Assembly: GCA_022844565.1 (NCBI GenBank)
Contig: JALHLK010000034.1
Span: forward strand, 1 to 56,548
From: Saprospiraceae bacterium
Lineage (GTDB): Bacteria > Bacteroidota > Bacteroidia > Chitinophagales > Saprospiraceae
Length of the DNA stretch: 56,548 nucleotides
Direction: 5' to 3'
The position numbers were made by a program, and so were the translations under genes. A model generated the notes under the pieces. The model saw only the letters and a list, made by a program, of their open reading frames with translations, was not told where the DNA came from and ran no database searches. Position 1 is the stretch's first letter, and each line of letters opens with the position of its first letter. Below, piece after piece: positions 1 to 56,548 of this stretch.

Positions 1-367
1 TTATCCTCGAACATAAGTCTAATATTTGTTATTATTTAATGATTTTGAACCACTAATATATACAATATTTTTCTTATGTTCGCTTTTTTATGCTATTTTT
101 TTATCCATTATTCACGTTATTCATGAAAAGAGTGAAATCAAAAAGTAATGTATTTACAAATATTTGGTCCCATTTTTTCTCTAGAAAGTAATATATTTTC
201 TTTAGCTATGATAATTTGATCTCCATTTATATTGATATGATGCCTAGAGTTTGAATTGATTATTTCAATACTCAATTCAATTTTATTTTTAATTGTTTAT
301 ATAAATTAAGTTTTGCTTACAACCATTCGCTCTCCATAATCGTCTATAATCAAAAATCAACAAATAA
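1..367. other. Non-coding left edge
   Basis: No open reading frame with a credible start is visible here on either strand. The only structure I see is a long inverted repeat near the left edge (listed separately). The rest is very AT-rich leader sequence in front of the sigma-factor gene, and I find no convincing TAnnTTTG box in it. Confidence 0.5.
8..89 (+). terminator. Possible stem-loop terminator of an off-window gene
   Basis: CGAACATAAG (8-17) is the exact reverse complement of CTTATGTTCG (73-82), and the right arm is followed by CTTTTTTA. The arms are 55 bases apart, with partly complementary AATATTTGT and ACAATATT inside them. The T-run after the 3' arm suits a terminator for a plus-strand gene to the left. 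The long loop keeps confidence low. Confidence 0.3.
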
Positions 368-394
368 TTGGAAGCTAAACTGATACATTTACAT

Positions 395-931
395 ATGCAA
401 AGAGCAATAGAGGAGGCGAAGAGGGGAGATCGGGCGGCTCAGAGACAGCTGTATGATCAGCTGAGTCCTTGGTGTCTTGGGATATGTAGGCGGTATATCA
501 AGCAGATAGATTATGCAGAAGATGTGATGATCGTGGCATTTGCTAAGTTTTTAAAAAATCTTGATCAGTTTAGAGCGGAGGCATCTGTAGAGGCATGGGT
601 CAAAAGGATTATGATCAATGAGTGTCTTACCGTATTGCGCAAGAAGAAAATGGAGTTTGCAGATGAAATGGCTTCTTATGAAAATCATTTTGTTAGTAAG
701 CCAGACCAGTTGGACCGCATGTCTACTCAAGAAATACAAGATATGATCGATCAGCTACCCGAAGGTTGCAAAATGGTTTTTAACCTATATGTGTTTGAAG
801 AATATACCCATAAAGAAATAGCAGAAAATCTTGGCATAACGGAAGGAACCTCAAAATCTCAATTATCTTATGCTAGAAAATTACTCAAAGAAGTGTTTAC
901 ATCTAACAACAAAGTACATCATGGATCATAA
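395..931 (+). CDS. ECF-type RNA polymerase sigma factor (sigma-70 family)
   Basis: A cytoplasmic sigma factor that would direct RNA polymerase to a small regulon. Region 2 is visible in the stretch with YAEDVMIVAFAKF and then W-V-K-R-I-M-I-N, and region 4 as a C-terminal helix-turn-helix (LPEGCKMVFNLYVFEEYTHKEI... GITEGTSKSQL). Length, about 178 residues, is normal for Bacteroidota ECF factors. I prefer the ATG at 395; an in-frame TTG at 368 would add nine residues. The stop lies inside the start of the next gene (11-base overlap), so the two are translationally coupled, as for sigma/anti-sigma pairs. The trigger and target genes cannot be read from the sequence. Confidence 0.9.
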   Translation: MQRAIEEAKRGDRAAQRQLYDQLSPWCLGICRRYIKQIDYAEDVMIVAFAKFLKNLDQFRAEASVEAWVKRIMINECLTVLRKKKMEFADEMASYENHFVSKPDQLDRMSTQEIQDMIDQLPEGCKMVFNLYVFEEYTHKEIAENLGITEGTSKSQLSYARKLLKEVFTSNNKVHHGS

Positions 932-1658
932 AATAGAAGATACAATAAAGGCGCGATTGGAAAACAGAAGTATACCACCAAAGCCAAAATCTTGGGATGC
1001 ACTTGAGGGTATGCTTGAGGATAATGTAAAAGAAAAGAATCCAAAGTTTTTTTGGTTAGCAATAAGAAAAGTAGCGGCTGTGTTGGTGGTTGTATTGCTT
1101 TGCGTGACTATAATATATCAATATAGTGATAAAGATGGGTCAACTATTCAAGTGGTGGCAACGGATCAATTGCCTAAAGATGATGACGCCATTAGAGAAC
1201 TTTCTGACGGTAAGAAAATAGATCAATCAGAAGTGAAATTGACTGAAAATATTGAGGAAAAAGAAGAGGATAAGCAAGAAATTACTGCATTACCGACAAA
1301 GCAAACAACGCTGGAAAAACCATCTAATGACCAAATCAATCCCAATAGAGAAAAGATCGAAATTCCAGATTTGAATACTCCAGAAAAGAATGTATCAACT
1401 GTCGTTTCCAACTTCCAACCAAAAATTGACGCTCAAGATATCGTAAATGAAGAGATCAATCGATTATTGGTCAATTCAATAAATCCAAAGTTGACGAGTT
1501 CGATTATAATGGAGGTACAGCGATTGGATCTAGCACAGATATTGGATGAAATAGACTTAAATGACCCAGAGAAGGAAGCAACTTTTAGAAAGAAAGTGGT
1601 AAGGAAGATCAATTCAATCTATGCTCAATTGTCAGAGAAAAATATCAGAAAGGAATAA
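921..1658 (+). CDS. Anti-sigma-factor-like single-pass membrane protein
   Basis: Most likely the membrane-bound antagonist of the preceding sigma factor. The ATG at 921 is chosen because it overlaps the sigma stop codon; a TTG at 870 would create a longer unnatural overlap. The N-terminal ~40 residues resemble the Bacteroidota anti-sigma head (I-P-P-K-P-K-S-W-D-A-L-E), followed by one transmembrane helix at about residues 43-66 and a charged, Glu/Lys-rich periplasmic region ending in a helical segment. There is no H-x3-C-x2-C zinc anti-sigma signature. The role is inferred from order, overlap and topology. Confidence 0.65.
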   Translation: MDHKIEDTIKARLENRSIPPKPKSWDALEGMLEDNVKEKNPKFFWLAIRKVAAVLVVVLLCVTIIYQYSDKDGSTIQVVATDQLPKDDDAIRELSDGKKIDQSEVKLTENIEEKEEDKQEITALPTKQTTLEKPSNDQINPNREKIEIPDLNTPEKNVSTVVSNFQPKIDAQDIVNEEINRLLVNSINPKLTSSIIMEVQRLDLAQILDEIDLNDPEKEATFRKKVVRKINSIYAQLSEKNIRKE

Positions 1659-1788
1659 TACTTTCGCTTTGTTGGTAGAAATTATTTACGTCAGATAGAT
1701 TCCTATGGTCTAGTTTTTTAATTAACATTAAGAATCAAATCCTCCATAATGGATTGAAATATTACAAAAACGAATAAAATATTACAAA

Positions 1789-2934
1789 ATGGAAAAAATA
1801 ATAATCACGATTTTAATAAGCTTTTTAGTAAATCAAGTTGGTTTTGCACAAAATACTGCACCAAAGCAATCTTTGGACTCACTTATGAAAGAAATGCAAA
1901 TGGTGACAGAGGATGAAAAAGCTCAATTGATGGCCAGATTAATTATGATCGATGAAAAAGTGAAGAAAGGGGAACTGAATGTAAATGACGCACTTGATAT
2001 CAAGCTGTTGGAAACTGACGTTACAAATCTTCGGATCAAAAGAAGAATGGCCAGCTATGAGCAGCAAATGAAAGATTTGATCAATGCTAGGTTATCTGGT
2101 GATGAAATGACATTTGAGTTGGATAAAGAAACCTATACCAACGCTGAAATCACTATACAAGAATCACCAAAGGTAGAAAAAGTGTATGGAGACCGATATA
2201 TGTCTGAGATAAACAGTAATGCACCATCCAATCAATCAAATGATGAATCAAAATCATCGGAGACGCGTATTTATAAAGAAAGTAGGTACATAGACCAAGT
2301 AGTTTTTGCATTTGGATATAATACACTGTTAGATGATGGCAATACTTCCGACTTTTCTAATACACAAATCAATATCACCCAAAGCAGAAACTATGAATTT
2401 GGATTGGCATGGAAATACCGTATCATAAGCAATAGCAATCTTTTGATGTTGAGGTATGGAGTCTCGTACTACCGCACGCACTTGTCTCCACGATATGAGC
2501 AAATATTCCAAAGAGATGGCAATTTTACAAATTTGGTGACGCCTTTGGATGATGTAGCCTATAGTAAGTTTACAAATAATTATTTTATTGCACCGATACA
2601 TTTAGAATTTGACTTTTCTCAAAGATACATGTCTAGGAGATCAGGGAAAATTTATATGCGCTCTCAACGTGGCTTGCGTTTAGGTGTAGGAATGTATGTT
2701 GGAATATTGGCATCATCTACAAGACAAAATATCGTCTACAGCGAAAACAGTAGGCTCTCCGAGTCAAAATTAAAAGGGGATTATAATGTTAGTCAGTTTC
2801 TTTATGGTACCGAGGCAAATATTGGGTTTAGAGAGTTTAGTATAAGAGTAAAGTATGATTTGTCAGACTTATTTGCCAATAATCCTAATAGACAAAATGT
2901 TGCTTCTATTGGGATGAGGTGGGATTTGAAGTAA
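1789..2934 (+). CDS. Outer-membrane beta-barrel protein, coiled-coil N-terminus
   Basis: A signal peptide (residues 1-20, ending V-G-F-A-Q) precedes a charged helical region of about 120 residues with heptad-like Met/Leu/Lys patterns, then a C-terminal half of alternating aromatic strands (Y-E-F-G-L-A-W-K-Y-R) that ends in Trp-Asp-Leu-Lys, typical of an outer-membrane barrel. It lies 130 bp behind the anti-sigma gene on the same strand and is probably an envelope partner or target of that system. I do not recognise a named family. Confidence 0.6.
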   Translation: MEKIIITILISFLVNQVGFAQNTAPKQSLDSLMKEMQMVTEDEKAQLMARLIMIDEKVKKGELNVNDALDIKLLETDVTNLRIKRRMASYEQQMKDLINARLSGDEMTFELDKETYTNAEITIQESPKVEKVYGDRYMSEINSNAPSNQSNDESKSSETRIYKESRYIDQVVFAFGYNTLLDDGNTSDFSNTQINITQSRNYEFGLAWKYRIISNSNLLMLRYGVSYYRTHLSPRYEQIFQRDGNFTNLVTPLDDVAYSKFTNNYFIAPIHLEFDFSQRYMSRRSGKIYMRSQRGLRLGVGMYVGILASSTRQNIVYSENSRLSESKLKGDYNVSQFLYGTEANIGFREFSIRVKYDLSDLFANNPNRQNVASIGMRWDLK

Positions 2935-2941
2935 GGAAATG

Positions 2942-3039
2942 GTTAGGGTAATATTCGACCCCGACAGGGTCGTATTTTCTTCTTTTTTTGCATTTTTATA
3001 AAAATGTGACCACCGCGTGGTCTGAAGATGAAATCTGAT
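2942..3039 (+). repeat. REP-like hairpin repeat, copy 1
   Basis: Starts GTTAGGGTAATATTCGACC and ends GATGAAATCTGAT. It contains a perfect hairpin CGACCC-CGACA-GGGTCG (2956-2972) and a second, GACCAC-CGC-GTGGTC (3008-3022). Copy 2 lies about 190 bp downstream in the same orientation. The G/C-rich palindromes stand out against the AT-rich surroundings. Its position between convergent genes suits an extragenic palindrome or a terminator. Confidence 0.75.
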
Positions 3040-3128
3040 GTTGAAGTCGGGATTTGGTCAACAGATTAAAGATTAGTAAATTGGCCATAGAATCACTGTT
3101 TTTAATTTGTCAAACATTTTAGTTAGGG

Positions 3129-3231
3129 GTTAGGGTAAAATGTAATATTCGACCCCGACAGGTTCGTAACTTCTTTTTATTACGTTTTTATAAACATGTG
3201 ACAACCGGGTGGTCAAAAGATGAAATCTGAT
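3129..3231 (+). repeat. REP-like hairpin repeat, copy 2
   Basis: Same order of blocks as copy 1: GTTAGGG, AATATTCGACC, hairpin CGACCC-CGACA-GGTTCG (3150-3166, one mismatch), T-rich spacer, hairpin GACAACCGGGTGGTC (3200-3214, one mismatch), GATGAAATCTGAT. Each stem has lost one pair relative to copy 1, so this copy looks like the decayed one. Confidence 0.72.
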
Positions 3232-3291
3232 AGTAGAGTTAAGGTTTTGATGATCTGACCTCTAAAATTTCTAATATATCTGGAACCAGAT

Positions 3292-3672
3292 TTAATTTTG
3301 GGTTTGAAATCCTAATAATTTCCATTCGAGGTATATGATAAAAATGCACACTAAGATGAGTGATACGGGAGCGGCTACATAATTTATCTCATTATTAATT
3401 ATGTGAACAGTCGCTGCTCCGATCATGAGTAGGATTACTGCATAAAGTGAGCGTATTCGAGTGGGTTTGTAAAAAACTCCGATACTGAGTATGATTTCTA
3501 TGAGGCCGATTAAATACATACTCCATTTTGGAAAATTCCAATAGGCAAATTCAGCCACTAAAGCTGGAAGTTCTACTAATTTTAACATACCAGCACCTAA
3601 GAATCCGACACAGATTACGAGCATTAATATATTTTTGACTGATGCAAGTATATTTCTTAAAATTTCATCCAT
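3292..3672 (-). CDS. DoxX-like small membrane protein
   Basis: A protein of 126 residues with four predicted transmembrane helices and the DoxX/MauE-type pattern: an N-terminal helix with G-x-G-M-x-K-L, then a helix after W-N-F-P-K-W carrying G-L-I-E-I-I-L. Such proteins are quinone- or redox-associated membrane proteins, often poorly characterised. It starts nine bases after the GNAT gene on the same strand, so the two form an operon. The specific function is unknown. Confidence 0.7.
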   Translation of the reverse strand: MDEILRNILASVKNILMLVICVGFLGAGMLKLVELPALVAEFAYWNFPKWSMYLIGLIEIILSIGVFYKPTRIRSLYAVILLMIGAATVHIINNEINYVAAPVSLILVCIFIIYLEWKLLGFQTQN

Positions 3673-3681
3673 TATTTTCCT

Positions 3682-4143
3682 TTATGCTTCGAAAAAGAGC
3701 CTGCACGACCACCAATTTTTATCAATTTGAGCATGTTTTTTTTCATAAAATTTAATAGCAGGTTCGTTCCAATCTAATACTTGCCATTTGAGTAGTTTAC
3801 AATCTAGACTCTTGGATAAACTAATAAAATCATTCCATAAAAGTTCACCAATTTTCAATCTTCTGTACTTTTCTTTTACTACAAAATCTTCAAGAAACAT
3901 CATTTTTCCTTTCCATGTTGAGAAAGCAGCAAAACCGAGACACATACCGATAACTCCATCTTCAAAATGCTCTGCAACCAATATTTTAATTAAACCTTCG
4001 TCAAAAGCTTTTTCATAATCTTCTAAGGAGGTTACTACCGCCTCGGGTTCTTTTTCATAAATTGCAAGTTCCATTACTAGATTAAAAACATCCTGTAAAT
4101 CTTCCTTTTTAGCTTGCCTAATAATACATTCCTCCATAAACAT
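3682..4143 (-). CDS. GNAT-family N-acetyltransferase, SSAT-like
   Basis: A cytoplasmic acetyl-CoA-dependent acetyltransferase of 153 residues. The acetyl-CoA-binding motif A is visible as V-K-E-K-Y-R-R-L-K-I-G, followed by the W-N-E-P-A-I-x-F-Y-E-K motif that spermidine/spermine acetyltransferases share. A diamine or polyamine substrate is therefore plausible but not proven. The start is ATG 4143 or the ATG two codons later. It is first gene of an operon with the DoxX gene and divergent from the VanX-like gene, with a -7 box only a few bases upstream of its start. Confidence 0.8.
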   Translation of the reverse strand: MFMEECIIRQAKKEDLQDVFNLVMELAIYEKEPEAVVTSLEDYEKAFDEGLIKILVAEHFEDGVIGMCLGFAAFSTWKGKMMFLEDFVVKEKYRRLKIGELLWNDFISLSKSLDCKLLKWQVLDWNEPAIKFYEKKHAQIDKNWWSCRLFFEA

Positions 4144-4156
4144 TGCACTTGTCCAA

Positions 4157-4164
4157 CAAAAATA
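4157..4164 (-). promoter_or_regulatory. Bacteroidota -7 box for the GNAT gene
   Basis: CAAAAATA on the plus strand reads TATTTTTG on the minus strand and fits TAnnTTTG. It would start transcription near 4150, giving a very short leader before ATG 4143. A clear -33 TTTG is not evident. Confidence 0.4.
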
Positions 4165-4166
4165 TC

Positions 4167-4174
4167 TAATTTTG
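4167..4174 (+). promoter_or_regulatory. Bacteroidota -7 box for the VanX-like gene
   Basis: TAATTTTG fits TAnnTTTG and lies about 40 bases before ATG 4214. It sits next to the oppositely oriented box of the GNAT gene, making a compact divergent promoter. Confidence 0.45.
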
Positions 4175-4213
4175 CAGAGTTATTTACGTTAAACAAAAAA
4201 AATATTGCTTTCC

Positions 4214-4933
4214 ATGAATAAAGCTTCTTACCTCGAAATATCATTGTTTTGTATTTCGGTCTTATTTTTTTTACAATCATGTAGATTAGATAGCCAAAAA
4301 GCCTTACAGAATCTGACTTCTATTAAAGATACATCAACTATATTAAAGCAAAACATAAATCCAGATTTTGAAAAAGAGCCTTTGTCTACTGAATGGGAGG
4401 AACTCACTAAAGATCAAGGATTTATAATCGATATTAGATATGCAACGAATAACAACTTTATGAAAAAGAAGATATATGATTGCAGTCGATGCCTCATGCG
4501 TAAAGAAGCTGCTCGTGCATTGGTTTTGTTAAATGAGGAATTAGTAAGAAAATACAACTACCGCTTAAAATTATTTGACTGTTATCGACCTAAGGATTTT
4601 CAGCAAAGACTGTGGGATATCATGCCGGATATCAATTATGTTGCCCACCCATCTAAGGGAAGTATGCATAACAGAGGAGTAGCTATTGATATCACGATTG
4701 TTGATTCACTCAATAGAGAATTGGATATGGGTACAGAATTTGATTTTTTTGGTAAACAAGCTCACTATGATTACACAAATCTATCAAAGGAAGTCTTAGC
4801 GAATAGAAAATTTTTACGTGCAAAAATGGAACAATATGGTTTTGCCGGAATTAGGACCGAATGGTGGCATTTTTCGCATAAAGGGAAGACTTATCCGATT
4901 TCTAATTACAGATGGTCGTGTGACAAAAAATAA
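4214..4933 (+). CDS. D-Ala-D-Ala dipeptidase-like lipoprotein (VanX/DdpX type, M15D)
   Basis: A predicted lipoprotein: the signal peptide ends in the lipobox L-Q-S-C with Cys23. The mature part is a zinc D,D-dipeptidase domain of the M15 family with S-M-H-N-R-G-V-A-I-D (zinc His and Asp) and T-E-W-W-H-F (catalytic Glu and zinc His). VanX-type enzymes cleave D-Ala-D-Ala; chromosomal periplasmic copies usually recycle cell-wall dipeptide rather than give vancomycin resistance, and no other van gene is nearby. The ATG at 4214 is chosen over TTG 4205 because it begins the signal peptide cleanly. Confidence 0.85.
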   Translation: MNKASYLEISLFCISVLFFLQSCRLDSQKALQNLTSIKDTSTILKQNINPDFEKEPLSTEWEELTKDQGFIIDIRYATNNNFMKKKIYDCSRCLMRKEAARALVLLNEELVRKYNYRLKLFDCYRPKDFQQRLWDIMPDINYVAHPSKGSMHNRGVAIDITIVDSLNRELDMGTEFDFFGKQAHYDYTNLSKEVLANRKFLRAKMEQYGFAGIRTEWWHFSHKGKTYPISNYRWSCDKK

Positions 4934-5062
4934 ACATTTTTGCGTGTTGTTTATTTATTTGAATATTTTTTAACTAGTTTAGGATTTCTATTAATGTTAC
5001 ATATCTCAGAGCAAAACTTAAGAGAACCTCAAAATCAAAATAATCGGAATAAAATATAACAT

Positions 5063-6298
5063 ATGAAATGTACTATTATCACAGTAGGTGATGAAATACT
5101 TATCGGGCAGATAGTCGACACAAACTCTGCTTGGATGGCTGTAGAGCTCAATAAACTAGGAGTGGATGTCATTGAAATTTTATCGATAAGTGATAATGGA
5201 GATGCAATCAAAGAAGCATTAGAAAGAGCGTTTTCTCAAGCCGAACTTATATTAATGACTGGTGGGCTAGGCCCCACAAAAGATGATATTACAAAAAAAA
5301 GTATCGCAGAATATTTTGGTGAGTCTATGAGTTTTCACGAAGACACACATAGAAGACTGGAAGCGATTTTTGCAAAATTTAATAGAACACTTGCCCCTGC
5401 GCACTTAGAGCAGTGTAATATGCCAAATAATGCTGTTATCCTTACTAATGATATGGGTACGGCTCCGGGCATGTTATTTACAAAAGAAGGAAGTATTTTG
5501 GTCTCGATGCCTGGAGTGCCTCATGAGATGAAGTATATATTTACCAAACATATCGCACACCTGATTTTCGAAAAAACCAAAGATAGTCACACCATTTTTC
5601 ATAAAACAATTATGACATTTGGACAAGGAGAAACATTTTTGGCTGATATGATAAATGAGGTGACTGAGGAACTGCCTGAAGGTGTCTCTATAGCTTATTT
5701 ACCTAGCTTAGGTTTTGTTCGTGTGCGAGTTACTGGTAAAGGGGATGTAAGTGTGATAAAAAGAGTGAGTTTCGTAGCTGAACAAATAGCAGAAAAGATA
5801 TCTCAATACGTATATGGATATGACGATGAGAAGCCTGAAGAATGTGTAAAGCGTTTATTTACCGATCGTGGGTTTACTTTGGCAACAGCTGAAAGTTGTA
5901 CAGGAGGATTGTTAGGTCATAGGATTACTTCTGTTCCAGGATCATCTTATTATTATTCGGGAGGGGTTGTTAGCTATAGTAATGATATGAAAATGAAGGT
6001 TTTAGGTGTCAGGGCTGAGACACTTCAACAGTTTGGAGCAGTAAGTAATGAAACAGTAAAAGAAATGGCAGAAGGTGTTTTGAAGCTTAATAACGCTGAT
6101 GTAGGTATCAGTATATCAGGTATAGCGGGACCTGATGGCGGTACACCTGAAAAACCTGTGGGTACAATTTGGTTTGGTCTGGCCAAAAAAGATGAAGAAA
6201 CACAAACATTTAAAATTAGTGCTACTAAGAATAGGTTAAAGAATATAGAATATGCTACAAATATAGCTTTAGGTAGGTTGATAAAGTTACTCAAGTAG
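5063..6298 (+). CDS. cinA: CinA-family nicotinamide-nucleotide amidohydrolase
   Basis: A cytoplasmic protein of 411 residues with the usual two domains: an N-terminal molybdopterin-binding-like (COG1058) domain with G-D-E-I-L-I-G-Q-I-V-D-T-N and T-G-G-L-G-P-T-K-D-D, and a C-terminal CinA amidase domain with A-T-A-E-S-C-T-G-G and G-G-V-V-S-Y-S-N. Family members deamidate nicotinamide mononucleotide in NAD recycling. Full family length with intact motifs. Convergent with tilS, 54 bp away. Confidence 0.93.
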   Translation: MKCTIITVGDEILIGQIVDTNSAWMAVELNKLGVDVIEILSISDNGDAIKEALERAFSQAELILMTGGLGPTKDDITKKSIAEYFGESMSFHEDTHRRLEAIFAKFNRTLAPAHLEQCNMPNNAVILTNDMGTAPGMLFTKEGSILVSMPGVPHEMKYIFTKHIAHLIFEKTKDSHTIFHKTIMTFGQGETFLADMINEVTEELPEGVSIAYLPSLGFVRVRVTGKGDVSVIKRVSFVAEQIAEKISQYVYGYDDEKPEECVKRLFTDRGFTLATAESCTGGLLGHRITSVPGSSYYYSGGVVSYSNDMKMKVLGVRAETLQQFGAVSNETVKEMAEGVLKLNNADVGISISGIAGPDGGTPEKPVGTIWFGLAKKDEETQTFKISATKNRLKNIEYATNIALGRLIKLLK

Positions 6299-6351
6299 TT
6301 ATAAGTTCGATAAGTCAATTTGGAAACTGTACTCTTTCGGAATTAGAGCTT

Positions 6352-7665
6352 TTAAACCCTTGAATGAGTAATTCTCAAAATGTATTTTGTTTTCGCATTC
6401 ACTTTATATTTTTCCGATATTCTATAAGGAATTACATAAGCAATGTCTCCATTTTTTTGTAAAATTAATAAGTTTTCTTTATCAACTATATTCAACTTAA
6501 GGTCAACTATGAAGTCTTTTAATTTTTTGGAGCCTTTTAGTCCTATTGGGAAAAAATAATCTCCGATTTGCCTTGTACGCACTATAAGAGGATATGGATT
6601 TTCATCAAAACCTAGATATTCTACATCTTTGTCTTTAGTGAGTTCCAAAGTTTCGATTTGCTGAAATTGTAATTTTACACTTGTATTTATTATATATTCT
6701 CCATCCCGATCTATAGCTATGTATGTATCATTTATAGAAGAATTATCAGTCTTTTTAATATAAAGTAGGCCACGTGATAGGGTTGCAGTATGTGATTTTG
6801 ATAAAAAAAATGCTCCATTCCGACTACAATGTAAAATGTCCTGAATGTCATATTTGTTAAACCCAAAAGGATATAATTTGTACCAAAGAATTGTACCAGG
6901 AGATGGTTTTTTTAGTATTTCAGACAATTTAAGGATCAAACCATCGGTTGAATTTTCGCTAATGGAGTTATCTCCTTCAATATAAGATTGTAAAAGTGTA
7001 TCAGCTTCAGCGATGAGATGAATACTTTCATTGATTTGATCAATTGCATTTGCATCGATTTTTTTAAGAGGAGCTAATAGATGAATCCTAAGTTTATTCC
7101 TTAAGTAGTAGTCCTTTTCATTACTGCTATCTTCTCTAAAAGAAATTTTATGGGTTGACTGATAATGGTCAATTTGTTTTCTTGTAAAATAATATAAAGG
7201 CCTTATAATTTTTTGGTTTTTGACAGGTGCTATCCCACTGAGACCTTTTAATCCAGACCCTCTAAGTAAATTCATTATAAAACTTTCTACATTATCATCT
7301 TTATGGTGAGCTGTGGCAATATTACTGTATCCAAATTCATTCATTATTGAATCCATCCATTTATATCTTTCCAAACTTGCTACCGCTTGAAAATTAGGAT
7401 TTTTTGATATTTCTGTATCTAGCTCATGATAATGAAAAGCGAGAGCGTTTTCGAGGCAAAATTCTTTTATCAAATTATGGTCTAAATCATTTTCTATGCC
7501 TCTAGTTTTATGATTAACATGTGCCACTCCAACATTAATTTTGGCCACCAAAAACAATTGTAACATAACCATGGAATCTTTACCTCCAGAAACAGCACAC
7601 AGGACCTTACCGCCTTTAACATCAATATTTTCTTTAATAAAATAGTCTAGAAAAGATCTTTGCAT
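6352..7665 (-). CDS. tilS: tRNA(Ile)-lysidine synthase
   Basis: TilS modifies C34 of the CAU-anticodon isoleucine tRNA to lysidine using ATP and lysine. The PP-loop S-G-G-K-D-S is at residues 26-31, followed by G-V-A-H-V-N-H and the T-A-H-H-K-D-D-N motif. The C-terminal TilS domain is present (S-K-K-L-K-D-F-I-V-D). Length of 437 residues is normal. A TATCTTTG box sits 23 bases upstream of the start, and it is divergent from the lipoprotein gene at 7727. Confidence 0.93.
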   Translation of the reverse strand: MQRSFLDYFIKENIDVKGGKVLCAVSGGKDSMVMLQLFLVAKINVGVAHVNHKTRGIENDLDHNLIKEFCLENALAFHYHELDTEISKNPNFQAVASLERYKWMDSIMNEFGYSNIATAHHKDDNVESFIMNLLRGSGLKGLSGIAPVKNQKIIRPLYYFTRKQIDHYQSTHKISFREDSSNEKDYYLRNKLRIHLLAPLKKIDANAIDQINESIHLIAEADTLLQSYIEGDNSISENSTDGLILKLSEILKKPSPGTILWYKLYPFGFNKYDIQDILHCSRNGAFFLSKSHTATLSRGLLYIKKTDNSSINDTYIAIDRDGEYIINTSVKLQFQQIETLELTKDKDVEYLGFDENPYPLIVRTRQIGDYFFPIGLKGSKKLKDFIVDLKLNIVDKENLLILQKNGDIAYVIPYRISEKYKVNAKTKYILRITHSRV

Positions 7666-7687
7666 TACCTTTGTGTAGAATTTTTGT

Positions 7688-7695
7688 CAAAGATA
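7688..7695 (-). promoter_or_regulatory. Bacteroidota -7 box for tilS
   Basis: CAAAGATA on the plus strand is TATCTTTG on the minus strand, a perfect TAnnTTTG match. The inferred transcription start is near 7680, leaving a leader of about 15 bases before ATG 7665. Confidence 0.5.
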
Positions 7696-7726
7696 ATTAA
7701 ATAAATGTTCTATTTCAATCTTAAAT

Positions 7727-8377
7727 ATGTCAAGTAAATTTTCAATTCTTACTTCAATTGCTCTTCTATTTTGTTTTTCTTTTTTCGTATCAAGTTGTGC
7801 AAAAAAGTCAATCCAAGTAGTTTCTGTTGGGCCTCCAAAGGATTGGAAAGTTCAAGATGGTTTTTCACCCGCTACTTTTCATGGTACATTCGATAGCTTA
7901 AAAGAACAAAAAATTCGAGAATTAATAGGTGAAGGATATACTAAAGTTCGGAAGGTAAAAATGGATGAATCACTTTTGATGACTTGGAGGGTCAAATCGG
8001 CTATCGAGTTAACAGAAAGATCTACCGCAGACAATAATAAAACTTATGCATCAATCACAAATGGAGTATGGGTTGTTAATGCGGCTCATTTAGATGAATT
8101 TGCAAGCGAAAATATTATTGCTGGAAAATGGATACAATTTAAAGAAGACTTGACATACGAATATGGTAAATTTGACAAAACCACTGGAAAAGGAAGATAT
8201 CATTATCAACCATTAACACAACTAATTATTTTGCTCGATCAAAATGAGAATGTAAGGCCTCTTGAGTATGAAATTGGTTGGTCCGAAGGATATATTGTGC
8301 TGCAAGGAACTCCTACTTTTGATGACTCTGAGATTGCCATAAAAATGATTAATGCAAACGCAAAGCCAAAACCATAA
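7727..8377 (+). CDS. Lipoprotein, lipocalin-like G-x-W motif (paralog A)
   Basis: A predicted lipoprotein of 216 residues: hydrophobic signal ending V-S-S-C. I do not recognise a named family. It is clearly homologous to the protein at 8776: both carry K-x-Y-A-S-x-T-N-x-x-W-x-V, G-x-W-I-x-F-x-x-D-L-T-Y-E-Y-G and G-W-x-x-G-x-V-x-x-x-G-T. The G-x-W and D-L-T-Y-E-Y-G strands recall lipocalin-like beta barrels, so a small-ligand or lipid-binding role is possible but unproven. The two genes are a tandem duplication. Confidence 0.7.
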   Translation: MSSKFSILTSIALLFCFSFFVSSCAKKSIQVVSVGPPKDWKVQDGFSPATFHGTFDSLKEQKIRELIGEGYTKVRKVKMDESLLMTWRVKSAIELTERSTADNNKTYASITNGVWVVNAAHLDEFASENIIAGKWIQFKEDLTYEYGKFDKTTGKGRYHYQPLTQLIILLDQNENVRPLEYEIGWSEGYIVLQGTPTFDDSEIAIKMINANAKPKP

Positions 8378-8481
8378 TCCTACTTTTTATAAAGATTTTG
8401 TTCAATTCTTAATCAGAATCAAGAACAACTCTTTTGTTAGGAAAGGATGAGTTCTGGGGCTTAAAGAAAAACTTGTTGAGG

Positions 8482-8536
8482 AGGTTAAGTTTTTAAATTA
8501 TGGAAGGATAAGTTTTCTTACACTTCTGATTACTCT
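8482..8536 (+). repeat. 55-bp direct repeat, copy 1
   Basis: Begins AGGTTAAG and ends ACTTCTGATTACTCT, with GGATAAGT in the middle. By hand alignment it matches copy 2 at about 45 of 55 positions without gaps. Conserved blocks AGGTTAAG, GGATAAGT and ACTTCTGA are spaced identically in both copies. Confidence 0.65.
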
Positions 8537-8599
8537 AAACTGATTATGAACACCTTAAATTCCCTTAAACTTTTTAACATTGGGACAAACTGGTTTACA

Positions 8600-8654
8600 A
8601 GGTTAAGCTTTTAAGTTAAGCACGGATAAGTTTAATGGCACTTCTGATCACTCT
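8600..8654 (+). repeat. 55-bp direct repeat, copy 2
   Basis: Same block order and spacing as copy 1 (AGGTTAAG, GGATAAGT, ACTTCTGATCACTCT). It lies about 120 bp before the second lipoprotein gene, so it may be a duplicated leader or regulatory segment left from the gene duplication. Confidence 0.65.
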
Positions 8655-8775
8655 TCTCTTCTTTAATTATTTACCTTATATAATAATATTTCAATAAAAT
8701 ATTTTAGTCTCCCATTGTTTAACGAATTATACACATTAACTTTGAGCCCAATTTAAAAAAGTATAAAATATTACC

Positions 8776-9405
8776 ATGTTAAAAAATATTGCCTTTTCCT
8801 CACTTATTACTCTCCTTTTTATAGTTTCTTGTAAAGATAGCCCAAAAAGATTAGGAAAAGAAGACAACGAATTTAAGCCAAAAATGGGCTTTTTACCTAT
8901 AGAATACGGACAATCTTTCGAGGAAGGTAAAGAAGAAAGGACAAAAAAATTACTAGGTGAAGGAGCTGTCAAAATGAATGAAATCCCAATGAATCAAACG
9001 ATTTTGAGTCAATGGCAGGAAAAAGCTATGGCAGAAATCAATGAAATTTCCCAAAAAACAAACAATAAATCATATGCATCATTCACAAACAACTTATGGA
9101 TTGTAGATGCTATCTACGTTGATCAATTTGCAGATAGATCCGTACATGACGGTACTTGGATAGATTTTAATGATGACTTAACTTATGAATATGGCAGGTA
9201 CAATGATAAACTAGGTGATGGTAAATATTTTTATAATCCAGAAATAGAAGGTTTAACTTTATTTGACAATGATTCTAATAACAAACCCTTCGAATTTGAA
9301 GTTGGGTGGGATATGGGCTTCGTTGTTATAGCAGGAACCAAAAAATATGGCGATAATCTTGTCATGGTAAAACTGATCAATAAGGCTGATAAGCCAACAA
9401 AATAG
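8776..9405 (+). CDS. Lipoprotein, lipocalin-like G-x-W motif (paralog B)
   Basis: A predicted lipoprotein of 209 residues with signal ending F-I-V-S-C. It is the tandem paralog of the 7727 gene, sharing K-S-Y-A-S-F-T-N, G-T-W-I-D-F-N-D-D-L-T-Y-E-Y-G and V-G-W-D-M-G-F-V-V-I-A-G-T. No catalytic motif is visible. The TPP riboswitch follows directly after it, but that element controls the next gene, not this one. Function unknown. Confidence 0.7.
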   Translation: MLKNIAFSSLITLLFIVSCKDSPKRLGKEDNEFKPKMGFLPIEYGQSFEEGKEERTKKLLGEGAVKMNEIPMNQTILSQWQEKAMAEINEISQKTNNKSYASFTNNLWIVDAIYVDQFADRSVHDGTWIDFNDDLTYEYGRYNDKLGDGKYFYNPEIEGLTLFDNDSNNKPFEFEVGWDMGFVVIAGTKKYGDNLVMVKLINKADKPTK

Positions 9406-9469
9406 AAATTTTATTGTTAAGTGATAGATTAGCGTTTTAAACGTCCATTAGCAAAGGCTAAGTAAAAAA

Positions 9470-9597
9470 TGAAATCTTAGGGGTGCTTTAAAAGATATCA
9501 AACACTTTTATTGCTGAGATGATACCCATTTATTGTGTGAATATTAGCATTCATAGCAATAATGAACCTGAACAGGATAATGCCTGCGTAGGAATTT
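9470..9597 (+). ncRNA. TPP riboswitch (THI element)
   Basis: The conserved core is directly readable: AGGGGTGC (9479-9486), CTGAGATGATACCC (9513-9528), then GAACCTGAACAGGATAATGC (9564-9583) and CTGCGTAGGAA. These are the hallmark blocks of the thiamin-pyrophosphate aptamer. P1 is formed by ATGAAATCTTA with TAGGAATTTT. It lies upstream of a TonB-dependent receptor gene, so thiamin pyrophosphate is expected to repress that receptor. Confidence 0.95.
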
Positions 9598-9612
9598 TAT
9601 AGATAAAAAACG

Positions 9613-9643
9613 AAGTAAGGTGACACCCAACCTTTACTTTTTA
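9613..9643 (+). terminator. Candidate riboswitch expression-platform terminator
   Basis: AAGTAAGGT (9613-9621) pairs with ACCTTTACTT (about 9630-9639, one bulge), followed by T residues. It sits between the TPP aptamer and ATG 9678, where an intrinsic terminator controlled by the aptamer would be expected. The loop contains CACCC, which could compete for the GGGTG of the aptamer; that pairing is speculative. Confidence 0.5.
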
Positions 9644-9677
9644 TTAATTGATAAAAATTGATTTAAAAGTAAAAGGT

Positions 9678-12095
9678 ATGAAAAAAATTGTAACAACTTT
9701 TCTATTTTTAACAGGGCTATACTGCTCTCTATGTGCTCAAAACATAAAATTTAAGATAGTAGATGCTTCAACAAATGAAAGTCTCCCTGCAGTACTCGTA
9801 CAAAATAAGGTTTTAAATAAATCATGGGTTACTGATTTAGACGGCATGTTAGAATTGTCCACCATAGAGATTTTGAACCAAGAGCTCTATTTCTCCATTG
9901 TGGGATATAAAGATTATTTATTTAAGATCGATCAAACGAATGAAAATCTATTTACTATAAAAATGATTTCCATTAGATCGCAACTCGAAGAAGTGGTTGT
10001 GTCATCTACACGTGCTCGAAAGGATGGTGTCTTTGCTAAACAAGACATAAACAAAGAAGCAATCAATCAACTAAACCTGGGCCAAGATTTGCCACTACTC
10101 ATTAATCAGGCTACTTCAGTTGTCACCTCGACCGACGCGGGCAATGGAGTAGGCTACACAGGCATCCGAGTAAGGGGTACCGACCCTACAAGAATTAATG
10201 TGACTATCAACGGTATTCCTGTCAATGATGCTGAATCGCAAAGTGTCTATTGGGTGAATATGCCTGATTTAGCCTCTTCTACCGAATCTATACAAATCCA
10301 GCGCGGTGTTGGTACTTCGAGTAATGGTCAAGGTGCATTCGGTGCAACCATCAATTTGCAAACCAATACCCTTAATCCCAAGCCAAATGTTGAATTTCAT
10401 ACTTCCATTGGCTCATTTAACACGCTTAGAAATACCATACAATTAGGTACAGGTCTGATTGATGATAAATGGTCTTTCGATGGTAGATTTAGTAAAATAT
10501 CAAGTGATGGATACATCGACAGAGCACAATCAGATTTACAAAGTCAATATTTATCGGGCGGTTTTTATGGTAAAAAAGATGTGGTCAAATTTGTATATTT
10601 TGGAGGCAAAGAAAAAACATATCAAGCATGGAATGGAGTATCTGAACAAAACTTAGCAACTAATAGAACTTATAATTACACAGGTGAATATACCGATGAT
10701 AAGGGAGGCATACAGTTTTACGACAATGAAACCGATAATTATTGGCAAGACAACTTTCAGCTTCATTGGTCCAAGTATATAAGTCCAAAACTTAGTTTTA
10801 ATACCGCACTACATTATACCCGAGGTCGAGGTTACTTCGAACAGTACAGACAAGGCGATAAATTTTCAAGTTATGGATTGGAGAACATTGTATTAAGTGA
10901 TGGAAATATTATCAGCAGAACAGATTTAGTAAGACAAAGATGGTTGGATAATCATTTTGGAGGGATTGTATTTTCTGCAAATTACTTTGTAAATAAACGA
11001 ATGGATCTAACATTTGGAGGAGGGTATAATGAATATGATGGAGACCATTTTGGTGAAGTGATTTGGGCTAAAAACATGTCAAATGGCAATATAAATCATG
11101 AATACTATAGAGATAATGCCTATAAAAGGGATGGAAATGTTTACGGTAAATTCAATTATCAATGGAATGATAAATGGACAGCATTTCTTGATCTACAAAT
11201 GAGGCAATTGGACTACCGATTTGTTGGATTTAATGAAGAGTTAAGAAATGATGATCAACGTGTCAATTATACTTTTTTTAATCCTAAAGCTGGTATATCC
11301 TATAAGCCTAAGGCAAATTCGCTCTTTTTTCTATCCTACAGTGTGGGATCAAGGGAGCCAAATAGACGAGACTTTACGAGGAGTTCCCCTGAGTCTAGAC
11401 CTAGACCTGAATACCTTTATGACTTAGAAGTAGGGTGGCAAGAGCAATTTAAGGCTTTTAATTATGCCATCACACTATATAATATGAGTTATAAAGATCA
11501 ATTGATTCTCACAGGACAAATCAATGATGTGGGTGATTACATAAGAACGAATGTAGATAGAAGTGTACGAAGAGGTATAGAATTGGAGTTTGGATATCAA
11601 ATGAGTAAAAAGTTGGGTCTAGCCTTTAATACCACACTGAGTCAAAATAAAATCAATGAGTTTGAAGAATTTTTAGACGATTATGATACTGATTTCAATT
11701 TCCTTGGTCAACAAAAGACAATTTACGATAATGTTGACATTGCTTTTTCTCCCAGTGTAATCAGTGCAATGAGCCTTAATTACAAACCTTTGTCTTGGCT
11801 TGATATCCTTATCAATAATAAATATGTTGGGAGGCAATACCTTGACAATACACAAAATCAATCAAGATCACTCAATCCATTTTTTGCGACTGACCTAAAA
11901 TTCTCCACAAAAATCAAATCCTCATTTTTTAAAGACGTACAATTTAATCTCTTGGTAAATAATCTATTTAACACATTATATGAAAACAATGGTTATACCT
12001 ATGGATACCTATATGAAGGAAGGCGAGAGGATTTTAATTTTTACTTTCCACAGGCGGGGGTGAATGGGTTTTTGGGGGTGAGTGTGAGGTTTTAA
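9678..12095 (+). CDS. TonB-dependent receptor, thiamin-regulated
   Basis: An outer-membrane TonB-dependent transporter of about 805 residues: signal peptide ending L-C-A-Q, a carboxypeptidase-regulatory-like domain, a TonB-box-like E-E-V-V-V-S-S, a plug with G-Y-T-G-I-R-V-R-G-T-D-P-T-R and a 22-strand-type barrel ending in V-S-V-R-F. The TPP riboswitch in its leader predicts import of thiamin or its phosphates; riboswitch-controlled TonB receptors of this kind were predicted as thiamin transporters in Bacteroidetes. The ATG at 9678 starts the signal peptide; the TTG at 9648 is rejected. No inner-membrane thiamin transporter lies beside it. Confidence 0.88.
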   Translation: MKKIVTTFLFLTGLYCSLCAQNIKFKIVDASTNESLPAVLVQNKVLNKSWVTDLDGMLELSTIEILNQELYFSIVGYKDYLFKIDQTNENLFTIKMISIRSQLEEVVVSSTRARKDGVFAKQDINKEAINQLNLGQDLPLLINQATSVVTSTDAGNGVGYTGIRVRGTDPTRINVTINGIPVNDAESQSVYWVNMPDLASSTESIQIQRGVGTSSNGQGAFGATINLQTNTLNPKPNVEFHTSIGSFNTLRNTIQLGTGLIDDKWSFDGRFSKISSDGYIDRAQSDLQSQYLSGGFYGKKDVVKFVYFGGKEKTYQAWNGVSEQNLATNRTYNYTGEYTDDKGGIQFYDNETDNYWQDNFQLHWSKYISPKLSFNTALHYTRGRGYFEQYRQGDKFSSYGLENIVLSDGNIISRTDLVRQRWLDNHFGGIVFSANYFVNKRMDLTFGGGYNEYDGDHFGEVIWAKNMSNGNINHEYYRDNAYKRDGNVYGKFNYQWNDKWTAFLDLQMRQLDYRFVGFNEELRNDDQRVNYTFFNPKAGISYKPKANSLFFLSYSVGSREPNRRDFTRSSPESRPRPEYLYDLEVGWQEQFKAFNYAITLYNMSYKDQLILTGQINDVGDYIRTNVDRSVRRGIELEFGYQMSKKLGLAFNTTLSQNKINEFEEFLDDYDTDFNFLGQQKTIYDNVDIAFSPSVISAMSLNYKPLSWLDILINNKYVGRQYLDNTQNQSRSLNPFFATDLKFSTKIKSSFFKDVQFNLLVNNLFNTLYENNGYTYGYLYEGRREDFNFYFPQAGVNGFLGVSVRF

Positions 12096-12232
12096 AAGCA
12101 TATTTTCTTTAGATTGCATATGGTTATATGTTAAATTTATGTTAATTAATTATTGCCTAAATAAATAGCACGAACAAATCATAAATCTTCTTTGTAGAAT
12201 GATTATTGTTAACTAAATTAAATAATACAACT

Positions 12233-14097
12233 ATGAAGCAAAATTTTATTCTAAAAAAATCGGAGGGGGTAAAACATACTTCTTAAAATTTGCATTTATT
12301 GGGATTATATTTGTTGGGGCTTTTTCGTGCAATGAAAATGAAATCGCTTCACCTTTAAATGACGAAATTGCAACTTTAGAACAACGAGACCAAAAGAAAG
12401 AAAGAGATAAGGACACTTATTTTGAAACCAAATTGGGAAGAAAAAGAAACAATCCTTTTACACTGAAAAACATGCAGGAAGCAGGAGAAAAAACCAAACA
12501 AAAGAGAGGACAATTAAAAGCTACACATACTTATGTACAGTTTACCATTGACTCGCAAGATGACCTAATAGCGGTACAAAATTGGGAACTAGAAAATAAG
12601 GTTGCTGCTTTTGATTTTCCTTTAGAATATGAGATCATCGAGGTAGGAGAGAAAAAGAAAAATACCTCCGAAAGTTTTGTACCTCTGTATGCTGCTGTAC
12701 CTGTTGAAGTGAAATTGCCAAAAGTGAAGATACAAAAAATAGATGATCTTTATTTACCGAAAGCAGAGGATATAGAATTGCACAAAATAGCATTTCAGCA
12801 AGTAGGTGAGAAGTATGATGGCTTTAATGATGAATCTCAATCATTAGAGACTAGAAATACAAGTTTATGTGGCTGCTCAATTCCATCAAATCCTAGTTTT
12901 CCAGCAGGATGTGTAAGGGTTCAGAGAGTTGAGTTGGGAGCTCATGAAGGTGTAAAGCTGATAACAGTAAAAGTAAAGAACACATGGTTTACAAGTGATG
13001 TAGTAACAACCAATTCACAAGGTTGTTGGCAAGTGAACAAAGCTTATAGTGGCAATATGTGGATGTGGGTAGAATTTCGAAATAATAACATGAAAATTCG
13101 TGGAGCTGTTAATTTTCCAAATCAATATACTTTTTCTCCTTTAAATATTGTTGAACATAGCCTAAGCACCTTGAATGCACCTTTTAATAATATCCATGTA
13201 AGTTATAGCATGAATAATTGCAATTCAGTTTCTTGTAGAATGTTTTGGACTTCAGCTATAACATTAAATAACGACTTTGATTACAGACAATGGGCAAGTC
13301 AAAATGGTGTACCACAACCTAGAATTGGCCTAAACTATCTGTTAACATTAGATATTGAAAACAGTGGTGCAGCCCCAATGATGCAAGGAATTAGTGCTTC
13401 ATCAGCTACTCAAGGGATATCTAGCGTAGGGATTAATTTATTATTAGGTAGTTTTGGATTAAGCGGTTTTATTTTTGACATTTTAGCAAGCTCTGCTTAC
13501 CCAGATGTTTTTATAAATCATAATCTAAATCCAAGTGATTTTTTGTCAGCAAGACTTTTAGATATTAGCTTTCATGAGCTTGCGCATGTTTCACATTATG
13601 CAACAGCAGGTGAATCTTATTGGAGACCTTATCGAACACATATATACCAAAACCGAAATGCTAATCCAGTTGCAATGAGGCCTTATGGAAGTTTCAATAA
13701 CTTTGCAAATAATTCAGACCCAAATCGCGTTGCACTTGGGGAATGTTTTGGCTTTTTTAATGGATGGCTTGCAGTTGATAATTTTAATATTGAAATGATG
13801 GGGCCACGACCCAATTTTAGAAATGATTTTATTCCGACAGGACTTTTAAGAGATTTAATTGATATAGATTCTCAAAATCCATTTGGTGTTGGTAATTGGG
13901 TCTTTGATCCAAATATTAACATAGGCACCCAAGATAATGTTCGAAATTTTACTATTTCTCAGCTTTGGAATGCATTAAATGCTTCCACATCTATACCATC
14001 TTTTAGGAGTAGGTTACAAAATCTTCATCTTAATCAAACAACTAATACACTTCAAGATTTTAATAATTTAATGAATACTTATGATGTATTCAATTAA
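12233..14097 (+). CDS. Putative secreted HEXXH metalloprotease lipoprotein; signal peptide frameshifted at A7
   Basis: The long frame is open from 12226 to 14097 but has no ATG near its start. An ATG at 12233 in the next frame gives M-K-Q-N-F-I-L-K-K before the A7 run; one extra A would fuse this to a textbook lipoprotein signal (F-A-F-I-G-I-I-F-V-G-A-F-S-C). After the Cys come a charged linker, a Bacteroidota domain of unknown function, an Ig/CNA-B-like segment (G-C-V-R-V-Q-R-V), and a domain with H-E-L-A-H (13573-13587) and a Glu about 52 residues later in A-L-G-E-C-F-G-F (13741). That pattern suits a gluzincin-type zinc protease. If translation began at TTG 12433 the signal would be lost. 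The next lipoprotein gene overlaps its end by 17 bases. Confidence 0.65.
12253..12259 (+). other. A7 homopolymer separating start codon from reading frame
   Basis: Seven A residues follow C-T at 12251. ATG 12233 stays open only to TAA at 12284. Adding one A (or losing two) joins it to the downstream frame of the lipoprotein. It is either a sequencing or assembly indel, a phase-variable switch, or a site of transcriptional slippage. Confidence 0.7.
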
Positions 14098-14881
14098 AAT
14101 TATATTCGTTATTTTATTTGTATCTATACTTTATTTGCAATGTGAACTACCTCCCAATTGTGGCCCTTCAGATTATTATTTCAAATTGAATGAAGCCATA
14201 AGTTATGAGCCAGTAAAAGATAGTTACAAACTTGGGGATACAATTACGGTAAAAATAAAATTTTCAAATAAAGTATATGAGATATCTAGGAAGCAATATG
14301 TCGAAATGAATGATATGCCTTTTTCTCCATACCATTGGATCACTATTGTTGATAAAGAAAATAACATAATACCAATTCAGAACAAAAACGATATCATTAT
14401 AGATAATATCTACAGACCAGACATTTCAAACAGTGGAAGGAAAACAGAATTGCTGTATTATTTAAAATTTGATAATCAACATTATTATGCAGAGTTTAAG
14501 TTAGTTCTAAAAACATCAGGTGTGTATTTTATAAGTACTCAAGATTTTCATGAAGTTCTTTTATTAGCAACTTCTTACGGCAGAAGTCGAGATATACCAG
14601 AATATGAGGCCAAGGCAACTCACCCATTTGAAGGAAAATGCTCAGGTAGAAGAGACTTTCTATTTTTTTATTATTTCTTTAAAGGAGAAGACAACTTGAA
14701 AAAGAATTACGAACAACTTGCTCACATAGATACTAGTTTTTTTAAGACAAGAACAGATCTCAACCTTCCTCCTAACCCTTTTCGTACTACTTATTCTTTT
14801 TTAAATGGTGAAGCTAACTATCGTTGGGGGGAAAAAAAGTTATGGGAAATAGATGGTTGGTTCTCCTTCAAGGTAGAGTAG
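14081..14881 (+). CDS. Lipoprotein of unknown function, coupled to the HEXXH protein
   Basis: A predicted lipoprotein of 266 residues: signal ending L-Y-L-Q-C (two Met codons in tandem at 14081 and 14084). The mature part begins with a segment D-S-Y-K-L-G-D-T-I-T-V-K-I-K-F-S-N-K-V-Y, like the first strands of an Ig-type beta sandwich, then mixed beta-rich sequence with several Cys and many aromatic residues. I recognise no family or catalytic motif. Its start overlaps the HEXXH gene by 17 bases, implying translational coupling and a shared role, such as a partner, substrate receptor or inhibitor. Confidence 0.65.
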   Translation: MMYSIKIIFVILFVSILYLQCELPPNCGPSDYYFKLNEAISYEPVKDSYKLGDTITVKIKFSNKVYEISRKQYVEMNDMPFSPYHWITIVDKENNIIPIQNKNDIIIDNIYRPDISNSGRKTELLYYLKFDNQHYYAEFKLVLKTSGVYFISTQDFHEVLLLATSYGRSRDIPEYEAKATHPFEGKCSGRRDFLFFYYFFKGEDNLKKNYEQLAHIDTSFFKTRTDLNLPPNPFRTTYSFLNGEANYRWGEKKLWEIDGWFSFKVE

Positions 14882-14971
14882 TGAAAATTATTGGGTTTTA
14901 AATATTTATTAATTTTATAATTAATTACTAAGTTTAAGGAATGAGATTATCAATTTCATTTTTGACTTTTT

Positions 14972-15017
14972 AATAAACACAGAAACAGAAAATATTTTAT
15001 CTGTTTCTGTGTTTATT
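14972..15017 (+). terminator. Long perfect inverted repeat, likely terminator
   Basis: AATAAACACAGAAACAGA (14972-14989) is exactly complementary to 15000-15017, leaving a 10-base loop AAATATTTTA. An 18-bp perfect stem between two plus-strand genes points to a transcription terminator for the lipoprotein pair. The downstream side is T/A-rich rather than a pure T run. Confidence 0.6.
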
Positions 15018-15080
15018 TAATGATTGTGACGTCAATTGATATCACAAATGTCTATTTTTGACCTTAATAAATGATCAAGT

Positions 15081-15785
15081 GTGAAAATAATACACAAATA
15101 CTTCTTAGTCTACAAACCTTATATGGTGCTTTGTCAATTTACCAAAGAGCAAGCTGAGGATAGAACGTTGGCAGATATTGCCACTTTCCCAATAGATTGT
15201 TATCCTGTAGGTAGATTGGATAAAGATAGCGAAGGGCTATTACTCATTACCAATGATAACGAACTTAAAAAAGTAGTGAGTTCCCCAAAATTTGATAAAA
15301 TCAAAACCTATTATGTACAAGTAGAAGGCGAACCAAATGAAACAATGCTCAACCACTTAAGAAATGGTGTAGAAATAAGTGTAAATGATAAAAAATATAT
15401 AACCAAGAAAGCAAAAGTCAAGATAATAGAAGAACCAAATTTTCCACCTAGAAATCCACCTGTGAGATATCGGGCGTCTATACCGACCACATGGGTATCC
15501 ATATCAATAACTGAAGGTAAAAATCGACAAGTAAGAAAGATGTGTGCAGCAATTGGCTGCCCTGTTTTGAGATTGGTAAGGTACAGTATCGCTGGATTAA
15601 AATATGAAAAACTTGAAAATCGAACAATCCTTCAGATGTCAAATGAAGATGTAGCTAAGTTGTTAATGCGAGAAGAATCTCAACCCACTCCAGTAAAAGT
15701 AGAAAGAAAAAAACCTGCAAAAACTGAATTTAAAGGCCCAAAAAATAGTAGGAGCAAAGTAAAGTCTCGAAGGCCAAAAAATTAG
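15081..15785 (+). CDS. RluE/RsuA-type rRNA pseudouridine synthase
   Basis: A cytoplasmic enzyme converting a specific rRNA uridine to pseudouridine. The catalytic motif G-R-L-D-K-D-S-E-G-L-L-L carries Asp47. The opening K-Y-F-L-V-Y-K-P-Y-M-V-L-C-Q-F-T resembles RluE (23S U2457) more than RluB or RluF, and there is no S4 domain. The C-terminal ~35 residues are a Lys/Arg-rich tail (R-R-P-K-N end) that could add RNA affinity. The start is GTG 15081; no in-frame ATG lies nearby upstream. Confidence 0.88.
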   Translation: MKIIHKYFLVYKPYMVLCQFTKEQAEDRTLADIATFPIDCYPVGRLDKDSEGLLLITNDNELKKVVSSPKFDKIKTYYVQVEGEPNETMLNHLRNGVEISVNDKKYITKKAKVKIIEEPNFPPRNPPVRYRASIPTTWVSISITEGKNRQVRKMCAAIGCPVLRLVRYSIAGLKYEKLENRTILQMSNEDVAKLLMREESQPTPVKVERKKPAKTEFKGPKNSRSKVKSRRPKN

Positions 15786-15856
15786 ACAACACTTAGTTGA
15801 AATTTTAATTTTAAAAAATAGCTATCCAGACCGCTAGCTGAGTTGCATTTAGTTGA

Positions 15857-17107
15857 TTAGAGTTCACCCCCGTGGTCGTCTAATTGTCCTTCCCATTTTG
15901 AAACTGCTGTTGTAGCAAGTGCATTACCTAGCACATTAGTCATACTTCTTCCCATATCACAAAAATGATCGATAGGTAAGATTAAAGCAATACCTTCAGG
16001 AGGTATACCAAACATAGAACAAGTGGCAACAATAATGACTAAACTTGCTCGAGGTACACCTGCTATACCTTTTGAAGTCAACATCAAGACGAGCATCATG
16101 GTAATTTGTGTACCCAGACTTAAATCTATGCCGTAGATTTGTGCTATGAAAATGGATGCAAAAGTCATATACATCATACTTCCATCCAAATTAAAAGAGT
16201 ATCCTAATGGTAGGATGAATGATACAATCCTATTATTACAGCCAAACCTTTCTAATTCGGTTACTAATTTTGGAAAAACTGCCTCTGAACTTGTAGTAGA
16301 AAAGGCAATTAGTAATGGTTCTTTAATTCTTCTTAATAACTCAAAAAGTCTATTACCAAGTATCAAATAGCCTACAAAACACAATATAAGCCAGAGCAAT
16401 GCTAGAGCAAAAAAGAAATCCCTCAAATATATAGCATATACTAAAAAAATATCAAATCCATTGGTTGCAACAACAGCTGCTATAGCTCCAAGTACTCCCA
16501 AAGGCGCAAACCACATAATATAAGAAACCATTTTAAGTATAGCATGTGCTGAAATATCAAGAATTTTAATGATTGGTTGAGCGTATTCATCACCCAAGTG
16601 TGAAAGTGCTATACCAAACATGATCGAAAAAACTACGATTTGCAGAACTTCATTTTCTGCAAAAGCTTGAAAAATGCTCTTCGGTATGATATGTTTTACA
16701 AACTCTTCTAAAGAAAATCCTTTAGTATTCTTTAGGATTTCTTCAGCAGAGGCCACATCTTGTAGAGGCAACTTAGTGACTAAGCCTGGTTCTAACCAAT
16801 TGACCAAAACTAGACCCAGCGCTAGTGAAACTAAAGAAGCTGAAATAAACCACAACATTGCTTTTCCACCTACTCTTCCAATCATTGCGGTATCTCCCAT
16901 CTTGGCAATTCCTACTACCAAAGTTGTGAATACCAAAGGAGCAATAATCATTTGCACCAATCTTATGAAGATGGTACCAAGTAATTTGATGTTCTTTGCG
17001 AATGGTTCAATAGATGCCGTAAACTGAGTGTGAACTATTCCACCCATTATTACACCAATGGTAAGAGCAATTATAATTGCGTAAAAAAGTTTATTCTGAC
17101 CTTTCAT
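15857..17107 (-). CDS. Dicarboxylate/amino-acid:cation symporter (DAACS, GltP/DctA type)
   Basis: An inner-membrane transporter of 416 residues with about eight helices plus re-entrant hairpins. Family signatures are visible: S-T-T-S-S-E-A-V-F-P (serine-rich HP1 loop), G-Y-S-F-N-L-D-G-S-M-M-Y (the NMDGT-like region), G-I-A-G-V-P-R-A-S (HP2), and D-H-F-C-D-M-G-R-S-M-T-N-V-L-G-N. It would import glutamate/aspartate or C4-dicarboxylates with Na+ or H+. The final residue pattern D-R-xx-R seen in glutamate/aspartate carriers reads D-M-G-R here, so the substrate is open. Confidence 0.9.
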   Translation of the reverse strand: MKGQNKLFYAIIIALTIGVIMGGIVHTQFTASIEPFAKNIKLLGTIFIRLVQMIIAPLVFTTLVVGIAKMGDTAMIGRVGGKAMLWFISASLVSLALGLVLVNWLEPGLVTKLPLQDVASAEEILKNTKGFSLEEFVKHIIPKSIFQAFAENEVLQIVVFSIMFGIALSHLGDEYAQPIIKILDISAHAILKMVSYIMWFAPLGVLGAIAAVVATNGFDIFLVYAIYLRDFFFALALLWLILCFVGYLILGNRLFELLRRIKEPLLIAFSTTSSEAVFPKLVTELERFGCNNRIVSFILPLGYSFNLDGSMMYMTFASIFIAQIYGIDLSLGTQITMMLVLMLTSKGIAGVPRASLVIIVATCSMFGIPPEGIALILPIDHFCDMGRSMTNVLGNALATTAVSKWEGQLDDHGGEL

Positions 17108-17126
17108 ATTAACTGTTATCAGGAAG

Positions 17127-17134
17127 CAAATATA
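17127..17134 (-). promoter_or_regulatory. Bacteroidota -7 box for the DAACS transporter
   Basis: CAAATATA on the plus strand is TATATTTG on the minus strand, 20 bases upstream of ATG 17107. The same octamer occurs in front of clpB, the CAZyme operon and the GH16 gene in this window. Confidence 0.5.
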
Positions 17135-17188
17135 ACAATCTTCATCAGAATATCGAATGAACCTAAATAAAAACTTGAAAGATCAGAA

Positions 17189-17250
17189 TTTAACCCAGAT
17201 TTGAATTCATGCACAAACATGGTTGCGCATGAATTCAAATCTGGGTTAAA
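17189..17250. repeat. 24-bp inverted repeat with AACCCAGATT ends
   Basis: Arms 17189-17212 and 17227-17250 are perfectly complementary, with a 14-base loop. The outer ends read TTTAACCCAGATTTG, sharing TTAACCCAGATT-like sequence with the inverted repeat that bounds the 44.1-44.4 kb element. It lies between the macro-domain stop and the DAACS start (same strand) and may terminate the former. The shared ends suggest a mobile or REP-type origin. Confidence 0.65.
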
Positions 17251-17264
17251 CGATTCAATTATAC

Positions 17265-17753
17265 CTATTCAGCTGCTTTGACGCCTTTCACGAAATTTGT
17301 GAATATGATTACCTTTCCGTCAAAAGTTTCAAAATGTTTTTCAATAGAATTTTTCACATCTTCCCATTCTAAGCCACCAACCCCCGTGGCTAGTTTAGGC
17401 ATAGCAATCTCTGAAATGCCTTCTTCCTTAACAAATTTTGCCAAATTTTTTAGGCACTTGTCCAGATTAGATATGGATGCTTTACCAGGATGCCCTCCAG
17501 AGCTCTTTGATTCGGTTGGTTCTTGAGCCATAAGATTGATTACTCTATGTCCGCCTGCACCTGCCCAAGCCCAAATTTCACCAGGTTTAGGATTTCTTAA
17601 ATGGCAAAAATGTCTAAAATCTTTGGTCATGCTTGGATGTAACTCTCTTAATGATAGAGCCAATCCAGAATCCATATGGTCATTAGGTGCTACACTTTGT
17701 ACAATGGTTTTACATTCGGATAGTAGAATATCTCCTTTTACTTCTTTGATCAT
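17265..17753 (-). CDS. TARG1-like macro-domain protein (ADP-ribosyl hydrolase)
   Basis: A single macro domain of 162 residues. It opens with V-K-G-D-I-L-L, has the loop G-A-G-G-H-R-V-I-N-L, and ends with M-P-K-L-A-T-G-V-G-G-L-E-W-E-D-V, the phosphate-loop pattern of the ALC1/TARG1 branch. Such proteins remove ADP-ribose from acidic residues or DNA bases; DarG antitoxins use the same domain. No DarT-like toxin gene is next to it and it lacks the DarG C-terminal domain, so it is probably a stand-alone hydrolase. Confidence 0.82.
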   Translation of the reverse strand: MIKEVKGDILLSECKTIVQSVAPNDHMDSGLALSLRELHPSMTKDFRHFCHLRNPKPGEIWAWAGAGGHRVINLMAQEPTESKSSGGHPGKASISNLDKCLKNLAKFVKEEGISEIAMPKLATGVGGLEWEDVKNSIEKHFETFDGKVIIFTNFVKGVKAAE

Positions 17754-17925
17754 AATATTTTATTTTATGGTATAAAGATAAAAGCGAAAAAAGTGTAGCT
17801 TGCTGATTATTGTCAGCCAACAAAATGATTTCTATCTAATTTTGAAATAATCAATTTTAGAGACTAAGTGGTATTTGTCTATAGGGGTTTTTCAACACAA
17901 TTTCTTCTTGTCTTAAATAATTCAC

Positions 17926-17933
17926 TACTTTTG
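17926..17933 (+). promoter_or_regulatory. Bacteroidota -7 box for the Nif3-like operon
   Basis: TACTTTTG matches TAnnTTTG and lies 19 bases upstream of ATG 17953, giving a short leader. It would transcribe the Nif3-like, zinc-ribbon and probably TPR genes together. Confidence 0.5.
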
Positions 17934-17952
17934 CACTAAATATCTAACTACT

Positions 17953-18738
17953 ATGGCAAGCATCTCAGATATCATAACCTTTCTTCAATCCATTGCACCC
18001 TATGAATTGCAAGAAGACTATGACAACTCAGGTCTGATCGTCGGTAAACCCTCCACAATAGTAAAAGGGGTACTTTTTAGCCTTGATAGTACAGAGGCCA
18101 TCGTAGATGAAGCTATAGCTTTGGGTGCAAATCTGATTTTAGCTCACCATCCGATTGTTTTTAAAGGGCTTAAGCGATTTAATGAAGCAAATTATGTCGA
18201 AAAGACGGTCATAAAAGCCATAAAAAACGATATAGCCATACTCTCTATTCATACCAATTTGGATAATGTAATGGGTGGAGTAAATAGCATGATTGCAGAT
18301 AAATTAGGCTTGGTGTCAAGAGCTATATTACAAGAGAAGAAAGGGTATGAAAATATTGGAGCAGGAATAGTAGGAACACTTGAATCTCCACTAAAAATAA
18401 TCGATTTTGTAGATATGGTCAAAGACAAAATGGAGATAAAGACGATGAAATCTACCCATTGGTGCCATGAATACATCGATCGAGTTGCAGTATGCGGGGG
18501 CTCAGGAAGTTTCCTCTTGAATGCAGCGAAAAAGTCAGGGGCACAAGTCTATATTTCTGCAGATTTTAAGTATCACGAATATTTTGATGCCGAAAATGAC
18601 CTAATCATCCTTGATATAGGCCATTATGAGAGCGAAAAATTCACAATTGATCTACTTTATGCTTTGATTTCCAAGAAATTTACTAATTTTGCAGCCCATT
18701 ATACAAAAATAGATACTAATCCAGTTAAATACATATAA
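17953..18738 (+). CDS. Nif3-like dinuclear metal-centre protein (DUF34/YbgI)
   Basis: A protein of 261 residues with the metal-binding motifs of the family: A-H-H-P-I-V-F-K-G, I-H-T-N-L-D-N and D-I-G-H-Y-E-S-E-K-F. Many Bacteroidota homologs are about 365 residues with a central PII-like insertion; this one has the compact form like E. coli YbgI. The biochemical role of the family is not settled. It is 17 bp ahead of the zinc-ribbon gene, a pairing that is very conserved in Bacteroidota. Confidence 0.88.
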   Translation: MASISDIITFLQSIAPYELQEDYDNSGLIVGKPSTIVKGVLFSLDSTEAIVDEAIALGANLILAHHPIVFKGLKRFNEANYVEKTVIKAIKNDIAILSIHTNLDNVMGGVNSMIADKLGLVSRAILQEKKGYENIGAGIVGTLESPLKIIDFVDMVKDKMEIKTMKSTHWCHEYIDRVAVCGGSGSFLLNAAKKSGAQVYISADFKYHEYFDAENDLIILDIGHYESEKFTIDLLYALISKKFTNFAAHYTKIDTNPVKYI

Positions 18739-18755
18739 TTAATTATAAAGTAAAG

Positions 18756-19502
18756 ATGGCAGCAGCAGTTAAAGAACTTACAGTAAAGGAAAAGTTAGAA
18801 CAACTTTACAAGCTACAAAAGGTTGATTCTAAATTAGATGAAATAAAAATTATGAAAGGTGAACTTCCGATGGAGGTGAGTGACCTTGAAGATGATATTG
18901 CTGGTCTAAATACTAGAGAAGCTAAGCTTAAAGAAATTATCGCTGACTTAGATCACGAAATCAACCAACACAACCATAATATCAAAGATAGTGAAGCACA
19001 AATCTTAAGATATAAGCAACAACTTGATAATGTAAAAAACAATAGAGAGTACGATGCATTAAATAAGGAAGTAGATTATCAAAATTTAGAAATCCAACTT
19101 TCTGAGAAAAAAATCAGAAAATCTACAGAAGAAAAAGGTACAAAGGAAGAAAGCCTCAAATTAATCTCTGATAAAATAGCCATTAGAGCAAAAGACTTAG
19201 AAGCTAAAAAAGCAGAGCTTGCAAGTATCATCGAAAAAACTGAAAAAGAAGAAGAAAAGCTTATCAAAGAGAGCGATAAGAAGAGAAAAGATATCGAAAG
19301 TAGACTACTTAAAGCTTATGACAAGATCAGAGGTTCTTACAGAAACGGATTAGCTGTTGTACCGATTGCTAGACAATCATGTGGAGGATGTTATAATCAA
19401 ATACCACCTCAAGTACAGATTGAAATCGGTGTTATGAAAAATATTATTGCTTGCGAACATTGCGGTAGGATACTTGTAGACGAGCAATTTATCAATGACT
19501 AA
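18756..19502 (+). CDS. C4 zinc-ribbon coiled-coil protein (DUF164 family)
   Basis: A protein of 248 residues with a long Glu/Lys-rich coiled coil (about residues 15-185) and a C-terminal zinc ribbon C-G-G-C-Y-N then C-E-H-C-G-R-I-L. It resembles the CT398/DUF164 family, whose members are thought to act in transcription or envelope assembly, without a settled function. Second gene of the Nif3 operon. Confidence 0.85.
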   Translation: MAAAVKELTVKEKLEQLYKLQKVDSKLDEIKIMKGELPMEVSDLEDDIAGLNTREAKLKEIIADLDHEINQHNHNIKDSEAQILRYKQQLDNVKNNREYDALNKEVDYQNLEIQLSEKKIRKSTEEKGTKEESLKLISDKIAIRAKDLEAKKAELASIIEKTEKEEEKLIKESDKKRKDIESRLLKAYDKIRGSYRNGLAVVPIARQSCGGCYNQIPPQVQIEIGVMKNIIACEHCGRILVDEQFIND

Positions 19503-19565
19503 GGTATTTGTAAATGTAACATCAGCATTTACTCCTAAACCCAGGTAGGGATAAATTTTAAATAA

Positions 19566-21074
19566 TTGAAAATAAAGCCTCCTTTTAAGAAAAATAGTTT
19601 TTTAATAGGGGGCTTTATTTATTTAGTACTTTTTATATACCCCCCTTTAAATAGCCAAAAGCACCGATTTGATTATGATCAAAACGTTGCAATAGTATAT
19701 AATCTTATCATCGATCTTCGAATAGATGAAGCCAAGAGTTTTTTGAAGGGTCTCAAAACCAAAGATGCCAACAATTTAGCCCATATTCACATGGCTAATT
19801 ATATAGATTTCTTTAATATTTTTGTGACAGAAGAAGAAAAGCTTTATAAATCACTCCACAATAACAGACAATTACGCATTGATTATTTGGATCAACACAG
19901 TAATCATAAAGATCCTTACTTTAAATTTGCAAAAGCAGAAATCATGCTTCAATGGGCATTGGTAAAAATGAAGTTTGGAGACAAAATTGGTGCGGGAGCT
20001 GAGATATATGAAGCTTACAGGTTACTTGAGTCAAACCAAAGAGAACACCCCACTTTTAAACATAATGACAAAAGTCTTTCGATTTTGTATGCATTGGAAG
20101 AGTCAGTCCCTAGTTGGATACGTAAGATAATCAAAGTAAAAGGTTCTGTAAGTTTAGCAAAAGACAAAATCAAGAACCTATATAAACACAGTCTTTCGGA
20201 CGAATACTTTTTTAAAGATGAGGTTACCGTAATTTACACCTACATCCTTTACTATCAACTCAACGAAAAAGAAAAAGCATGGTCAATACTTAATAAAAGT
20301 CAATTTGACCATAAAACAAGCCCAATGAAAGCATTCTTAAAATCAACTTTTGCCAACAAACTGGGATTTAATGATCTTTCGCTCCAATTTGCTATCGAAG
20401 CACCACGAGGTAAAGCTTATCTTCCGCTTTTTTATCTTGACTTCTTAGTGGGTAAGGCATATTTATATGAATTAAACCCACAAAGTGTCTCCTATTTAAA
20501 AAAATATACAGACAATTTTAAAGGTCAACATTACATCAAGGAAGCATATCAAAAACAAGCATGGGCTGCCCTAATTTTTGAGCAGAGCAAAGAGCAATAT
20601 CTTAATCATTTGTCATCAATAAAGCAAAAAGGACAAAAACTTATGGACGAAGATATACAAGCATTAAAAGAGGCAGAAAAAAAGGAAATACCCAATAGTA
20701 CGCTCCTCAAAGCTCGCCTTTTGTATGATGGTGGTTACTTCGGTAAAGCGCTTGAATTACTCCAAAGCAACCAAAATTTAGAGAAAAACTCGAAAACATC
20801 ATTAGAATTTCAATACAGGCTTGGTCGTACATACCAAAGCCAAAAAAACTATTCGAATGCCATCAATTACCTCACAAAATCAAGCCAAAATATTGATAAA
20901 AAATCATTTATGGTCTGTAATGCAAATCTACAGCTAGGCATAATTTATGAACTTCTAGATAAAAAGATGCTCGCTAAAACACACTATAATCAATGCCTTG
21001 CTCTTGCACCTTCGGAGTACCGCCAATCATTGCATCAAAAGGCAAGATCTGGATTGCAGCGACTTAGTAAATAG
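19566..21074 (+). CDS. Tetratricopeptide-repeat protein, exported or membrane-anchored
   Basis: A protein of 502 residues starting at TTG 19566; no in-frame ATG gives a full signal sequence. Residues 12-30 form a hydrophobic signal or anchor (F-L-I-G-G-F-I-Y-L-V-L-F-I-Y). The rest is helical, with recognisable TPR units near the C-terminus (F-Q-Y-R-L-G-R-T-Y-Q-S-Q-K-N-Y-S-N-A-I-N-Y-L and the following repeat). A TPR gene in this position after the zinc-ribbon gene is common in the phylum. It is likely a periplasmic scaffold; the partner is unknown. Confidence 0.72.
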   Translation: MKIKPPFKKNSFLIGGFIYLVLFIYPPLNSQKHRFDYDQNVAIVYNLIIDLRIDEAKSFLKGLKTKDANNLAHIHMANYIDFFNIFVTEEEKLYKSLHNNRQLRIDYLDQHSNHKDPYFKFAKAEIMLQWALVKMKFGDKIGAGAEIYEAYRLLESNQREHPTFKHNDKSLSILYALEESVPSWIRKIIKVKGSVSLAKDKIKNLYKHSLSDEYFFKDEVTVIYTYILYYQLNEKEKAWSILNKSQFDHKTSPMKAFLKSTFANKLGFNDLSLQFAIEAPRGKAYLPLFYLDFLVGKAYLYELNPQSVSYLKKYTDNFKGQHYIKEAYQKQAWAALIFEQSKEQYLNHLSSIKQKGQKLMDEDIQALKEAEKKEIPNSTLLKARLLYDGGYFGKALELLQSNQNLEKNSKTSLEFQYRLGRTYQSQKNYSNAINYLTKSSQNIDKKSFMVCNANLQLGIIYELLDKKMLAKTHYNQCLALAPSEYRQSLHQKARSGLQRLSK

Positions 21075-21134
21075 GTAAAAAAATAATCCATTTGATTCAA
21101 AATTACGTTATAAGTGTGTATAATTTAATGCACA

Positions 21135-21196
21135 AAAATGTTTCTGATTTTACCCACTAACTCCCTAGGAAGGGAGAACCAAATCAAAAACATTTT
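21135..21196 (+). terminator. Nested hairpin between TPR gene and ruvB
   Basis: Outer arms AAAATGTTTCTGATTT (21135-21150) and AAATCAAAAACATTTT (21181-21196) pair with one mismatch, and inside lies a second hairpin CTCCCT-AGGA-AGGGAG (21161-21176). It is probably a terminator for the Nif3/TPR operon, although the nested form is more elaborate than usual. Confidence 0.5.
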
Positions 21197-21312
21197 AAAA
21201 AATTGCCTAGAGCTCCTTTTGGTTCGGGATAAAACATAGGTCATATTTTTTTGAGGTGCAATATGTTATACACACCGTTAAAAAAGACTATAGGCAACAA
21301 TTCAAAAAAGGT

Positions 21313-21320
21313 TATCTTTG
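21313..21320 (+). promoter_or_regulatory. Bacteroidota -7 box for ruvB
   Basis: TATCTTTG is a perfect TAnnTTTG match 25 bases before the GTG start of ruvB at 21346. Confidence 0.5.
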
Positions 21321-21345
21321 CAATAAGAATAACGAAAAAAATTAA

Positions 21346-22383
21346 GTGAATCCAAATTTAGATCCAAGTACAGGGCAATATACGAATGAAGACAAGCAAG
21401 TAGACAAGGCACTGCGACCTCAGGGCTTGATAGAGTTTTCAGGACAGCCTAAAATTGTGGAAAATTTAAGTATTTTTATACAAGCAGCTAAACTGCGTGA
21501 AGAATGCCTAGACCACGTACTATTGCACGGACCTCCAGGATTGGGTAAAACCACCTTGAGTCATATTATTTCCAACGAATTAGGCTCAAATCTAAAATTA
21601 ACATCCGGACCAGTTTTAGAAAAACCAGGTGATCTCGCAGGCTTATTAACATCGCTAGAAGATGGGGATGTGCTATTTATTGATGAAATTCATAGGCTCA
21701 ATAATATTGTAGAAGAGTATCTTTACAGTGCAATGGAGGACTTTAAGATAGATATTATGATCGACTCAGGTCCAAGTGCCAGAAGTATCCAAATAGCGCT
21801 CAATCCATTTACATTAATTGGTGCTACGACACGGTTAGGTCTACTTACTTCACCTTTAAGAGCAAGATTTGGTATCAACTTTCTACTTGATTATTACGAT
21901 GTGGCAACTTTGAAAAAAATTTTATACAGAAGTGCGTCCATTATGAATATACCAATCACGGATGATGGTGCAGAGGAAATAGCTCGACGAAGTAGAGGTA
22001 CCCCGAGGATAGCTAATGCATTACTTAGGAGAATAAGGGATTTTGCTCAAATAAAAGGAGACGGCACTATCAACTTAGACATTGCTCAATTTGGTCTAAA
22101 TGCTTTAATGGTAGACAATTGTGGGTTGGACGAAATGGATAATCGAATTTTGACGACCATAATTGAAAAATTTAAAGGTGGTCCTGTAGGTTTAACCACG
22201 ATTGCAACAGCCGTAGGAGAAGAGGCAGGTACAATAGAAGAAGTTCACGAGCCATTCTTAATTATGGAGGGATTCATTCAAAGGACACCAAGAGGGCGTG
22301 AGGCTACAGAAAAGGCTTATCGACATTTAGGTATTTCTTATAAAAGATTTGGATCAACTCCATCTTTATTTGATCAAGAGTGA
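21346..22383 (+). CDS. ruvB: Holliday junction branch-migration helicase RuvB
   Basis: RuvB is the hexameric AAA+ motor that, with RuvA, drives branch migration in recombination. Walker A G-P-P-G-L-G-K-T is at residues 62-69, Walker B is L-F-I-D-E-I-H, the sensor/arginine-finger region reads [18 protein letters not shown], and the C-terminal winged helix has [10 protein letters not shown]. Length is normal. The start is GTG 21346, giving M-N-P-N-L-D-P as in related species. ruvA and ruvC are not in the window. Confidence 0.96.
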
Positions 22384-22392
22384 TTTCATCCC

Positions 22393-22420
22393 AGCATAAT
22401 TGTAGATAATCATGCTTTTT
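22393..22420 (+). terminator. Candidate ruvB terminator
   Basis: AGCATAATT (22393-22401) pairs with AATCATGCT (22408-22416) with one mismatch and is followed by TTTT. It lies 10 bases after the ruvB stop and overlaps the 3' end of the convergent GbsR-type gene. Confidence 0.45.
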
Positions 22421-22928
22421 CCATGCCTCTTGCAATATTACTCAAGGTCCAAAAGTTGTCTAATTTTATTAAGTGGCTTAGCATTTTGTTGGTTCGCTGG
22501 CTAAAGGCTTCAATGTCTTTTGTCACTTTTTCAAACTCCTTAGATTCATCACTGTTGTCATAATCTACCACGTCATTTTCAAGAAGATCGAGCAATGGGT
22601 TTAGTTCTAGTTTGGTACGTAGTTCTATGACTCTAATGAAAAGTTTCCACATATCTTTTTCCGCTTTAAAATATTCCTTTCTATCTTCTTCTACGTGAAT
22701 TTTGTAAATTAGGTCCCATTCTAACAATTGTTGAATCTGCATATGAACATTCCCCCTAGAAAGATCAAGTTTCTCCATAATGTCATTTGCGTTGAGAGGC
22801 TTATGCGAAACAAGCAAAAGGCCGTGTATTTGACCCATCGTTTTTGGTATTCCCCAACAAGTTGAGATTTGTCCCCATTCAAGGATAAAATCTTTAATTG
22901 CTTGATCAATATTCTTTGACGATGACAT
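22410..22928 (-). CDS. GbsR/MarR-family transcriptional regulator
   Basis: A DNA-binding protein of 172 residues. The GbsR pattern is clear: W-G-I-P-K-T-M-G-Q-I-H-G-L-L-L-V-S, then a winged helix with L-N-A-N-D-I-M-E-K-L-D-L-S-R-G-N-V-H-M-Q-I-Q-Q-L. In other bacteria GbsR controls choline/glycine-betaine genes, but Bacteroidota members are broader. It is divergent from the His-rich/TonB receptor pair, and a TGAATCATTGA motif lies just downstream of its own -7 box, so it may repress both itself and that pair. Confidence 0.82.
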   Translation of the reverse strand: MSSSKNIDQAIKDFILEWGQISTCWGIPKTMGQIHGLLLVSHKPLNANDIMEKLDLSRGNVHMQIQQLLEWDLIYKIHVEEDRKEYFKAEKDMWKLFIRVIELRTKLELNPLLDLLENDVVDYDNSDESKEFEKVTKDIEAFSQRTNKMLSHLIKLDNFWTLSNIARGMEKA

Positions 22929-22970
22929 TTTATATATTTAGATTGTAAACAATGAATTGATGATTATGTT

Positions 22971-22981
22971 TGAATCATTGA
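22971..22981. promoter_or_regulatory. Candidate operator TGAATCATTGA, site 1
   Basis: The 11-mer TGAATCATTGA is repeated exactly at 23544-23554. Here it lies about 5-15 bases downstream of the inferred start of the GbsR-type gene, a repressor-like position. Confidence 0.4.
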
Positions 22982-22992
22982 AAGAGGAAAAA

Positions 22993-23000
22993 CAAATCTA
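22993..23000 (-). promoter_or_regulatory. Bacteroidota -7 box for the GbsR-type regulator
   Basis: CAAATCTA reads TAGATTTG on the minus strand. The predicted start near 22986 leaves a leader of about 58 bases, which contains operator site 1. Confidence 0.45.
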
Positions 23001-23069
23001 TTTTTGGTAGTCGAAATGTTAAGCAATGTTAAGGTTTTGGAATTATTGTATTAATAAAATATTGATTGC

Positions 23070-23077
23070 TAAATTTG
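23070..23077 (+). promoter_or_regulatory. Bacteroidota -7 box for the His-rich/TonB receptor genes
   Basis: TAAATTTG matches TAnnTTTG, with ATTG (23045-23048) 21 bases upstream as a possible -33 element. It is 16 bases from ATG 23093. Confidence 0.45.
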
Positions 23078-23092
23078 TGAATTATTGAAAAA

Positions 23093-23455
23093 ATGTCGAT
23101 GGTAGCTTCTCAATCATATAAAATAAAAGCTTGGAGTATTATTGCTCTTTGGTCTTTATTTCTATCGTATGATTTAGTATATCGTCACTATCATTACGAT
23201 AATAATGGTAATCTTATCTCTCACGTACATTATTATGATAAGACGAGTGGAGACCATCAGCATACAGATAAAGATTTCCATTGGCTAGATCAAATGTCCA
23301 ATTATCATGTTTTACTTGATCAGCCATTAATTATTCAAGGATTTTTGGTCAATGATATGGAAAAGCCCTTATTTCAAGTGGCTTATACTGAAAAAATCCA
23401 AATTACATTTCTTGCGTCATTTTTTTTAAGGGGTCCCCCTGTTGTGATTTCGTAA
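23093..23455 (+). CDS. Small His-rich membrane-anchored protein
   Basis: A protein of 120 residues with one N-terminal hydrophobic segment (A-W-S-I-I-A-L-W-S-L-F-L) followed by a His/Asp/Tyr-rich stretch (Y-R-H-Y-H-Y-D, S-H-V-H-Y-Y-D, G-D-H-Q-H-T-D-K-D-F-H-W) that looks suited to bind divalent metal. The C-terminal part is hydrophobic. It sits directly upstream of a TonB receptor in the same direction; small His-rich proteins beside receptors are seen in zinc, copper or cobalt uptake loci. I know no family name. ATG 23093 or ATG 23099 could be the start. Confidence 0.6.
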   Translation: MSMVASQSYKIKAWSIIALWSLFLSYDLVYRHYHYDNNGNLISHVHYYDKTSGDHQHTDKDFHWLDQMSNYHVLLDQPLIIQGFLVNDMEKPLFQVAYTEKIQITFLASFFLRGPPVVIS

Positions 23456-23504
23456 ATTCGTTTACTACATTTTAATTCAAATTTTTAAAGTAACACATTT
23501 TCTT

Positions 23505-23524
23505 TGAATCACTTTTGTGATTCA
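23505..23524. promoter_or_regulatory. Palindrome TGAATCAC-TTTT-GTGATTCA
   Basis: A perfect 8+8-bp inverted repeat around TTTT. Each arm contains TGAATCA, the core of the candidate operator. It lies between the His-rich gene and the TonB receptor gene, so the receptor may have its own regulated promoter. Confidence 0.5.
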
Positions 23525-23543
23525 GATGACATTTAAAATTTAT

Positions 23544-23570
23544 TGAATCATTGAGTTCATTTTTCAATGA
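23544..23570. promoter_or_regulatory. Candidate operator TGAATCATTGA, site 2, with inverted repeat
   Basis: TGAATCATTGA (23544-23554) repeats site 1 exactly, and TCATTGA (23548-23554) pairs with TCAATGA (23564-23570). It lies 28-54 bases before ATG 23598 of the TonB receptor. Confidence 0.4.
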
Positions 23571-23597
23571 CTTTATCACAATCACAAAACAAAAATA

Positions 23598-25874
23598 ATG
23601 AAGTTTATATGCACATTTGTATTTATTGCAATATCATTTTTATCTATCAATGCTCAGAATAAAGGTACCATTTCAGGAAAAGTAAAATCAAGTAATGAAG
23701 CTTTAGGTTTTGCAACGGTCTCTATCGATGCCTTAAATATTAATACTACAACAGATGTTGAAGGAAAGTACGCTTTGCCGGGAGTGCCTGAAGGTGATCA
23801 TACCATAACGGTGAGATTCATAGGCTTCGAGGATAAGAAGTTACCAATTACTTTATCAAAAGCACAAAATCTTGTATTGGATATTGAGATGGTGCAATCA
23901 TCAGTAGTTATTTCAGAAATTTTAGTATTGGACGAACAGACAGGATTAACTACCAAAACACCTTATAATGTAGCTACGTTATCCGCTAGAAGTGTCGAGC
24001 TAAAAGGAAATCCGTCGGGAATAATGGGTTTAATTAAACAAGAGCCTGGGGTATATGGAGCAGAATTAGGTCAAGGTATCGTAAAGCCTTTTATCAGAGG
24101 ATTGGGTTTTTCTAGAGTAGTAACCATTTATCAAGGTAATAAATTAGAAAATCACCAATGGGGAGCAGACCATGGGTTAGGCATCAATGACTTAGGAGTA
24201 AAGGGTGCAGAAATCATCAAAGGACCAGCCTCTATTTTGTATGGTTCTGGTGCTTTAGGCGGTGTGATCTTACTGAAAGATGAGGATGACTATTTTAAGT
24301 CACAAAAATTGATGGGTACCGTAGGATTTACTTTTAATTCGAACACATCAGGACTTAGACCTACGCTTTCTTTAGGGAGAGGTTTTAGTAATGGTATGTT
24401 CTTTGGAGTAGATGCAGCCGTTGAAAATCACCATGATTATAAAGATGGTAATAACCGAATCATAGGAAACTCAAGGTTGAATACGAAAACAATAAGAATG
24501 CACGTGGGGATAGACAAAGATAACTTTAAAAATAAACTTTCATTTTCTTCTCATACCCAAAGTCTTGGCATCATTGAAGAAACGGAGATGGATGATAACC
24601 TGTCTTTAGCGACAACTAGATTTGACAGAAAAATACAATTACCATATCAAAGGGTAAATGACAATGTCGTTTCATACACACAAACTATATTGAATGATAA
24701 ATTCATTACGGCTTTGAATATTTCTCATCACATCAATGACAGATTAGAAATAGAAAGTGCATTTGATGAGATAGATTTAGGGCTATTACAAGGCAATACT
24801 TTTTATGGGGCACGATTTTCACCAAAGACGAAAAAGGGTATAGATCATACCTTTGGAATACAAGGTAGTCATATTTTAACAAGAAATCAGAGTGGTGCAA
24901 AGGAGATATTAATTCCTGGTGCTAGGGTTTTGGACAATGGTGTGTACTACCTTTCTGGGATAAGCAAAGGTAAGAGTTTTATACAAGGAGGTCTGAGATA
25001 TGATTATAGACGCACAGTTGCGGATGCGTCGACTCAAGATTTAGTAGATTACGGTTTTATTTTAGCTGGCAACCCAGCATCTAGAAAGTTGGCCACTAAT
25101 TTTACTGGGTTTACAGGATCCTTAGGATATAGCTATGACCCAAATAAGATTCACAGATTTAAACTAAATTTTTCCACAGGATTTAGAGCCCCTGACTTAG
25201 CAGAATTGTTTTCTAACGGTAATCACCCAGGTACCAATAGATTCGAAGTAGGCAACGCTCAATTTGGTAGAGAGCAATCGTACCAATTGGATGCCAACTG
25301 GAGTTACACAAGCAATTATTTTTGGTTTAGTACTTCTTTATTTGCCAATAGAGTGGATAACTACATATTTTTTGCAGCAACAGGTGAGGTCAATTCTGAA
25401 AATTTAGAGATATGGTCTTTTAACCAAGCACCTGCAAATCTTTACGGGACAGAAATAAGTGCTAGATACTTCCCATTAGGTAATCAAAAATTACAATTTA
25501 ACGCGGATTATAGCATCGTAAGAGGTAAAAGAGCAGATAAAGACGAATATCTAACCTTTGTGCCTGCTGACAATATGAACATAAGAGGCCAATATCAAAT
25601 GGGTAAAAACAGTAATGATATTGCCTTTATAGCTGGACGATTGGTAGCAGATCATACTCGCCCGGGTCTCAATGAAGAAAGTACAAATGGATTTTTCTTA
25701 TTGTCTGCTGGTTTGGCAAAACAAGTCAAAGTAGGCAATCAGACTATCAATATCGGTTTGACAGGCTTAAACTTGTTAAACAAAGTGTATGTTGACCATA
25801 TGTCTGTATTAAGAGCATTCAATGTATCACATGCAGGAAGGAATATCATTTTGAATTTGCAGTATAAGTTTTAA
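23598..25874 (+). CDS. TonB-dependent receptor, probable metal-ion uptake
   Basis: An outer-membrane receptor of 758 residues: signal peptide ending S-I-N-A-Q, a carboxypeptidase-regulatory-like domain (T-I-S-G-K-V...N-T-T-T-D-V-E-G-K-Y), a plug with K-P-F-I-R-G-L-G-F-S-R-V and I-I-K-G-P-A-S-I-L-Y-G-S-G-A-L-G-G-V, and a barrel ending N-L-Q-Y-K-F. The plug motif with N-H-Q-W-G-A-D-H-G-L-G resembles ZnuD-type zinc receptors. The His-rich neighbour supports a metal substrate; zinc is my first guess and cobalt or copper remain possible. A strong terminator follows. Confidence 0.8.
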   Translation: MKFICTFVFIAISFLSINAQNKGTISGKVKSSNEALGFATVSIDALNINTTTDVEGKYALPGVPEGDHTITVRFIGFEDKKLPITLSKAQNLVLDIEMVQSSVVISEILVLDEQTGLTTKTPYNVATLSARSVELKGNPSGIMGLIKQEPGVYGAELGQGIVKPFIRGLGFSRVVTIYQGNKLENHQWGADHGLGINDLGVKGAEIIKGPASILYGSGALGGVILLKDEDDYFKSQKLMGTVGFTFNSNTSGLRPTLSLGRGFSNGMFFGVDAAVENHHDYKDGNNRIIGNSRLNTKTIRMHVGIDKDNFKNKLSFSSHTQSLGIIEETEMDDNLSLATTRFDRKIQLPYQRVNDNVVSYTQTILNDKFITALNISHHINDRLEIESAFDEIDLGLLQGNTFYGARFSPKTKKGIDHTFGIQGSHILTRNQSGAKEILIPGARVLDNGVYYLSGISKGKSFIQGGLRYDYRRTVADASTQDLVDYGFILAGNPASRKLATNFTGFTGSLGYSYDPNKIHRFKLNFSTGFRAPDLAELFSNGNHPGTNRFEVGNAQFGREQSYQLDANWSYTSNYFWFSTSLFANRVDNYIFFAATGEVNSENLEIWSFNQAPANLYGTEISARYFPLGNQKLQFNADYSIVRGKRADKDEYLTFVPADNMNIRGQYQMGKNSNDIAFIAGRLVADHTRPGLNEESTNGFFLLSAGLAKQVKVGNQTINIGLTGLNLLNKVYVDHMSVLRAFNVSHAGRNIILNLQYKF

Positions 25875-25891
25875 ATCTTTCACAAATATAT

Positions 25892-25937
25892 TCTAAAGGG
25901 CAGATCCTAAATTTTCCATCTGCCCTTTAGATTTTTT
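25892..25937 (+). terminator. Strong intrinsic terminator after the TonB receptor
   Basis: TCTAAAGGGCAGAT (25892-25905) is perfectly complementary to ATCTGCCCTTTAGA (25918-25931), followed by TTTTTT (25932-25937). Confidence 0.9.
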
Positions 25938-26001
25938 GAATTGTTTTAAATTATGAAACTTTTTGGTTGGCAGTTTGGTTTTTCTATAAAATAAAGATTA
26001 T

Positions 26002-26241
26002 ATGCAAACGATTCGTATAAACATCAAGGAGAGCTCTTTGGAAAAAGTTATGAAATCTTTATCACTTTTTAAAAATGATGAGATTGAAATCATTAATGAA
26101 AATCAAAAAGAGAATTCAATAAAAAGATATCTTGAAAAAGAATTAGAAGATATTAAAGACCCTAGTACGGAATTTGTGAATCATGAAGAGTTAGAAGCCT
26201 CGATGAATCTTATTATCGAAAAATATGAGAGTAATCTATAA
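26002..26241 (+). CDS. Probable type II antitoxin
   Basis: A small acidic protein of 79 residues, M-Q-T-I-R-I-N-I-K-E-S-S-L-E-K at the N-terminus and a charged helical C-terminus with K-R-Y-L-E-K-E-L-E-D-I. The N-terminal strand plus helical tail layout is that of antitoxins paired with RelE/ParE toxins in Bacteroidota. Its last 17 bases overlap the start of a frameshifted RelE/ParE-type toxin gene. The family call rests mainly on context. Confidence 0.65.
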   Translation: MQTIRINIKESSLEKVMKSLSLFKNDEIEIINENQKENSIKRYLEKELEDIKDPSTEFVNHEELEASMNLIIEKYESNL

Positions 26242-26529
26242 GAAATCCTTTCAAATAGGTTATTAAATTATTTAGAATTCATAGCTTCTGATAATTTAAC
26301 AGCAGCTAAGAGGATAAAATCAGAAATCCTAGAAAAAATTAAATCTATACCTTCCAACCCGTATTTGTATAGAAAGTCAATTTATTTTGACGATCAAACT
26401 ATAAGGGATTGCGTTATCAGAACATGTACCATTGTTTATAAGATTGAGCAAGAAAAGATTATTGTATTTGGGTTTCTTAAACACCACCAATTCCCAACGG
26501 ATGATGATGAAAGGTATGAAAAAACATAA
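26225..26529 (+). pseudogene. RelE/ParE-family toxin, frameshifted
   Basis: ATG 26225 opens M-R-V-I-Y-K-K-S-F-Q and stops at TAA 26264. One base out of frame, from about 26254, the toxin continues as N-R-L-L-N-Y-L-E-F-I-A-S-D-N-L through I-P-S-N-P-Y-L-Y, R-T-C-T-I-V-Y-K-I-E and I-V-F-G-F-L-K-H-H-Q-F-P to TAA 26527-26529. A single extra A in CAAAT (26252-26256) restores about 101 residues. The body has the ParE/RelE pattern R-x-x-x-V-Y-x-I...I-x-V. The antitoxin frame is the same as the downstream part, separated by its TAA. Confidence 0.7.
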
Positions 26530-26647
26530 ATACAAGGTTAAATTGCCTGATTATATTGAAAAAGGTACCAAAACAAACTTATAACCAAATTGACTTTTTA
26601 ATGACAAAAATTAAAAATTAAGTACTGTTTTAAGTCTTTTACCTCAA

Positions 26648-29413
26648 TTACACTCCCTTTTCATCCTTTATATTCCCTACTGCTTCATTCAGCTCCTTGG
26701 TTGCATTTTCCAACTCTTCTACATTATTACCTTTATTACCCCCACCTCTGCGTCGGGATTTCTTTTGTTGGGGAAGATCTACATTGGCCGTAGGATTGAC
26801 TTCGTCTTCTTTTGGTTCTTTTGAAAAGCCAAAACCTTCTTTTTGAGCGGTGACATAAATGGTATCACCATGTGCAAAATCGCCTCCTAAGATTTCTCTT
26901 GCTAAAATATTGACCAACTCTTTATCTATTACTCTTTTTAAAGGTCGGGCACCAAATTGTGGGTCGTATCCCATCTCAGCCAAAAGGTCTAAGGCGGGCT
27001 CTGACAGTTGTAGTTGCAAGCCTTGAGCTTTCATATTGCTAGTAAGTTTTTTGAGCATTAGCTTGGCTATCTTCTTGATCTCTGTCTTAGTAAGAGGTAG
27101 GAACATGATCCGCTCATCTATCCGATTTAAGAATTCAGGTCTGAGCGTTTCTTTGAGTAAGTCAAAGACTTCTTCCTTGGTGGTATCGAGTATATCTTGC
27201 CTATGTTCTTCACCGAGAGCTTCGAGATCTTCGAAGTTTTCGAGAATGGTCTCTGAACCCATATTTGAAGTCATGATAACGATCGTGTTACGGAAGTTTG
27301 CTGTACGACCTTTATTATCCGTCAATCGACCGTCATCTAATAATTGTAGGAGCACGTTGAATGTATCTGGATGTGCTTTTTCGATCTCGTCCAAAAGTAC
27401 GATACTATAAGGTCTTCTTCTTACCGCCTCTGTGAGTTGACCGCCTTCATCATATCCTACATATCCTGGAGGGGCTCCAACCAATCGAGATGCTGCGTGT
27501 TTTTCTTGATATTCACTCATATCTATTCTTGTCATCGCATTTTCGTCGTCGAAGAGTACTTCTGCAAGAGCTTTGGCTAATTCTGTCTTACCAACACCTG
27601 TAGGGCCTAAGAATAAAAACGAACCCATTGGCTTTTTAGGATCTTGGAGACCTGCTCTACTTCTTCTGACTGCATCTGCAACAGCCTTGACTGCTTCAGC
27701 CTGACCGATCAATCGATTGCCAATTTCTTCTTCTAACTTTAGGAGCCTTTCTTTTTCTGATGTTCTCATTTTTTGAACTGGAATACCGGTCCATTGTGAG
27801 ATAACATCTGATATGGTGTCTGAGTCAACCTCCGTAGTAAGCATCCTTTGATCAGGGGGAATATTGTTTAATTGGCTTTCTATGGTTTTGTATTCGCCTT
27901 CAAGTTTAGTAAGTTCTTCTTTTTTTGAAGTGGAGGTTTTTTCTGCATCAGCCTTATCAGTCACTGGATCAACCTGGCTTTTTAACTCAATGATTTGGGT
28001 GCGTAGTTGATGCAATCGTAGGATTAAAGGTTTTTCAATATCCCAAAGTTTTAGTTTTTCATTGAGTATCGTTTTTTCTGATACGATAAGGGTCTCTATA
28101 TCTTGTTCTTTAACGGTGTCAAACTCTTTTTTAACTTGTGATAATTCAATTTGGAGTTGTGCGATTTTTCTATTAATCACATCAATGTTGTCAGGAACAG
28201 AATCCAATTGCACTCTATATTTGGATGCCGCCTCGTCTATGATATCAAAAGCTTTATCAGGAAGTTTTCTGTCTATGATATATCTACCTGATAATTTTAC
28301 AGCTGAGACAAGTGCTTCATCGCTGATCTCGACTCTGTGGAATTTTTCAAATTTTTCTTGTACACCTCTTAAGATAGATATACACTGATCCTCCGTAGGC
28401 TCTTCGACATAGACATTTTGAAATCTTCTGACCAAGGCTTTGTCTTTTTCAAAATATTTTTGATATTCGTCAGGAGTTGTAGCGCCTAGGATTTGTATTT
28501 CGCCTCTTGCAAGTGCAGGTTTTAGGATGTTGGCAGCATCGAGTGAGCCATTTCCTCCACCTGCACCAATCAATGTATGGATTTCGTCAATGAACAAGAT
28601 AGCCTGACCATCACTATTTTTGATTTCGTTTAGGACAGCTTTAATTCGTTCTTCAAACTCCCCTTTGTATTTTGCTCCTGCTAATATTTCAGTAAGATCG
28701 AGGGCAAAAATTTGTTTTGACTTTAGATTTTCAGGCACATCTTGCTTTACTATTCTCCACGCTATACCTTCTACGATTGCCGTTTTACCCACTCCAGAAT
28801 CTCCAACTAAGATCGGATTATTCTTTGACTGACGTGACATGATGTGCAAGATCCTACGTATCTCGTCATCGCGGCCTATTACGACATTAAGTGTACCTTC
28901 TAGCGCTTTTTCATTGAGATTAGTTGCATAATTTTTTAGGGCTTGATATTGTGTATCTTGATTTTTTTTCGAAACGATACGGCCTTTTCTTATATCTAAT
29001 ATCTTAGCTTTGATGACATCTGGCTGACCAATCATGGTTTGAAAAATCTTTGCTACAACGTCTGTGCCACTGATTATCCCAAGCAAGATAGCTTCTGGAG
29101 TGATCAATTCGTCTCCAAAATCTTTCATAATTGTTTTGGCTTTAATCAATGCAGCGGAAGCATCCTTAGCCAATACTTGTTTCTCTAAAGCTGGTTTATG
29201 ATACTTTTCGACTAAGTTGTAGAGCTCTCTTTTGAGCATGGCAAGTGTAAGATTAGCATCTTGAATCAATGTAGAAATCAATTTTTCGTCTTGCTCGATG
29301 ATGCCAAGTACAAGATGGCATGTGCCCACCTCCATTTGATCAAGTGACATAGCTAACCGCTGTGCTCTTCCGATGGACAATTGGCCACTCTCCGTAAAAT
29401 TATCGTAAGTCAT
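26648..29413 (-). CDS. clpB: ClpB disaggregase (Hsp100 AAA+ chaperone)
   Basis: A hexameric AAA+ machine that works with DnaK to resolve protein aggregates. N-domain residues 1-145; NBD1 with Walker A G-D-S-G-V-G-K-T (204-211) and Walker B L-F-I-D-E-I-H (about 273-279); a coiled-coil middle domain of about 130 residues that separates it from ClpC/ClpA; NBD2 with G-P-T-G-V-G-K-T and L-L-D-E-I-E-K-A-H. At 921 residues it exceeds the usual ~865: the end is a linker with [14 protein letters not shown] and an acidic helix. A TATATTTG box and a long stem-loop lie in its leader. Confidence 0.94.
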
Positions 29414-29440
29414 AAATTGATATTATTTGAATTTAGAATA

Positions 29441-29503
29441 ACCTAAAAATCTAAAATAGATTTCCTATTGCTTCACTACAGAACCCATTTTAGGTTTTTA
29501 GGT
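29441..29503 (-). promoter_or_regulatory. Stem-loop in the clpB 5' UTR
   Basis: ACCTAAAAATCTAAAAT (29441-29457) pairs with ATTTTAGGTTTTTAGGT (29487-29503) at 16 of 17 positions, around a 29-base loop. With the -7 box at 29515-29522, the RNA would begin about five bases before the stem, and the stem ends 28 bases before the start codon. The A/U-rich stem with one C-A mismatch could be a heat-labile element, an mRNA 5' stabiliser, or a repressor site at DNA level. Confidence 0.5.
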
Positions 29504-29514
29504 GTAACTTTCTA

Positions 29515-29522
29515 CAAATATA
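29515..29522 (-). promoter_or_regulatory. Bacteroidota -7 box for clpB
   Basis: CAAATATA on the plus strand is TATATTTG on the minus strand, about 100 bases upstream of ATG 29413. No clear -33 TTTG is seen. Confidence 0.5.
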
Positions 29523-29587
29523 GGAAGATATTCATAATCACTATCTCGGATTTCGATAAAATCACTAATAATCAATACGAATCTCAA

Positions 29588-30133
29588 TTATACCTCCTGC
29601 AAAAAGCCAGAATCATCACTTTCGAATACAACATAATCTTCATCAGGGTTGATATAACTTGTTTCTAAACAAAGGTAGTCAACTTGATTTAACACATTGT
29701 TCGGTAATTCCTCAGGTAGCTTTATTCGATTAAATTCATCTTTCAAAGAAAATAAAATTAGAGGTTGTCCTAAAAGGGAAACAATAGTTTTCAAATAATC
29801 ATTGATTGCGATGGTCAAAAAGCATTTATCATCGATATGTTCAGCATTAAAAATATAATCACTTTCTACTTGCATTAGAAAAGGGCGATTGTAGTACACA
29901 AGCAGCGTTTCTACTCTTGGGTGGAGAGAAGGAAGATATGATTTGAGATGATCTAGATTTTCAAAAAGCAATGTTGCGGTTTTATTGATAAAGATTAAAT
30001 CTGATAAATCTTTAAATTTTTGAGTATTGGAAAGTGAAATTGCCATATTCCACCTATGTTCACAAGGTAATAATATAGCCTTTCCGTCTTCTAATGTATT
30101 AATAATATCAATAATCCGATCTTTAAAAATCAT
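29588..30133 (-). CDS. Degenerate YrdC/Sua5-like protein
   Basis: A protein of 181 residues that follows the order of a YrdC domain. L-E-D-G-K-A-I-L-L-P-C-E-H-R-W-N-M-A stands where active enzymes have G-G-x-x-x-Y-P-T-D-T-x-x-G. F-L-T-I-A-I-N-D-Y-L-K-T-I-V-S-L-L-G-Q-P-L-I-L-F-S-L fits the I-R-x-P...P-L-x-x-T-S-A-N core. The tail D-Y-V-V-F-E-S-D-D-S-G-F-L-Q-E-V fits the S-T-I-I-x-x-x-x-G-x-x-x-x-R end. The residues for threonylcarbamoyl-AMP synthesis are missing, so it is probably a non-catalytic paralog. This is a remote match made by eye, so moderate to low certainty. Confidence 0.4.
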   Translation of the reverse strand: MIFKDRIIDIINTLEDGKAILLPCEHRWNMAISLSNTQKFKDLSDLIFINKTATLLFENLDHLKSYLPSLHPRVETLLVYYNRPFLMQVESDYIFNAEHIDDKCFLTIAINDYLKTIVSLLGQPLILFSLKDEFNRIKLPEELPNNVLNQVDYLCLETSYINPDEDYVVFESDDSGFLQEV

Positions 30134-30340
30134 AAATAAGGTTTTAAATATCGAATAGAACGAAAATTAAAAAACCATTCTTATGTTTTGAACAGATATT
30201 ATAGAAATTAGTGGAAAAGCCTTACAAAACATTTGGTATGCAAACCGTTTCAGATAATTGATAGAAGCAGATTTTCATTTGGTAAAACTGTTAATTATTT
30301 ACTTCTTGGTAGTAAGAGTTCTACTCAATAAATCCTTATG

Positions 30341-32638
30341 CTATCTAATAATCTGGGATAATCTAATCTCAGTGAAACGCGGTGAAAATTTGTTTTGCTT
30401 TGATTGGATCTTGATTTGTATTTCTTCTGGTAAATCATCCATTGAAATGGTCAATTTATTTTTTTCTATAGCAAGATTTGTAACTTCATTTTGGTTTATA
30501 AAAATTGAAATATTCTCTATTTTGATTTCATCGAGTGCTGAAATTTCTATGATATTACCTTTTTTGTTTTTATTAGAAAGTTTATAAGAAATATAGGATT
30601 GTGTATTTCTCCAAAATACCTCATCATCGTAGCCATTGTGACTTTTTTCTCCTTTGAAGCTATGGTCCGTTTCTGGTTGTTGTTCTCCACAATTTATTTT
30701 ATCAATGGTCATGGCTTCTTTAGCTAAGAACGCTTTTTCTTTCCTAAGGAGCTCTTGGTTTCTATCGTTGTACTCTTTTGATGTGTAAAGAGGGAAATAC
30801 ATTTGATATCTCGAATCGTGGATTTGGTAAAAAGGCTCTAAAACCAAACTATCTAATTTGAATTTTTGGTTCGACAAAGGCACTAGTTTTGTCACATATT
30901 CATTTTGATCACTCACAAGAGCATGTGCGTTATATATAGAATACAACTTACCCTTTGCTTCATGTCCCATGCGACTATCGTCTGCAAAAAGTCCAGTTAA
31001 TTCATTTTCACTTGATTTAGCTGCTAGCACGATAGGTCCGTGGACAAAAGCACCCCAATTTGACCCATCTGGCAATCTTTCAATGGAAGTGGTAGGCATA
31101 AAATTGATGGTTATATGATCTTTTTTTTGCCACGTTCTATCAATACTTATGTACTCAGGATTGTCATTTATATACTCTGTATAAGGCATTCCATTGATTT
31201 TGACGGTATAATTCTTTGCCCAAGATGGGTGTCTCAAATGAATAATAAATTTTTTTGGTTTACGTGTGTCAATTCGAATTTCTGTTTGTGTACTTTTCGG
31301 AAAATCGGTGTTTTGGTCAATTTTGATATTCTTTTCTTTCCAATTCAATTGCGAGGCAATAAAAAGGTTTACATACAAATCTTCGTTCTTAAAGCTATAT
31401 ATCAATTCACCATATTTGGTATGATTTTCTAAACCAGATCCTACACAGCACCACATAGAAGTATGAGGTTGAGAATAGACTCGGTAATGATTGGGTCTGA
31501 TGGGGGTAAAATACACAAATCCTCCTTTCTTAGGATGTTGGCTTGATAGGATATGATTAAATAATGTCCGTTCGTAATAAGATAGGTATTTTGAATCTCC
31601 GGTTCCTTCGAATAAGGCCTTGCTTAGTCGCAGCATATTATAGCTATTGCAAGTTTCGGGTCCTTGTGGAGAAGCTAATAATTTAGAGAAATCATTAGCC
31701 GGGTTAAAATGTTCTCTGACACTATTTCCCCCAAAGGAGACACTTCTTGTTTGAGTAACTGTATTCCAAAAAAAAGCGGCTGCATCGCCCCAGAGATCCT
31801 TTTTTGCTAAATTTCCTATTTTTTGAAAGCCAATAACCTTGGGTATTTGAGTGTTAGCATGGAGTCCAGTAAGCTTATCTTCTTTTTGAATTAATGGATT
31901 TAAAATATCTAAATGAGACAATCGAATAGCTGTGTTTAGGTATTTTTTATCCTTAGTTAAGGTATATAAATCGGCAAAAGCTTCATTGATTCCACCATGT
32001 TCAGTCTTGAGAATTTTCTGAATTTGTTCGTCGGAGAGCGGTTGGATAAGTTGGATAAACCAATCTCCAAGTTTTATTAGAATGTTTTTTGCAGCATCAT
32101 TACCCGCATACACATGAGCGTCGTGCAATCCTTTGAACAATTTGTGGATATTGTAAAGAGGTACCCAAGTATTGTTTAATCCAAAACTACTTCCGTCTAT
32201 GTCTCCCTTGTTAATCCTTTCCCAAAATATTTTTCCTTCAGGTATTCCGCCTACATACCCATTACCATTCTTCAGTTGACACCTTTCTAGCTCTGATATC
32301 ATGTATTGTAGCCTTTTTTTCAATACTTTATTCCGAGTACTTGAATACATCATAGCCAATGCAGAGAGGTAATGCCCAGCAATATGACCATCTAGACCAA
32401 TATTTTCCCAATTGCCATACCTTTCTGCTTTGAGTGGAAGCCCAGCATCAATCAGATAAGGTGCTAATAGTCTGTCAGGATTGAGTTGCATGATGTACCT
32501 AAAATCCACATCTTGGGCATTTTTGAAAGGTCCAGATTTCAATGAAACTCGGCTTAATGGATAACTCTGAATCTGTGCAAATGAATTGTGCCCCAATAGC
32601 AAAATACAACTCAACCAAATGATAAAATTTACCTTCAT
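30341..32638 (-). CDS. GH127 beta-L-arabinofuranosidase-like glycoside hydrolase
   Basis: A secreted enzyme of 765 residues (signal peptide ending S-F-A-Q) with an (alpha/alpha)6 catalytic domain, formerly DUF1680, and C-terminal beta-sandwich domains. The zinc/thiolate site of the family is complete: Glu328 and Cys330 in P-E-T-C-N-S-Y-N, and Cys397-Cys398 in M-W-C-C-V-G-S-G, matching Glu338, Cys340, Cys417 and Cys418 of Bifidobacterium HypBA1. GH127 enzymes remove beta-L-arabinofuranose. It is the last gene of the six-gene CAZyme operon, 26 bp after the double esterase. Confidence 0.88.
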   Translation of the reverse strand: MKVNFIIWLSCILLLGHNSFAQIQSYPLSRVSLKSGPFKNAQDVDFRYIMQLNPDRLLAPYLIDAGLPLKAERYGNWENIGLDGHIAGHYLSALAMMYSSTRNKVLKKRLQYMISELERCQLKNGNGYVGGIPEGKIFWERINKGDIDGSSFGLNNTWVPLYNIHKLFKGLHDAHVYAGNDAAKNILIKLGDWFIQLIQPLSDEQIQKILKTEHGGINEAFADLYTLTKDKKYLNTAIRLSHLDILNPLIQKEDKLTGLHANTQIPKVIGFQKIGNLAKKDLWGDAAAFFWNTVTQTRSVSFGGNSVREHFNPANDFSKLLASPQGPETCNSYNMLRLSKALFEGTGDSKYLSYYERTLFNHILSSQHPKKGGFVYFTPIRPNHYRVYSQPHTSMWCCVGSGLENHTKYGELIYSFKNEDLYVNLFIASQLNWKEKNIKIDQNTDFPKSTQTEIRIDTRKPKKFIIHLRHPSWAKNYTVKINGMPYTEYINDNPEYISIDRTWQKKDHITINFMPTTSIERLPDGSNWGAFVHGPIVLAAKSSENELTGLFADDSRMGHEAKGKLYSIYNAHALVSDQNEYVTKLVPLSNQKFKLDSLVLEPFYQIHDSRYQMYFPLYTSKEYNDRNQELLRKEKAFLAKEAMTIDKINCGEQQPETDHSFKGEKSHNGYDDEVFWRNTQSYISYKLSNKNKKGNIIEISALDEIKIENISIFINQNEVTNLAIEKNKLTISMDDLPEEIQIKIQSKQNKFSPRFTEIRLSQIIR

Positions 32639-32664
32639 TTCTGGCTATTCAAATCAAATTTCGA

Positions 32665-34611
<1,947 letters not shown>

Positions 34612-35697
34612 TTAATTTTTGAAAATTTCTTGTAAAGTAGTAGATAAAAATAGTTTGCAATTCATCCATGTATGGCCACCATCAACAATAAAGGGCTTGA
34701 TATTAATACCTTTGTCCTTAAACATGGTGATGTTGTTTTTTACACTTTCGTATAAAAAGTCCTCTGTACCTACGCTTATGGTAAATAACTTTAATTTTGA
34801 ATTGATTTGATTAGCGTCGGGAGACCAATTGCTAAAATGAGTTTTAAATTCTTCTGTAGCGGTGTAAGGGGCATATGAACATATTGTAGCGAACTTGTCC
34901 AAATTAGTAAAACCGATATTCAGGGTTTGACCTCCGCCTACAGAAAAACCAGCTATGGCTCTTCCTCCCGCATTGTTTATGGTAGGATAGTTTTGATCTA
35001 TGAAAGGGATAATATCTAGAGCAACATCTTTGGTGAAATCTGCCAAGGGGGCTGGCCTCACATTGCCATATGGCATTACAATAATCATTGACTTTGATTT
35101 ACCTTGTGCTATTAAATTATCTGCTATAAGGTTGGTTTTCCCAACTTTGGTCCAAGTTTCTTCAGTATCAGAACCTCCATGTATCAGATAAAGTACAGGG
35201 TATTTTGTTTTGCCAGATAAATCCATGTTTGGAGGTGTGTAAACCAAGACTTGCCTATGTATATTGAGTGTTTTAGAATTGTAATATCGATAGTGCAACT
35301 TACCATGAGGGACATTTTGAAGAGAATGAATTAAAGGTTCTTTTCCCGGTATTTCAACAATGCTTCTTTTGAATCTTTCATTAGCGAACAGGTAAGTATT
35401 GTTTGGGTCAGAAGTTTGTACATTATCTACTGTAAAACTGTAGGGATAAATATCTGGTTTCACTGGTGGTACTGTCACACTCCAGATACCTGATGTGTCT
35501 TTTACTAGATCTATTGATGAAGTCAAAAACTCACCATTCAGTGTGATTTTGGATGCTGTTTTAGAAAAATATCTAAAAGTCACACTTCCGTCACTGTGCA
35601 CATCAGGAGAACTGATTGCTGGGGGTCTTTGCGCAGCTAAGTTGGTAAATAGTAGAACAAAACATAAAAGGAAAAAATGTAGTTGGTATCGTTTCAT
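34612..35697 (-). CDS. CE1 esterase with N-terminal E-set domain
   Basis: A secreted protein of 361 residues: signal peptide ending L-A-A-Q, an E-set domain (S-V-T-F-R-Y-F-S-K-T-A), and a CE1 catalytic domain with L-I-H-G-G-S-D, nucleophile A-G-F-S-V-G-G-G-Q-T and His in D-G-G-H-T-W-M-N. It is a close paralog of the next gene upstream (35770-36936) over its whole length. Probably a feruloyl or acetyl-xylan esterase acting in the periplasm or at the surface. Confidence 0.86.
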   Translation of the reverse strand: MKRYQLHFFLLCFVLLFTNLAAQRPPAISSPDVHSDGSVTFRYFSKTASKITLNGEFLTSSIDLVKDTSGIWSVTVPPVKPDIYPYSFTVDNVQTSDPNNTYLFANERFKRSIVEIPGKEPLIHSLQNVPHGKLHYRYYNSKTLNIHRQVLVYTPPNMDLSGKTKYPVLYLIHGGSDTEETWTKVGKTNLIADNLIAQGKSKSMIIVMPYGNVRPAPLADFTKDVALDIIPFIDQNYPTINNAGGRAIAGFSVGGGQTLNIGFTNLDKFATICSYAPYTATEEFKTHFSNWSPDANQINSKLKLFTISVGTEDFLYESVKNNITMFKDKGINIKPFIVDGGHTWMNCKLFLSTTLQEIFKN

Positions 35698-35769
35698 GTT
35701 ATTTTTTATTTGAATATTTTTTAAAAGCTAGTGAATAAAATTTAAGAAGGAAATCACCTTGTTGTTTTA

Positions 35770-36936
35770 TTATAGTTGAAACAACAATGGTAATGTTTCA
35801 ATCAAGTATTTTTTCACATTCATCCAAGTATGACCACCATCAATTGTGTAAGTTTTAAGGTTTATCTGTTTGCTTTGTAAAAAGTCATTAAATTCTGTAG
35901 TCCCTTTGTATAAAAAATCTTCTGTACCAATCCCTGACCAAAGCAATTTGTATTGCTGATTCATTTTTTTAGGATTTGATATAAGATGGCTGAAATTCTT
36001 ATTTAATTCATCTGTAGAGATGTAGGATGCGTAACTGCAAACCCATGCAAATTTATCCAAATTATTAAATGCGGTTCTAAGTGTTTGACCTCCTCCTCTT
36101 GAAAATCCTGCTATAGCTCGGTTATTACTGTCAGATATGGTTCTATAATTGGACTCAACATAAGGAATAATTTTTTGCATCATATCATTTTCAAAAAGTT
36201 TCATTCTACGTAGGGCTTCATCACCATCGCGAGTCATGACATCAGCGGGTTTTGCTTGGCTTTTCTGTTCTGCTATTTTTGATGCTGGATTGCCATATGG
36301 CATTACAATGATCATGGGCTTGACTTTGCCTTCTGCAATCATGTTGTCCATTATGAAATTTACTTTCCCCACTTTAAAAAAGGTTTCCTCCGTATCTGTT
36401 GTACCTGAAATGAGATAAAATACGGGATATTTTTTATTGCTATCTTTGTGGTATCCTGGCGGAGTATATACTACCAATGAACCTGTACTTCCATCTAAAG
36501 AGGGATAATAATCATAAGAAATGGTACCATGGGGCACGTCTTTTATATCGTACCAAGATGTATTGTTGGCAGGTATATCTACTAAGCTTGCTTTAAATCT
36601 TTCATTCGGAAAAAAAGCAACATTTGCAGGATCCATAACAGTGATCCCATCTACTTGAAAGCTGTAAGGATAAATATCTGGATTTACAGGACCAACCGTG
36701 ATACTCCATATTCCTTGATCTCCTTTAGTCATATCTAAGGGTGATTTTTCAAACGGAGCATTGAGTTTGACCATTTGAGCATTGGGAGCAAGATATCGGA
36801 AAGTTACTTTTTTGTCTGAATGCACCTCAGGTGATATGACCCACGGACCTCTTGGGGGTTGGGCAGATAGTGATTTGGAAATTATTAAAAGTAAAAAAAT
36901 GATAAAACTGCTAGTAATGTTGTTTTGCTTTTTCAT
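35770..36936 (-). CDS. CE1 esterase with N-terminal E-set domain, altered oxyanion motif
   Basis: A secreted protein of 388 residues with the same E-set plus CE1 layout as its neighbour. The nucleophile reads A-G-F-S-R-G-G-G-Q-T and the catalytic His D-G-G-H-T-W-M-N. The usual L-x-H-G-G loop after the first strand is L-I-S-G-T-T-D-T here, so the conserved His is replaced by Ser. A short insertion with D-V-M-T-R-D-G-D-E-A-L-R-R lies before the nucleophile. This may reflect a different ester substrate. Confidence 0.84.
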   Translation of the reverse strand: MKKQNNITSSFIIFLLLIISKSLSAQPPRGPWVISPEVHSDKKVTFRYLAPNAQMVKLNAPFEKSPLDMTKGDQGIWSITVGPVNPDIYPYSFQVDGITVMDPANVAFFPNERFKASLVDIPANNTSWYDIKDVPHGTISYDYYPSLDGSTGSLVVYTPPGYHKDSNKKYPVFYLISGTTDTEETFFKVGKVNFIMDNMIAEGKVKPMIIVMPYGNPASKIAEQKSQAKPADVMTRDGDEALRRMKLFENDMMQKIIPYVESNYRTISDSNNRAIAGFSRGGGQTLRTAFNNLDKFAWVCSYASYISTDELNKNFSHLISNPKKMNQQYKLLWSGIGTEDFLYKGTTEFNDFLQSKQINLKTYTIDGGHTWMNVKKYLIETLPLLFQL

Positions 36937-37031
36937 TGCTTTGTTTGTTGAATTTCAAATAATATAATTCTTCTAAGGTTTTCGATAAGATTGGGTATTT
37001 ATCCCTTCTATAATTCACGGTTCTCGAAAGC

Positions 37032-38600
37032 TTAAATTTTATCTTTTACCCTAAACCAGTCAAAATCCGCATAACCACCACTTTCTTTTGTAGCGTAATA
37101 AAAAAGTCCAAATCTATATCCCATAAAATGGGGTAGGGTATACGGCATTTTTATTTGTTCCCCGATTTTTATCCACGTTTTTCCATTTAGACTGTAGTAA
37201 AATTGCCCTACATCTGCTCTTTCAAAAAAATTACCATCAGCTTTTAAAAATACTTTATTTGTATTCCATGGTATAGATTCAACTTCCATCGGTTTACCAG
37301 AATTAGAGCTGACCATGAATATTTTCTTGCTGCCATTCTCCACTTTTACACCAACTTGACCATAATTCTTTTGCAAAAGACATAATCCAACATAATCACC
37401 TTCCTTTATTACACTAAGATCAATAGACGTGCTTGCTGATGAGTAAGGTCCAAATGTTCTTTGTGTTAGTGTATTTCTAGATGTGACAAACGAAGTATCA
37501 ACCCTATCCGTCTTCATTCTTAAAAACCCAGGCCTTTCAGCAATAGACCAAAGGGAGTTATCAGGATTGTGATTCCATTGCCATACTAGAGGTAAATCAG
37601 GTTGGCCTTTTTTGCGTTTAAATTCATCAGAAGCAACTATGTTGGGGATTAAACTTTTATTTTTTGGTAAATCCAAAGTCATTGGAACTTTGCCATTTTC
37701 TCCTAAAATAGGCCATCCATCATCCCACTTGACAGGCACTAAATAAGGTATCCGTCCCACTCCACCATTATCTCTAAAAAGATATGCAAACCACCTCCCA
37801 TCAGGCGTGTCTATCAATCCACCTTGTGCTACACCTAAATCTTGTAACGCAACTTTACCTTCCCAAGGCCCAGTAATTTGATCTGCTCTGTGGACCAAAG
37901 TAGTACGCATGCCTTCACGAGGCCATGTAATATGGAATAAATAATATTTGCCACTCACTTTAAAAATTTGAGAACCTTCTGCACCAAGCATGATATTATC
38001 TCCCGCAGGTGCACTTGCATTGTCAATGATTACTTTCTCTGTTGAACCTTCTTTTACTCCTGTCAGATCATCGTTGAGCGCTATTAGTCTTATCTTACTC
38101 ACACCATGTATAAGGTAAGCTTTATCATTTTCATCAAAAAACAAAGTATGATCGTGAATAGATGGTTTAAAAGAATTCATCTTCCAATTACCCTTTTCAA
38201 TGTCATTCGTTCTGAATATATAAGTTTTGCCTGTAGTACTAGAAAAGGTAGTCACATAATATACACCTTTATGGTATCGCAAACTACTGGCCCATGAGCC
38301 TCGACCATAATCACTTTTTCCATTACTCAAAGTCAATTCGTGTTGGTCACCTAAGGTTTGATAAGCGTAATTGATAATTTTCCAATTGATTAAATCTGTA
38401 GACTTCATAATCGGTAAGCCAGGATTCATATGCATAGTGGTACTGCTCATGTAGTAATTCTTACCTACACGAATCATGGCATTGTCTGGTACATCTGCAT
38501 GAATTATTGGATTGATGGCTTGGTTTTTTTGGCCATAACCGCTCTTGAGGATTAACTGGCCAAATGCCAAGAGGATATAAATCTTACTATTGATTTTCAT
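37032..38600 (-). CDS. GH43 glycoside hydrolase with C-terminal beta-sandwich
   Basis: A secreted enzyme of 522 residues. The five-bladed propeller begins at A-D-V-P-D-N-A-M-I-R (catalytic base Asp39), with H-D-H-T-L-F-F-D as the second acidic site and L-G-A-E-G-S-Q-I-F-K giving the proton-donor Glu. The C-terminal ~180 residues form a concanavalin-like domain common in xylosidase/arabinofuranosidase subfamilies. It is likely a beta-xylosidase or alpha-L-arabinofuranosidase on xylan fragments. It is 22 bp behind the first GH43 gene of the operon. Confidence 0.88.
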   Translation of the reverse strand: MKINSKIYILLAFGQLILKSGYGQKNQAINPIIHADVPDNAMIRVGKNYYMSSTTMHMNPGLPIMKSTDLINWKIINYAYQTLGDQHELTLSNGKSDYGRGSWASSLRYHKGVYYVTTFSSTTGKTYIFRTNDIEKGNWKMNSFKPSIHDHTLFFDENDKAYLIHGVSKIRLIALNDDLTGVKEGSTEKVIIDNASAPAGDNIMLGAEGSQIFKVSGKYYLFHITWPREGMRTTLVHRADQITGPWEGKVALQDLGVAQGGLIDTPDGRWFAYLFRDNGGVGRIPYLVPVKWDDGWPILGENGKVPMTLDLPKNKSLIPNIVASDEFKRKKGQPDLPLVWQWNHNPDNSLWSIAERPGFLRMKTDRVDTSFVTSRNTLTQRTFGPYSSASTSIDLSVIKEGDYVGLCLLQKNYGQVGVKVENGSKKIFMVSSNSGKPMEVESIPWNTNKVFLKADGNFFERADVGQFYYSLNGKTWIKIGEQIKMPYTLPHFMGYRFGLFYYATKESGGYADFDWFRVKDKI

Positions 38601-38622
38601 TGTAAAATTTTATATGCTTTTT

Positions 38623-40305
38623 CTATTTATAGGTTGGATCACTTCCCGCATACTTCAAATGTTTGAAAGAGGCTTTATTGTCACTGACTTTGCCATTAGA
38701 TGTAGCGTACATACCGTATAGACAACCAGTAAATCCACCGGCTACTTTCGTGCTTAAGAATTTACCATCCACTTTATCTTTGAGCAATGTCCATTTTTTA
38801 CCATTCAATGAATAGTAGAAATGATAGAATTCGCCTTGAGATTGAATTTTTAAATGGATTTTTTCATTGCTCTGAGGTAAGACAACTTCTGATAGTGTTT
38901 CTGTTGCTTTTTCATCAGTCTTACTTTTGAGTAATTGCACTACTTGATTCCCACTAGCATTCAAAGATTTTGCGACATAATAAAAATGCTTTTCATCTTG
39001 AAGAATGATTAATCCGGCTTTTTCATGTTCAGATTTTGGCATAAAACTCATCTCGATTTCTCCCATACTGTTAATGTGTTGTTGCCTTTTACCTATGAAA
39101 GCTGGGTGGGTAAACTCCATAACCGTTTCTGGCCTTAAGTTCATAATTAGTCCTTTTTTCTTATCAATGGTATGCCACCCTTCTTCAAGTGTCCGTAAAT
39201 ACAAAAATGATGGGTCAAGTCCTTTATTTAGCTGAACGGTATATTTGAAATTGCCAGATTGTGGTAAAGCATTTTTTTGTTTTACTTCTTTGTAATTGAC
39301 ATCAAATTGAAAGGGTATAAGCTCTTTACCATAATTGATGATTGGCCATCCGTCTACCCAATCCACAGGAGATAAAAAGGTTTCGCGACCTGTATTGTAA
39401 AAATCTCCTTCATAAGGTCTCACGGCTAGGTATACAGAATAATCTTTACCGTCTGGCCCTACTACAAAATGGGCATGTCCAGCTGAGGTAATAGGATTAG
39501 GTCTATCTGCTGGTAGATGTCTTTGTGTAAGAATTGGATTTTTTTCATATGGAATATATGGTCCCCAAACAGATTCACTTCGGAGTACAACCTGAGAATG
39601 GTTGACTGAAGTACCTCCTTCTGCTGCATATAGATAATAATACCCGTTTCTTTTTAATATGTGTGGTCCTTCTATCCAAACAGGTTTTTTACTTATATCT
39701 ACCCCTCCATTTACTAATATTTTTTCATCCCCTACTACTTTGAGGTTTTTGTAATCAAATTCATACATCCTGATTGTCCTATGACCCGAATATAAAGGTT
39801 TTCGATCAGGAGCATCACTATTATAGATGATGTATGCTTTATCAGTCTCTTCGTCAAAGTGAATACATGGGTCAATACCCCTGACTTGTGGTATTTTGAT
39901 CGGTTGGCTCCATGGTCCTGCGGGATTAGTAGCAGTTACTACAAAATTACCGTCATGGTCAATATCCGTACAAGTTACATAAAAAATCCCTTTATAATAA
40001 TTGATACCTGGTGCAAAAAGACCACGGGTGATGCGTTCTCCCATGAAGTCTAGTTGCTTAGGGTTGTGTATCACATTTCCAATTTGTTTCCAATTTTTGA
40101 GGTCCTTACTATGCATGATTGGGAGCCCTGGAAAATATGAAAACGTAGAGTTTACTAAATAATAATCACCTCCAGCTTTAACAATACTTGGGTCGGGATA
40201 AAAACCTGTCAATATTGGATTTATAATTGTTGTCTTCTGGGCTTGTGCCTTGCATATGGATACCATTGTAAAAATGAATATCACACTGATTCTTAATATT
40301 TTCAT
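38623..40305 (-). CDS. GH43 beta-xylosidase/arabinofuranosidase
   Basis: A secreted enzyme of 560 residues, first gene of the CAZyme operon. Its propeller opens with N-P-I-L-T-G-F-Y-P-D-P-S (base Asp38), has G-I-D-P-C-I-H-F-D and W-I-E-G-P-H-I-L (acid Glu), then a C-terminal beta-sandwich (DUF1349-like, with H-F-Y-Y-V-A and a Y-Y-S-L-N-G-K-K-W repeat shared with the other GH43). It resembles xylan 1,4-beta-xylosidases. A TATATTTG box lies 56 bases upstream. Confidence 0.9.
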   Translation of the reverse strand: MKILRISVIFIFTMVSICKAQAQKTTIINPILTGFYPDPSIVKAGGDYYLVNSTFSYFPGLPIMHSKDLKNWKQIGNVIHNPKQLDFMGERITRGLFAPGINYYKGIFYVTCTDIDHDGNFVVTATNPAGPWSQPIKIPQVRGIDPCIHFDEETDKAYIIYNSDAPDRKPLYSGHRTIRMYEFDYKNLKVVGDEKILVNGGVDISKKPVWIEGPHILKRNGYYYLYAAEGGTSVNHSQVVLRSESVWGPYIPYEKNPILTQRHLPADRPNPITSAGHAHFVVGPDGKDYSVYLAVRPYEGDFYNTGRETFLSPVDWVDGWPIINYGKELIPFQFDVNYKEVKQKNALPQSGNFKYTVQLNKGLDPSFLYLRTLEEGWHTIDKKKGLIMNLRPETVMEFTHPAFIGKRQQHINSMGEIEMSFMPKSEHEKAGLIILQDEKHFYYVAKSLNASGNQVVQLLKSKTDEKATETLSEVVLPQSNEKIHLKIQSQGEFYHFYYSLNGKKWTLLKDKVDGKFLSTKVAGGFTGCLYGMYATSNGKVSDNKASFKHLKYAGSDPTYK

Positions 40306-40759
40306 GTATTTTGCTTTATTTGAATTTCAATATTCGCAATTAAGTAATATTGTCAAGAAGACAAATATAGTTTTGAAAAACTAATTTATTTGTTTTAAAT
40401 GTCAATTTAACACTTATTTTAAATATAAATCGTTCAAAACAACTTTGTCCACTACATTTCGTCAAACAATGTTTCATTTTGGCTGTTAATACCGTTTAGT
40501 TTCTAGCCATTTTAATGGTATGTTGAGAAGTTGCTTTTGACTTTGCTTGGGGAACGTTATAATTTTGGAATTGAAGGAATTATGAAGACGGATTTGTAAA
40601 TTCACTTATCAAGCAACCTTAGCTTTTAACGCAGTATTTGGTTTTTGCAGTCATAAAGTATACACAAAGTGATAATTATTTTGTAGGAGAAAAAAAATTT
40701 ATAGAACTTCTCTAATAATAAACTAATATTGATTGTGCCATTGAAATAAACCCTAATCT
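40306..40759. other. Intergenic region between CAZyme operon and GH16
   Basis: About 450 bp with no gene. The left part is the leader and promoter of the CAZyme operon. In the rest I see only AT-rich sequence, without clear hairpins or repeats. Confidence 0.5.
40361..40368 (-). promoter_or_regulatory. Bacteroidota -7 box for the six-gene CAZyme operon
   Basis: CAAATATA on the plus strand (TATATTTG on the minus strand) lies 56 bases before the first GH43 start. The six genes down to 30341 are all on this strand with gaps of 12-95 bp and no obvious terminator between them. Confidence 0.5.
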
Positions 40760-42580
40760 TTATTTTACCACAATAAACAACTGACTATTCCCCTTTCCTT
40801 TATCATTCGTTAGTATAATTTTATAATTACCAGAAGACAAATTTGGAATGTCTATTTTATAATCTATACCATCAAAATTTCCACTTTGAATGGTTTTGCC
40901 ATTGAGATCGATTATGCGATAATTCATCAACTTTTCATCCGATTTGATTTCTAGTTCCTGTTTATTGGTTGGATTTGGGAAGAGAATTAATTCTTTTTGC
41001 TCAATTACTCTACTGTCTGAAAGTAAGCTTCTACCATAAATATCGAAATTGTCAAATCGGTAGGTATGTCCCGTTAATGTATTAGAGGCAAATAAAAATA
41101 TTAAGGTATTTACGGAGGTATTACTGACGGTAGCATCGGGTCTGTCCAATAATTTGAAAGCTAACCGTTCCCATTCATTTTGTTTGGTGGTGACGGCAAC
41201 AAATCTACTATGCCTTCCTGTCGGATAATTGGCTGAAGTGGCTCTGCTGCTGTTTTCTAATTGAAGGAGGACTTGTGTGCCAGTTGGAGCATTGGTGGAG
41301 ACATCTAAGAAAAATATTTCTTCCCCATTGATCAAGGTAGTTACATTGGGAAGTGCTTGTGTATTGTAAACTAGAATATCAAATTGGCTTGTATTATTTC
41401 GTTGATACTCACCCACAAGAGCAGACTTATTAATGTCATTGGGGTTTGGATTCTTTACATTGTCAGAAAACTTACCTGTTGCAGTTCCTCGAGTTATCAA
41501 TGCTTCTTCGTCGAAGTTTTCAAGAGATACTTTTTTTTGAAGAGCTCCTTCTGCTTTCACATGAAGCTGATAGTCATATTCACCACAAGCGTTGACTACT
41601 TTTACCTTCACCAATCCACCTGCATTGCCCCAATTTACATTGATGGCATTTGTACCTGCTCCACTTGCAATAGTTGCTCCCGCAGGTACTGACCATGTAT
41701 ATGAACTTCCCATAACAGGATTTTCGATTCTAAATTTTTGATCATTTGAACCTTGTACAATGCTTTCTGGCCCCGACAAATAGGGTTGCTCAGTTTTATC
41801 ATAAACCCTTAAATAATCAATTTCAAAAGTTTGAGGAAACGGAGTGGAGCTGTTTGGGCTTCCAGGCCAATTCCCCCCAACGGCCATATTTAATAAAAAA
41901 TGAAATTTCTGATCAAAAGGCCATCTTCCAGTTATATCAGCTCTTGTCTTCGTAGCATAAAGATATCCGTCAATGTACCAAGTTATCTTTTGGTCGGTCC
42001 ATTCCATCGCATACACGTGAAAATCTTCATTAAAGGTACCTGATGGTTTGACATATTTTTTAGTAGTACTTTGATTATTGGGCCAAACATTTCCAAAATG
42101 AAGGGTGCCATGTATTGTATTTGGCTCATGACCAAGGTATTCCATAATATCAATTTCTCCACTCAATGGCCAAATTCCATACACATTATCCGTAGGTAAC
42201 ATCCACAATGCGGGCCAAAGACCTTGACCTATTGGCATCTTCATTCTGGACTCAATTCTGCCAAATTTGATATCGACCTTGCCATTGGTGCGTATTCTTG
42301 CGGAAGAAAATTGTTTTCCTCCTATATTTTCCCTTTTTGCTACAATCTTTAGTGTACCATTGGAGACTGTTGCATTAGCAGATTGATAAGATTGCAATTC
42401 ATTATTACCCCATCCACAAAGATTAATATTACAACCATCCCCTATTTGAAAATTCCATGACTTTGAGTCTAAAGATGACTGATTGAATTCGTCTGCCCAA
42501 ACAAGCGTTGGACACTGACCAAAGGCATTAAAACATAGGGTAAATGACAAGCAAACGGCTAAATTCTTGATTGTATGCAT
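40760..42580 (-). CDS. GH16 endo-beta-glucanase (laminarinase type) with T9SS sorting domain
   Basis: A secreted multidomain enzyme of 606 residues. Signal peptide (1-21); GH16 domain (about 25-262) with the catalytic G-E-I-D-I-M-E (Glu142, Asp144, Glu147); a PKD-like domain (about 265-345); a carbohydrate-binding-like sandwich (about 350-515); and a type A T9SS C-terminal sorting domain (L-F-P-N-P-T-N ... L-S-S-G-N-Y-K-I-I-L). The last predicts cell-surface attachment or release through type IX secretion. Likely substrate is a beta-1,3 or mixed-linkage glucan. Confidence 0.91.
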   Translation of the reverse strand: MHTIKNLAVCLSFTLCFNAFGQCPTLVWADEFNQSSLDSKSWNFQIGDGCNINLCGWGNNELQSYQSANATVSNGTLKIVAKRENIGGKQFSSARIRTNGKVDIKFGRIESRMKMPIGQGLWPALWMLPTDNVYGIWPLSGEIDIMEYLGHEPNTIHGTLHFGNVWPNNQSTTKKYVKPSGTFNEDFHVYAMEWTDQKITWYIDGYLYATKTRADITGRWPFDQKFHFLLNMAVGGNWPGSPNSSTPFPQTFEIDYLRVYDKTEQPYLSGPESIVQGSNDQKFRIENPVMGSSYTWSVPAGATIASGAGTNAINVNWGNAGGLVKVKVVNACGEYDYQLHVKAEGALQKKVSLENFDEEALITRGTATGKFSDNVKNPNPNDINKSALVGEYQRNNTSQFDILVYNTQALPNVTTLINGEEIFFLDVSTNAPTGTQVLLQLENSSRATSANYPTGRHSRFVAVTTKQNEWERLAFKLLDRPDATVSNTSVNTLIFLFASNTLTGHTYRFDNFDIYGRSLLSDSRVIEQKELILFPNPTNKQELEIKSDEKLMNYRIIDLNGKTIQSGNFDGIDYKIDIPNLSSGNYKIILTNDKGKGNSQLFIVVK

Positions 42581-42602
42581 GACTTGAATTTTTTTTTGAT
42601 GT

Positions 42603-42610
42603 CAAATATA
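42603..42610 (-). promoter_or_regulatory. Bacteroidota -7 box for the GH16 gene
   Basis: CAAATATA on the plus strand is TATATTTG on the minus strand, 23 bases upstream of ATG 42580. Confidence 0.5.
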
Positions 42611-42749
42611 ATTCAAAAAAAATTGTGTATGTATTCAAATTTTAAATAAATTTTTATTTATGCCTTAGAGTTATAAATTACGAAGGTACGAGCTTCATAT
42701 ACCACACGAAAGCTTAGTTTTGGCAGCAGTTTTATTCTTGGTCAAGCCA

Positions 42750-43697
42750 TCAAAGTCCTAGTTTATCCATAAAAGACTTTTCGTAATCCCCGTCTTCCGC
42801 TGGGTATCTTAATACACTTTCAAATTTCCCTGACATCTTTGCTAATGCCCAAATTAGACTTTCTCCTGCTGGAATATTGCTAGGAACTTCATTATAAATT
42901 TTGTCTTTATATGCTTTGTCAGCATCAATAACTTCCCAACCATTATCCACAAAATGTTTAATCAGATCGTCCAAGAATAGTGCTGCTGCTAAATTATGGT
43001 GTAAAAGAATTACATGATTTATTCGTCTATTTGTTAGCTGATAAGCCAATGAGTCGTAGAATAAGGCACGGTTCAGTAAATGGTTTTTATAGTAATCTCT
43101 AAAACCTGAAATGTCAGTTTTGGGTTTTTCTTTTAACCTTGTTACCAAGCGGCTGTCTATATACCAGTCCGAAGCATCAATAGAAACGTGTCCATTTTTG
43201 TAACCTTTTTGCTTCATAAATTCTCTAAATCCCTCAATTTTTTCTTTTGTCTCACCTTCTTTTAAATAAGGAAATCTAAAATATGGGTAGTAGTTTGAGT
43301 AATTTTTTATTATTTCGTCATTTTGGGTTAGTTCAAACTTAAAGGCTTCAAAATTTGTATTTTTGCTGTTAAAGTTTGGGTGACTAAAAGTGTGATTTGC
43401 AATTAAATGACCTGCATTATTCCATGATGTCAAAACGTATTTTCCTTTTTCCGAAGATTTATTTGCTCCCGAAGAAAATAAAACTGCTTTAAGATTGTGT
43501 TTTTTCAGGTTGTCTAGCAAGAACTGATTCCAAACTTTCAATTTGTATTCGCCAATATCATTTGTTTGTCCATCATCAAACGTGAATGATATTTTAGGTT
43601 TGTCTTTTTTTTCGTTTTGAGCATATGATTTGTTATTGCAAGAAGTTGTCAGGCCGAAAACTGCTACTAAAAATAAAAAAATAAAGATTTTTGTCAT
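42750..43697 (-). CDS. Polysaccharide deacetylase-family lipoprotein (CE4/NodB)
   Basis: A predicted lipoprotein of 315 residues (signal ending L-T-T-S-C). NodB motifs are readable: F-T-F-D-D-G-Q (catalytic and metal Asp), N-H-T-F-S-H-P-N (metal His pair), R-F-P-Y-L-K and a C-terminal I-L-L-H-H-N. The family removes N- or O-acetyl groups from sugars such as peptidoglycan, chitin or xylan. It lies 170 bp upstream of the GH16 gene on the same strand and may act with it, but the substrate is not evident. Confidence 0.85.
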   Translation of the reverse strand: MTKIFIFLFLVAVFGLTTSCNNKSYAQNEKKDKPKISFTFDDGQTNDIGEYKLKVWNQFLLDNLKKHNLKAVLFSSGANKSSEKGKYVLTSWNNAGHLIANHTFSHPNFNSKNTNFEAFKFELTQNDEIIKNYSNYYPYFRFPYLKEGETKEKIEGFREFMKQKGYKNGHVSIDASDWYIDSRLVTRLKEKPKTDISGFRDYYKNHLLNRALFYDSLAYQLTNRRINHVILLHHNLAAALFLDDLIKHFVDNGWEVIDADKAYKDKIYNEVPSNIPAGESLIWALAKMSGKFESVLRYPAEDGDYEKSFMDKLGL

Positions 43698-43937
43698 TAT
43701 TTTGTTATCGGTTTGTTATTATAAAATTGAAGTTAACAATCTGTTATTAAAAGGTTTTCCGCATTGTGGCTATGCCAATTAGATGTTATTCTCTATAGAT
43801 CACTTATCATATTACTTTAAAAATTATATAGTTTATATTTAAGTTTTTGCGAGCGATTTGAAGAAATAATTTTAGATCATTAATATTGTTTAAACATCCT
43901 GAGTTTTCAGCTTGCCACATGTTTGATTTCAATTAGC

Positions 43938-43978
43938 AAAACCTTTGAGATTTCGCAATCCCAAATCTCTTCGGTTTT
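43938..43978. repeat. Extended hairpin (REP-like)
   Basis: AAAACC-TTT-GAGATTT, loop CGCAATCCC, then AAATCTC-TTC-GGTTTT: two stems of 6 and 7 bp with a symmetric 3x3 internal loop. It may be a terminator for nearby minus-strand transcription or a REP-like palindrome. Confidence 0.5.
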
Positions 43979-44140
43979 CTTATCAACAAAACGATGTATC
44001 AACTTTCAATTAATAACGTTTAGATTTACTAAATAGTCTCGGCAATACCAATAAAAGGATTACCTGCTAGCTTCAGCTTAAACCCAGATTAAGCATTATA
44101 AATGAACTGCAAGAAAATATATACTACCTAACTTAAGGTT

Positions 44141-44240
44141 GTAATAGCTGTGACGGGGCGCCACAGTTCAAGACTAAATTGACTTGCGGTCAATTTTTAA
44201 CGTCTTTCATGTCCTCAATGCAGCTAAGGCTGCCGACTTT
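44141..44240. repeat. Tandem hairpin unit 1
   Basis: Starts GTAATAGCTG. Hairpin 1: CTGTG-ACGGGGCGC-CACAG (44148-44166). Hairpin 2: AAATTGAC-TTGCG-GTCAATTT (44176-44196). Then TTTCATGTCCTCAATGC and a small GCAGC-TAAG-GCTGC hairpin (44220-44233). Confidence 0.6.
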
Positions 44241-44340
44241 GAATAAGCTGAAATCCAGTGGGTTTCAGTTCACAGCTAAATTGATATTTCGGATATCAAT
44301 TTTTTACGCTGCTCATGTGCTTCACTACTTTTTGCCTAAT
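44241..44340. repeat. Tandem hairpin unit 2
   Basis: Starts GAATAAGCTG, exactly 100 bases after unit 1. Hairpin 4: CTGAAA(T)CC-AGTG-GGTTTCAG (44248-44268). Hairpin 5: AAATTGATAT-TTCGG-ATATCAATTT (44278-44302). Then GCTCATGTGCTTCACTAC. Loop-flanking sequence CAGTTCA...CTAAATTGA is shared with unit 1, while stem sequences differ yet remain complementary. Confidence 0.6.
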
Positions 44341-44501
44341 TTCCTTTCGAATAAAGTCTAATGCTTAATCTGGGTTAAAAGTAAACAATATTTCCAACTT
44401 TGATAGGTGCTTTTGGATATTCTAGTTTACCGAACTGATAAATGGTAAAGTCGATCAGTGTGCCATTGATTTATTCGCAATTTCATCTTTAAAATAGTGA
44501 T

Positions 44502-45629
44502 TTAAGAAGTAACCGTCTTAATCTTGTAAAGACGAATAGACCTCCTTAATACTTGAAAAGACTTGATCAAAAATGGAGTAATAGAAAGTGCAACCAATGA
44601 GAATCCTAAAAATAGAATGTTAGCGCTGTTTGTAAAAACATTGCCTGAGCTACAAATGATGAGGGACAAGATGGTCGCAAAAGGAAGAGAAAGTGCTAAT
44701 AGATTTACAGCCATGTCTAATCGGAATATTTTTGGATGATCGCTTTTGCTTTGTAATTCATTCACGATCGCCATATGAGCGTAAGGCCAGAAACTACAAG
44801 CACTTTGCGGTAAGATGACCATTAATAATATGATTGAAGTTGGCATATTGGCAGGCATCAATGTTATGAAGATTGCACTTATTACAAAGGTAATCCCCGA
44901 TCTCCAAATGATGGATTGTAATAATAAAACGATGCTGCTTTTTTTGAATTTGACCGATAGACCGATGAAAATTAAAACCAAAGGCGTCATAATCACCGCT
45001 AATTTTTCAATTGATTCTTTTAAGAAAAATGGTAAAACTGACACATTGAAACCTAAAAATACCATGCCTAATGCTATGACTACAGCGATATTGATGGGTT
45101 CCTGTACCAATGCCTTGAGTAATTGTTTGACTCTTACCCATCTTTGTGCAAAATCAACCGCTTTTTGCTCTGTAATTTGATAATACCACTGCATGGATAT
45201 CAAATACATCACAATTAAGACAAATATTTTATTACCTACATCAGCAAATGCCGCCATAGCTAAATATTTTTCACCCAAAAACTCTGATATAATGGCAAAT
45301 GTAGATAGACCAGGTGCAAAAGATGGTAAAAGTAATTTGAGTGTTTTGCCTTGAGAACCATTTGGATCAATTTTGCCCAATTTTAAAAACAAAGTAGTAG
45401 CATACCACAGTAAAACATTAAAAACTAATGCTATAAAGGGTAGGAACAAAAAATTTGAATCAACTTCAATCTTTAGCAAAGCAATAAAAACCGTAGCTGG
45501 CAACGCCACATTCAATATCAAAACCTTTAGACTATTGGTCTCACTTCCTCCTCCCATCTTTTTTTTGAGCAAGACACCCAATAAAATAAGAAGTAAGAAA
45601 ACTACCGATTTTTGCAAAGCGATGTTCAT
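44502..45629 (-). CDS. AEC-family permease (auxin-efflux-carrier-like)
   Basis: An inner-membrane protein of 375 residues with about ten helices in two halves. Features of the family: an N-terminal L-I-L-N-V-A-L-P-A-T-V-F helix break, F-A-P-G-L-S-T-F-A-I, and a second-half L-P-Q-S-A-C-S-F-W. Family members carry small organic acids, amino acids or peptides. It lies 32 bp downstream of an exported aminotransferase on the same strand, suggesting a linked substrate. Confidence 0.78.
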   Translation of the reverse strand: MNIALQKSVVFLLLILLGVLLKKKMGGGSETNSLKVLILNVALPATVFIALLKIEVDSNFLFLPFIALVFNVLLWYATTLFLKLGKIDPNGSQGKTLKLLLPSFAPGLSTFAIISEFLGEKYLAMAAFADVGNKIFVLIVMYLISMQWYYQITEQKAVDFAQRWVRVKQLLKALVQEPINIAVVIALGMVFLGFNVSVLPFFLKESIEKLAVIMTPLVLIFIGLSVKFKKSSIVLLLQSIIWRSGITFVISAIFITLMPANMPTSIILLMVILPQSACSFWPYAHMAIVNELQSKSDHPKIFRLDMAVNLLALSLPFATILSLIICSSGNVFTNSANILFLGFSLVALSITPFLIKSFQVLRRSIRLYKIKTVTS

Positions 45630-45661
45630 ACTGTTATAAGATTTTTAAATGTGCAAATGAC

Positions 45662-46843
45662 CTATACCATCACTTTTTTGAAACCATCAATAAACAGTTT
45701 CATTTCATCCATTGTGCCAATACTCACTCTACAATAAGTCTGACCATAAATTTCAAATGACCGCACTCCGATTCCGCGTTCTGACATTTTGCCTAAGAAG
45801 GTCTTACCATCCATTTGAATGGGGAAGAGCACAAAACTCGTCTGAGAAGGCATGTATTGATAACCCAATTTTGTCAATTCGCTACACACATATTCTCTAC
45901 ATTCTTTATTCTTTTTGTAACAGTCTTCTGCAAATTTTGTATCTTTTAGAGCTGCGATAGCACCATTGACAGCTGTCACATTCATGCTCATACCGCTTCT
46001 TGTGATTTTATCAATTTTGGAGATAATAGCAGGTGGGGCCACAATATACCCTACTCTGAGGCCTGCCATACCGTATATTTTGGAGAAAGTACGACAAACA
46101 ATCACGTTTTTGCCTTCATTCACGAGACCTACCATGCTCATTCTGATGGTTGGATCCATGAGTTCTAAATATGCTTCATCTACAAATACGGGTACTTTCG
46201 CAGATACTTTAGCGCAGAAGTCCCACAATGCCTTACCGTCGGTGATGGTGCCCGTAGGATTGTTAGGATTACAAATATATACCAATTGTGTTTGTGCGTC
46301 TATTGCAGCTTCCATTGCTTTTAGATCATGTTGGTATGTGCTTGTGAGCGGAACAGGTTTCCAGGTAGCACTCATACTTTCAGCAGTTTTTATGAGTGAC
46401 ATGTATGCAGGGTCTGCTGACACGATATTACCACCTTTCACAAATTGTATAATGGCTGTTTTTTCTAACAAATCAGAGGATCCAGGAGAAATCATAATGC
46501 AATCTTTTGTAACACCCTCTTTTTTTGCAATCATGTCTACCAATTCTGCTGCTTCAGCATGACCATATCTATTTCCTTTATTGATGGAATTGATTATAGC
46601 CTCTTTTGTCATTTCTGAAGGACCATAAGGATTTTCATTAGCTAGCAGACGCGCTTTCATAGCTACAGGTTTAGCTGTAAGGTCACTTTTTTCCCATTCC
46701 CAAAAAGTAAGCGCTTTTTCCTGAGCATTTGTTTGTGATGGAAATTCTGATGCTTTACTTAAGTTTGTCTTTTCAAGTAATACTCCAGTGGTCAATAGTC
46801 CAGCAGATTTTAACCATGATCTTCTATTAAAATTTGTGCTCAT
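45662..46843 (-). CDS. Tat-exported class I/II aminotransferase (HisC-like)
   Basis: A PLP-dependent aminotransferase of about 393 residues with a twin-arginine signal: N-F-N-R-R-S-W-L-K followed by a hydrophobic stretch. The PLP fold shows N-P-N-N-P-T-G, the Schiff-base lysine in C-R-T-F-S-K-I-Y-G-M-A-G-L-R and a G-x-R-x-G-Y pattern, closest to histidinol-phosphate aminotransferases. Tat export of a cofactor-loaded aminotransferase is unusual outside Bacteroidota. ATG 46843 is preferred to TTG 46855 because it places the RR motif at residues 6-7. Substrate unknown. Confidence 0.85.
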   Translation of the reverse strand: MSTNFNRRSWLKSAGLLTTGVLLEKTNLSKASEFPSQTNAQEKALTFWEWEKSDLTAKPVAMKARLLANENPYGPSEMTKEAIINSINKGNRYGHAEAAELVDMIAKKEGVTKDCIMISPGSSDLLEKTAIIQFVKGGNIVSADPAYMSLIKTAESMSATWKPVPLTSTYQHDLKAMEAAIDAQTQLVYICNPNNPTGTITDGKALWDFCAKVSAKVPVFVDEAYLELMDPTIRMSMVGLVNEGKNVIVCRTFSKIYGMAGLRVGYIVAPPAIISKIDKITRSGMSMNVTAVNGAIAALKDTKFAEDCYKKNKECREYVCSELTKLGYQYMPSQTSFVLFPIQMDGKTFLGKMSERGIGVRSFEIYGQTYCRVSIGTMDEMKLFIDGFKKVMV

Positions 46844-47115
46844 TTGCTTATTCAATTTAATCTGTATAAATTCTTTTAATGATGTAAAATTATACCATTA
46901 ATAAAGTAAAAAATCACAATGAATGGAAGTGGATTGTTATTTCTAATTTGTGAGGTGTGATGGAAAACACACTATTTTCAAAATAAAATTACGTATGTGG
47001 GATGATCGCTTATTTAGAAACAAATCTAGCTTAGAAATTCAGAATAAAATTTATAGTTTTATTTACATCGAGGGCGAAGCTTTGTTATTTTCAGATTGAA
47101 AAAACCTAATGAAAG

Positions 47116-48744
47116 TTATTTCTTCAACTTAGCAATTCCCGGATTTTTAAAATAATCTATGGCAGTACTTACAAATGGGTCACCCTCATAATCTGGAGTG
47201 TTGTTGTCTGATTTTAAAGCTTTTAGATCTTTAACCAATTTATTATTAAGTAGGGACTTATATTTTGGTTTGAAGCTATTGAGGGTAATGGTACTGTCTT
47301 TGCTAATGCAATATTTGACAAAGTTGTCATACAGATTTACTTTGTTGTTTAAAGCTTGATCAGTGAGTGTGTGACTAGATAATAATTTAACGCCAAAAGG
47401 ATAAATCATAGAAGAGAGTTGGATAAATGATTCTTCATATACATCGCCTTCTAATGGGATAAAAATGTCTGGATCTATGCCATCATTTTTTGATAAAAAT
47501 CTACCGTATGATAGGGATTTATATTCACTGGTTGAATGTTTAAGATTTCGGGTTTTATCGACAAATAGCGTACTATCTTTCATTCTTTGATAGTTGGAGT
47601 CGTGGTATTTGATTGGGTCTTCATAATTTCTTTGGATATTTCTCCCTGATGGTAAATAATATTTTGAAGTAGTCAACCTCAGGGCACTTCCATCAGAAAG
47701 GTTAAATTGTTCTTGTACCAACCCTTTTCCAAATGTTTTTCTGCCAATGATCACTCCTCTATCCCAATCTTGTATACAGCCAGCTATTATTTCGGATCCT
47801 GAAGCAGACTCTTCGTCTACTAGAATAGCGATATTAGGTATGTCATAAAAAGCTTTGCCATTGGTTTTATAAGATCGCTTATTACCCGATCTTCCTACGG
47901 TTGATACGATCATTTTATCACCTTCTATGATGAGTTGATTGATGATTTTAGTTGCTTCTGGTAGATATCCTCCTGGATTGCCCCTCAAATCAATGATCAG
48001 ATTGCGAAGCTTACCATCTTTTGTAAGATCGTCTAAAGAACTCATAAACTCTTTGTAGGTATCAGCGCTAAATTGGTTAATTTTAACTAATCCAGTCGTT
48101 TCGTCAAGTTTCACATGGATATCAGCGTTATAAACCTTTATTTTTTCAGATTTTAAATTTACAGTAAAATTGCTTTTGTTTAGACTCCTATAGATATTGA
48201 TTTTAAAGGTAGCTTTTTTAGACTTAAGTAAAGTCCTTACATCATCCAATGTATTACCTTTTTTACCTGCAACAAGTGAAGAATCAATTTTTATGATCTT
48301 GTCATATCTTTTTAACCCTGCTTTCTCTGCGGGAGAATCCTTTAATATTCTTACAATGACTACCGTATCATCTTGCATGATGGTCTCTATACCTAGGCCA
48401 TAGTACGATCCATTCATATTGTCCACCACAGATCCTAGCATTTCGTTTTTTATGTAAACAGAATGAGGATCTAAGTCACTTAAAATTGTCTCAATGGCTA
48501 TGTCTTCCAATTCCTCAGGATCAATCTCATCTACATATTTTGATTCTATAAATTTAAGTACCTCATCGACTTTGCCAATGTAGGCCGAACCTTCTTCTGA
48601 AGAAACTTTTGAAATGAGGTAACCGTCAGATTTATCATTCATCTTATAGCCCAAGAAAATACCAAAAGCAACCATCATTGATAACAATAAAGGTTGGGCA
48701 ATTTGATAATTTGATGTAGTTTTAGGTGTAGAATTTTCTTTCAC
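47116..48744 (-). CDS. S41-family carboxy-terminal processing peptidase (CtpA-like)
   Basis: A periplasmic serine protease of 542 residues, anchored by an N-terminal helix (about 17-34). A PDZ domain (about 112-180; Y-Y-G-L-G-I-E ... S-P-A-E-K-A-G-L) precedes the S41 core with nucleophile Ser315 in E-E-S-A-S-G-S-E-I and general base Lys340 in F-G-K-G-L-V-Q, 25 residues apart as in the family. It trims or degrades exported proteins from their C-termini. Confidence 0.93.
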   Translation of the reverse strand: MKENSTPKTTSNYQIAQPLLLSMMVAFGIFLGYKMNDKSDGYLISKVSSEEGSAYIGKVDEVLKFIESKYVDEIDPEELEDIAIETILSDLDPHSVYIKNEMLGSVVDNMNGSYYGLGIETIMQDDTVVIVRILKDSPAEKAGLKRYDKIIKIDSSLVAGKKGNTLDDVRTLLKSKKATFKINIYRSLNKSNFTVNLKSEKIKVYNADIHVKLDETTGLVKINQFSADTYKEFMSSLDDLTKDGKLRNLIIDLRGNPGGYLPEATKIINQLIIEGDKMIVSTVGRSGNKRSYKTNGKAFYDIPNIAILVDEESASGSEIIAGCIQDWDRGVIIGRKTFGKGLVQEQFNLSDGSALRLTTSKYYLPSGRNIQRNYEDPIKYHDSNYQRMKDSTLFVDKTRNLKHSTSEYKSLSYGRFLSKNDGIDPDIFIPLEGDVYEESFIQLSSMIYPFGVKLLSSHTLTDQALNNKVNLYDNFVKYCISKDSTITLNSFKPKYKSLLNNKLVKDLKALKSDNNTPDYEGDPFVSTAIDYFKNPGIAKLKK

Positions 48745-48781
48745 AAATAAGTCTTTATGATAGCTTATGCATAAATTGAGC

Positions 48782-48789
48782 CAAAAATA
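48782..48789 (-). promoter_or_regulatory. Bacteroidota -7 box for the S41 peptidase
   Basis: CAAAAATA on the plus strand reads TATTTTTG on the minus strand, about 38 bases upstream of ATG 48744. Confidence 0.4.
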
Positions 48790-48962
48790 GAATGCAAATA
48801 TCCGATATTTAAAGCAATTTTTGCTAAATCAATTTATTCTTTTCGTGAAGGTTTATCAAGTTGTTTGCATACAACGGATTACGCATATTAATTATAAATA
48901 ACATGTACTTATGAAAATCCTGTCTTACAAAATGTAGAAAAAAAGCTATCCAGAATCAATTC

Positions 48963-50663
48963 TCACGGCCTTTTATGCTCTGCCAAAAACTTCCAATTTG
49001 ATTTATAATCTTTAGGAAGATCAATATTTAACATCTTGGTCCTTAGGAGCTCGATTGGCATATTGTTTTGTCTAATAAAAGTATCGTTAAACTGCTTGAG
49101 CGTCATCTTACCGCTGTCAACACATTCTTTTTTTAAGGCCATGACTTGCAGGCCTCCTGTCATATAAGCCAATTGATAGAGCGGCCCATACCTACTTGTG
49201 AATGATCTTCTTACTTCTGCTTCCGCATTAAATCTTTCATGACCTACTTTATCCACCAAAAAGTCAATGCACTGTTGTGGCGTCATGTTGCCTAAATGGT
49301 ATTCTAGTGAAAAGATAATTCGAGCCGCCCTATGCATTCGCCAAAAAAGCATACCTATTTTGTCTTCTTCATTGCGCGGATAACCTCTCTCGTATAAGGT
49401 AAACTCCCAGTATAGTGGCCATCCCTCTACCCAGAATGCGGTGCCAAAATTATTTCTATGAGGATAGTGACGTGCATTCATATATTGCTGAAGATGATGA
49501 CCAGGTATTAATTCATGGTGTACAGTAGCTCGCGAAAAGTGCGGGTTATTGCCTCTTAAGCTCATCATTTTTTCAGTATGCGTCATGCCAGAAGTCGGAT
49601 AGGAAATCCAAATGGATTCACCACCAAGAAAAAACGGATTGAGCTTTTGGGCCTCCTGCGAAATCATCACCATCCTCCAAGTCTCCTTTGCTGTCTCAGG
49701 TATGGTCAAAAGATCATTTTTTTCTAAATAATCTACGGCTTCTACTGCCAATTTGCCAACTTCTTCAGGCCACTCTCCTGCAGGTAAGTATTTATCTTTT
49801 GTATGTTCTAAAGCTTTTTTCCAATCTTTGCCGAAGCCCAATTTTTGTGAAGCTTTGATCATTTCTGCTTCACACCAAGCATACTGTTTTTTGCCTTCTG
49901 CAATGAGTTCCTCAGGAGTGTACGGTATGTATTCAAAGGCAAATTCTTTTTCGAGCGCCTCTCTACCGATGGGTTTACCTATGATACCACTTCCATCATC
50001 TATGGCTTTGGTTTTGTCATAATGCATTTTAAGCGCCTCTTCATATGACTTTAATGCTTTTGCCAATTTTTCATAAGGGGTTTTTGTCCACCAAGAAAAT
50101 TCGGGATCATAATCGAAATAAAACTTATAAGCATTATCGGTACTATTGCGGAGTGCGGATATAACTTCAGAGGCTAACTCAGCCGTTTGCCAAGAATTAA
50201 AGGCCGTTGATTTACCGATGTTTTTTGTTAAGGCAGTTACTGCTTCTTCTGCATCTGAAAAAACTTTACTGATCTCCTTTGGTTTTGGTTGAATAGCTCT
50301 TCTACGGTTTTCATTAAATTGATACAAGCTCGACGCAAAATCTGCCACATACTTTACTTCTTTGTATTCATCATAGGCTTGGAGATGAAAATACTTTTCT
50401 TTTTGTAGATAATTTTTAAAGATATGGTAATCTACCTTGCCATCTTGAGATAACTTTTTATAATCTTGTTTTTCTAAATACAAAAGCCAATCAGCATATA
50501 ATTTATCGATCCTTTTGTAATATTCATCCGATCTATTATTGCCCAAAAGTCTTTCGATAGCACTTTTGTCAGCCCTATAACTGTTCATGGCATCAGCTAT
50601 CTCTGTGGCAAACGAGCAAAGGGCAGAAGAAAAAAGTAAAAACAGTATTAGTGAATATCTCAT
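48963..50663 (-). CDS. DUF885-family zinc peptidase, secreted
   Basis: A secreted protein of 566 residues (signal peptide ending S-F-A-T-E). It carries the DUF885 signature with H-H-E-L-I-P-G-H-H-L-Q-Q-Y near residue 380 and a following R-x-x-F-G-T-A-F-W-V-E-G-W, the pattern of a helical metallopeptidase distantly related to M32. Members are thought to be dipeptidases or carboxypeptidases. It is divergent from the SusC gene 240 bp away, so peptide breakdown may be linked to that uptake system. Confidence 0.87.
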   Translation of the reverse strand: MRYSLILFLLFSSALCSFATEIADAMNSYRADKSAIERLLGNNRSDEYYKRIDKLYADWLLYLEKQDYKKLSQDGKVDYHIFKNYLQKEKYFHLQAYDEYKEVKYVADFASSLYQFNENRRRAIQPKPKEISKVFSDAEEAVTALTKNIGKSTAFNSWQTAELASEVISALRNSTDNAYKFYFDYDPEFSWWTKTPYEKLAKALKSYEEALKMHYDKTKAIDDGSGIIGKPIGREALEKEFAFEYIPYTPEELIAEGKKQYAWCEAEMIKASQKLGFGKDWKKALEHTKDKYLPAGEWPEEVGKLAVEAVDYLEKNDLLTIPETAKETWRMVMISQEAQKLNPFFLGGESIWISYPTSGMTHTEKMMSLRGNNPHFSRATVHHELIPGHHLQQYMNARHYPHRNNFGTAFWVEGWPLYWEFTLYERGYPRNEEDKIGMLFWRMHRAARIIFSLEYHLGNMTPQQCIDFLVDKVGHERFNAEAEVRRSFTSRYGPLYQLAYMTGGLQVMALKKECVDSGKMTLKQFNDTFIRQNNMPIELLRTKMLNIDLPKDYKSNWKFLAEHKRP

Positions 50664-50691
50664 CGTATAATATTATGGTGCAAATTAAAAA

Positions 50692-50699
50692 CAAATGTA
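50692..50699 (-). promoter_or_regulatory. Bacteroidota -7 box for the DUF885 peptidase
   Basis: CAAATGTA on the plus strand is TACATTTG on the minus strand, 29 bases upstream of ATG 50663, in the divergent region shared with susC. Confidence 0.45.
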
Positions 50700-50901
50700 C
50701 AAACATAGCATAATTTTATACTATAAAACTGACGAACAGGTATAATTAAAATTTTGGGTTCATGTAGAGTCAATATAAAAAATATGAATATTATAAAAAC
50801 CAAAAACAAACCCTATGCGTTACAAAAATGTTAATATTTTTTGCTTAGTAATTTATTAACGAATTAATAAAATTTTTTTAATATCTAAAACAAATTGTTG
50901 T

Positions 50902-53862
50902 ATGAAAAGACTGTTACTTTATTTTATTTTTTTATCCTCCATTGGGAGTCTAATGGGGCAATATACAGTTACCGGGACTGTATTGGATGTAAAAACTAGA
51001 GAACCTATAATAGGTGCGAATGTCGTCCAAAAAAACACTACAAAAGGTACACTCACCGATTTTGATGGAAAATTTTCGTATACTACGAGTGGTAATCAAG
51101 ATGTGGAATTAATCGTCACTTATCTAGGATATTTAAGTGAAACTATCAAAGCTAGCACTTCTCAAACTAGTTTTGAAGTTAGTTTAAAAGAAGACGTCAC
51201 AAATTTAGAGGAGGTGGTGATCACAGGTCTGGCATCATCTATAAAAAGATCAAACTTGGCAAATGCTGTGACAACATTGAATGCAAGGGAATTACTCGGT
51301 ACCACAACGATCCAAACGACCGATGGAGCTTTGTATGGTAAAATTGCTGGAGCAAACATCAGATCAAATGGAGGTGCCCCAGGAGGAGGTATGTCTATTC
51401 AGTTAAGAGGGATATCAAGTTTAGCTGGAGCTTCACAACCTCTAATCATTTTGGATGGTGTCTATATCAACAACTCTTTCCAAAGAAGTGGCCGGGCTAC
51501 TGTTTCGGGTGCAGGTGCTTCTAATCAAGATGATGGAGCTAATAGACTCTCAGATATCAATCCAGCTGATATAGAAACAATAGAAATCTTGAAAGGTCCG
51601 TCGGCAGCTGCTATTTATGGTACAAGAGCAAATGCTGGTGTTATCATTATCAATACAAAAAGGGGTGCGTCAGGAAAAACTACCATTAGTTTTGCTCAAG
51701 ATATTGGCTCTGCAACTCCGCTTAGATTACTTGGTGTGGACAATTGGAGTGAGGCAAAAATCAATACATTTTTTCCAGTAGCCAGACGTCCAATAGAATT
51801 AGAGCGGTTTAGAGCATCAAATGGTAATTTCATTGATTATGAAGATTATTTTTATAACAACAGTGCACCACTCTACAATAGCCGTTTAAATATTGTAGGA
51901 GGAGATGATAAGACTAAGTTTTTCGTTTCGGGCAATATGACCAATGAAAAAGGGACAGTGCTTAGGACTGGTTTTGAAAGGTATTCGGTGAGGGCTAATT
52001 TGGAGCATAAAATTACGAAAAACGTTAAAATAACGACCAACTCAAATTATATTAAAACTAACTCCGATCGTGGTTTTACAGGTAATCAAAATAATACAGG
52101 TGCTAGTATAGGGTATAATATAGCCTATGTACCTAATTATTTTGATTTAAGACCTAATGAGCAAGGAATTTATCCTACAAACCCATATTTTTCTGAAAAT
52201 CCAATTGCTGTGACAGACCATGCCATCAACAATTCAGAAGTTAATAGATTTTTGCAATCATTCAATCTAACAGCAGGCTTGTTGCAAACAGAAACTGATA
52301 ATTTGAAATTTTCTTTGGCTGGGGGCTTGGATTTCCTTCAAAACTCCACACTTGTTTACTTACCTGAGTTTCTTCAATTTCAAAGAGCAAGTGCAAACCC
52401 AGGTGACGTGCTTGTAGGTAAGCAAGAAAGCATCAATACCAATTTTCAAGCAGCTTTGGTTTATAACAAAGTATTGAATAAACTTAATTTGACTTCGCAA
52501 GCGGGTATGGTAAGACTAGATTTTAAAAACAGCAGTTTATTTAATAGAGGTAGAGGCTTAGTACCAGGCCAAACCAACTTAAGACAAGCTAGTGTTCAAG
52601 AAATCAATGAAAATTTTAACAGTACAATTAGTGAAGCGGGTATTTTTGTGCAACAAGAAGCAAATTTTGATGATAAAATTATTGGTACATTGGGCATGAG
52701 GTGGGACAAGTCTACTTTAAATGGTAATGCTAATAAGTTGTACGCTTTTCCTAGAGCTTCATTAGCAATAAATTTGACTAAATTTGATTTTTGGAAAATT
52801 GATCCTATTACTCAATTGAAACCAAGAATTGCGTATGGAGAGACATCGGGACCAGTAGCATTTGGTGCTACCTTTACACCACTCGGAGGCGCTAATATTG
52901 GAGGATTACTCGGTTCTACTGTTTCGACACAAATAGGTAACGAAGGTATATTTCCTGAAAGAGCAACTGAATTAGAGTTTGGGGTAGATGCTGGTTTTTT
53001 CAAAAATAGAATTGGCATCGAAGCTACCTACTATATAAAAAGCACTAAAGACAATATTCAAAACTTAGTTCTTTCACCATCAACAGGGGTGTCTACTACT
53101 CCAAGCAATGAAGCTGAGTTGGAAAACAAAGGTATAGAATTAGGTTTGTCAGGGACTATATTTGACACAAAAAACTTTAGATGGAATACTCGTGTACTTT
53201 ATTGGCAAAACAGGGTAATGCTTACGAGATTAGGTATACCAACTTATATACAAGGTGCTTTTGGATCGGGGTTAGGTACTTTCTTATATGCGCAAGGCCA
53301 AGCACCTACCACCATTGTTGGAGCTCCAGCAAAACCAGAGAATCCTGGAGGCTTTACAGTATGGGGCGATAATCAGCCTAACTTTAACTTATCTTTATCC
53401 AATAGTTTTAACTTATTTAAAAATTTAGATTTATCATTTTTAGTTGACTGGAAGAATGGAGGTGATAATATCAATCTTACTTCCTTCCTATCAGATTCAG
53501 GAGGTACTACCAATGGTTGGGGCAATGACGATGATGGAGACGGTATTCCAAACGGAAGACAGAGACCTCCAGCACCATTTAACAATGCCGGAAGATGGGT
53601 CCAAGATGCAAGTTTTGTAAAAGTAAGGGAAATAGGATTGTATTATACTATTCCACGCACTGTGTTGGAAAACACTTTTAGAGGTCATGTGAAAGGTGCA
53701 AAAATAGGTGCTTCTGCCAACAATGTTTTCCTATTCACAAAATATGAAGGGTATGATCCAGAAACATCTACTTTTGGTGCTCAATCTGTAGCTAATAACG
53801 TAGATATTGCTCCTTATCCGACACAAAGAAGAATTTTCTTCCACTTGAATTTAGATTTTTAA
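50902..53862 (+). CDS. SusC/RagA-family TonB-linked outer-membrane protein
   Basis: A TonB-dependent transporter of 986 residues: signal peptide, carboxypeptidase-regulatory-like domain (Y-T-V-T-G-T-V-L-D ... G-T-L-T-D-F-D-G-K-F), TonB box-like L-E-E-V-V-I-T-G, plug with S-I-Q-L-R-G-I-S-S-L and I-E-I-L-K-G-P-S-A-A-A-I-Y-G-T-R-A-N-A-G-V-I, and barrel ending N-L-D-F. It partners with the SusD-like lipoprotein 20 bp downstream. No glycan enzymes flank it; peptidase genes lie on both sides, so peptide import in the manner of RagAB is plausible. Confidence 0.92.
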   Translation: MKRLLLYFIFLSSIGSLMGQYTVTGTVLDVKTREPIIGANVVQKNTTKGTLTDFDGKFSYTTSGNQDVELIVTYLGYLSETIKASTSQTSFEVSLKEDVTNLEEVVITGLASSIKRSNLANAVTTLNARELLGTTTIQTTDGALYGKIAGANIRSNGGAPGGGMSIQLRGISSLAGASQPLIILDGVYINNSFQRSGRATVSGAGASNQDDGANRLSDINPADIETIEILKGPSAAAIYGTRANAGVIIINTKRGASGKTTISFAQDIGSATPLRLLGVDNWSEAKINTFFPVARRPIELERFRASNGNFIDYEDYFYNNSAPLYNSRLNIVGGDDKTKFFVSGNMTNEKGTVLRTGFERYSVRANLEHKITKNVKITTNSNYIKTNSDRGFTGNQNNTGASIGYNIAYVPNYFDLRPNEQGIYPTNPYFSENPIAVTDHAINNSEVNRFLQSFNLTAGLLQTETDNLKFSLAGGLDFLQNSTLVYLPEFLQFQRASANPGDVLVGKQESINTNFQAALVYNKVLNKLNLTSQAGMVRLDFKNSSLFNRGRGLVPGQTNLRQASVQEINENFNSTISEAGIFVQQEANFDDKIIGTLGMRWDKSTLNGNANKLYAFPRASLAINLTKFDFWKIDPITQLKPRIAYGETSGPVAFGATFTPLGGANIGGLLGSTVSTQIGNEGIFPERATELEFGVDAGFFKNRIGIEATYYIKSTKDNIQNLVLSPSTGVSTTPSNEAELENKGIELGLSGTIFDTKNFRWNTRVLYWQNRVMLTRLGIPTYIQGAFGSGLGTFLYAQGQAPTTIVGAPAKPENPGGFTVWGDNQPNFNLSLSNSFNLFKNLDLSFLVDWKNGGDNINLTSFLSDSGGTTNGWGNDDDGDGIPNGRQRPPAPFNNAGRWVQDASFVKVREIGLYYTIPRTVLENTFRGHVKGAKIGASANNVFLFTKYEGYDPETSTFGAQSVANNVDIAPYPTQRRIFFHLNLDF

Positions 53863-53881
53863 ATTAATAAAAAAGTAAGTT

Positions 53882-55252
53882 ATGAAAAGATATAATATAA
53901 TTTATGTAGCAATTTTAGGGTTTTTAGTTTCTTGTAATCCTTTAGATTTAGAAACAGCGGTCGATCCTAACAATCCATCTACAACAAGCATTGCTTCCAA
54001 TGCTACTCGAGAACAGGTTCAATTTTTATTAACAGGCTTGGAGTCAAGACATAGAGATTATGTGACAAATGTCTCTCAAGCTTGGAATACTTTTGGAAGG
54101 GAGATATGGTTTTTGAATGCTTCTGACCCAAGATTTCAAACAGATTGGTTAGGTCAAGCTGGACGGGTACCTGATAGAGCGTATTTTGGCTTTGGTACAA
54201 CAGGGGGAGGCTCTTGGGCTTCACCATATCAGGCAATCAAACAAGGAGATGCCGTGATTACAGCAGCAACTGGCTCAAGTCTTCTTACACAAGCTGAGAA
54301 AAGTGCAGTAACAGGTTTCTCTAAAATGATACAAGGATATCAATTTATGATTCCTGCAAATTTTGTATACGACAATGGCATAAGAATAGATGTAAAAGAT
54401 CCTTTGAAGCCTGGTAAATTTGTACCATACGCTGATGCGCTTAATTATATCCAAACTATTTTGCAAGATGCAGACAAGGATCTATCTGCTGCGGGTACTG
54501 GAAACTTTCCATTGAGGCTTACCCCTGGATTTTCCAATTTTAATACGATTCCTGCACTTAAGCAAGTAAACAGTGCAATTCTGGCTAGATTAAATGCTTA
54601 TCGTAAGGATTGGCAAGGTGTCCTGACTGCTCTTAACGGATCGTTTATGAATTTGACGGGTGATTTGCAAAGAGGGCCTGCTCACCCATTTTTAGGTCCG
54701 CCAGATGCTTTCAACCCATTGTTCTATCTTCCAAATGCTGCTACGACTACTATCATTGCTGTACATCCTTCAATGATAGATGATGCTTTGCCTGGAGATT
54801 TGAGGGTAACTAGAAAATTCTTCAAGAGAAACACCCCAGTAGTAATTACAACTGACGGCACACCACTATCAGGTTCACACCAAGATGCTAGATGGGCCAA
54901 TAATACAACACCCATTCCATTTATAAGAAATGAAGAGTTGATTTTACTTAAAGCTGAGGCACATGCTAATTTAAATCAAGTAAATGATGCAGTAGCAGCA
55001 ATTAATATCATCCGTAAATCAGCGGGTCTTGCAGATTACGATGGTGCTACTACTACTTCTGCATTAATTACAGAAATATTGTTCCAAAGAAGGTACTCAT
55101 TATGGGCAGAACCTTGGGGCCATCGATGGATTGACGCTAGGAGATACGATAGATTGAACACGATCCCTACGAGCTATGATAAAGGAACTATTTTCAAACA
55201 GTTTCCTCATCCACAAGCTGAAGTCAATTGGGACATTTATGCTGGTGGGTAG
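53882..55252 (+). CDS. SusD/RagB-family lipoprotein
   Basis: A surface lipoprotein of 456 residues (signal ending F-L-V-S-C-N-P) that forms the lid of the SusC transporter. TPR-like helices and the C-terminal R-R-Y-S-L-W-A-E-P-W-G-H-R-W-I-D-A-R-R-Y motif are typical of the SusD fold; it is shorter than classical SusD (~550) and fits the SusD-like_2 group. It lies 20 bp behind the SusC gene. Ligand unknown. Confidence 0.9.
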   Translation: MKRYNIIYVAILGFLVSCNPLDLETAVDPNNPSTTSIASNATREQVQFLLTGLESRHRDYVTNVSQAWNTFGREIWFLNASDPRFQTDWLGQAGRVPDRAYFGFGTTGGGSWASPYQAIKQGDAVITAATGSSLLTQAEKSAVTGFSKMIQGYQFMIPANFVYDNGIRIDVKDPLKPGKFVPYADALNYIQTILQDADKDLSAAGTGNFPLRLTPGFSNFNTIPALKQVNSAILARLNAYRKDWQGVLTALNGSFMNLTGDLQRGPAHPFLGPPDAFNPLFYLPNAATTTIIAVHPSMIDDALPGDLRVTRKFFKRNTPVVITTDGTPLSGSHQDARWANNTTPIPFIRNEELILLKAEAHANLNQVNDAVAAINIIRKSAGLADYDGATTTSALITEILFQRRYSLWAEPWGHRWIDARRYDRLNTIPTSYDKGTIFKQFPHPQAEVNWDIYAGG

Positions 55253-55329
55253 TAAATTAATAATACTAGATAAACTATAGGGTTTTTAGATTAGCCCTAT
55301 TATAGTATAGCAAATACAAAGCGTTACAT

Positions 55330-55370
55330 AGTGCTTGTCAGCAATTTAAAAACTGGCAAGCACTTTTTTT
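55330..55370 (+). terminator. Intrinsic terminator after susD
   Basis: AGTGCTTGTCAG (55330-55341) pairs with CTGGCAAGCACT (55353-55364) with one G-T pair, followed by six T residues (55365-55370). Confidence 0.85.
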
Positions 55371-55418
55371 AATTCCCATAAATTCCTACCTTTAGATTTT
55401 TATTAAAATAATATCAAA

Positions 55419-56432
55419 ATGAATAAAATATTACTTTTCAATTTATTTGTTATTCTCCTCATTTCAGCTTGCAAGCCAAAAGAGGCTTCAGATTATCTTA
55501 ATTTTGCGGGTAAAGATGACCAATTTGAAGGAGGCATCAAAATGATTCCGATCACAACACCTTCAGGAACATTCAAAGTTTGGACAAAAAGAGTAGGAAA
55601 CAATCCTAAGATAAAAGTACTTTTGCTTCATGGTGGACCAGGAGCCACCCACGAATTATACAGTAGTTTTGACGGGTTTTTGCCACAAGAAGGCATTGAA
55701 TATTACTATTACGATCAGCTTGGGTCATATTATTCTGACCAACCAAAAGATTCTACCTTGTGGACAGTGGAGCGATTTGTAGATGAAGTAGATCAAGTGA
55801 GAAAAGCACTAGGAATGAACAAGGATAATTTTTATCTTTTCGGACAATCATGGGGCGGTATGTTGGCCATGGAATATGCTTTAAAACATCAAGACAATCT
55901 TAAAGGGCTCATTATCAGTAATATGATGTCTGATCTTGATGCTTATGAAAAATATGCCAAGGAAACGCTCGGACCACAGATGCCAAAAGAGGTCTATGAC
56001 GAAGTAATGAAAATAGAAGCTACCAATGATTTTTCTAATCCGAAATATGCACAACTGTTGATGGAACATCACTACCAATATCATGTGTTGAGAATGCCTT
56101 TGGATAAATGGCCTGAGGCAGTAAATAGAACCTTCAAACATATGAATCCAGATGTATACGTGTATATGCAAGGGCATAGTGAGTTTGGTATTACGGCAGG
56201 AGCTACTCTAAAAGGTTGGAATAGGGCTAATGATATCAAAAATATAAAGGTGAAAACTTTGGTAGTAGGTAGCGCTTACGACACAATGGATCCTAAGCAT
56301 ATGGAGTGGATGTCCAAGCAAATACCTGGTGCACAATACCTATTTTGTCCTAATGGCAGCCATATGGTGCAATACGATGATCAGAAACCATTTTTTGATG
56401 GGTTGATAAAATTTTTGAAGGAAGGGAATTAG
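55419..56432 (+). CDS. Proline-iminopeptidase-like alpha/beta hydrolase lipoprotein (S33)
   Basis: A predicted lipoprotein of 337 residues (signal ending L-I-S-A-C). The alpha/beta-hydrolase core shows L-L-H-G-G-P-G-A-T (oxyanion loop), Y-Y-D-Q-L-G-S (as in prolyl aminopeptidases), nucleophile F-G-Q-S-W-G-G-M-L and C-terminal N-G-S-H-M-V-Q-Y with the catalytic His. S33 family enzymes release N-terminal proline or other residues from peptides. It follows the SusD gene after a terminator and fits periplasmic trimming of imported peptides. Confidence 0.87.
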   Translation: MNKILLFNLFVILLISACKPKEASDYLNFAGKDDQFEGGIKMIPITTPSGTFKVWTKRVGNNPKIKVLLLHGGPGATHELYSSFDGFLPQEGIEYYYYDQLGSYYSDQPKDSTLWTVERFVDEVDQVRKALGMNKDNFYLFGQSWGGMLAMEYALKHQDNLKGLIISNMMSDLDAYEKYAKETLGPQMPKEVYDEVMKIEATNDFSNPKYAQLLMEHHYQYHVLRMPLDKWPEAVNRTFKHMNPDVYVYMQGHSEFGITAGATLKGWNRANDIKNIKVKTLVVGSAYDTMDPKHMEWMSKQIPGAQYLFCPNGSHMVQYDDQKPFFDGLIKFLKEGN

Positions 56433-56470
56433 AGATTGTTCAATAAAGTGTGTCTACATATCTTTGTAAA

Positions 56471-56548
56471 ATGAAAGAAGAAAGAACAAAAATTGAAACA
56501 GAAGAATTAATGCAAAGGATGCAAAAGCACCTTTATTCTAAAGAGCCC
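56471..56548 (+). CDS. Start of an unidentified gene, cut by the window edge
   Basis: ATG 56471 opens a frame of 26 codons that is still open at the last base (M-K-E-E-R-T-K-I-E-T-E-E-L...). It is charged and helical with no signal peptide, and is too short to identify. Confidence 0.45.
   Translation, partial: MKEERTKIETEELMQRMQKHLYSKEP

Follow-up and report, generated by a model that had tools for sequence, protein, structure and literature searches.

The intergenic region described here contains two consecutive folded units, and raises the question of whether they belong to a mobile element, to a structured RNA, or to both. The window, that is, the whole stretch of DNA analysed (56,548 nt), is contig C34 of a Saprospiraceae genome of 5.59 Mb in 102 contigs. 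An earlier note, made from the sequence alone, had seen in it a bounded tandem hairpin element and had proposed three readings: a new family of non-coding RNA, a MITE, or a REPIN moved by a REP-associated transposase.

Organization of the element

The element lies between two minus-strand ORFs, one of 315 aa (42750–43697) that by eye resembles a polysaccharide deacetylase, and one of 375 aa (44502–45629) that by eye resembles a permease of the auxin-efflux-carrier type. The element proper spans positions 44083–44374, with termini CCC and GGG, and the window copy measures 302 bp with both target-site duplications (Table 1). The perfect inverted repeat of 18 bp noted before is present (44081–44098/44359–44376), but it runs past the CCC/GGG ends of the element; it reaches 18 bp because two bases of the TTAAA duplications happen to pair. 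As to coding capacity, the list of ORFs of at least 60 aa showed no transposase in the element, and the sole ORF across most of it was a mechanical one of 60 aa with a TTG start (44179–44361). This intergenic region also has a hairpin, GAGATTT..AAATCTC, seen by eye upstream of the element at 43948–43985.

Table 1. Features of the element in the window. R1 is the covariance model of the internal unit described in the text.
Feature	Position	Strand	Basis
Left target-site duplication, TTAAA	44078..44082	.	5-bp direct repeats across copies
Left terminal inverted repeat (TIR), CCCAGATTAAGCATTA	44083..44098	+	TIR pattern, paired copies
First structured unit, type B	44146..44213	-	R1 match (E 3.2e-13, copies of this unit being part of the set used to build R1), covariation, fold
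Type B, outer stem	44170-44174/44202-44206		
Type B, inner stem	44176-44183/44189-44196		
Type B, second hairpin	44148-44152/44162-44166		
Central hairpin, GCAGC..GCTGC	44220..44233	.	By eye and folds
Second structured unit, type D	44246..44319	-	R1 match (E 2.6e-18), covariation, fold
Type D, outer stem	44272-44276/44308-44312		
Type D, inner stem	44278-44287/44293-44302		
Type D, second hairpin	44248-44253/44263-44268		
Right terminal inverted repeat, TAATGCTTAATCTGGG	44359..44374	-	TIR pattern, paired copies
Right target-site duplication, TTAAA	44375..44379	.	5-bp direct repeats across copies

The two units are homologous (77–84 % identity within two common blocks) and their starts are exactly 100 bases apart, as had been observed. 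Each forms the two hairpins attributed to it, and the isolated units folded better than most of 200 shuffled sequences on both strands, with 2, 1 and 1 shuffles as good in three of the four strand folds and 17 in the weakest, that of the + strand of the first unit. Whole elements likewise form long hairpins on either strand; the central hairpin lies close to the tip of this long palindrome and is swapped for other sequence in some copies.

The element belongs to a family of MITEs

A blastn search of the same genome with the element returned 69 matching pieces (40 of 119 candidate places were scored), and the TIR pattern was found there at 90 places, compared with one for the reversed control pattern. 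When TIRs were paired within the stretches retrieved, 57 pairs were obtained, of which 48 delimit copies of 177–306 bp, both 5-bp duplications counted in. The nine pairs left out of this 48-copy set are three mini-elements of 61–63 bp (L056, L067 and L075), which are hardly more than TIRs and duplication, and six pairs of 336–486 bp taken to be joined to a wrong or distant partner. The genome contains dozens of copies in three main size classes that differ by their modules: one of 182 bp with arms A and C and no unit, one of ca. 247 bp with arms A and D and one unit, and one of ca. 305 bp, to which the window copy belongs, with arms B and D and two units. Four of the 48 copies (L070, L072, L074 and L078) are diverged sisters without a unit.

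Exact 5-bp direct repeats are found beside the CCC...GGG ends in 39 of the 48 copies, versus 14.4 on average and 25 at most when the right flanks were shuffled (20,000 tries), and the per-position identity is 45–47 of 48 inside the duplication and 9–21 of 48 at ten positions outside it. An empty site was found for a sister family with TIR CCCAAATTGGTCATTAGA: the site is paralogous, with the joined flanks of L083 matching L204 and L205 through the target, and nearly matching L206 and L207. The feature in the window is thus a non-autonomous DNA transposon (MITE), as shown by its TIRs, duplications and copies, in agreement with the second of the three readings. The element had no match in the plasmid collection, the viral contigs gave 0 matches for the unit pattern, and a literature search among open-licence papers retrieved no description of this element.

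No transposase with the TIRs of the element was recognised in the one long element among the TIR matches listed (ca. 100 of 208), a 1.7-kb element on contig C24 with a cargo ORF inside. This copy (L079:1375–2742) shares the TIR type of the element, and the inner-hairpin loop of its unit D contains an ORF of 434 aa with no Pfam match at 0.001. The cargo is bounded by inverted copies of GTTGTATGC (2 matches, 0.01 expected), and a 28-base piece of its border has an 89 % match at L099 and L100. In another copy (L055:1180–1260), an unrelated hairpin, CTCGTCCAAAAGACGAG, replaces the usual short stretch of the right arm.

The internal unit is a conserved two-hairpin module

Read on the window minus strand, the module (ca. 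70 nt) consists of ATGA, an outer stem of 5 bp, an internal loop GTTAA/A, an inner stem, GAA, a second hairpin and a C. The covariance model R1 was built from 31 own-genome units kept of 42, leaving out near-identical units and an intron-linked unit from L067. In a structure-blind alignment of these 31 units (MAFFT), 94.0 % of the cells were paired and 10 of the 23 pairs showed double changes (88 double-change cells); on each of five measures, none of 500 shuffles equalled it, and slid pairing reached 27–44 %. Two larger alignments were made by cmsearch and are hence fitted to R1: that of 36 loci from relatives (partly overlapping, with some contigs present twice) comprised 41 matches, 34 of them distinct, with double changes in 22 of the 23 pairs and 95.9 % pairing versus 67.8 % in shuffled sequences, and that of 97 distinct units from 99 loci had 95.1 % pairing versus 73.2 % shuffled and 26–42 % slid, with a covariation score of 0.547 versus 0.182. 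In the latter, 20 of the 23 pairs change on both sides and still pair, a result in favour of the compensatory changes noted before.

In the 36 units less than 85 % alike, conservation is 0.91–1.00 for the unpaired ATGA, GT, A, GAA and the C that follows the second hairpin, and 0.36–0.56 for the four variable pairs of the outer stem. The contrast is small when all columns are averaged (the top base has a mean frequency of 0.67 at paired and 0.75 at unpaired positions), because there is little variation in some stem pairs, namely A-T pairs of the inner stem and those at the foot of the second hairpin. The mean pairwise difference in 31 elements that contain unit D was 0.0225 at unpaired and 0.0657 at paired positions (ca. 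threefold), 0.0212 in the adjoining arm and 0.103 in the TIR. Their outer stem reads GCTGC/GCAGC in 14 elements, GCAGC/GCTGC in five (plus four with a G-U end) and GCAAC/GTTGC in two, the remaining cases being six single variants, some of them mispaired. An extension of the outer stem of the module by a U-A and a further pair was rejected: the U-A is invariant and the other pair is standard in 0 of 31 cases, so the extension carries no information. For the internal unit, selection on a folded strand has good support, so that the readings as a non-coding RNA family and as a MITE may both hold.

Paired changes also occur in the terminal repeats

The left and right TIRs of one element agree at 726 of 792 positions in 44 elements (shuffled maximum, 705). 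Agreement was 504 of 558 positions in the 31 ACGC-type elements (shuffled maximum, 501) and 191 of 198 in the 11 AAGC-type elements, a weaker result that was reached by 103 of 5000 shuffles; the test omits the diverged sisters L070, L072, L074 and L078, and two of the remaining 44 elements fit neither class. Rare TIR variants were seen on both ends of the same element, such as CCCATATTAAGC in L033 and L057, which differ in size. Palindromic arms evolve together, through the history of their source copies or through hairpin-guided repair, and paired stem changes could therefore arise without any RNA function.

Since the mirrored TIRs show that paired arms can change together, we retained as a rival explanation that the element is a MITE and nothing else, its paired changes arising when palindromic DNA undergoes hairpin-templated repair or template switching, and its folded strand having no function. 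The sharing of variants by TIR pairs, above chance overall, and the long hairpins of entire elements on both strands favour this explanation, but it leaves unexplained the invariant unpaired motifs of the module, the excess of G-U over A-C on one strand and the presence of the module in elements with different ends (see below); we consider it unlikely.

One strand of the module appears to fold

A G-U intermediate on one strand is an A-C on the other, so that the two should be equally frequent in a cruciform. The ratio of G-U to A-C on the module strand was 90:13 in the 97 units, 34:4 in the 36 units with less than 85 % identity and 20:3 in 27 units with less than 80 %; a structure-blind alignment gave 98:18 (96 units, one unit of more than 90 nt being omitted) and 30:9 (30 units). 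These ratios tally sequences, not events, and when counted by distinct position and type they are 16:3 for the 36 units but 20:12 for the 97 units. As a control, the TIR arms of the 48-copy set, sisters L070, L072, L074 and L078 included, gave 39:8, with 30 of the 39 at a single position fixed in the family, and 9:8 without that position. The G-U excess points to one folding strand, the window minus strand, and supports a folded single strand, either RNA or DNA.

The same module is found with different ends

We classified the ends of 94 of the 96 own-genome unit matches (the other two were not fetched) by the TIR present within 260 bp of the unit, a measure of nearness that is no proof of the unit lying inside the element. 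The TIR type of the window, or close sisters, was found near 74 matches and CCTAAATATCTAAAAT ends near three; the latter type is probably a diverged sister of the window type, because their arms match (E 5e-11). Other end types were GTAACTATTCAGGACCCCG (seven matches), TGCTCCGTC (one), GGGGAGTTCTAAAAACTC (four, one of them filed by the script under TGCTCCGTC) and GGAAAGTTG (two), and three matches had no recognised TIR within that distance. At GTAAC-type ends, five of the seven places were scorable: the 8-bp duplications are exact in L193 and L202, whereas six, two and five of the eight bases agree in L195, L200 and L201, respectively. Duplications, of 5 and 8 bp, are thereby shown for two end types, and the other types rest on the TIR sequence. 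Of 14 loci from genomes G004 and G005, 11 have ATAC at the start of the best inverted repeat that surrounds the unit. Candidate transposase families for these ends might be IS66-like and IS630-like.

With the units masked, the arms of different end types share an identical stretch of 16 of 16 bases (E 6e-4), a 21-base stretch at 86 % (E 0.025) and a 13-base palindrome (E 0.026); because 20 shuffled runs produced 0–3 matches each, chance may account for the 21-base stretch and the palindrome. In our reading, elements that differ in their ends have exchanged modules, and perhaps arms. Because the module also resides inside mini-transposons whose ends are quite different, it appears that selection acts on the folding of the module itself.

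A different explanation for this distribution would be that the units are tiny mobile elements in their own right, inserting into the tips of hairpins by single-strand transposition of the IS200/IS605 or REP type or otherwise, and that the MITEs are their landing sites. Several observations by eye fit such behaviour: in L195, L203 and L208, a unit sits within the inner-hairpin loop of another; in three comparisons (A/B, C/D, and the 167- and 235-bp members of a sister family), arms with and without a unit diverge exactly where ATGA begins; and in L170 a unit lies inside a hairpin resembling domain V of group II introns. The unit of L067 at a group II intron junction agrees with it too. In contrast, the 3′ border varies among the three arm comparisons, neither a duplication nor an enzyme was found for the unit, Rfam at E ≤ 1 recognised no intron in L170, the Y1_Tnp loci of the genome contain no unit (see below), and only three of the 94 own-genome matches lie apart from a recognised TIR. 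This explanation appears rather improbable to us. By eye, the inner units in L195, L203 and L208 begin at ATGA following ATTGATC.

Comparison with known RNA and mobile families

No Rfam family matched the window at gathering thresholds, and in 22 loci from relatives only two tRNAs, lying away from the units, were found. The genome has five matches to Y1_Tnp, and these loci (ca. 1.5 kb per side where the contig allows) gave 0 R1 matches at E ≤ 10. REP or REPIN sequences moved by a RAYT were therefore rejected, this part of the initial proposal not being supported. One of these clusters (L212/L213/L215; C11:56067–57869) contains tandem RAYT-like genes flanked by a different palindrome, CCAGCCCTGAAAGGGCGTAATAC.

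The integron attC site has the core sites RYYYAAC and GTTRRRY at the foot of its hairpin. This candidate, or a gene-cassette site, was also discarded: by eye, GTTAA follows and TTTA precedes the outer stem, the core sites being absent, and a cassette-like cargo within a unit is a single case (L079).

In L067 the unit lies between domain I of a group II intron and a remnant of the intron-encoded protein, which prompted us to consider that the unit derives from such introns, and the units of L111 adjoin an ORF that, by eye, reads like an intron-encoded protein. However, among 30 intron loci of the family (from 42 matches; some loci truncated by contig ends), L067 alone had an R1 match at E ≤ 10; domain I runs on without a unit in L136 and L151 (by eye), and Rfam at E ≤ 1 recognised no intron in L111. 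An intron origin was rejected on the basis of these loci, the 29 others examined having no unit, and we give it practically no credence.

Distribution of the module

The further copies that had been sought exist: R1 identified 96 units in the own genome at E ≤ 0.1 (for 93, the E-value was below 0.01), and at E ≤ 0.01 there were matches in 10 of 298 genomes of the family, own genome included. The distribution is patchy, five of the ten belonging to the genus of the window. E-values are per one genome, about three false genomes being expected at this limit; the weakest matches are in G003 (0.0043) and G282 (3.3e-4), and the other seven relatives are at 7.8e-6 or below. A distant unit-like hairpin pair, GGAACTGCGACCAACCGGATCGCAGCA, was seen in L113 and L117 (G003 and G002), in a stretch that, by eye, we take to be an RHS-repeat gene. 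A Crocinitomicaceae MAG (JAGNZC), which belongs to a different order, has a unit flanked by GAGCCGTGTGAAG and GACGGTTC (L170:1400–1530), which by eye resemble the halves of a group II intron domain V; two more unit-like matches occur at positions 813 and 1002 of this locus.

Relation to neighbouring genes

The elements are situated between ORFs, at median distances of 135 and 120.5 bp (66 elements, i.e. 69 minus three without a flanking ORF). In 71 of the 72 unit-bearing elements, the module had the same or the opposite orientation as the upstream gene in 38:33 cases (p 0.64) and as the downstream gene in 31:40 cases (p 0.34); a smaller count, with one unit-less element (L070) removed, gave 26:25 and 25:26, respectively. 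With respect to local GC skew, the module was on the G-rich strand in 27 and on the C-rich strand in 24 of 51 cases, a result that is weak because the loci are short, and a replication-strand bias was rejected. The intergenic position could suit regulation of host genes in cis, by an RNA or a terminator that the MITEs have spread, and an effect on co-transcribed genes has been proposed for BOX repeats (PMC3049150). The orientation is balanced to both neighbours, which led us to reject host-gene regulation, and we consider it very unlikely.

Discussion

Our preferred explanation is that the window contains a MITE carrying two modules of ca. 70 nt, most likely kept because one strand must fold, and we think this probable. 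The MITE would be moved by a transposase that acts on its short TIRs and leaves an AT-rich duplication of 5 bp, with the two module copies riding within it. Covariation and the G-U excess suggest that the module is kept through the folding of one strand, which could be an RNA transcribed through the element or single-stranded DNA. Because it shows no orientation with respect to host genes or local GC skew, the module more likely serves mobile elements than neighbouring genes. Against a role for the module stands the fact that the 182-bp copies have spread although they lack it. The proposals of a new structured RNA family and of a MITE may both be right, as an RNA-like unit riding in MITEs. 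We tentatively suggest, as a possibility rather than an expectation, a new class of transposon-riding RNA: ca. 70 nt with two hairpins and one selected strand, with invariant UGA and GAA beside the outer stem and an asymmetric internal loop, which would be passed between mini-transposons that use different transposases and would help its carrier.

MITEs are usually read as ends plus filler, and here some of the filler is a conserved structure common to different ends. This raises the question of whether non-autonomous elements benefit from a folded RNA or single strand, for which the R1 model and genomes JAGQWX and JAKQLF are ready material for testing.

REP and REPIN sequences, which are associated with RAYTs, are high-copy intergenic hairpins, as are the elements described here. 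Unlike them, our units reside inside TIR elements with target duplications, are absent from the Y1_Tnp loci of the genome, and combine two unequal hairpins and an asymmetric internal loop. BrickBuilt, from Porphyromonas gingivalis, is also a Bacteroidota MITE with a repeated inner unit, and near-identical TIRs are found in different MITE-like elements (PMC4596501); its inner unit is described there as a 23-nt tandem minisatellite, whereas here it is a conserved two-hairpin module with different ends.

The closest precedent would be the BOX elements of Streptococcus pneumoniae and S. suis, compared by description. These are likewise modular, MITE-like repeats with a variable number of inner modules predicted to fold and with mutual insertion (PMC3049150): BOX, RUP and SPRITE insert into each other, some BOX are expressed, and S. 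suis has one type of boxB with both boxA/boxC and boxE/boxF ends around it. The module described here differs in its host, a family of Bacteroidota, and in its occurrence in several end types; what it adds beyond BOX is covariation between families, with a preferred strand marked by the G-U excess, and two duplication lengths (5 and 8 bp) among its end types.
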